Shown: positions 1-25,345 of the stretch, piece by piece
How the letters are laid out: each line of letters opens with the position of its first letter
Position numbering within the stretch: position 1 is the first letter of the stretch
IMG/VR virus record: IMGVR_UViG_3300047546_000921
Location: 1-25,345 of that record
Source: a virus
DNA: 25,345 nt
Direction: 5' to 3' (one strand)
Notes under the pieces: generated by a model
What the model was told of the DNA's origin: nothing
What the model saw: the letters and a program-made list of their open reading frames with translations, nothing else
The model's database searches: none
Translations under genes and position numbers: made by a program

Positions 1-521
1 GATGCGAGTATTACCCTTTTATTTTCTCTACGAATGTACTTCTGCAAAGCAAAACTCATAGCTTTTGCTACATCTCTATCAACAACAGAAGTGTATTCAT
101 CAACCAAAATAACTTCGCCGTCTTTTGCTGATGCTACTAAATAAGCTAAAGTAGCCCTATACTGCTCGCCATTTGAAAGTGCGTGGAATGGTCTCAACCA
201 AGTAGGCACAGAAGATAAACCCATTGATGTTAAGACTAACGTAGCCTCTTTAGGTTCTAACCAATCAAAATTACTAATTAGTGGTTTTTCAAAATCAAAG
301 TTTATCTTTTTTACATCCCCCATTTTTTTAAGTATGGTAGTCTTACCGCTCCCGCTTCCACCTAAAATAACCCCAATGTTCCAATCAAAGTTTTTTGCTT
401 CACCTAAATTCATTGGTATTGAAACAGATGTTTCTTCTTTGTTTTGAATATCAAATGATTCATACACATACTTTGTGTATCTATCATTGATGATCTTTGT
501 TTTTAATTCTATAGTAGCCAT
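1..521 (-). CDS. ABC-type ATPase, N-terminal part (cut by left edge)
   Basis: An ATP-hydrolysing protein of the ABC class. 173 residues are visible and the C-terminus lies beyond the left edge. Seen: Walker A GGSGSGKTT (residues 54-62), ABC signature LSNGEQ (115-120), Walker B VILVDE (137-142), and a D-loop-like SVVDRD (145-150). No membrane segment is visible, so it is probably a soluble ABC ATPase and not a transporter. Soluble ABC ATPases joined to an acetyltransferase domain (the COG2401 type) occur in phages and archaea; this could be one, but the part that would show it is off the edge. The start ATG follows an A/T-rich leader. The gene is clearly richer in A+T than its neighbours (about 35% G+C in bases 1-60 against about 55% in 2041-2100, counted by hand), which suggests separate origin. 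Class secure; substrate unknown. Confidence 0.85.
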   Translation of the reverse strand, partial: MATIELKTKIINDRYTKYVYESFDIQNKEETSVSIPMNLGEAKNFDWNIGVILGGSGSGKTTILKKMGDVKKINFDFEKPLISNFDWLEPKEATLVLTSMGLSSVPTWLRPFHALSNGEQYRATLAYLVASAKDGEVILVDEYTSVVDRDVAKAMSFALQKYIRRENKRVILA

Positions 522-570
522 AATTATTTTTTTTACGTTCTTTCTTGTTTTTGTTTTAAATGAATCCAAG

Positions 571-1008
571 CTACCCATCAAGCTCTGCGTTATCATTTGG
601 GTCGGGAATAAACAAGTCCAGTTTCTCAGCAGCAAATTGCTTAACCTGTTCGGTGTAGTCAATAAACTCCTGCGTTGAAAGATCCGATGTCTTGCGTGGA
701 ATCTTCATGACTTCACCGGTTTCCGGATCAACCATCTCGGTGTAAAGAAATCTCCCCTTCAAAAACTCATGGGTCAAGTCCTTGTCAACGTCGTGTCCGA
801 TCTCTCGGAGTCGTTGGCATACCATGTGAACACAGACTCCCCAGTAGTATGCGTTCTGCACGTCGGATCGGAACCTCTTGCGTGGTCTAACCTCGACCAC
901 TACGGGGTAGTCTGCATCCCTTGACATATTGCGGATAGATTCCTCAAAGAGCGTTCGGTTTTGAAGCCTTAACGCCCCTTGAGGAGTTACCACAGCGTGG
1001 TGTCTCAT
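571..1008 (-). CDS. NinB-like phage recombination protein
   Basis: About 145 residues. The central segment (RSDVQNAYYWGVCVHMV, then a helix ending THEFLKGRFL) and the C-terminal STQEFIDYTEQVKQFAAEKL followed by FIPDPND are the pattern of the lambda NinB/Orf group and related phage proteins. That group binds single-stranded DNA and helps recombination by loading or replacing host mediator proteins. The start is placed at the ATG that overlaps the upstream stop by 4 bases (ATGA), as at many junctions here; an in-frame ATG 12 bases upstream (1020) is the alternative. It lies in one leftward run with the PD-(D/E)XK nuclease, which fits a recombination role. Family assignment is from pattern memory, moderately sure. 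Confidence 0.7.
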   Translation of the reverse strand: MRHHAVVTPQGALRLQNRTLFEESIRNMSRDADYPVVVEVRPRKRFRSDVQNAYYWGVCVHMVCQRLREIGHDVDKDLTHEFLKGRFLYTEMVDPETGEVMKIPRKTSDLSTQEFIDYTEQVKQFAAEKLDLFIPDPNDNAELDG

Positions 1009-1232
1009 TTTGTTCTCCATACCCGTATTCCATTGTCGCTTTGTCGTGTGGTGAACTTTGCACCATGCTTTCTTCCGTACATTCCCGACGACGATGCGAG
1101 TTTAATCTGGAGGCTCTTGCGTTCCTCCTCGGTGCATGGGACTTCGAATGAGTCACCGACCTGCATCTCGTTGAATGGGTACTTCAGTTTCGCCTTTGCC
1201 TTGGGCATTGGCACGTTCTTGTCAATTTTCAT
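1005..1232 (-). CDS. Small conserved phage protein (DUF7303-like)
   Basis: 75 residues. The core has the order YPFNEMQVGDSFEVP, a basic helical stretch, then KFTTRQSDNGIRVWR at the C-terminus. This layout recurs in small phage proteins of unknown function (I recall the label DUF7303; number from memory). The start is taken at ATG 1232, just after the upstream stop (1234-1236) and preceded by an A-rich stretch; an upstream in-frame ATG at 1259 would overlap the nuclease gene by 26 bases. It ends in a 4-base overlap with the NinB-like gene, so the two are probably translationally coupled. The paired arginines and the final VWR could suit nucleic-acid binding, but that is inference. Confidence 0.7.
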   Translation of the reverse strand: MKIDKNVPMPKAKAKLKYPFNEMQVGDSFEVPCTEEERKSLQIKLASSSGMYGRKHGAKFTTRQSDNGIRVWRTK

Positions 1233-1233
1233 A

Positions 1234-2229
1234 TTAATTTGTTTCTTCGTCATCAACATAGCCTGATGACTTGGCTTGTTCTACAATTAGATTAAAGTCG
1301 TATCCCGCGCTCTCGATTTCTTTCCTCACCTCCTCGTTCTTGGTCGTAATCTTTTCGCCCTTGGCATAGCGTGATACGACGCGTGACCACCGGCTGACTT
1401 GTGACTTTACTGCGTCGGAGTAGTCTCGTGGCGTCTCGAAGCCGTACAATAGTTGGAGGTAGTTTGAGTACTCGATGCCCAGATTCTTTTTGAACTTACC
1501 ATCCTCCACCACGATGAGTGGTTCAAGGGGCGGCAGTGTGTTGCCCTTAACGTAGGAGGTCAGTTTCTTGAGGTCGTCGGTGTATTCTTTTTCCAGTTCC
1601 TCGTTTGCTGTGAGGGGGAAGCAGATCATCCGAAGGTCGTCCTTGCATATATAGACGAGTTCACCCTTGAGTCCGAGACCCTTCATGTAGTGGAACAGCT
1701 GAAGTCTGTGGTGCTTGATTGGTTTCTCCGTCTTTTCCATCATGTCCATGACAAACGATGAGCACGACTTAATCTCAAGCACTTTCTTTTCAAGGGGCGT
1801 TGTGCCGAACTTCTCGTGTAGTTTCTCCGCAATGTAAAGCGACGACGCCTGAATTGATTCTGGGAGCTGTGAGGCGCTTATATCCTCGCGAGCCTTGTCG
1901 ATGTCCACGAAGCCACCCGCAAGGAAATCTAACCGCCCAGAAACGCGTAATAGACCCTCGTAGTTAGTTTCTACACGCTGCTGTTCGTTTACGATCAGTC
2001 CCGCACGCTGAAGAACGAATCGGACTATCCACTCGGTGAGGTTGCCCGCCTCGAATTTACGGAGGCTTCTCATATTGGGAGGGTTGGTTGGTTTCTCGCC
2101 ACGCATCTTGAGATACCTGTCAACCAAAGGCTGCCCGATTTCGGACGCGTAGCAGTAATTCCTTGGCTCTAATGGGCGCTGGTTCGAGTACACACACTCG
2201 TTCCATAGTTGGTCTAATTTCCAGTTCAT
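1234..2229 (-). CDS. PD-(D/E)XK nuclease, RecB/Cas4-like exonuclease
   Basis: 331 residues. The nuclease core is readable: an upstream glutamate in EAGNLTEWIVRFVL (60-73), the acidic motif GRLDF (98-102), the E-x-K motif LEIKS (151-155), and the QxxxY motif QLFHY (177-181). This order is that of RecB-type exonucleases such as Cas4 and phage end-resection nucleases, which degrade one DNA strand using Mg2+. Cysteines for the Cas4 Fe-S cluster are not obvious. It overlaps the small upstream gene by 4 bases and is followed by a DUF7303-like and a NinB-like protein, so it probably supplies single-stranded DNA for phage recombination. Nuclease fold well supported; precise polarity not visible. Confidence 0.85.
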   Translation of the reverse strand: MNWKLDQLWNECVYSNQRPLEPRNYCYASEIGQPLVDRYLKMRGEKPTNPPNMRSLRKFEAGNLTEWIVRFVLQRAGLIVNEQQRVETNYEGLLRVSGRLDFLAGGFVDIDKAREDISASQLPESIQASSLYIAEKLHEKFGTTPLEKKVLEIKSCSSFVMDMMEKTEKPIKHHRLQLFHYMKGLGLKGELVYICKDDLRMICFPLTANEELEKEYTDDLKKLTSYVKGNTLPPLEPLIVVEDGKFKKNLGIEYSNYLQLLYGFETPRDYSDAVKSQVSRWSRVVSRYAKGEKITTKNEEVRKEIESAGYDFNLIVEQAKSSGYVDDEETN

Positions 2230-2435
2230 TTTGTTCGTTGTATGTTGAAGAAGATTGTTTTTATTTCGTTGGGGATGGCCTTGAGTAGACGACCAGATGC
2301 CGCCCAGCTGCTGGAGAACTTTCCAATGTACCTTACCACCAGTTTCTTAGTGACGTGTGACTTGATAATTGCATAAAGTTCCCCAGTTTCTTTCTTGATT
2401 TCGTAGCCGTCCCTGGTTTTATATACCCTTGTCAT
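2226..2435 (-). CDS. Small unknown protein heading the nuclease run
   Basis: 69 residues, not recognised. It is strand-rich at first (MTRVYKTRDGYEIKK, then KLVVRYIGKF), which suggests a small beta-sheet fold, followed by a basic C-terminal part. It ends in an ATGA overlap with the PD-(D/E)XK nuclease gene, so the two are probably translated together. A -7-type box lies 8 bases before the ATG, making this the likely first gene of a leftward unit with the nuclease, DUF7303-like and NinB-like genes. No motif gives a function. Confidence 0.65.
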   Translation of the reverse strand: MTRVYKTRDGYEIKKETGELYAIIKSHVTKKLVVRYIGKFSSSWAASGRLLKAIPNEIKTIFFNIQRTK

Positions 2436-2443
2436 TGTGATAG

Positions 2444-2451
2444 CAAATTTA
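2444..2451 (-). promoter_or_regulatory. Bacteroidota-type -7 box TAAATTTG
   Basis: Reading leftward the sequence is TAAATTTG, matching TAnnTTTG, with the gene ATG 8 bases further on. No good TTG/TTTG is seen at the usual upstream distance, so support rests on the -7 box and its position. Confidence 0.45.
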
Positions 2452-2533
2452 GTTGAACCTTAGTGTATGCGGTTATTTCAGCGTTAATTTACGCTATTCT
2501 GCCAGCCAGCAAAGCAGTTTGCAGGTTATTTTA

Positions 2534-2809
2534 TCAATTATTTTCAGCATAGCCGTATCGTTGAAGTGTCCACATTAGTTTCTTGGTAAGTTCCGGAATC
2601 ACGACCTCGCGTTTGAAGTCTCCGAGCCACATATACTTTCTCCCCTCGACCTCCGACTTGGTGTGCATTTGCTTCCACAGGAGTTGCATAGATGAGTAGT
2701 TTGCCCTTGCGATTCGTGTCAGAAGTTCGCTGCAGTAGTCAATGTCCGAGGCTAGCATTCCAGATCGGTCGATGAACCGCTTGATTTGAATTTGTTTCTC
2801 CGTTTTCAT
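2534..2809 (-). CDS. Unknown helical protein, 91 aa
   Basis: 91 residues from the ATG that overlaps the upstream stop by 4 bases; longer in-frame extensions run inside the upstream gene and are rejected. Mostly helical: KTEKQIQIKRFIDRSGML, then SELLTRIARANYSSMQLLW, a charged segment with KYMWLGDFKREV, and a C-terminal helix ending LQRYGYAENN. No recognised motif. It is the last gene of a coupled run that begins near 3821. After it comes a gene-free gap of about 100 bases with short inverted repeats but no clear terminator. Confidence 0.6.
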   Translation of the reverse strand: MKTEKQIQIKRFIDRSGMLASDIDYCSELLTRIARANYSSMQLLWKQMHTKSEVEGRKYMWLGDFKREVVIPELTKKLMWTLQRYGYAENN

Positions 2810-3039
2810 GCCTTTGATTTTAGATTGTATGTGAACTCCGCTTGAAAGTGTATCTCGTCGAATATTGCGGACATATTCATTTCGTGGTCGAGTGACTTGG
2901 ATAGAATCTCCATTGCCTGTTCGTCCGTGCATTGGTAGCTGTTCTTGACGTCATCGACGTGCCAGAGGCTGTCAACACAAAAGCCTGCGTTGGTTAGTAT
3001 TTGCTTGGCGGTTTCAATTTGTTGGGGTGTTGGTTTCAT
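2806..3039 (-). CDS. Unknown protein with LWHVDDV module
   Basis: 77 residues. A helix IETAKQILTNAGF leads into SLWHVDDVKNSYQCTDEQAM and another helix with an acidic character. The LWHVDDV stretch recurs as LWHIDDV at the C-terminus of the gene at 3570-3821, also after a helix ending in an aromatic (DKGYY), so the two share a module of about 25 residues. Start chosen at ATG 3039, which overlaps the stop of the 31-residue membrane peptide by 4 bases; it ends in an ATGA overlap with the next gene. Function unknown. The conserved Trp-His-x-Asp-Asp could bind a metal or ligand, but that is a guess. Confidence 0.65.
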   Translation of the reverse strand: MKPTPQQIETAKQILTNAGFCVDSLWHVDDVKNSYQCTDEQAMEILSKSLDHEMNMSAIFDEIHFQAEFTYNLKSKA

Positions 3040-3131
3040 ATGAGATGCTTTATTGTTAGTACTATGATGATTAATGAAAGGAGGCCGCACACGATTAAGA
3101 ATACGGCCTCTTTGATTTCGTTTCTATCCAT
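3036..3131 (-). CDS. 31-aa single-pass membrane peptide
   Basis: MDRNEIKEAV, then a hydrophobic stretch VFLIVCGLLSLIIIVLTI long enough to cross the membrane, then KHLI and stop. Below the size most gene finders accept, but the context supports it: its ATG overlaps the upstream stop by 8 bases (ATGGATAG) and its own stop overlaps the next ATG by 4 bases, so it fills exactly the space between two genes in a coupled run. The charges suggest a short outside or inside N-terminal helix and a basic C-terminal end. Role unknown; it could affect the host membrane. No homology can be claimed. Confidence 0.55.
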   Translation of the reverse strand: MDRNEIKEAVFLIVCGLLSLIIIVLTIKHLI

Positions 3132-3564
3132 TGGACTTGTATAAGCGTTCGGTGATTGCGCGAGCCTTCATGTCTGCATAGGTTTGTTTTTGGGTCAAAG
3201 TCCCAGCCTGCGATGAGGGGGTTTCAATGTGCCCGTACTCGTCGCTGTAGACTTGGAGGTTGTTCATTATCGCGTACTTCAAGGCCGACTGAATGTCATC
3301 GAAGTGAATAGCCACCTGTACATTCATGCTGGACTCGTCAACGTGGCCGATGAGGAAACTGGTTTCTTGGTCGAGAATCATTCCGTACTGCCCGATAATG
3401 TCAGCGACAAGCGCGTCCCAGGCCTTACTGAAGTCAGCCGTCGTAGGCGCGTTCAACTGAAGGTCGGTAAGCACGTATGCTCCGAACGCTGGTTTCTCAG
3501 TGACTGCTGTAGAGTAGACCCCTGTACCAGTGGCGGACTCTTGTTTAAATTGAATTAGATTCAT
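3124..3564 (-). CDS. Unknown protein, 146 aa
   Basis: 146 residues, soluble. The first half has extended segments (TGVYSTAVTEKPAFGAYVLTD); the second has FLIGHVDESSMNVQVAIHFD, then helices SALKYAIMNNLQVYSDEYGH and YADMKARAITERLYKSNG. Not recognised. The ATG follows an A/T-rich leader (AATAAACACT) with no Shine-Dalgarno. The stop is embedded in the start of the membrane peptide gene (ATGGATAG), implying coupled translation. The gene 3570-3821 lies 5 bases upstream in the same direction. Confidence 0.7.
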   Translation of the reverse strand: MNLIQFKQESATGTGVYSTAVTEKPAFGAYVLTDLQLNAPTTADFSKAWDALVADIIGQYGMILDQETSFLIGHVDESSMNVQVAIHFDDIQSALKYAIMNNLQVYSDEYGHIETPSSQAGTLTQKQTYADMKARAITERLYKSNG

Positions 3565-3569
3565 AGTGT

Positions 3570-3821
3570 TTATTTTATTGTATTGTTTACGTCATCAATG
3601 TGCCAAAGGTTAGATGCATAGTAACCCTTGTCTCTAAGCGCCTGCATGGCTATTTTAGCGGATATCTCCTCGCCAAGGCGAAGCAGTATTGTCTCGATGA
3701 ATTGGCGCTTGTTATGGTCTCCGTATTCAGTTTCTACGATTGTAGCTATGGCCTCGGCCAAGTCGCCAATGTGTGTGTCCTCTGGAATCGCGGCCAGAAG
3801 TTCTTGCGTTAGTTTATTCAT
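3570..3821 (-). CDS. Unknown protein ending in LWHIDDV module
   Basis: 83 residues. An N-terminal helical acidic part (TQELLAAIPEDTHIGDLAEA, then a helix FIETILLRLGEEISAKIAMQ) leads to ALRDKGYYASNLWHIDDVNN and stops four residues later. The same helix-plus-LWH[VI]DDV module is internal in the gene at 2806-3039, so this looks like a relative that ends right after the module, by truncation or by domain shuffling. It is the first gene downstream of a terminator-like hairpin and has the leader AAAAACACAATCACATG. Function unknown. Confidence 0.65.
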   Translation of the reverse strand: MNKLTQELLAAIPEDTHIGDLAEAIATIVETEYGDHNKRQFIETILLRLGEEISAKIAMQALRDKGYYASNLWHIDDVNNTIK

Positions 3822-3841
3822 GTGATTGTGTTTTTAAATTT

Positions 3842-3878
3842 AAAAAGGGGCGCGTGTCGTTACCGCTTCTCCCCTTTT
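3842..3878 (-). terminator. Rho-independent terminator for the 3905-4243 gene
   Basis: Reading leftward: AAAAGGGG, a 20-base interior that can form an additional GCG/CGC pair, then CCCCTTTT followed by T and A/T-rich sequence. An 8-bp perfect outer stem plus a T tract immediately after the 3905-4243 gene fits an intrinsic terminator. Confidence 0.65.
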
Positions 3879-3904
3879 GAGACAACAACCACACGACTCG
3901 GTTT

Positions 3905-4243
3905 CTACATATTGATGAAATACTGATTGTCGAATTGATACCTGTCACCCGTGTGCGACGGGTTGAAGACTAATGTCCCGACGTTGTTAGTCATGACCGC
4001 GATAGATTCTTGGGTCATGAGCAGCGTAAGAGCCTGTACTAATTGCTCCATGCGTTCCTGAGAAATCGTTGACTCGAATGTGCACACGAATGTAGGCTCT
4101 TCGTTGCCCATAAATTCTGACATGACGTACCTGTAGTCAAATTTGATTGCTGCGTGCTGGAGCAGAATGTCGTCAACGATTGTGCGGACTTGAATTCGGT
4201 TGAACGGGTTGTTGTTTAACCCAATGTTGAAAGTTGTTTTCAT
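3905..4243 (-). CDS. Unknown protein, 112 aa
   Basis: 112 residues. Alternating strands and helices (KTTFNIGLNNNPFNRIQV, then IVDDILLQHAAIKFDYRYVM, EPTFVCTFESTI, MEQLVQALTLLMTQESIAVM, and a C-terminal QFDNQYFINM) suggest a compact alpha/beta fold. No motif recognised. It has its own promoter-like box 17 bases before the ATG, a leader AAAAACAAATCACAATG and a terminator after the stop, so it is probably a single-gene transcript, unlike its tightly coupled neighbours. That arrangement suggests separate regulation or high expression (inference). Confidence 0.7.
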   Translation of the reverse strand: MKTTFNIGLNNNPFNRIQVRTIVDDILLQHAAIKFDYRYVMSEFMGNEEPTFVCTFESTISQERMEQLVQALTLLMTQESIAVMTNNVGTLVFNPSHTGDRYQFDNQYFINM

Positions 4244-4260
4244 TGTGATTTGTTTTTATG

Positions 4261-4288
4261 CAAATTTAATTTCGAGTTATTATTTCAA
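4261..4288 (-). promoter_or_regulatory. Promoter for the 3905-4243 gene
   Basis: Leftward: TTG (4288-4286), 17 bases, then TAAATTTG (4268-4261). This matches TTG-N17-23-TAnnTTTG. The ATG is 17 bases downstream. Confidence 0.6.
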
Positions 4289-4593
4289 TTGTTAACGGAT
4301 GCTAATTTATCCTGAGCGAATAGGACGCCCCTTCTGATTGCTTTCTTGGTTGATTGGGAGCAATGTCCCGCCTTGTTTATTTCACGCGAAAGGAAGGCCA
4401 TAAGACAGCCTGTAATCGTGCCGAATTCTATGGCCGACTGCCGTGCGAACATATAGATTGTTTTGCCCTGCATGACCAGTTCAAAGACCTCCATTGAGGA
4501 CTTGAACTCGTGCCCCTCTTCATAGTCCCACAAGTTCGTGTTGATTGCGTTCTCGTACTGCTTTACGATCTGACTTACTTTCTTGTTGCTCAT
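4285..4593 (-). CDS. Unknown helical protein, 102 aa
   Basis: 102 residues: MSNKKVSQIVKQYENAINTN, then an acidic stretch DYEEGHEF, and long helices with SMEVFELVMQGKTIYMF and TGCLMAFLSREINKAG, ending in a basic helix. Three aromatic-acid pairs and an amphipathic centre suggest an all-helical soluble protein. Its ATG overlaps the stop of the upstream gene by 4 bases. Not recognised. Confidence 0.65.
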   Translation of the reverse strand: MSNKKVSQIVKQYENAINTNLWDYEEGHEFKSSMEVFELVMQGKTIYMFARQSAIEFGTITGCLMAFLSREINKAGHCSQSTKKAIRRGVLFAQDKLASVNN

Positions 4594-4805
4594 ATCTCAA
4601 TAGTTTTTTTGGTTGTTAACTCGTTGGTTTCTTCGTGGCTTTCTTCGAAGTCGTCGTCGCCATAGACCTCGCGCCAGCACTCTTCGCAGGCTGCGTCACC
4701 CGCCCCGCGATAGTCGATGCATTGTTGGAATAGAACCTCTTTGTTGAGGTCGCTGTCGAAAATAATTCCCATAGTGACTATGGCTGCCAAAAGTAGTTTT
4801 CTCAT
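4590..4805 (-). CDS. Small acidic protein with signal-like N-terminus
   Basis: 71 residues. The N-terminus MRKLLLAAIVTMGIIF is a short basic-hydrophobic segment like a signal peptide or membrane anchor, without a clear lipobox. The rest is acidic and has four cysteines (QQCIDYRGAGDAACEECW), which may form disulfides if exported. Leader AAAAACAAATCACAATG. It ends in an ATGA overlap with the next gene. Function unknown; a periplasmic or membrane-attached role is inferred only from the N-terminus. Confidence 0.6.
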   Translation of the reverse strand: MRKLLLAAIVTMGIIFDSDLNKEVLFQQCIDYRGAGDAACEECWREVYGDDDFEESHEETNELTTKKTIEI

Positions 4806-4826
4806 TGTGATTTGTTTTTGTTAAAG

Positions 4827-4843
4827 ACGCTCCAATGGAGCGT
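4827..4843 (-). terminator. Hairpin after the lipoprotein gene, possible weak terminator
   Basis: Perfect 7-bp inverted repeat ACGCTCC-AAT-GGAGCGT between the lipoprotein gene and the next leftward gene. Leftward it is followed by CTTTAAC, a poor T tract, so it could be a weak terminator or a mRNA processing or stability element. Confidence 0.4.
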
Positions 4844-4872
4844 TTCGCCTACTGAAGGCTCATCAGTTTAAC

Positions 4873-5022
4873 TTAGTTCCTGTGCCACTCGCATCCCCTA
4901 TTGTTCTGAAAGTTCTGACGGGTATGCATCCCTGTTGAACTCGTGCAGGTGCATGAAGTGAATAGTGAAGTAATCGCGATGATAATTGCCATCACGATGA
5001 TTGCTTTGATTGTTGCTTTCAT
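4873..5022 (-). CDS. Small lipoprotein, 49 aa
   Basis: MKATIKAIIVMAIIIAITSL followed by FTSC: a basic start, a hydrophobic core and a lipobox-like LFTSC with the cysteine at residue 24. The mature part is short and polar, with a further cysteine two residues on (CTC) and one near the C-terminus. That is the make-up of an exported lipid-anchored protein. It sits in line with the leftward genes and has the leader AAACAAAAACAAACAATG. A 6-bp GC-rich hairpin (near 5039-5058) lies upstream. Phage lipoproteins commonly act in superinfection exclusion or lysis; which, if either, cannot be read here. Confidence 0.6.
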   Translation of the reverse strand: MKATIKAIIVMAIIIAITSLFTSCTCTSSTGMHTRQNFQNNRGCEWHRN

Positions 5023-5070
5023 TGTTTGTTTTTGTTTGCGCGTTACGGATGCGCGCCCCCCTTTGTTTAG

Positions 5071-5346
5071 TTATTTAACAGGCTCTCGGCTGTCTTCGGT
5101 GCATTCGAACCACACGCCGTCGGTTTCTTCGAACCACACCCCGTCGATTTCTTCCCACTCGGTGTAGTAATAGGCCTCGTCATCATAGGCCTCGTCGAGG
5201 CTCGCGTATCCGTCATTCTTAGCGTAGTTCAGCGCGTCCTCCTCATCCTCGCAGGTGAAGAGGCCATCGTAGAACACGTAGCCGGTGTAGATACCTACTT
5301 TCTTGACGTCGCATAGCTGCGGAAATTTCTCGTTTGTGCTGCTCAT
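5071..5346 (-). CDS. Acidic protein with duplicated DGVWFE unit
   Basis: 91 residues, strongly acidic. Begins MSSTNEKFPQLCDVKKVGIY, then FTCEDEEDALNYAKNDGYAS, a run of Asp/Glu/Tyr (DEAYDDEAYYYTEWEE), and a C-terminal pair of 8-residue units, EIDGVWFE and ETDGVWFE. The duplication is also exact enough in DNA to be a recent tandem event. Acidic small phage proteins often mimic DNA or bind host proteins, but nothing here proves that. Next gene starts upstream within 6 bases. Function unknown. Confidence 0.6.
   Translation of the reverse strand: MSSTNEKFPQLCDVKKVGIYTGYVFYDGLFTCEDEEDALNYAKNDGYASLDEAYDDEAYYYTEWEEIDGVWFEETDGVWFECTEDSREPVK
5104..5151. repeat. 24-bp tandem duplication inside a coding region
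   Basis: Two adjacent 24-base copies, TTCGAACCACAC followed by GCCGTCGGTTTC or CCCGTCGATTTC, differing at 2 positions. They keep the reading frame and encode the paired DGVWFE units. Confidence 0.8.
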
Positions 5347-5351
5347 GTTGG

Positions 5352-5588
5352 TTAGTTTAAGAAGTCGTTGTATTCAAATGTCCCTGTCTCTATGTACTCT
5401 ATGATTTCGCTTTTATGAGCGTAATCAAATGGAGCGCCATTGGACGTGTAGAGCGTGAATAGAGGCTGGCCGAATTCGTCGTCGCTGTGATAGACGACAA
5501 GACCCTCGTCCTGCATTTGGAGGAATCGAGATTCGAGGTCAGTTTGCTGTGGTGTAATGAACCACAGGATAAAAAATAGTGCTTTCAT
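5352..5588 (-). CDS. Small protein with hydrophobic N-terminus
   Basis: 78 residues. MKALFFILWFITPQQT is a short hydrophobic leader that could direct export or anchor the protein, followed by a soluble domain with strands (LVVYHSDDEFGQPLFTLYTS) and an acidic tail (IIEYIETGTFEYNDFLN). Leader AAAAACAAACCAACATG. Neighbouring genes lie 5 and 12 bases away in the same direction, so it is in the same transcript as the acidic protein. Not recognised. Confidence 0.6.
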   Translation of the reverse strand: MKALFFILWFITPQQTDLESRFLQMQDEGLVVYHSDDEFGQPLFTLYTSNGAPFDYAHKSEIIEYIETGTFEYNDFLN

Positions 5589-5600
5589 GTTGGTTTGTTT

Positions 5601-5792
5601 TTATTTTTTAGCGTTATACAATTCGAAGCAATACACGATAACTTCTTGATATACTTCTCTTTTTTCGGGGTCACAATACCCGCTAAATTGCGCTACCTGA
5701 CAATCATTGATTGTCCACATTAATTCCTCTGAAGTCGTGTTCTCATTGATACGACTTTTGTAGTCGTATGGCCACATTTTTTTGTTTGTCAT
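5601..5792 (-). CDS. Unknown protein, 63 aa
   Basis: Short soluble protein: MTNKKMWPYDYKSRINENTT, then EELMWTINDCQVAQFSGYCD and a helix VYQEVIVYCFELYNAKK. Three cysteines and many aromatic residues. The start is the ATG at 5792, preceded by AAACAAACCAAA, rather than an in-frame ATG at 5852 that would run 50 bases into the upstream gene. Function unknown. Confidence 0.55.
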   Translation of the reverse strand: MTNKKMWPYDYKSRINENTTSEELMWTINDCQVAQFSGYCDPEKREVYQEVIVYCFELYNAKK

Positions 5793-5802
5793 TTTGGTTT
5801 GT

Positions 5803-6165
5803 TTATTTGGTGAATAATTTGCTTTGATTGGTGTAGATTGTCGCGAATTCACGGCCGTCTTGGCCGGTAGTTTCTGCGACCATCCACGTTGGTGAAATAC
5901 GGGGGTTGAACCGCAATTGGGTGTCAGTTTCTACGCCCGTTAGAGGCGTGACCTCGTACGACTCGAACTGCACCCAAGCGCAGCGGTTTTTCTCGCCTCC
6001 ATTGAAGATTCTAAGAGACGCCGCTTTCTGATTCCGTAGTGTGCAGTTGTGAAGTACGATATCGTTGATTTTTGGGTCAACGTAGAACACATTGCCAGCC
6101 TCGTCTTTGATTTGCCAATGCATGAAGTTCTTGCCTCGGCCAAGATGAAATGCTATCTTGTACAT
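5803..6165 (-). CDS. Conserved-looking phage protein, 120 aa
   Basis: 120 residues, beta-rich: MYKIAFHLGRGKNFMHWQIK, then NVFYVDPKINDIVLHNCTLR, NQKAASLRIFNGGEKNRCAW, VQFESYEVTPL and a C-terminal part. The layout (LGRGK, WQIK, VDP, C.LRNQKA, G..K..CAWV) resembles unnamed proteins I have seen in Bacteroidota and other environmental phages; no function is known to me. It is the promoter-proximal gene of the leftward block, directly after the structured leader with its tRNA-like element. Confidence 0.65.
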   Translation of the reverse strand: MYKIAFHLGRGKNFMHWQIKDEAGNVFYVDPKINDIVLHNCTLRNQKAASLRIFNGGEKNRCAWVQFESYEVTPLTGVETDTQLRFNPRISPTWMVAETTGQDGREFATIYTNQSKLFTK

Positions 6166-6180
6166 ATTCGGTTTTTTTAG

Positions 6181-6258
6181 CGCAGTAGAGGGAGTCGAAC
6201 CCTCTTCAACACATAACCACCTCGGTATGTTATGGATGACGTTCCTTACGTTACTGCT
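6181..6258 (-). tRNA. tRNA-like cloverleaf, probably degenerate or atypical
   Basis: Reading leftward from 6258. AGCAGTA (6258-6252) pairs with TACTGCG (6187-6181) at 6 of 7 positions as an acceptor stem. ACG-TAAGGAA-CGT resembles a short D arm with its GG. CATAAC and GTTATG form a 6-bp anticodon-like stem. GAGGG-TTCGACT-CCCTC (6204-6188) is a perfect T arm with the TTCGANT loop. The anticodon-like loop is 11 bases (ATACCGAGGTG) instead of 7, the first acceptor pair mismatches and no CCA is encoded. So it may be a pseudogene, or a tRNA mimic used as a processing signal or regulatory element. Confidence 0.45.
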
Positions 6259-6382
6259 AATTGTGTGTGTTGGCTTCGCTTCCTGTGTTGTACGTCCTTG
6301 CGGCTATCAGTACAAGTTGACATATGCGTGGTATAACCACCGCACCGAACATTGTCGTCTATCAACTCCCCCACCAATCTAG
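6227..6382 (+). CDS. Possible small lipoprotein, 51 aa
   Basis: MLWMTFLTLLLIVCVGFASC is a convincing lipoprotein signal: a hydrophobic core and a lipobox-like FASC with the cysteine at residue 20. It is followed by a short mature part (VVRPCGYQYKLTYAWYNHRT) and a proline-rich end STPPPI. Against it: it runs opposite to the leftward block, has no promoter-like box or A-rich leader, and lies over the tRNA-like element and inverted repeats on the other strand. An alternative start is the ATG at 6236. Small proline-rich lipoproteins are typical of outer-membrane spanins (Rz1), but no lysis genes are nearby. Low confidence. Confidence 0.3.
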   Translation: MLWMTFLTLLLIVCVGFASCVVRPCGYQYKLTYAWYNHRTEHCRLSTPPPI

Positions 6383-6528
6383 GTGGCGTGCTTTGAACAC
6401 ATTCAGCATTATTTCAAAGAACTTGTGTTTTTAACGACCACTCGTGTCGTATATCTTCAGCGTTTGTACCCTTTCATTTCAGTTAACTATCGCTCGGTTG
6501 ACATAACCTCCGTTGTCCGTTGACGTTG

Positions 6529-6562
6529 CAAATATATGTCAATGTTGTTGTTTATATGCAAA
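6529..6562 (-). promoter_or_regulatory. Leftward promoter of the left arm
   Basis: Leftward: TTTG (6562-6559), 22 bases, TATATTTG (6536-6529). The -7 box is exact and the spacing is at the long end. It would drive the structured leader and the 6165-to-left gene run. Confidence 0.5.
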
Positions 6563-6790
6563 TTTGTTGTTGATTCTAAATGACCAGTGTTTACGCGCCT
6601 TTCCAAGACCCCCCTCTCTGAAACCCTTGGTATCACTAGCGAAAAGTAGATTGCAAATTTTTTTTTAGAAAAACACAAACTTTTTTAAGAAACTCAGTGT
6701 TGACGCGGGTTACAGAGCGAAAAAAAATTTTCATTTTTCTGAAAAAAACTTTCATTTCACTTGGAATGCCCGTAAACATTGACTATCTTT

Positions 6791-7207
6791 ATGGCTCAAT
6801 CTTCTGAAAGCCGCTCCAGTCGCGGGATCCGGGCATCTCAAGAATTTCAGAAAGCGAATGGAAATGTCGCGAATCACAGGTATATAGGGAATGAATCAAC
6901 AGCAGGTGATAGGTCATGCGCGGGCAAAAAGTCACCAAGCACACATAGGGAAAACATAGAGGGAAGAACACAGGTAAAACCGAGTTACATAAACAGCACT
7001 CACACACGCTCGCATATTGACGCGCTCAATCAGGTTCGCCCGAACAAAAAGAAACGAGCACCAAGCCTTCGACCTCGCCCGCTTTATTCGCGCAGCAGCG
7101 CCCCTACATTCGCTTGGAATCTATGGAGGCGTGTATTCATCCGCTTTGGAGGGTTGACGGCTTTATCGGCCGCCTGCTGCGTGTATATGGCCTTGGTATA
7201 TGCATGA
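6791..7207 (+). CDS. Possible coding region, weak
   Basis: 138 codons from an ATG directly after TATCTTTA, one base off the -7 consensus. The product would be polar and basic (MAQSSESRSSRGIRASQEFQ at the start) with a hydrophobic C-terminal segment (GGLTALSAACCVYMALVYA). No motif is seen, composition is unlike neighbouring genes, and a long frame can arise by chance in G+C-rich DNA. Listed because the position and the C-terminal membrane-like helix would fit a small membrane protein; probably not a gene. Confidence 0.2.
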   Translation: MAQSSESRSSRGIRASQEFQKANGNVANHRYIGNESTAGDRSCAGKKSPSTHRENIEGRTQVKPSYINSTHTRSHIDALNQVRPNKKKRAPSLRPRPLYSRSSAPTFAWNLWRRVFIRFGGLTALSAACCVYMALVYA

Positions 7208-7315
7208 CCTCTGGCTGTTGGTGTGTGGCCGCGCAGCCCTGTGTGGTTATCTTCCGCCTCGGTGGTGTGCGTGCTGGTCACCTGCTGCCGGCTGTAGTGT
7301 GCATGACTACCCGCG

Positions 7316-7332
7316 CACCTACGCGCTAGGTG
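7316..7332. repeat. Inverted repeat CACCTA-CGCGC-TAGGTG
   Basis: Perfect 6-bp arms around a 5-base loop, inside the G+C-rich control region. Confidence 0.55.
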
Positions 7333-7545
7333 ATATGGCAGCAGCACGCCGCGCACGTCCGGCTGTCATCAGTACACTGCGAGCGCGTGCCTCATCGCAT
7401 ACCTGCTGCCTAGCGTACTGCGTGCGCTATCCTCCGCGCAGGGGGACAGCTATCCTTGGACTCCCAACACGGAAGCCAATGCCGCCCAAAGGCGACCCAC
7501 CCCTGTTGCTGATTCGGGTTCGGGTCGGGCACTTGGCCACATACC

Positions 7546-7570
7546 TATGGGGGGTGACCCCCACCATAGT
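7546..7570. repeat. Strong inverted repeat beside the iterons
   Basis: CTATGGGGGG-TGAC-CCCC then A then CCATAG: ten base pairs with one bulged A and a 4-base loop. No T tract follows on either strand, so a structural or protein-binding role is more likely than termination. Confidence 0.6.
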
Positions 7571-7650
7571 AAGTTTACAACACCACAATAAGTTTACAAC
7601 AATCCTGAGTTTACGCCATGGTAAGTTTACGCCACGGTGAGTTTCCAATC
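7570..7650 (+). repeat. Five iteron-like repeats TRAGTTTAC
   Basis: 13-base units at 7570 (TAAGTTTACAACA), 7589 (identical), 7606 (TGAGTTTACGCCA), 7622 (TAAGTTTACGCCA) and 7638 (TGAGTTTCCAATC, the most diverged). Starts are 19, 17, 16 and 16 bases apart. Arrays like this bind replication initiators or repressors. The array ends 30 bases before the -7 box of the first rightward gene, so repressor or activator control of that promoter is equally possible. Confidence 0.7.
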
Positions 7651-7679
7651 ATCCTGGGTTCTGATCTTCTAGAATTGTT

Positions 7680-7687
7680 TATATTTG
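7680..7687 (+). promoter_or_regulatory. -7 box TATATTTG abutting the start codon
   Basis: TATATTTGCCATATG: the ATG begins five bases after the last G of the box, about where transcription should start, so the mRNA is probably leaderless. No clear -33 TTG is seen; the iteron array just upstream may recruit an activator. Confidence 0.6.
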
Positions 7688-7691
7688 CCAT

Positions 7692-8288
7692 ATGAAGGCT
7701 TCGAATGACTTTTATAGGAATATGTTTGGCCAATGTTTTGGTCCTGTTCTTAACAGCTTGGAGGTACGTGAGGTTCCTCTCAGTGTGAATACGGGGAGAT
7801 ACGGTGTGATTAAGGGTTCGGTTATCTTGGCCTTTGCTCCTCGTTCGGTTGATATGTATGATATTGGTTCAGACATTGAGCGGTACACGGGTCTTAGTAA
7901 GTTGGATGCGATGTCCTATAACGAGAAGCCGTCTGATGCGTTTGTGTATGGGATGGTCAATGTGATGAATGACGGGAACGATATATTTTTCTTCACTAAT
8001 GGAAAGAGGCTTGCTCACGAGGCGAAGACTCACGGTGTTTTCCCCGCGATCATGGAGCAGATCTCACACGAGTGCGTCCATCTTGCCCGTGTTTTTGTTA
8101 CAAGGTATTTGTTGCGTGGTGAGCGTGACTGGACGAAGTCTTCTTGGCCATCAATTGGCGATGGTCCTGACGATATTGACGAGGAGACCTTTGCGGAGGT
8201 TGTTGGGTTTGTGTCGATGGAGATCTTGAATGATTTTTTGGAGATGGCTGAGTCGTATGTCCCTAATATTCGCGGACTTAAGTCTTGA
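7692..8288 (+). CDS. HExxH putative metallopeptidase-like protein
   Basis: 198 residues. ISHECVHLARV holds an HExxH zinc-binding motif (H126, E127, H130), and a further glutamate follows in EETFAEVVGF (E169), the order of ligands in gluzincin-type metallopeptidases. The N-terminal 110 residues are strand-rich and unrecognised (GVIKGSVILAFAPRS). No signal peptide or membrane segment, so a cytoplasmic or virion-borne protease is possible. Bacteroidota phages do carry small HExxH proteins, but the family is not one I can name. First gene after the central control region; probably leaderless mRNA. Activity is inferred from the motif only. Confidence 0.65.
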   Translation: MKASNDFYRNMFGQCFGPVLNSLEVREVPLSVNTGRYGVIKGSVILAFAPRSVDMYDIGSDIERYTGLSKLDAMSYNEKPSDAFVYGMVNVMNDGNDIFFFTNGKRLAHEAKTHGVFPAIMEQISHECVHLARVFVTRYLLRGERDWTKSSWPSIGDGPDDIDEETFAEVVGFVSMEILNDFLEMAESYVPNIRGLKS

Positions 8289-8293
8289 TATTT

Positions 8294-8323
8294 TTTGATA
8301 TTTTGTGTTGTTGTGTATATTTG
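8294..8323 (+). promoter_or_regulatory. Rightward promoter for the 8342 gene
   Basis: TTTG (8294-8297), 18 bases, TATATTTG (8316-8323), then an 18-base A/T-rich leader to the ATG. Complete match to the Bacteroidota pattern. Confidence 0.7.
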
Positions 8324-8341
8324 TAGAAATTATTAGTTAAC

Positions 8342-8746
8342 ATGGTACAGGCATACACGCTCAGTGATCGTATTGTTCAGCAAGGGTTTAACGACTTTCA
8401 GTTCCTTGTTGGTAGGGTTTATAAGTCGGAGGACGCGGGCACGACGTTTAGTGAGTTATCTCTTGACGAGTTTAACGCATTGCAGGCTCCGGCGTATTCG
8501 GTGTCTCAGATCTGCACGGGTAGAGATGTGGCTGCGACAGCTAACACTCACGACTTTGTGAAGGCCCTTCTTGACCTTGACTTTAATAATGGTCTTGGCG
8601 CGGCTTACTGTCGTTTGTTTAAGGACTGGGACGATCCGAGTTACATTCAGATTGTTCAGATTCGCCGTGTATCAGTTGATCTGTTTGGTCCATCTAGCAA
8701 GTTTAATTTTACCATCGTTGCTGACGCATTTACTACACCTGTATAA
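8342..8746 (+). CDS. Unknown protein, 134 aa, own promoter
   Basis: 134 residues, soluble, mixed alpha/beta: MVQAYTLSDRIVQQGFNDFQ, then LDEFNALQAPAYSVSQICTG, a helix HDFVKALLDLDFNNGLGAAY and strands IQIVQIRRVSVDLFGPSSKF. No motif recognised. A full promoter directly upstream suggests strong or separately timed expression, and the gene is followed 10 bases later by the basic protein cluster, which may share this transcript. A structural role is possible but unproven. Confidence 0.7.
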   Translation: MVQAYTLSDRIVQQGFNDFQFLVGRVYKSEDAGTTFSELSLDEFNALQAPAYSVSQICTGRDVAATANTHDFVKALLDLDFNNGLGAAYCRLFKDWDDPSYIQIVQIRRVSVDLFGPSSKFNFTIVADAFTTPV

Positions 8747-8756
8747 AACATAAACT

Positions 8757-9359
8757 ATGGCACAAATGGCTATGCCCACCGGGATGCGTGGGATGACACA
8801 GATGGGAGACCCAGGCAAGCGCAAGGCTCGTCTTGAGAAGCGTCAGGCCCGTAAACAAACTCGTATTAACGAGGCTAATTCTCGAATGGCTGCTAGGGTT
8901 GCTGAGAAGCATATGAAGGAGGGCAAGGACAAGCCGGAGGAGTGTACAAAGGACGGTTGTTCGGCCTACGACACGCAGAAGAAACCTGGGGAGTCTACGG
9001 GAAAGATGTTGAAGGACACAAAGCTTGTGAAGGGCGTTAAGCGTGTTGCCAAGGGTATTGGCGAGGCGTTGCAACCTAACGCGCCTAAGTTGAGGGGGAC
9101 AAGTGCCCGTGCAAAGCGTCGTTACGCTAAGCGTTCACACGACTACTACGAGAAGATTTCTAAACGCGAGAATCGTAAGAATCAGCGTATTTCAACCCGC
9201 ACCGCCCGTAAGGAGGACAAGGCACAAAAGCGTGACGTGCGAATTGCCGAACGTGGTGAGCGTAAGGTTGCCCGTATTCAGAACAGGATTGAGCGGATTA
9301 ACGCACGTAGCCAGAACAAGGTGAAAAAAGGACCAAAGAAAATCAAGGGTGAATTTTAA
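8757..9359 (+). CDS. Highly basic Lys/Arg-rich protein, 200 aa
   Basis: 200 residues with lysine and arginine spread along nearly the whole length, for example KRKARLEKRQARKQTRI and ARAKRRYAKRSHDYYEKIS. A short acidic interruption with two cysteines (EECTKDGCSAYD) and a segment GVKRVAKGIGEAL break the pattern. The long helical charge pattern is like chromatin-condensing or RNA/DNA-binding proteins. Its place at the head of four more basic proteins suggests a nucleic-acid-binding module, possibly packaged in the virion or condensing phage DNA (inference). No family recognised. Confidence 0.7.
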   Translation: MAQMAMPTGMRGMTQMGDPGKRKARLEKRQARKQTRINEANSRMAARVAEKHMKEGKDKPEECTKDGCSAYDTQKKPGESTGKMLKDTKLVKGVKRVAKGIGEALQPNAPKLRGTSARAKRRYAKRSHDYYEKISKRENRKNQRISTRTARKEDKAQKRDVRIAERGERKVARIQNRIERINARSQNKVKKGPKKIKGEF

Positions 9360-9371
9360 AAAATAAATAAA

Positions 9372-9683
9372 ATGCCAACAAAACGTCCACAGAGACTTGA
9401 GCGTCGCGCAGAGCGTGTGATGGGTCGAGCAACTAAAAACTACAACAAGTACGAGGCCCTCCGCAAGTCGGTTGGTGATCGTGAACCGACCATGAACGAA
9501 TCGGCCCAGGCGGATAAGCTTGAGAGCCGTGTTTTTCGTCAGACCGAACGCGCCAAGAAGCTGAAGAATAAGGCCCAGTACATCAGGGACAAAAAGTCCC
9601 CATCGACGTCATCTACTACCCGTGCGGAAAGAAACTCAAAGGTTGGAAAACGGGCTTTGATGCGTACAACCCGTCGTAAATGA
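9372..9683 (+). CDS. Basic protein, 103 aa
   Basis: 103 residues, basic and helical: RPQRLERRAERVMGRATKNY, then NKYEALRKSVGDREP, SRVFRQTERAKKLKNKAQYI, and a C-terminal VGKRALMRTTRRK. The heptad-like spacing of Leu and Ala with charged neighbours suggests a helical bundle or coiled coil that binds nucleic acid. It ends in an ATGA overlap with the next small basic gene, so translation is probably coupled. Leader AAAAAATAAATAAA, no Shine-Dalgarno. Unrecognised. Confidence 0.7.
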   Translation: MPTKRPQRLERRAERVMGRATKNYNKYEALRKSVGDREPTMNESAQADKLESRVFRQTERAKKLKNKAQYIRDKKSPSTSSTTRAERNSKVGKRALMRTTRRK

Positions 9684-9832
9684 AGCAGAAAAAACTCATA
9701 AAACGCAAGGATGGATCCTACAGCCAACACGGGCTGTGGGACAGCATCCGCGAAAACAAGGGGTCTGGTCGTAAGCCAACCGCTGCAATGAAGAGAGAGG
9801 AGCGTAAAATCAGAAGGAATGGCAAAGGTTAG
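9680..9832 (+). CDS. Small basic protein, 50 aa (HGLWDSIR type)
   Basis: 50 residues: MKQKKLIKRKDGSYSQHGLW, then DSIRENKGSGRKPTAAMKRE and a basic tail. The order SYSQHGLWD.IR.N.GSGRKPT is one I recognise from very small proteins beside other basic small genes in marine and Bacteroidota phages; function unknown to me. The frame overlaps both neighbours: 4 bases with the upstream gene, and its last 14 bases with the next gene. That compact overlap and the conserved-looking motif make it a real gene despite its size. Confidence 0.7.
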   Translation: MKQKKLIKRKDGSYSQHGLWDSIRENKGSGRKPTAAMKREERKIRRNGKG

Positions 9833-9938
9833 TTCATCATCAGCAAAGGTCACCTTCGGCAAGCGCAAGGACGGTTGTCACTGCAAGAGAAAGGGACCAA
9901 AGGACAAGAATGTTAAACCAAGTAAAGGTCAGGGATAA
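9819..9938 (+). CDS. Small basic protein, 39 aa (FGKRKDG type)
   Basis: 39 residues: MAKVSSSSAKVTFGKRKDGC, then HCKRKGPKDKNVKPSKGQG. Small proteins with V.FGK(R/K)..G, KK..PK.KNVK and a terminal GQG recur beside the neighbouring genes in other phages, from memory. The CxC pair is a possible metal or disulfide site. The start overlaps the previous gene by 14 bases, and the stop shares one base with the next ATG (TAATG). Probably nucleic-acid-associated because of its charge. Confidence 0.65.
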   Translation: MAKVSSSSAKVTFGKRKDGCHCKRKGPKDKNVKPSKGQG

Positions 9939-10201
9939 TGGCACGTACAGCAGCATGGCAACGTAAGGAGGGTAAGAATGAAAAAGGTGGACTCAACGCA
10001 AAGGGTCGTGCCTCGTACAACAAATCAACCGGTGGTAATCTAAAACCGCCTGCGCCTAACCCTAAGACCGAGAAGGACAAGGGTCGAAGAAAGTCATTCT
10101 GTGCCCGGATGAAGGGGATGAAGGCCAAGCTTACGTCAAGTAAGACCGCCAATGATCCCAACAGCCGTATCAACAAGTCTCTTCGGGCCTGGAAATGCTA
10201 G
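9938..10201 (+). CDS. Conserved phage basic protein (DUF6321-like)
   Basis: 87 residues. AAWQRKEGKNEKGGLNAKGR, then ASYNKSTGGNLKPPAPNP, RRKSFCARMKGMKAKLTSSK and SRINKSLRAWKC is a well-marked pattern shared by small proteins of many marine and environmental phages (I recall DUF6321; number from memory). Function is not established. It begins in a TAATG overlap with the previous gene and is the last of the basic cluster; its stop overlaps the convergent gene at 10198 by 4 bases. Confidence 0.8.
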   Translation: MARTAAWQRKEGKNEKGGLNAKGRASYNKSTGGNLKPPAPNPKTEKDKGRRKSFCARMKGMKAKLTSSKTANDPNSRINKSLRAWKC

Positions 10202-10542
10202 GAGTTAAGAAGCTGGTACGCCTCTTTAACTTTATTTTTGTCAAGGAGTTTTGAAACCCGTCTGAACTTGCCAGAGTCAATAATCTTTGACTCGTATAGA
10301 TCAACACACATATCCCACACCTCCTCTTTGCTTGGGATTGGCTGTGCCGAATATCTTTCGGTCACACCCCAGGTCGAGTTTGAGACGTATCCTGCGTCAA
10401 TATTGTTTATGAAACGAATCATAAACTCGTTCTGCTTTTTCCTATTGCGTTCTTCTCTTATGGTCCTCACGTAGTGGTATATCGCCACCCCGCACAAGTT
10501 TCCTAGGGCAAATCCCGCTAAAATGTACATTAATTCAGCCAT
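10198..10542 (-). CDS. Membrane-anchored unknown protein, 114 aa
   Basis: One N-terminal membrane segment (MYILAGFALGNLCGVAIYHY) followed by a basic stretch RTIREERNRKKQ, so the rest probably faces the cytoplasm by the positive-inside rule. The soluble part is helical (EVWDMCVDLYESKI and KNKVKEAYQLLNS). It converges with the basic cluster, overlapping it by 4 bases at the stop codons, and its start overlaps the upstream gene by 8. Not recognised. Confidence 0.65.
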   Translation of the reverse strand: MAELMYILAGFALGNLCGVAIYHYVRTIREERNRKKQNEFMIRFINNIDAGYVSNSTWGVTERYSAQPIPSKEEVWDMCVDLYESKIIDSGKFRRVSKLLDKNKVKEAYQLLNS

Positions 10543-10732
10543 TGTTTATTCCGTAAGTTGCGTTTGTCCAGACCTTTACCTGGTCTGATGAAAAGTGTTT
10601 AATTTGACCGTCCTTTACAAGGATCACGGTTATTTCGTCGTTCTCAAGCATCCCCGATGGGGTGATATAGAATATGTACCCATCTCCGAGCGGTGTTGTC
10701 ACCGGGATTGGTCTGTCTACAAAGGAGATCAT
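10535..10732 (-). CDS. Small beta-rich unknown protein, 65 aa
   Basis: 65 residues: MISFVDRPIPVTTPLGDGYI, then FYITPSGMLENDEITVILVK and DGQIKHFSSDQVKVWTNATY. The alternation suggests a small beta-barrel, like SH3-type or Tudor-type folds; TPLGDGYI is typical of such small barrels. Its start shares one base with the upstream stop (TGATG) and its stop overlaps the next gene by 8 bases. Function unknown. Confidence 0.65.
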   Translation of the reverse strand: MISFVDRPIPVTTPLGDGYIFYITPSGMLENDEITVILVKDGQIKHFSSDQVKVWTNATYGINNG

Positions 10733-10929
10733 CAGCTTGCAATGCTTATCATCACAAAGAAAATCTCAATCTGAACCTCGTTGTAGTAGTCAATCTTTTT
10801 AAATCCCAAGAGGCTTCGCTCCCCAATACAGAAAAACTGAATTTGCTTGAAGCTACGACTCATGTTGAGCGATAAAAGCTCGAACTTTATTCTGTAGTCG
10901 CTGAATGGACTGTTGTTTGTTCTATACAT
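10732..10929 (-). CDS. Small unknown protein, 65 aa
   Basis: 65 residues: MYRTNNSPFSDYRIKFELLS, then LNMSRSFKQIQFFCIGERSL and a hydrophobic end YYNEVQIEIFFVMISIAS. The last helix could lie in or on a membrane. Alternative start: the internal ATG at residue 23. Upstream, a 25-codon frame (10887-10964) overlaps this start and could be a leader peptide, but has no support. It ends in a TGATG junction with the next gene. Confidence 0.55.
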   Translation of the reverse strand: MYRTNNSPFSDYRIKFELLSLNMSRSFKQIQFFCIGERSLLGFKKIDYYNEVQIEIFFVMISIAS

Positions 10930-10956
10930 AATTGTGTAAGTATTTCTATTGATTCG

Positions 10957-11397
10957 TTAGTCATTCGTTTCACCCTCGACACGTTCTGGCTCACTACTAT
11001 TCGTATCGCCTGCTCCGTCATTGGGGACGTCTGTTTGCAAATTTCCGTTAGACTCTCTATCAGCCTCTTCTTTGATTTTTTCATCGGACAGTTCCTTTAT
11101 TTCCCTAATGTAAGTTCCAACCATGTACCAGTACTCAAGCGGAAGTTCCGCGAGGTCCTTGAATACGTTCTCCATCACTTGAAGTACACCTATGTATGCG
11201 TCACCATTGTTGACCATCCCCATTGTCCTAAACACCTGGATTAGGTCCCTCTCTAGTTTTGATACAAGGTTCTTTGAGGACATCTTGAGATCCTGCCTAA
11301 ATACACCCATCCCTATCGCCTCGTCGTGGCAGTGGGCGTAAACCTGTTGAGCCGCGATTCCTGTTATGAGGAGTCGCTTTTTTTCGTTGTTTGTCAT
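10957..11397 (-). CDS. Unknown protein with acidic tail, 146 aa
   Basis: 146 residues. A helical N-terminal part (KKRLLITGIAAQQVYAHCHD, then SKLERDLIQVFRTMGMVNNG, DAYIGVLQVMENVFKDLAEL, PLEYWYMVGTYIREIKEL) is followed by a low-complexity acidic tail rich in Asp, Asn, Gly and Glu. The start follows an inverted repeat that overlaps a near-consensus -7 box (TATATTCG), so this gene is probably the head of a controlled leftward unit. Function unknown; acidic tails of this type occur in SSB-like and regulatory phage proteins. Confidence 0.7.
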   Translation of the reverse strand: MTNNEKKRLLITGIAAQQVYAHCHDEAIGMGVFRQDLKMSSKNLVSKLERDLIQVFRTMGMVNNGDAYIGVLQVMENVFKDLAELPLEYWYMVGTYIREIKELSDEKIKEEADRESNGNLQTDVPNDGAGDTNSSEPERVEGETND

Positions 11398-11402
11398 GAT
11401 GC

Positions 11403-11430
11403 GAATATACTACATATAAGGAGTATATTC
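11403..11430. promoter_or_regulatory. Operator-like inverted repeat at the 11397 start
   Basis: GAATATAC, 12 bases, GTATATTC: perfect 8-bp arms. Leftward, the near arm contains TATATTCG, one base off the -7 consensus, and ends six bases before the ATG of the 10957-11397 gene. A dimeric repressor on it would block transcription. No T tract follows, so termination is unlikely. Confidence 0.5.
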
Positions 11431-11451
11431 ATAATTGTTAACCTTCTTTAA

Positions 11452-11709
11452 CTAATTCGCACTTGGATAGGGGTGAAGGTCCTCAAGGATCATCCTATCA
11501 ACCTCCTCGTATGGAAGACCGACGATATACTCCTTTCCGCTTGAATTTACGATGGATAGATTTCTGTAATTGTCGTACTGCTTGACGTTGTCTATGTTGT
11601 AGAATATCATAGGCTCGCACTGGAAGCTCGATGGAACTATCCCAAGAATATCTGCGGTCCTTTTCTCTTCATTGTCAATGACAACTGGGAGTATAACTCT
11701 AATGGTCAT
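11452..11709 (-). CDS. Unknown protein, 85 aa
   Basis: 85 residues: MTIRVILPVVIDNEEKRTAD, then ILGIVPSSFQCEPMIFYNID, a strand-rich middle (SIVNSSGKEYIVGLPYEEVD) and a short helix RMILEDLHPYPSAN. Looks like a small alpha/beta domain. Its start lies 9 bases after the metallopeptidase-like gene, so the two are probably one transcript. Not recognised. Confidence 0.65.
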   Translation of the reverse strand: MTIRVILPVVIDNEEKRTADILGIVPSSFQCEPMIFYNIDNVKQYDNYRNLSIVNSSGKEYIVGLPYEEVDRMILEDLHPYPSAN

Positions 11710-11718
11710 ACAACAAAA

Positions 11719-11961
11719 TTACTCAAGTAATACCCTTCTGTAGGAGTTTTCCCAAAGGAATTCAGCAAGAGTTGTGCTCAATGTATCAACCTTCTCCTCC
11801 GTCCACTCCGGATGCGCGTGATGAAGGTACTCATGGATTAGGACACGGAGGTGATCTCCAACCGGGACCCTTGGGTCAATCTCGATTAAACCCCCGTCGT
11901 GGTAGAGTCCATAAGCCCTCTGGCGTCCGAGCTTCCTTATTTTGACGGTTGGCTTATTCAT
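11719..11961 (-). CDS. Minimal HExxH (SprT-like) protein, 80 aa
   Basis: 80 residues. LIHEYLHHAHPEWTEEKVDT contains HExxH (H43, E44, H47) followed by HPEWTEE, the compact arrangement of SprT/WLM-like metallopeptidases, in which a nearby residue gives the third zinc ligand (E55 or E56 possible). Upstream strands (RAYGLYHDGGLIEIDPR) are the usual edge strand of the fold. It is far shorter than cellular SprT proteins, a size seen in phage versions. TAAATTTC, one base off the -7 consensus, lies 5 bases before the ATG. Peptidase activity is inferred from the motif. Confidence 0.7.
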   Translation of the reverse strand: MNKPTVKIRKLGRQRAYGLYHDGGLIEIDPRVPVGDHLRVLIHEYLHHAHPEWTEEKVDTLSTTLAEFLWENSYRRVLLE

Positions 11962-12001
11962 AGCCGAAATTTACCGATTTTTCAACAAAATATCTACAGA
12001 A

Positions 12002-13024
12002 TTATTTGATTTTTCCGTTTATGATTTTGTAATTATTCACCTCGTAGTCATCATTTTCAAACACCTTAATGTGGGCGAATCCGTGCGCGTACTTGTTGAT
12101 GGGTGCGTAGTCCGGGTGCAGTTCAGAAAGACACGCAACGGAATACGTGTTGATCAGTTTTCCGTTTATATTGGGTTCTGAGTGCTCCGAATGTTGGTGG
12201 TGGTGTCCAACAAGGGCGTCTGCCTTTGCTGCGTTAAATAGGCCCCTTGCGACGTTTACAGGGCTGAATATCCCACGCATCAGTTCGTGTCCGTGGAGGA
12301 TTGTGAGTCTACCCGCATGGATCAGCTGCTTGTCTGGAATAAACGTGATATTTAACTTGTCCAGGTGCATGACCGACTCAAAATTGAACTCATCAAGTCC
12401 AAGAAGGTCTGGGGCGTTGTTCATGATGTAGTGGTCCCATCTTGCGTCGTGATTGCCGCACTTGTAGTAGATGGCCGCACTTGGGAATAGCCTCCTTAGC
12501 ATCTGAAGGAACTCACGAGTCAATAGAATCTCCCTTGCAAGGTTCCTCTTGCGTGGGTCCTTCTGAAACCTGCTTATCGCATAAAAGTCTATAAGGTCCC
12601 CGTTTAAGAGGATTGTGTTGACCCTTTTTTCAATCCCATACTCAATCGCCGTGGTTAACGCGGGGATGTTGTGGTATGGGATGTGAATATCGCTTAAAAG
12701 AAGGATATCGTTGTGGTTGCGTGGGATCTTAAATGGCTTGTACTCCGTCTCTAAAGATTCCGGAAGTCCAAGGGGGTTGTAGTTCTTGTCAAACTTGCTA
12801 AGGATGGAGTCAAACGCACCGGTTCGCTCTGATGTGTTAACCGACTTGGACGCCTTGACAATTGACTTTTTTACACCACGTTTTTTCCATCTATAGTACG
12901 ATGTTCTAAACGAACCAAACGTCATAATTGAACTTACGCTTGAATACTCTGTTCTGAGCTTCTCCTGCTCAGATACAGGCCTACTGTCTTCAAAGACTCG
13001 TAGGTATATTTTTTCGTGATTCAT
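12002..13024 (-). CDS. Calcineurin-like metallophosphoesterase
   Basis: 340 residues. All family motifs are present: DIH (112-114), GDLID (142-146), GNHD (190-193), HGH (244-246) and GHHHQ (273-277). They bind two metal ions and cleave phosphoesters of nucleotides or DNA. The first 55 residues (SSVSSIMTFGSFRTSYYRWK) look like a helix-turn-helix-type DNA-binding extension, not usual for small phosphatases, suggesting DNA as substrate. SbcD nucleases act with SbcC, and no SbcC is visible here. Start is the ATG at 13024, downstream of a good promoter; an upstream TTG (13042) would fall inside the -7 box. Confidence 0.8.
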   Translation of the reverse strand: MNHEKIYLRVFEDSRPVSEQEKLRTEYSSVSSIMTFGSFRTSYYRWKKRGVKKSIVKASKSVNTSERTGAFDSILSKFDKNYNPLGLPESLETEYKPFKIPRNHNDILLLSDIHIPYHNIPALTTAIEYGIEKRVNTILLNGDLIDFYAISRFQKDPRKRNLAREILLTREFLQMLRRLFPSAAIYYKCGNHDARWDHYIMNNAPDLLGLDEFNFESVMHLDKLNITFIPDKQLIHAGRLTILHGHELMRGIFSPVNVARGLFNAAKADALVGHHHQHSEHSEPNINGKLINTYSVACLSELHPDYAPINKYAHGFAHIKVFENDDYEVNNYKIINGKIK

Positions 13025-13039
13025 CGCTTGTATTGGTAA

Positions 13040-13071
13040 CAAATTTATAGTATTAAGTGTTACGAGCCAAA
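13040..13071 (-). promoter_or_regulatory. Promoter of the phosphoesterase gene
   Basis: Leftward: TTTG (13071-13068), 20 bases, TAAATTTG (13047-13040), 15 bases to the ATG. It sits immediately after the terminator of the previous unit, and its -33 TTTG overlaps that terminator's T tract. Confidence 0.7.
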
Positions 13072-13105
13072 AAAAACATAACCCCCCGCATACACGGAGG
13101 GTTAT
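13069..13105 (-). terminator. Strong rho-independent terminator
   Basis: Leftward: ATAACCCTCCG and CGGGGGGTTAT around a 6-base loop (11 pairs, one mismatch), then two bases plus TTTTTTTT. Ends the unit upstream of the phosphoesterase. Confidence 0.85.
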
Positions 13106-13193
13106 TCACAATGAACAATGAAAACAAACGAACTTGCGCCAACAGGTGGCGCAGCGCCTTAATTCCAAATAATAATGCTGTGATTATTGCAGC
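13069..13193 (-). ncRNA. Candidate small RNA, about 125 nt
   Basis: Between a -7 box at 13205-13198 and the terminator lies a stretch with no convincing gene but clear structure: TGCGCC-AACAGGT-GGCGCA (13135-13153) forms a perfect 6-bp hairpin. A frame of 47 codons (ATG at 13196) runs through, but it reads into the terminator stem and its product has no gene-like features, so I favour a non-coding RNA. Confidence 0.45.
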
Positions 13194-13197
13194 CATG

Positions 13198-13205
13198 CAA
13201 AGATA
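13198..13205 (-). promoter_or_regulatory. -7 box TATCTTTG for the candidate small RNA
   Basis: Matches TAnnTTTG reading leftward. A TTTA lies 22 bases upstream; no TTG at the ideal distance. Confidence 0.4.
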
Positions 13206-13255
13206 TTATTATCTCAGCCATTTGAACTAAAGCGGTAGTGTTTATTTTGCTCAAC

Positions 13256-13474
13256 CTAAGCGATACCGTTAGATTGATCATTGTTAATGCTCCCGTCATT
13301 TAGGTCTAGTTGGGTTTTTTCAAGCTCCTGGATGTAGTCGTAGAAGTTCTTGTTCATCTGTTCAAGAATCTGTATCCTTCTTTTGTAAGCAAGCGCAAGT
13401 GTCTGGACTCTCTTTGCAGAGATTTCTTCAGCGTACTGCTGAACCTCCTCCCACGTGTACTTTAGTCTATCCAT
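13256..13474 (-). CDS. Coiled-coil protein, 72 aa
   Basis: 72 residues, almost entirely helical: MDRLKYTWEEVQQYAEEISA, KRVQTLALAYKRRIQILEQM, NKNFYDYIQELEKTQLDLND. Regular hydrophobic spacing suggests a coiled coil. The start is the ATG that overlaps the upstream stop by 8 bases (ATGGATAG), the same junction as at 3124-3131; a longer in-frame version would be buried in the upstream gene. Last gene of the replication block before the candidate small RNA. Function unknown. Confidence 0.6.
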   Translation of the reverse strand: MDRLKYTWEEVQQYAEEISAKRVQTLALAYKRRIQILEQMNKNFYDYIQELEKTQLDLNDGSINNDQSNGIA

Positions 13475-13721
13475 TGCTTGTTGCAAGTTTATTGAATTTA
13501 CCCTCCTTTGTTCTGTCAACAATAGTGACCGTACCCTCAGAAGCGAATATTTTAAGGAGAGCATTGATGTGTGTTTTTACTGCCTTGATTTCATTTAATA
13601 CCTCGGAGATCTGCATTTTCTCTCCGTTTGCACCGACAATTTTTACGCGGTATGCCTTTACCTTAACGCCGTCAATTTTTCTGCTAGCGTCGTGAATTTC
13701 TACTGTTCCGTACTTGTTCAT
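13467..13721 (-). CDS. Unknown beta-alpha protein, 84 aa
   Basis: 84 residues: MNKYGTVEIHDASRKIDGVK, then VKAYRVKIVGANGEKMQISE, a helix VLNEIKAVKTHINALLKIFA, and strands GTVTIVDRTKEG. The middle resembles the two-strand, NGE turn, then helix pattern of the YegP/DUF1508 type, but the match is loose. It overlaps the neighbouring genes by 4 and 8 bases and is part of the replication transcript. Function unknown. Confidence 0.6.
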   Translation of the reverse strand: MNKYGTVEIHDASRKIDGVKVKAYRVKIVGANGEKMQISEVLNEIKAVKTHINALLKIFASEGTVTIVDRTKEGKFNKLATSNG

Positions 13722-13906
13722 TTTATTAAGTATATTGGGTTATTTGTTAAGCGATATAGGTCCGATGACACCTCCTTGAGCCTGCTGTGTTTCTTCTTGT
13801 ACTCGGCGGCTTTTTCTCCGTTGTTCTCGGCCCTAGTTATGTTCATGCTTGTGATGAGTTCTAACCTTTCCTCCCGGAGTTTATTTATTTTCTCTTCTTT
13901 CATCAA
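13718..13906 (-). CDS. Small charged helical protein, 62 aa
   Basis: 62 residues: MMKEEKINKLREERLELITS, then MNITRAENNGEKAAEYKKKH and a C-terminal LYRLTNNPIYLIK. Two charged amphipathic helices with Leu/Ile spacing, likely a helical hairpin or coiled coil. Overlaps the upstream DnaA-domain gene by 26 bases and the next gene by 4. Position in the replication block hints at an accessory role. Not recognised. Confidence 0.6.
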   Translation of the reverse strand: MMKEEKINKLREERLELITSMNITRAENNGEKAAEYKKKHSRLKEVSSDLYRLTNNPIYLIK

Positions 13907-14315
13907 TAACGTCCATTATTGACTCGTATGACTTGGGGTCAAGTCTTTCGAGTACTGAATTAATAACTGTTCTGTGTTGTTTCGAGTAGTTGTAGTCAAC
14001 TATCGCCTTATTAGTTCCGTAGAGGACCGTTGAATGATCCCTTCCGATTATACTTCCAATCTCCTGGTACGTTGCCGTTGTACACGACCTCATCACAAGG
14101 AAGAATATCTGACGTGCGGTGACGTACTCCCCTTCCCTTGATCTTGAGGCCATCTGTTCAAACGTGATTCCAAGGACTGACTCTATTGCGTTTATAATCT
14201 CCGCCTTCAGTTCTTCGTACTCAACTTTCTTATTGAAATATATCTGGGTGAATAATGCCTTGTTCTTTCTCGGTACAAGTTCGATTAAGTCTCTATATCT
14301 TTTTGTCTCTATCAT
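13881..14315 (-). CDS. DnaA C-terminal (domain IV)-like DNA-binding protein
   Basis: 144 residues from the ATG at 14315, which follows AAACAAGACACA, the A-rich leader seen at other genes here. MASRSREGEYVTARQIFFLV and YQEIGSIIGRDHSTVLYGTN are the helix-turn-helix and the GRDHSTVL signature of DnaA domain IV, which binds DnaA boxes. The AAA+ ATPase of full DnaA is absent, so it can bind origin-like DNA but not melt it. It lies next to SSB and primase-helicase and may recruit or block host DnaA sites. An upstream ATG (14375) overlapping the SSB stop is less likely because a hairpin lies in between. Confidence 0.8.
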   Translation of the reverse strand: MIETKRYRDLIELVPRKNKALFTQIYFNKKVEYEELKAEIINAIESVLGITFEQMASRSREGEYVTARQIFFLVMRSCTTATYQEIGSIIGRDHSTVLYGTNKAIVDYNYSKQHRTVINSVLERLDPKSYESIMDVIDERRENK

Positions 14316-14332
14316 TGTGTCTTGTTTAAAGC

Positions 14333-14356
14333 GGGGGTCAGCGGATTCCGACCCCC
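14333..14356 (-). promoter_or_regulatory. Hairpin between SSB and DnaA-like genes
   Basis: GGGGGTC (14333-14339) and GACCCCC (14350-14356), perfect 7-bp arms with a 10-base loop. Leftward it is followed by GCTTTAAAC, too poor in T for a clear terminator. It may trim or attenuate the transcript between highly needed SSB and the gene after it. Confidence 0.5.
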
Positions 14357-14371
14357 TAGCTTGGTTAGTTA

Positions 14372-15019
14372 TCAAAATGGCAAGTCATCGTCATCGTTCT
14401 TTACCGCAGCAGCGTCTAGCTTTTTCACGAACTCCTCTGCACGTTGGGTGTTTGTCTTACCGATTGCAGGGATGAACGTGTTGTTGAGATAGTTCTCAAA
14501 GTAATCCTGACGGTCTGTATCATCCCACACGTCAGTTCCCTTTACACGAATTTTCTGCATCTGCGGAAGGTCACCAGGGTTGTCCTTGGTCCAAAAGTGT
14601 TGGATGTTGTCCTTTGAGTTAGACTCCTTCAAATAAAGCATCGTCTTTTTTGTTCCGTCAATCACCTTCATCCAAGGTCTGAACTCAATCTCCTTTGTTG
14701 TGTCGATGTTCGGCATACAGAGGAAGAATCCGGAGCTGTACCGTGAACTCCAAGGCATCTCAAGAACAAACTTTTCGAAACCGTCCTCAATCTCAATCTG
14801 AAGCTTTGATCCGTAGCCCATTGTTGAGTCGTGACGTTTCACGTTAGTAATCTTTCCGCTCACCGAGTCGTAGCGGTATTCCCACCAGATCTTTGAGCCG
14901 TCTTTTGAGGTGCACTTAACCGTGTTAGGCTCCTCTGTTTTTACTCGTTTAGCAATCTTTCCGTCGCTAATTGATAGGTAGTTTACGTTACCTGTCGAAC
15001 CACTAGAATTTAATCCCAT
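14372..15019 (-). CDS. Single-strand DNA-binding protein
   Basis: 215 residues. The protein ends DDDDLPF, the acidic, Pro-Phe-tipped tail by which SSB proteins recruit partners. The body is beta-rich (KIWWEYRYDSVSGKITNVKR, KLQIEIEDGFEKFVLEMPWS) as expected for an OB fold, and aromatic residues there could stack on bases. Longer than bacterial SSB (about 175) and of phage type. It has its own full promoter, fitting the large amounts such proteins need, and lies beside the primase-helicase. Confident in role; exact family not named. Confidence 0.8.
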   Translation of the reverse strand: MGLNSSGSTGNVNYLSISDGKIAKRVKTEEPNTVKCTSKDGSKIWWEYRYDSVSGKITNVKRHDSTMGYGSKLQIEIEDGFEKFVLEMPWSSRYSSGFFLCMPNIDTTKEIEFRPWMKVIDGTKKTMLYLKESNSKDNIQHFWTKDNPGDLPQMQKIRVKGTDVWDDTDRQDYFENYLNNTFIPAIGKTNTQRAEEFVKKLDAAAVKNDDDDLPF

Positions 15020-15057
15020 GTTTTGATTTTTTGATTAATAAATTGGTTATAATTCCG

Positions 15058-15089
15058 CAAATATAACTTGTATGATTTGATTACGCAAA
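15058..15089 (-). promoter_or_regulatory. Promoter of the SSB gene
   Basis: Leftward: TTTG (15089-15086), 20 bases, TATATTTG (15065-15058), 38 bases to the ATG. Complete match to TTTG-N20-TAnnTTTG. Confidence 0.75.
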
Positions 15090-15107
15090 TTTCAGCGTTA
15101 ACAAGTG

Positions 15108-17012
15108 TTAATACTCCCAAGATTCTTTGAATTCGTTCGGGTGGTATGTATCGGACTTTTTACCAAACCCGTAGTTCGGAAGAATCTTTGGCCTTTCCTC
15201 AAACACCTCCGTCTGGGTGTACATCCCCTTGATTGCCTGCTCCATTGGGTCCACGTTGTCGAATATAAACCGCCTTTTATTGCGGAATAATTCAAAACTG
15301 ATCATTCCCTTCATTCCAACGATTTTCTGCCTTCTAATCTTCTTAGAATGAAATTCACAGGCGGGTGAATCCGGTATCGTCTGGGCAAACGGCCTGTGGT
15401 AGATGATGATATTGTCGGCCTTGTTGTTCCACATCGCGCCATCCGCAAGGTCAAACACCTCTGGGCAGGGGTAGTTGCCATCGTCACCCTTTCTCATCTT
15501 GTGCGGGTGGACTATGATATCAAAGTACACGTTATTCTTCCTTGCAAAGCGTATGCAGTCAGAGAGGAACGTCTCAAGGTACTTGTCGCTACGGCCACCG
15601 CTCTTGGCGTAGTCGTTGGACATTTGATTGAATGGGTCGATGATTACACGGTCAACACCATGCTTAATGATCAGGCTCAAGAAGACCTCCTTCACGTATT
15701 CCGGTGTCGGTGCTACGTTCTTTGGATACACGATGAATATGTTCTGACCAATCCAGTCGTATATCTTGGCGTATGACTCATATTTCGGCCTTCCTGGGTT
15801 CTTTGGTGTGCAATCCATCCCAAAATATATCTCAACCAGGTCGTGATAGAACTGCTCAGCAGGAAGTTCCTCTGGCGTGAATATGGCAACCTTCTCACCG
15901 AACTTAATCAACCTGAACAAAAGTTCCCACTTCATAAAGCTTGACTTACCATAGTTACCGATTCCGCTCATCACCGTGAGTTCTCCCTTCACCCTCTTGA
16001 AGTGTTTATCAAGTAGTGGAACACCAAGTTCTCTTGCCGCCTGATATCCCTTCTCGTAAATCTCCAAGGCTTTGTCACGAACCTCCTCCGCGTAGATCAC
16101 GTCCTCCTTAGCCATTTCTTCTGCATCCTCCTCAGTTACAACGATATCCACCTCCTTGCGCGTTGACTTGGTGACAAGCCTTTCCTCGCTGAATTCAGCC
16201 GTGTTGAACTGAGCCATGTTTGATCTGTACGCGCTCCTTACAGCCGACCTGCACTCCCTCTGTGTGAACGATGAATCTGGCGTAATGTATGTGCTAATCA
16301 ATGAGTTAGCAGTCTCCTCGTCAATCCCAAACCTGCAACAACTCGCTGCGAGTTTGAACACAAAGTGATTCCGCTCACCCTCACGAAACGCGTCACCCCT
16401 TTTTGAAATCCATGTGAGAAGGTTTTGAAATGTTTCAATGACATCTTTTGCCGCAACCTTCTCTGTTACAACCTTTTGCTCTTCGTAGATGTTAAATGTT
16501 GAGGCGGCCTCTGTTAAATAAATATCGGGATCATACGACTCAAAGCAGAGCCTTGAAAGATTTCTACCTGTCTTATCCACGTCTGGGTGGAGTGCAAGAA
16601 GTGCATTGAAGTGTTCCTTGTGTTTTGATGGGTCGGCTATCTTGACAAGAGCCTTGAGTCCCTTGCCTGATGGAGAAAGCCAAACCGCCGTCATGTATTT
16701 TATAGCGGACAATTCATTTCTCTTTTGGGCAATAAATGGGACATTATCGAAATCAAGCACAATGTACCCGGAGTGTTCGATAAGCGCGGAGTCCTTTCGT
16801 GTTGAGAATACACCGCTGAAACAAACCGCAGGGAGTGTCTTTTTTATCTCGTCGGCCTCCTTCTTGGTTTTCGCGTTTCGGATAAGCTCGTTAATCTCCT
16901 TGCTCTTTCCGTCTCGAATCCGATTAAGAGCGCCCAGGACAGAGATTGTGTGTCCTTGCAGATCGTTGAAGTCTTTGTAGATTGATACTTTACCATGCAT
17001 TGTTTGAGTCAT
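15108..17012 (-). CDS. Primase-helicase fusion
   Basis: 634 residues. N-terminal primase: YIVLDFDNV with the DxD pair (87, 89), SPSGKGLKALVKI (113-125) and GRNLSRLCFESYDPDIY (149-165), resembling the VirE-N/BT4734-type primases common in Bacteroidota elements. A helical linker follows (residues 190-265). C-terminal RecA-like helicase: Walker A GIGNYGKSS (350-358), FTPEE (378-382), Walker B RVIIDPFNQM (455-464) and IIVHPHKMRK (499-508), as in DnaB/Twinkle helicases. It would unwind the fork and make primers. The start at 17012 overlaps the initiator gene by 23 bases; an ATG at 17000 is possible. Confidence 0.85.
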   Translation of the reverse strand: MTQTMHGKVSIYKDFNDLQGHTISVLGALNRIRDGKSKEINELIRNAKTKKEADEIKKTLPAVCFSGVFSTRKDSALIEHSGYIVLDFDNVPFIAQKRNELSAIKYMTAVWLSPSGKGLKALVKIADPSKHKEHFNALLALHPDVDKTGRNLSRLCFESYDPDIYLTEAASTFNIYEEQKVVTEKVAAKDVIETFQNLLTWISKRGDAFREGERNHFVFKLAASCCRFGIDEETANSLISTYITPDSSFTQRECRSAVRSAYRSNMAQFNTAEFSEERLVTKSTRKEVDIVVTEEDAEEMAKEDVIYAEEVRDKALEIYEKGYQAARELGVPLLDKHFKRVKGELTVMSGIGNYGKSSFMKWELLFRLIKFGEKVAIFTPEELPAEQFYHDLVEIYFGMDCTPKNPGRPKYESYAKIYDWIGQNIFIVYPKNVAPTPEYVKEVFLSLIIKHGVDRVIIDPFNQMSNDYAKSGGRSDKYLETFLSDCIRFARKNNVYFDIIVHPHKMRKGDDGNYPCPEVFDLADGAMWNNKADNIIIYHRPFAQTIPDSPACEFHSKKIRRQKIVGMKGMISFELFRNKRRFIFDNVDPMEQAIKGMYTQTEVFEERPKILPNYGFGKKSDTYHPNEFKESWEY

Positions 17013-17637
17013 AATTCGTTTGATTGCTTGTTATTTTTTTCATTGGTTCATCTTCCCATCGCTTGTCTCTGAGGTATCGTTCGGGGTCTTTCCAGTACTT
17101 GGCCTCTCTTCCGAACTTGTGGTTGTCCATTAACTCGACAGCCTTAATTCTGTCGTCTTCACGCATCTTGTTCCATACGTCTTGAGCCTTCTTCTTTCCG
17201 CTCTTCTTGTTGTATGAATTCCAAAAATCCTCAAATGTATATTTATTTGTTATCTCTTTCTTTGTATTATCTATATATGTAGGGGCGGGTTTTCCGATTT
17301 CCGATTTCCCGATTGCGGGAAATCCGCATTCCGTTGAAATCCGCTCGTAGTATACGATGTAGTTAAATCCACGAGATAAACCGTCCGAACCAACAATCCT
17401 AACCGACTGTATGTAACCAAGCGTCTCAAGTTCGTCCCACGCACTGGATATTGAGTCCTTTCCGTCAAGAAAATACTCGCTCAGCTTGGTCTTGTAGATC
17501 ACCCAGTCGCTTGGGAGTGATAAAAGGAAGGATAGAAGTCCCTTGGCCTTTAGGCTAACGCTTGGGTCTTTTAGGAACTCTGTGGGGACCATCGCGAATG
17601 GGACATTCTTGGTTTTTATGATTTGTCCTGTATTCAT
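16990..17637 (-). CDS. Replication initiator-like winged-helix protein
   Basis: 215 residues. The N-terminal domain VPFAMVPTEFLKDPSVSLKA, LLSFLLSLPSDWVIYKTKLS and SAWDELETLGYI is the winged helix of phage and plasmid replication proteins (helix_turn_helix of the DnaD/RepA type). A short linker with a doubled IGKSEIGKPAP follows, then a basic C-terminal helical part FEDFWNSYNKKSGKKKAQDVW. It lies directly upstream of the primase-helicase and probably loads it. An inverted repeat with direct repeats sits inside the linker DNA, as in lambda-type initiator genes that contain the origin. Start ATG directly follows a terminator-like T tract. Confidence 0.75.
   Translation of the reverse strand: MNTGQIIKTKNVPFAMVPTEFLKDPSVSLKAKGLLSFLLSLPSDWVIYKTKLSEYFLDGKDSISSAWDELETLGYIQSVRIVGSDGLSRGFNYIVYYERISTECGFPAIGKSEIGKPAPTYIDNTKKEITNKYTFEDFWNSYNKKSGKKKAQDVWNKMREDDRIKAVELMDNHKFGREAKYWKDPERYLRDKRWEDEPMKKITSNQTNYDSNNAW
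17294..17324. repeat. Inverted and direct repeats inside the initiator gene
   Basis: GATTTCCCG-ATTG-CGGGAAATC (17303-17324), perfect 9-bp arms, preceded by two CCGATTTC units (from 17294 and 17301). Candidate replication origin by analogy with iterons inside lambda O. Confidence 0.5.
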
Positions 17638-17673
17638 AAAAAAAAGTAGCCCGTAAGAGCAACTTTACGGGCT
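17638..17673 (-). terminator. Terminator hairpin directly before the initiator ATG
   Basis: Leftward: AGCCCGTAA-AGTTGCTC-TTACGGGCT (9-bp perfect stem), then AC and TTTTTTTT; the last T is followed at once by the ATG. It would end the upstream transcript and make initiator expression depend on read-through. Confidence 0.75.
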
Positions 17674-17747
17674 GGGTTTGGTAGAGATAATCTTACCTTG
17701 TCCAACCCTCGGTTGTTGTTGCTCTTAACAAACGAGGATTGGAATAC
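17638..17747 (-). promoter_or_regulatory. Two-hairpin attenuator-like leader
   Basis: Upstream of the terminator is a second hairpin: CCAATCCTCG and CGAGGGTTGG (17742-17733 with 17711-17702; 10 pairs, one G-T). Its loop contains TAAGAGCAAC (17727-17718), the exact complement of GTTGCTCTTA (17663-17654) in the terminator loop and arm. Pairing between them would open the terminator stem. That is the layout of an attenuator/antiterminator or a kissing-loop RNA. Confidence 0.5.
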
Positions 17748-17751
17748 GAGG

Positions 17752-17759
17752 CAAATATA
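17752..17759 (-). promoter_or_regulatory. -7 box TATATTTG upstream of the attenuator-like leader
   Basis: Exact -7 match, just after the stop of the small zinc-binding gene; no good -33 element. If used, the transcript of the two-hairpin leader would start near 17748. Confidence 0.4.
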
Positions 17760-17760
17760 T

Positions 17761-17922
17761 TCATTCGCTGTCGTTATCCTCCGAGTCTTGTTGCAAAAAA
17801 ATGTGAAATGCCTCACAATCGTCGCAGTAGTAGGCGCGTTGTGCCGTTCCGAACTTTTCTATGATTTCGATTCGGCGTTTGTATTTCTTACGCCCACAAC
17901 CGTATGTATCATTCAGCGACAA
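17761..17922 (-). CDS. Small zinc-binding-type protein, 53 aa (TTG start)
   Basis: 53 residues: MSLNDTYGCGRKKYKRRIEI, then IEKFGTAQRAYYCDDCEAFH and an acidic tail. The pattern C.RKKY ... YYC..C..FH is that of a family of tiny phage and bacterial zinc-ribbon proteins in which a basic N-terminal half pairs with a YxCxxCxxxH knuckle. Frame opens after a stop at its upstream side and has no ATG in the right place; TTG (17922) is the probable start, with CTG two codons further on. A promoter-like box lies 18 bases upstream. A nucleic-acid-binding helper of the replication block is the likeliest role. Confidence 0.6.
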   Translation of the reverse strand: MSLNDTYGCGRKKYKRRIEIIEKFGTAQRAYYCDDCEAFHIFLQQDSEDNDSE

Positions 17923-17940
17923 CTCATAAACAGTTACTTA

Positions 17941-17971
17941 CAAATGTAGTTATTTACTTATCATCAACAAG
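17941..17971 (-). promoter_or_regulatory. Leftward promoter of the replication block
   Basis: Leftward: CTTG (17971-17968), 19 bases, TACATTTG (17948-17941). Back to back with the rightward promoter below; their -33 elements are two bases apart, so one bound protein could affect both. Confidence 0.5.
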
Positions 17972-17973
17972 TG

Positions 17974-18003
17974 TTTAATCAAGAAAAAATGTGCGTATAT
18001 TTG
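17974..18003 (+). promoter_or_regulatory. Rightward promoter of the packaging block
   Basis: TTTA (17974-17977), 18 bases, TATATTTG (17996-18003), then CCCT and ATG. The ATG begins five bases after the box, exactly as at 7680-7692, so the mRNA is probably leaderless. Confidence 0.6.
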
Positions 18004-18007
18004 CCCT

Positions 18008-18226
18008 ATGATTAATTTACGCCCCCCAGACGGACGAGTATTCGTCACCATCGAAAGTGAAAACGGCAAAAACGTAGACGCCGTAATAACTCACGCCGGA
18101 AACGACACGGAGTTACAGGTAGGACAGAAGATTTGTGTTCCAAAGGCCAAGGTCGACAAGGTCGAATTGCAGGACACCGAGACTTACTCTGTTCACGAGA
18201 ATAACGTATTTTTTGTTTACGAGTAA
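18008..18226 (+). CDS. Short GroES-like (co-chaperonin) protein
   Basis: 72 residues. LRPPDGRVFVTIESENGKNV at the start and LQVGQKICVPKAKVDKVELQ, then TYSVHENNVFFVYE at the end follow the GroES order RPL.DRV.V, KVGD.V...., Y.....I..V.E. GroES caps GroEL to fold proteins, and T4-type phages bring their own cap. Here the protein is about 25 residues shorter than GroES: the GG.V. mobile loop that grips GroEL is missing or much shortened, so it may not function as a cap. First gene of the packaging block, probably leaderless. Fold assignment moderately sure, function uncertain. Confidence 0.55.
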   Translation: MINLRPPDGRVFVTIESENGKNVDAVITHAGNDTELQVGQKICVPKAKVDKVELQDTETYSVHENNVFFVYE

Positions 18227-18531
18227 TGGACAACACAGGAAAGAAAAAGAATTGGGAGAGAGCAATCTCTCTGATCAGTAGAATGATCGAAGATAGGGTG
18301 GAGATCTACGAGGTAATGCGAATATTTACACCGATGGCGTCTGCATCACGCAAGCGTTTGTTGTTGTGCGATATAGACATTACCTCCGTAGATCTTGATG
18401 AGGTGGAGCTTGCAATAGACAGATACAAGCGCACGTTAAATGACCTATCTGAAACGCGGATTGAACAGCGCGTTCGTCGTTCTATGTTCTTTAAAACATT
18501 ATCAGAGCACTATGATAAGAACAAAGTCTAA
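18226..18531 (+). CDS. Unknown helical protein, 101 aa
   Basis: 101 residues, mainly helical and charged: MDNTGKKKNWERAISLISRM, then IEDRVEIYEVMRIFTPMASA, LLLCDIDITSVDLDEVELAI and DRYKRTLNDLSETRIEQRVR. Starts in a TAATG overlap with the GroES-like gene, so co-translation is likely; it overlaps the next gene by 20 bases. Position before the large terminase would suit a small terminase subunit, but no helix-turn-helix motif is clear. Unknown. Confidence 0.65.
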   Translation: MDNTGKKKNWERAISLISRMIEDRVEIYEVMRIFTPMASASRKRLLLCDIDITSVDLDEVELAIDRYKRTLNDLSETRIEQRVRRSMFFKTLSEHYDKNKV

Positions 18532-18769
18532 ACAGAACTACGCCAAGATGATAGAGGTCTATCAGTACTACATTGATAGGGAAGACCTCGGACTCACACG
18601 CGGGAATACTTGGAGATTGATTGACGACAAGGACGCGCTTGAGGTGTTTGACGGATCGTACCACGCACTTCGTCGCGGGATAATCAAGCTCTACACAGGC
18701 GTAAGCGTTGGTAAGAAGAACTTTGAGCGCCAGAAGAAACTACTTGAAATATACAAACGAACTGCATGA
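18512..18769 (+). CDS. Unknown basic protein, 85 aa
   Basis: 85 residues from the ATG at 18512: MIRTKSKQNYAKMIEVYQYY, then IDREDLGLTRGNTWRLIDDK, ALEVFDGSYHALRRGIIKLY and a basic tail KKLLEIYKRTA. Helical and basic, so nucleic-acid binding is possible. The extension upstream lies inside the previous gene and is not used. Ends in an ATGA overlap with the GroES-like gene after it. Not recognised. Confidence 0.6.
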   Translation: MIRTKSKQNYAKMIEVYQYYIDREDLGLTRGNTWRLIDDKDALEVFDGSYHALRRGIIKLYTGVSVGKKNFERQKKLLEIYKRTA

Positions 18770-19569
18770 GTTACTCGGAATTTGACCTGGACTCCCTTCG
18801 CTTGTTAAGTGGGGAGTGCCTAATAGAAATCGAAGGATTGCTTGAGAATGAGATTGACTTCAATGGAGGCAAACTAATCATCGTAAGCAAGATCAAGGAA
18901 AGTGTTGAGGAGGTTGACCCGCGTGACTTGATGAGCACAATCAACTCAATGAAGCGCGGAAGGTACAAGGATGATGGCGCGATGAAGGAGTACAGCAAGA
19001 TGCTTGCAGAGTCAAAGCGCGAAGCGGAAAATGTATCAGAGGACAACGTAGGCAAGCAGGCCGTGAGAAGGGGTACCATAGTCAAGGTTTCTGAAAAGAA
19101 TCTAACTGACGGTGGTTGGGACTTCTCTTGCAAGTTTGATGGCGTTGTCGGCGACGAGGTTTGGTTTGACGCTACGTATACGAGAGACCAGATGGAGTCA
19201 GCGGAGAAACTTTTTGAGAAGGACGGAAAAACATACATCCTAATCCCCGAACAGTCAATCTACGCGGCTAAACGCGGGGAGGAGATTGTAAGTTTGAACG
19301 GATACATCATCGGAAAGGTTCTTCCAAACGATAGGACATACGGATCCTTGTTCTTGCCGGAGGCGGACATAAGACGTGTGGAGGTTGTTGTTGAACCCGC
19401 ACGTGAACCCGTGTACAGGAATAAAGAGATTTGGAAAAACACCAAGGTAAAGAACGGGGACGTTGTGTGCATTAGACCGCACTTTGCCACAAGGCTTGAC
19501 CCAACACTCGCACAGTCCACGGAGTATGTGAGATTTCAGAGCAGAATAATACTTGCCATTGAGGAATGA
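18766..19569 (+). CDS. Two-domain GroES-like protein, 267 aa
   Basis: Two copies of a GroES-type beta barrel can be read. Domain 1 (12-167): GECLIEIE, GKLIIVSK, then after a helical insertion (41-97) RRGTIVKVSE, GDEVWFDATY and YILIPEQSIYA. Domain 2 (171-266): EIVSLNGYIIGKVLP, GSLFLPE, RRVEVVVEPA, KNGDVVCIRPHF and YVRFQSRIILAIEE. Such enlarged GroES-like proteins appear next to terminase genes in some Bacteroidota phages, from memory. It may cooperate with the short GroES-like protein or host GroEL in folding capsid proteins. Domain split is my own reading; function inferred. Confidence 0.55.
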   Translation: MSYSEFDLDSLRLLSGECLIEIEGLLENEIDFNGGKLIIVSKIKESVEEVDPRDLMSTINSMKRGRYKDDGAMKEYSKMLAESKREAENVSEDNVGKQAVRRGTIVKVSEKNLTDGGWDFSCKFDGVVGDEVWFDATYTRDQMESAEKLFEKDGKTYILIPEQSIYAAKRGEEIVSLNGYIIGKVLPNDRTYGSLFLPEADIRRVEVVVEPAREPVYRNKEIWKNTKVKNGDVVCIRPHFATRLDPTLAQSTEYVRFQSRIILAIEE

Positions 19570-20219
19570 TTAAATTAGACTTTTCGAAAATAGCTTACAA
19601 CATTGAGGGTGTTCCAGATGATGAGTCTGTCGTTTACAGATTCTCGGACCTCGCGAGTCAGTCTCACATCTTCGATAGGAGTGATGACTTACCCAATGAT
19701 GTAAGCGCAGACAAAGTCTTGCGCTACCTGATATATATGTTCGCTCCTGGTACGCCTGTGCGCGAGGCTTATCCGGACATTAATCAGCGAAAGCGATACA
19801 CGTTGAACAAGCTCAACATTATCGTTGACGAAACAAACGACGAAAGTGGGTACGTGCAACTTTGTCTGATGAACGCTGGGTGGGCGGTGGATAGATACAT
19901 CGCCTTTACCCGGCTCCAATCCTCCGAGGACTACTCGATTATGAGTACGGCGGATATTCGTATTTCTGCTCTACAGAGGGCGCTCTTGACTCAGCCAGTT
20001 GACAGGTCAAACGACGACAAGAACTTCCAAGAGGGACTTGAGCGTTGGAGACAGACCCTCGTAGATGCGCGTCAGAGGATCATGAATGACGAAACAAGTA
20101 TTACCCTGCAGAAGGCAATAACCTTCAGCGTAAGGGCAGAGAATTTAGGAATCCAACCCGAACACTATGCGAGGGTATGGAGAGAGAAGAAAGAAATATT
20201 TCCAGACGTTATACCTTGA
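19566..20219 (+). CDS. Unknown protein before the terminase, 217 aa
   Basis: 217 residues, soluble, helical in the centre (DKVLRYLIYMFAPGTPVREA, RYTLNKLNIIVDE, VQLCLMNAGWAVDRYIAFTR) with a C-terminal helical part ending EHYARVWREKKEIFPDVIP. It overlaps the GroES-like gene by 4 bases and the terminase by up to 43, so it is in the same translational unit. A small terminase subunit or an assembly helper is plausible from position only; no motif is recognised. Confidence 0.65.
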   Translation: MIKLDFSKIAYNIEGVPDDESVVYRFSDLASQSHIFDRSDDLPNDVSADKVLRYLIYMFAPGTPVREAYPDINQRKRYTLNKLNIIVDETNDESGYVQLCLMNAGWAVDRYIAFTRLQSSEDYSIMSTADIRISALQRALLTQPVDRSNDDKNFQEGLERWRQTLVDARQRIMNDETSITLQKAITFSVRAENLGIQPEHYARVWREKKEIFPDVIP

Positions 20220-22675
20220 AGCACGAATATTTAGAAGAAGACACAGAGGTTGCGTTCCACGAAGGGGACGATGATTTGGACACAATCCGAATCCCACTCC
20301 CGCGTCTTGAAACGTGGTACAGTAAGCACCTTGGCCGTGAGGTTTCAAGGGAGGAGGCGTTGACCTACGTGGATGGTTACGGCCTTCCGCCCAAGGATCA
20401 AAAGTTCACCCACCAAGAAACGCCAGAAAAGATTCGTCTGATTTACGAGGTCGTATTCAACAAGAAACACGCAACCAACAGATCAAAGTACAAGGAAGTT
20501 TCCGATGTAAGGCTTGAAGATATTTACGAGGAGATAGAAAACAATCAGAAGTACTACAAGAACGAGATTGACTGGATACGTCTCCAAATCAAGCGCAGAT
20601 ATGTGGGTTATTGGTGTTTCATAAAGGGAAAGCCAACCTATCTCAATGGGGCGAACTACTTCTTCCTAAACTTTTGGACGGTAAAGAACTTCGGTAAGAA
20701 TAATAACAGGCCAGACTATCGCGACTATCAGAGGAAGATGTTTCACCTCTTCATGTACGCCTATTCTACGCAGGACGCCTTCTACAAGCATAAAATCATG
20801 TACCGAGAGAACGGCGTGATTAAAACCAAGTACTCAAACCAAGAGGTCAAGGCGATTGTAGAGGATATGAATGAGATGGGTGTTGAGTACTACGTTCAGC
20901 CAAACCTAAACGTGACGGTTGACAAGGGTAAACGGACGGTTCACGGGATTAACTTTGTGTCCGGAAGACGTATTGCCAAGACGGCAATTGCCTGTTGCTT
21001 TTGTACGTGGGGAACACTGAATATGCCCGACCAGACATTCATCATCCAGGCGATGAACGAAGATCAGGCGGTGAATAAGATATTCATCAAGCAGATACAA
21101 ACGCCGGTAAGCAAGCTCCCCTTCTTTTTCAGACCGTACTACAGGGGTCGTATTGAGGCCAAGGAGGGACTAAGGTTCCAGTACGAGGGTTCGATTGCCG
21201 CAGCAGCTCGCGCAGGGATTATACCCGAACAGATGGAGTGTTTTATAACACCGCTTCCATCTACGGAAAAGGCAGCAGATGGCGAGGCCGAGATTGCGTT
21301 TGTTTATAGGGACGAGCCTGCGAAGAAGACGGACGCCAAGGCGGCAGACCAGAACATCCCAACGTGGTGGTACAACACCATGAAGCCAGCGATTGAGCGA
21401 GGTGAGAACATCAGAGGTTTTTGTATCATGCCATCCACCGTGGGTGATATGGACACGGGTGGTGGTGCTCAGTTCTTTGACATAGCAAACGACTCCCACT
21501 TCTCTGATAGGAACGAGAATGGAACCACGCCATCTGGTTTGATTAACTTCTTTTTGCCTGGTTATTACGCAGTTGAAGGGTACATTGACGAATACGGTGC
21601 AAGCATTATTGACGACCCGAATGAACCCGTGGTGTCTAACGAAGGCAAGCTAATCACCAAGGGCGCAAAGAGTTATCTCCTAAATCAGGCCGACTACTTT
21701 GAGAGAAAACGTCAATGGGAAAAACTGATTAAGCTTCAGCAGAACTTCCCGATGACCTGGAAGCAGGCGTTTGCGGTAATACCCAAGGATATGGGTATGC
21801 CGATTGAGAAGATGCGGGATAGAATATCAGAGTTAAAGTTCTCAAAGACGCCACTTACAACCAACGTAAACCTCAAGTGGATGGGTGACAAGTTTGGAGG
21901 GGATGTTTATGTTGAGAACGACCCCAAGGGAAGCTGGACAATGTCGTACCTACCTCCACTTGAGGCAAGGAACAGGAGAACGATTGTCACGCCAGAAGAG
22001 GGTTACATCCCACCAGTTGAGAAGGGTCCGATATACGCCCCCGATCCATCGGTGATGAACAGGTTCTTCCTCTGCTGTGACCCGGTAAAGTTCCACAAGC
22101 GAAACACTGTCGGGAAGAAGAAGTCAAACGCTGCTGCGGCTGTGTTCTACAAAAGGGACAGCCAGGCCGACCCAGACACAAAGCCAAGGAATGAGTGGGT
22201 GAGCAATGACTGGATCATGATTTACAATCGCAAGACAGAGGACAAGTCCGAATACCACGAGGAGTGGCTAAAGGCGGCCATCTTCTTGGGAGCGTATGTT
22301 TACCCCGAATGGCCCGATGGCGAAGCCCTTGTTGAATACTTCAGGGAGAAGGGATTCGACGGATATCTCCTCAAGGACGTTGGAACCGATGGAAAGCAGG
22401 ACACACGACCAGGTGTTTGGTCCGGTGAATCAGAGAAGAACGAGATGGCGGGAGACATCATGACCTACTTCAACAACAACGTGAAGTACGTTAAAATATG
22501 GCAAATCATTGAGGAGTGGAGTCAGATGAGGGGGATTGATGATTTGACGAACCATGACTTGTGCGCCGCCACCGGTTGGTGCATGAGGGCCATCAAGAGT
22601 CGTATGCCGGACATCTACAAGGAAGTGTATCAGCCGATTGACATTCAGGGAGGCTTTTCATCTTTTGACGTATAA
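20177..22675 (+). CDS. terL: Terminase large subunit
   Basis: 832 residues, longer than most (450-650). ATPase: Walker A variant SGRRIAKTA (262-270), Walker B AEIAFVYRDE (371-380), then a coupling motif MPSTVGD (418-424). C-terminal nuclease: FFLCCDPV (D635) and the late acidic DLCAA after NHD (793-794). About 160 residues precede the usual ATPase start, and a long loop separates the motor from the nuclease. It cuts concatemers and pumps DNA into the prohead. The ATG at 20177 overlaps the upstream gene by 43 bases; a TTG at 20216, in a 4-base overlap (TTGA), is an alternative start. Confidence 0.9.
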   Translation: MEREERNISRRYTLKHEYLEEDTEVAFHEGDDDLDTIRIPLPRLETWYSKHLGREVSREEALTYVDGYGLPPKDQKFTHQETPEKIRLIYEVVFNKKHATNRSKYKEVSDVRLEDIYEEIENNQKYYKNEIDWIRLQIKRRYVGYWCFIKGKPTYLNGANYFFLNFWTVKNFGKNNNRPDYRDYQRKMFHLFMYAYSTQDAFYKHKIMYRENGVIKTKYSNQEVKAIVEDMNEMGVEYYVQPNLNVTVDKGKRTVHGINFVSGRRIAKTAIACCFCTWGTLNMPDQTFIIQAMNEDQAVNKIFIKQIQTPVSKLPFFFRPYYRGRIEAKEGLRFQYEGSIAAAARAGIIPEQMECFITPLPSTEKAADGEAEIAFVYRDEPAKKTDAKAADQNIPTWWYNTMKPAIERGENIRGFCIMPSTVGDMDTGGGAQFFDIANDSHFSDRNENGTTPSGLINFFLPGYYAVEGYIDEYGASIIDDPNEPVVSNEGKLITKGAKSYLLNQADYFERKRQWEKLIKLQQNFPMTWKQAFAVIPKDMGMPIEKMRDRISELKFSKTPLTTNVNLKWMGDKFGGDVYVENDPKGSWTMSYLPPLEARNRRTIVTPEEGYIPPVEKGPIYAPDPSVMNRFFLCCDPVKFHKRNTVGKKKSNAAAAVFYKRDSQADPDTKPRNEWVSNDWIMIYNRKTEDKSEYHEEWLKAAIFLGAYVYPEWPDGEALVEYFREKGFDGYLLKDVGTDGKQDTRPGVWSGESEKNEMAGDIMTYFNNNVKYVKIWQIIEEWSQMRGIDDLTNHDLCAATGWCMRAIKSRMPDIYKEVYQPIDIQGGFSSFDV

Positions 22676-22695
22676 GTCGCTATTTTAATAAATAT

Positions 22696-22727
22696 TTTGT
22701 ACTTTTGGCTTTGAATTACTAAATTTG
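22696..22727 (+). promoter_or_regulatory. Promoter of the portal gene
   Basis: TTTG (22696-22699), 20 bases, TAAATTTG (22720-22727), six bases to the ATG at 22734. A further near-leaderless start. Confidence 0.65.
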
Positions 22728-22733
22728 TATGCT

Positions 22734-25130
22734 ATGATGTTGCCTCAACTGGCTGGGGGAGTGATGTTTCCTGATGACAACCTCCCAGAAAGCGAAAAAC
22801 TAAAGCCCGATTTTGGATTGCGTTGTGGACGTGCCTTGTGGTCTCGCTATTCAGCAGGTGGTACATACTTCTCGTTTAATCAGCTCCCCGAAATGCAAGA
22901 GACTCGCAACTATGGTGCGGGTATGCAGTCGCCGGAGAAGTACAAGAACTGGTTCACAAACGGGTCACCAATTGGAGCAAAAAGCGTAAATCAAAACGAA
23001 GCATTTTCAAGCACACGCGGGATGTCACGCGCACAGCGCAAGGCACTTGTGAATATCAGTTATGATATTTTCTCTCCCATGCGTAAGCTATCCAACGTGT
23101 TGTTGTCTGTTCTTTCGGACAACGACTACAAGGTGAAGTGCGTGTCGCTTGATAAGAATGTTGTAACAAGAAAAAAGAAAGAAAAAGCCAAGGTTGCGGC
23201 AAGAACATTTGATGTTAATCCATTTTTGAAAGAACTTGGAATCAAGCCAAGACCCGTTCCATTTGTTGCAAAGGACAGTACAATGATTGAATTGGCTGAT
23301 CGTTTGGGTTTTTTCAAAACAAAATATGAAGTAGCGTTTGAGAAATTGGCCGAGTCAGCGTTTAGAGCTTCTGATTGGAAGAACATGAGACGCATGATAA
23401 ACCAAGACGCAATTGACTTTCACTTCCGCGCGGCAAAGATTTACAACGATCAATTAACGGGGCAGGTAAAGGTTCAATACATTGACCCTGCTCGTCTTGT
23501 TATGTTGTGGAACGAGGACAATCAAGACGACCCGGTGGCTATTGGTCACATCGCGGTTGAAACGATTCAATCCATTTACCCTAAGCTGAAAGAGGCTGGG
23601 TTTGCTGATGAGAAGATTCAAGCAATGGCCAAGTCATACGTTCCATATCAAACGGACGTTACGAGCCTTCCTCAGTGGGCATTTGAAAAGAAGGACCCAA
23701 CAACAAACCGATGGGTATGGATGGACTTCAAGGTCTATGTTCTTAAGTTTGAATATCTTTCCACCGACTACAAGCAATATGTAGAGCGTGAAAACAAGCA
23801 AGGTTATGTCACATATCTTCGAAATAATAAGCCTGTAGACGAAAAGAAAAAGAACCCAAATGAGAGCTATGATGAGTTCCAGTGCAACTACTGGTACGAG
23901 GGTTCATACATCATTTCCGGAACGGGTCAAGACATGATCTACGAGTGGCGTAAGAAACCAAACCAAATGCAGAAGGGACTCACACCGATGAGTTCTTATG
24001 TTGTTCACAGGATTGGAGGTCAGTCACCTACACGAAGCGTGAAGGGATTGCTTGACGACTTGATGTTTGCCATCTTAAAGCTACGCGCAGCCGTTTGGGC
24101 AGCAGCTCCAAAGGGGTATCGTATTGACGTGAGCGAGTCTGCCAACATCAAAATTGGCGGTGTCGAATACGACTTGTTTGATTTGATTCACGTACATCGT
24201 CAGAATGGTATCCAGGTTGTTGCAACCAAGTTCAACGCGGCATCGGGTAAGTATGTTTCTCAGCCCGTTACCGAGATGGACAACGGTCTTGGTCCACAGG
24301 GTGCAGAATGGATTCAGCAGATTGCGAACATCCAAATGATGATCAAGGACCTGATGGGTATTCCAGACGCTATGGCGGCAAGTCCTGATCAAAGCGCGGA
24401 ACGATTGGTTGGTGTAATGGAGCAGGACTACATTGCAGGTAATCACGCCAACTGGCCACTTCGCGAGTCTGAGAGAATATTCAAAGAAAAACTTGCTGAA
24501 AGAATCATCCACCAGGCTCGCATTGACATTGAGTTTGATGATAAAATTAGAGACTTCTATACTGATGTTATTGGTCAAAACATGATTGATTCAATAGACG
24601 AGGTAGAAGGAATTTCATTAGATCGTTTAGCAATTACAACTAGCGCACTTCCCAACGAAAAGGAAAAGGGAATGATATTGCAACGCGCAATTCAAATGTC
24701 TCAGATACCAACAAAAGACGGGTCTGTATTATTGCGTCCATCAACCGTTGAAAGGGTTGCTCAATTATTGAAAAACGATGACGTAGATGAGGCAATATGG
24801 GTTATGACTGTTGAAGAAGCCGAGGCAAAAGTTCGTGAAGAAGAAAACGCTAAAATGATGATGGAGCAAACCATACGTGGTCAGCAAGAATCAGCAATGA
24901 TGGCGGAGCAAGCAAAACGAGAAACCGCAATGCAGCTTGCACAAATAGAGATAATGAAAGAACGCGAAAAGGCTAATGTTGAATTGATGAAAGAAATGCA
25001 ATTACAAAAAATGAAGACCGACGCGAACTATCAAGTTCAATTGTTGAAAGGAAATCAAATTCTCGAACAGATTTCTCTTGAGGCAAGACTTGAAGCAGAA
25101 TATGGAAACGAAATAACAGGAAGAGTATGA
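22734..25130 (+). CDS. Portal protein
   Basis: About 798 residues from the ATG at 22734 (another ATG follows at once; a TTG at 22725 overlaps the promoter box and is rejected). Portal-like features: helical core with KLSNVLLSVLSDNDYKVKCV, long mixed middle part, GLLDDLMFAILKLRAAVWAA, then IQMMIKDLMGIPDAMAASPD, and a C-terminal coiled coil rich in Glu, Gln, Met and Lys (from about residue 690). It would form the dodecameric ring through which DNA enters. Its place directly after the large terminase supports this. From about 22980 on, base composition shifts to more A+T than in the terminase gene. Confidence 0.8.
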   Translation: MMLPQLAGGVMFPDDNLPESEKLKPDFGLRCGRALWSRYSAGGTYFSFNQLPEMQETRNYGAGMQSPEKYKNWFTNGSPIGAKSVNQNEAFSSTRGMSRAQRKALVNISYDIFSPMRKLSNVLLSVLSDNDYKVKCVSLDKNVVTRKKKEKAKVAARTFDVNPFLKELGIKPRPVPFVAKDSTMIELADRLGFFKTKYEVAFEKLAESAFRASDWKNMRRMINQDAIDFHFRAAKIYNDQLTGQVKVQYIDPARLVMLWNEDNQDDPVAIGHIAVETIQSIYPKLKEAGFADEKIQAMAKSYVPYQTDVTSLPQWAFEKKDPTTNRWVWMDFKVYVLKFEYLSTDYKQYVERENKQGYVTYLRNNKPVDEKKKNPNESYDEFQCNYWYEGSYIISGTGQDMIYEWRKKPNQMQKGLTPMSSYVVHRIGGQSPTRSVKGLLDDLMFAILKLRAAVWAAAPKGYRIDVSESANIKIGGVEYDLFDLIHVHRQNGIQVVATKFNAASGKYVSQPVTEMDNGLGPQGAEWIQQIANIQMMIKDLMGIPDAMAASPDQSAERLVGVMEQDYIAGNHANWPLRESERIFKEKLAERIIHQARIDIEFDDKIRDFYTDVIGQNMIDSIDEVEGISLDRLAITTSALPNEKEKGMILQRAIQMSQIPTKDGSVLLRPSTVERVAQLLKNDDVDEAIWVMTVEEAEAKVREEENAKMMMEQTIRGQQESAMMAEQAKRETAMQLAQIEIMKEREKANVELMKEMQLQKMKTDANYQVQLLKGNQILEQISLEARLEAEYGNEITGRV

Positions 25131-25345
25131 GTACAGAAACAAACGAAAGCTTGGAGCCACAAAACGAACTGGCAGAAAACCAAGTAGAAAATCAAGTAGA
25201 AAACCAAGAGTCCGCACAGGACCAACCTTGGTACGCAACGTATGGATTTGAGAATGAAGATTCATTGAAGTCCGGAGTTGAAGAGTTATTGAACTACAAG
25301 TCACGCCTATCTGAGATTGAGCAGAAGGAAAAGGAAATCCAAGAG
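25127..25345 (+). CDS. Probable scaffold or head-maturation gene, N-terminal part
   Basis: 73 residues visible, cut by the right edge. Acidic and Gln/Asn/Glu-rich: MSTETNESLEPQNELAENQV with an in-frame VENQ repeat, then PWYATYGFENEDSLKSGVEE and a coiled-coil-like end SRLSEIEQKEKEIQE. Small acidic coiled-coil proteins directly after the portal are typically scaffold proteins, sometimes fused with a prohead protease. It overlaps the portal stop by 4 bases. Role inferred from position and composition. Confidence 0.6.
   Translation, partial: MSTETNESLEPQNELAENQVENQVENQESAQDQPWYATYGFENEDSLKSGVEELLNYKSRLSEIEQKEKEIQE

Follow-up and report, generated by a model that had tools for sequence, protein, structure and literature searches.

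A putative kissing-loop attenuator in the leader of a replication initiator gene of uncultured Bacteroidetes-type phages

The stretch of DNA analyzed here (25,345 nt, referred to below as the window), a viral record of 25 kb that is probably a fragment, encodes a replication initiator (Table 1). This protein matches the PHROG 270 replication initiation protein profile (3.6e-19) and has an HTH_36-like N terminus that scores below the Pfam cut-off, and its tblastn relatives carry the names of replication initiation proteins or DnaD-like loaders of Staphylococcus and Lactococcus phages. A primase/helicase-like gene lies 3' of the initiator, with a gene for a DnaA C-terminal-domain protein further on. 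We note that the replication region also encodes a metallophosphoesterase, and that its DnaA-related protein is a stand-alone C-terminal (DNA-binding) domain.

The initiator gene and the 110-nt predicted RNA leader that precedes it (17747-17638) are both on the minus strand. Upstream of the leader is a match to the Bacteroidetes sigma-A -7 box, whose consensus spans -12 to -5 (PMC9723704, PMC6847099). Given this spacing and a box at 17759-17752, transcription is predicted to start at about 17747, the edge of the feature delimited in the first-pass annotation of this DNA. The predicted folding energy of the leader is -40.6 kcal/mol, with a z-score of -5.4 relative to shuffled sequences, and the leader scores 112.7 bits with covariance model R1, which includes the window itself. 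Its 5'-terminal hairpin, SL1, consists of 11 bp, one U-C mismatch, 5 bp and a 9-nt loop, AAGAGCAAC (17726-17718), and so has 16 bp with one mismatch rather than the 10 bp first ascribed to it. It is followed by a small middle hairpin that is weak and poorly conserved (64% of cells paired in the alignment) and then by the intrinsic-terminator hairpin of the leader, the loop of which is also given as AGUUGCUC. The T tract ACTTTTTTTT (17647-17638) runs directly into the initiator ATG at 17637, as had been annotated.

Two observations concern the DNA 5' of the leader. An unlisted small minus-strand ORF (..YYCDDCEAFHIFLQQDSEDNDSE), possibly a zinc-ribbon fragment, ends at 17761, immediately 5' of the -7 box. 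With a plus-strand TATATTTG box at 17996-18003, just before a plus-strand ATG at 18008, this intergenic region resembles one with divergent promoters.

Table 1. Features of the window, second elements in related phage genomes, and loop pairs of the leader and its relatives
Feature	Location	Strand	Basis or remark
Metallophosphoesterase	12002-13042	-	
Stand-alone DnaA C-terminal (DNA-binding) domain protein	13881-14375	-	
Replication initiator, 215 aa	16990..17637	-	N-terminal HTH_36-like domain; PHROG 270
T tract ACTTTTTTTT, abutting start codon	17638..17647	-	Sequence
Predicted leader RNA, 110 nt	17638..17747	-	Folding; covariance model R1
Terminator hairpin, 9 bp, 8-nt loop AGTTGCTC	17648..17673	-	Fold; covariation
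Kissing strand 2, GTTGCTC, within terminator loop	17657..17663	-	Complement and covariation
Small middle hairpin GGTA...TACC, between SL1 and terminator	17680..17697	-	Fold
SL1, 5'-terminal hairpin	17701..17743	-	Fold; covariation in relatives
Kissing strand 1, GAGCAAC, within SL1 loop	17718..17724	-	Complement and covariation
-7 box TATATTTG	17752..17759	-	Sequence match to Bacteroidetes sigma-A TAnnTTTG
Second element	L266:1508-1627 = G001:C1:57007-57126	+	Loop CUGGUAG
Second element	L267 = G008:C1:7810-7926	-	Loop UGGAGAG
Second element	L268 = G010:C1:2590-2709	+	Loop UAGAGAG
Loop pair GAGCAAC/GUUGCUC	Window		
Loop pair GAGUCAC/GUGACUC	L001		
Loop pair GAACCAC/GUGGUUC	L003		
Loop pair GUGGAGU/ACUCCAC	L021		
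Loop pair UGCGACC/GGUCGCA	L015		
Loop pair UCUCACC/GGUGAGA	L016		
Loop pair GUAGAGG/CCUCUAC	L025		
Loop pair GUCGCAG/CUGCGAC	L033		
Loop pair GAGUCAG/CUGACUC	L029		
Loop pair AUGCAG/CUGCAU	L035		
Loop pair CCGUAC/GUACGG	L108		
Loop pair GUUGCAG/CUGCAAC	L120		
Loop pair GUCGGAU/AUCCGAC	L259		

The first-pass annotation singled out this leader for a 10-base exact complement between the SL1 loop and the terminator, and we find the match as described: TAAGAGCAAC (17727-17718) is the exact complement of GTTGCTCTTA (17663-17654), with no other copies of either in the window. The complement had been taken to cover the terminator loop and one arm of its stem. In relatives, the 7-bp loop-loop core (GAGCAAC/GUUGCUC) is conserved and the outer 3 bp, which fall in stem bases or flanking loop bases, are not. 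The match was also thought unlikely to arise by chance, which holds only moderately for the window copy: a 10-base complement appeared in 30 of 5,000 dinucleotide shuffles of the leader, and one with at least four G/C in 12 of 5,000. These frequencies (12 to 30 in 5,000) leave some room for an ordinary hairpin and an ordinary terminator that are complementary by accident. The significance of the complement derives from its conservation in relatives rather than from the window copy by itself, and an accidental match is exceedingly improbable in view of about 30 covarying versions and of the permutation and descriptor controls given below.

Relatives were found in IMG/VR by searching with the initiator protein, not the RNA, yielding 45 and then 80 partly overlapping loci. 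They share a layout of TAnnTTTG, hairpin, linker, terminator hairpin, T run and ATG, with the TAnnTTTG box kept just 5' of SL1 in nearly all of them and the T run and adjacent start codon retained across loop versions. Within each main family the loops are complementary and between families their sequence differs, giving about 30 versions by our own count. When the 5' and 3' halves of 24 versions were permuted, the observed value of 455 compared with 268 +/- 26 expected and a maximum of 353, with 0 of 20,000 permutations as high; for L015 and L016, whose leaders are longer, the 5' windows in this test were placed by hand. Alignment A2 contains sequences from protein searches only and has the kiss written as a pseudoknot for pair counts. 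In it, 97.5% of the cells of the kiss helix are paired, three pairs show double changes, one-sided changes are absent, and the sole unpaired row is the misaligned L021. The corresponding value is 100% in alignment A3, which was gathered by requiring matching loops, and for this reason A2 provides the fair count. The SL1 and terminator stems also covary in relatives (alignments including A2).

Conservation of the complement in relatives, which the first-pass annotation had put forward beforehand as the check on its reading, is thus present, and the uncompensated loop variation that it named as contrary evidence is not seen. Its suggestion of a kissing RNA is strongly supported, the loops varying with compensation in about 30 versions. 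The comparison establishes that the predicted loop-loop kiss is under selection, and we regard the leader as almost certain to be a functional regulatory RNA. The original observation is confirmed and is weightier than the single sequence suggests.

Some loci depart from this pattern. The leader is absent directly 5' of the initiator in L024, L064 and L066, and in L062, L063, L130 and L131 the 5' strand matches and the hairpin around it is not clear. At L065 (1390-1500), the leader is Firmicutes-like, has a -10 box of the sigma-70 type and contains a 7-nt match (AAGCGGA/TCCGCTT) without an SL1 hairpin or a T run, and with possible pairing over the Shine-Dalgarno region. It could be a chance match or a translational relative, and we count it as unproven.

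We also used a descriptor that fixes no loop sequence and asks for a TAnnTTTG box, a loop, a complementary loop and a T run. It gave 136 matches across the 1.30 Mb of fetched loci and a single match in the shuffle; the loci overlap, and the matches are therefore not independent. Among 61 unique instances, 54 lie directly 5' of a replication initiator. A 16-base terminator pattern occurs at 58 places in IMG/VR, with the full leader at 26; the remaining places are probably chance. The genes behind the leader are initiators with exchanged N-terminal domains (MNTGQI, MHNQYS [PHROG 270, 3.4e-28] and a chimera in L148), and in L012 and L013 a leader nearly identical to that of L008 is accompanied by a diverged initiator. 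In L252-L254 the leader precedes other ORFs, near a stretch matching the C-terminal part of the initiator. By these comparisons, the leader is portable as a module and occurs ahead of initiators of several types. We note that L009/L148 and L146, set against the window gene (16990-17637), share with it both the leader and the C-terminal domain (..YWKDPxRYLRDxRWEDE..), the N-terminal DNA-binding domain being swapped. An ORF lies between leader and initiator in L264 (HNH-like, 1101-1499) and L124 (GIY-YIG-like, 769-1182), as judged by inspection of the translations; such placement is often seen for homing-type endonucleases.

The loops also change between closely related phages, as illustrated by three pairs chosen as the clearest. 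Between the leaders of L015 and L016, 6 of the 14 loop sites differ, against 0 of the 136 others (Fisher p = 2e-7), with all six changes compensating and the flanking DNA differing by a few per cent. The figures are 4 of 14 loop sites against 1 of 97 others for L001 and L009, and 7 of 12 against 4 of 73 for L123 and L259. Such loop-specific turnover is as expected of a putative specificity determinant and would not be expected of a purely structural contact. Recombination with donors having the same flanks may be its source. The turnover resembles the situation in I-complex plasmids, in which compatibility is altered by a few changes in the RNAI loop (PMC10724649).

The geometry of the kiss bears on how it could act. 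Unpairing both loop segments costs at most 0.5 kcal/mol relative to the minimum-energy fold in 49 of the 61 instances, and in these both segments are hairpin loops of 6-10 nt. The two loops lie 38-62 nt apart in one molecule, and the conserved core of 6-7 bp is limited to them. The terminator stem is stable alone (about 10-22 kcal/mol). SL1 length tends to rise with linker length (rho 0.54, p 0.009), a correlation confounded by relatedness; rod length and linker length show no significant overall correlation (rho 0.26). The first-pass annotation had envisaged a switch between terminated and read-through states, in which the loop would invade the terminator arm. Complementarity to the arm is lost in L004, L008, L078 and L115 with the 7-bp core kept, and strand invasion as a conserved feature is rejected, since the complement past 7 bp is not kept. 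Because the core is restricted to the loops and the arm complement is lost in relatives, the kiss would coexist with the terminator stem rather than act as a displacement switch. Nascent folds of the window's close family contain no consistent antiterminator pairing with the terminator 5' arm, which is free or nearly free in them; for 9 of 22 loop versions, most of them from other families, a portion of this arm can pair with bases upstream. The description of the leader as attenuator-like holds at the level of anatomy, with a promoter, a leader beginning at SL1 and an intrinsic terminator at the ATG in all main families.

With the hairpin always near the AUG, typically 8-20 nt away, the kiss could alternatively shape the region 5' of the start codon and regulate ribosome loading while leaving termination largely unchanged. 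In flavobacteria, initiation is tuned by structure close to the start (PMC6847099), and translation of ColIb-P9 repZ depends on an RNA pseudoknot (PMC8383071). We consider translational control quite unlikely here, as a T run of the intrinsic-terminator type, needless for such control, is found in every main family, and one copy of the element (L266) has no gene behind it.

That copy belongs to a set of second elements that model R1 finds in three related phage genomes (G001, G008 and G010), where they are close to a gene related to window ORF 571-1020, which we take to be NinB-like. The window itself contains no second element according to model R1 and the descriptor (n = 1 descriptor match), and antisense-strand matches of R1 are mirror images of SL1. 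IMG/VR relatives of the second-element site (L269-L275) carry five loop versions, all matched, and the second-element loops do not match the initiator leader of the same genome. Behind others of these second elements is a short ORF (MYYGLKSVSPV...), which may be non-coding because its differences do not favor third codon positions.

The second elements are relevant to the idea that the leader works only in trans, its terminated form being a functional small RNA that is self-antisense on other leader copies (conferring replication incompatibility or superinfection immunity) and the cis kiss a by-product. Matched loop pairs switch with the remaining leader unchanged, the second elements of the three genomes have a different, non-matching loop pair, and the lack of a gene behind the G001 copy means that the short RNA itself may be the product. 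A precedent is the P4 CI RNA, which is processed from its own leader, base-pairs with sites in that leader and ends transcription of the replication genes (PMC4825925). Loops at most 62 nt apart in one molecule should, however, pair in cis before they pair in trans at low RNA levels, and the relation of SL1 to linker length fits a cis constraint, subject to the confounding by relatedness. The lack of a tyrosine integrase in 26 records argues against lysogenic immunity in particular. Taken with these points, action in trans only seems unlikely.

All relatives are metagenomic, and hosts are inferred to be Bacteroidetes-type from the promoter type and two Cytophagaceae MAG contigs. Our searches found no cultured phage carrying the element. 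Candidate cultured relatives (Parageobacillus phage NIIg3.2 and Piscirickettsia, Enterococcus and Exiguobacterium plasmids) and two faecal contigs were set aside; none is among the descriptor instances listed (the faecal contigs were also inspected by eye), and in the phage and the three plasmids another ORF ends a short distance before the annotated gene or overlaps its start. The model used on Bacteroidota genomes covers the leader family of the window only. It gave two weak matches among 297 genomes and a further one in a Cytophagaceae MAG, all of which are ordinary terminators lacking SL1.

Neither the window region nor 19 loci match Rfam 15 at gathering score, including a test for P4 CI / P1 C4 immunity RNA; the best weak match is trpB (RF04312; 21.2 bits against a cut-off of 59, E = 4.3). 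A conserved core of the riboswitch type is absent, in that loops, stems and linkers vary and only the promoter, base pairing and T run persist. This bears on whether the kissing complex is a binding platform, either Rop-like or a riboswitch-like sensor, on which a bound factor decides termination. Full-loop kisses of 6-7 bp are known protein targets, and Rop binds the kissing ColE1 RNA I/II. Across loop versions, however, no sequence core beyond base pairing is conserved, unlike in ligand-binding aptamers, and we regard a scaffold role as improbable; a shape-reading protein may act on the kissing complex. ColE1 RNA I and RNA II also pair through hairpin loops of 6-7 nt that are complementary over their full length; there the two hairpins belong to separate sense and antisense RNAs, whereas here both loops lie within one leader.

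Several plasmid systems share part of this architecture. The rep attenuators of pT181 and pIP501 (staphylococcal and streptococcal plasmids) likewise lie in an initiator mRNA leader with an intrinsic terminator adjoining the start codon, and hairpin kissing sets their specificity (PMC5435934, PMC8383071). In those attenuators an opposite-strand antisense RNA is the partner and an antiterminator sequesters the 5' arm of the terminator, whereas the partner here is the terminator loop of the same RNA and nascent folds of the window's close family show no consistent antiterminator. In repZ of ColIb-P9 and the I-complex, a 5' stem-loop also forms base pairs in cis with a site adjoining the start of rep (PMC8383071); that system acts on translation and has an antisense RNA, whereas the present leader has a terminator with a T run and no conserved TAnnTTTG antisense promoter. 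Opposite-strand TAnnTTTG boxes, the only promoter type searched, occur downstream in 12 of 61 instances against 8.8 expected and at no conserved position. An antisense RNA of the pT181 or repZ RNAI type with such a promoter is not supported by this search. Leader-peptide (repY-like) attenuation is not supported either, as an ATG ORF of at least six codons starts before loop 2 in only 18 of 61 leaders.

The nearest phage case is P4 CI immunity, in which a leader 5' of phage replication genes holds mutually complementary segments and transcription is terminated before those genes (PMC4825925). In P4 the CI RNA is a processed product with seqA and seqC as its targets, whereas the leader described here, from a different phage group, has one hairpin-loop pair whose second loop is the terminator's own. 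We found no prior description of it in the literature (subscription papers and preprints lay outside our coverage), and as far as could be checked the leader is new; the principle of an RNA leader controlling a replication initiator is already known. RNA control of replication initiators is familiar from plasmids and rare in phages, the textbook phage case being P4-like satellites.

We propose, with a probability of roughly 0.6, that the leader is a cis-encoded regulatory RNA of Bacteroidetes-type phages, a kissing-loop attenuator that controls how much replication initiator is expressed. The predicted transcription start lies at SL1, which would display a 6-7 nt loop able to pair perfectly with the 6-7 nt core of the terminator loop adjoining the initiator ATG. 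The kiss would form as polymerase passes through the terminator and would alter the frequency of transcription, and perhaps of ribosome loading, into the initiator gene. In the version that we prefer, the cis kiss in the nascent RNA would hinder the terminator, allowing the first initiator mRNAs to be made. Terminated leaders would then build up with genome copies and compete for the nascent SL1 loop, and this competition would free the terminator and shut down initiator synthesis. The outcome would be dosage feedback with a specificity set by the loop sequence. We favor such copy-number feedback, with opposite outcomes of cis and trans kissing, because loop turnover suggests specificity between molecules. 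The trans step and the sign of the kiss effect are the least certain parts of this mechanism; with a terminator stem that is stable alone and a conserved kiss that does not compete with it, antitermination would need a kinetic or steric cause. A more tentative proposal, suggested by the mutual complementarity of the loops, is self-antisense replication control. Here the terminated leader might be its own trans inhibitor and the loop pair an incompatibility type switched as a unit, with some phages having two orthogonal types.

An undescribed RNA with about 30 loop versions, carrying both kissing partners in one molecule, thus stands before the initiators of uncultured Bacteroidetes-type phages. 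It would also supply a set of cis kissing terminators that are diversified in nature and apparently orthogonal, and the descriptor finds such leaders with almost no false matches in the data scanned here. The switching of matched loops predicts replication incompatibility or superinfection effects between phages of the same loop type and, were self-antisense control to hold, co-infecting phages would sense the genome dosage of their own kind only.
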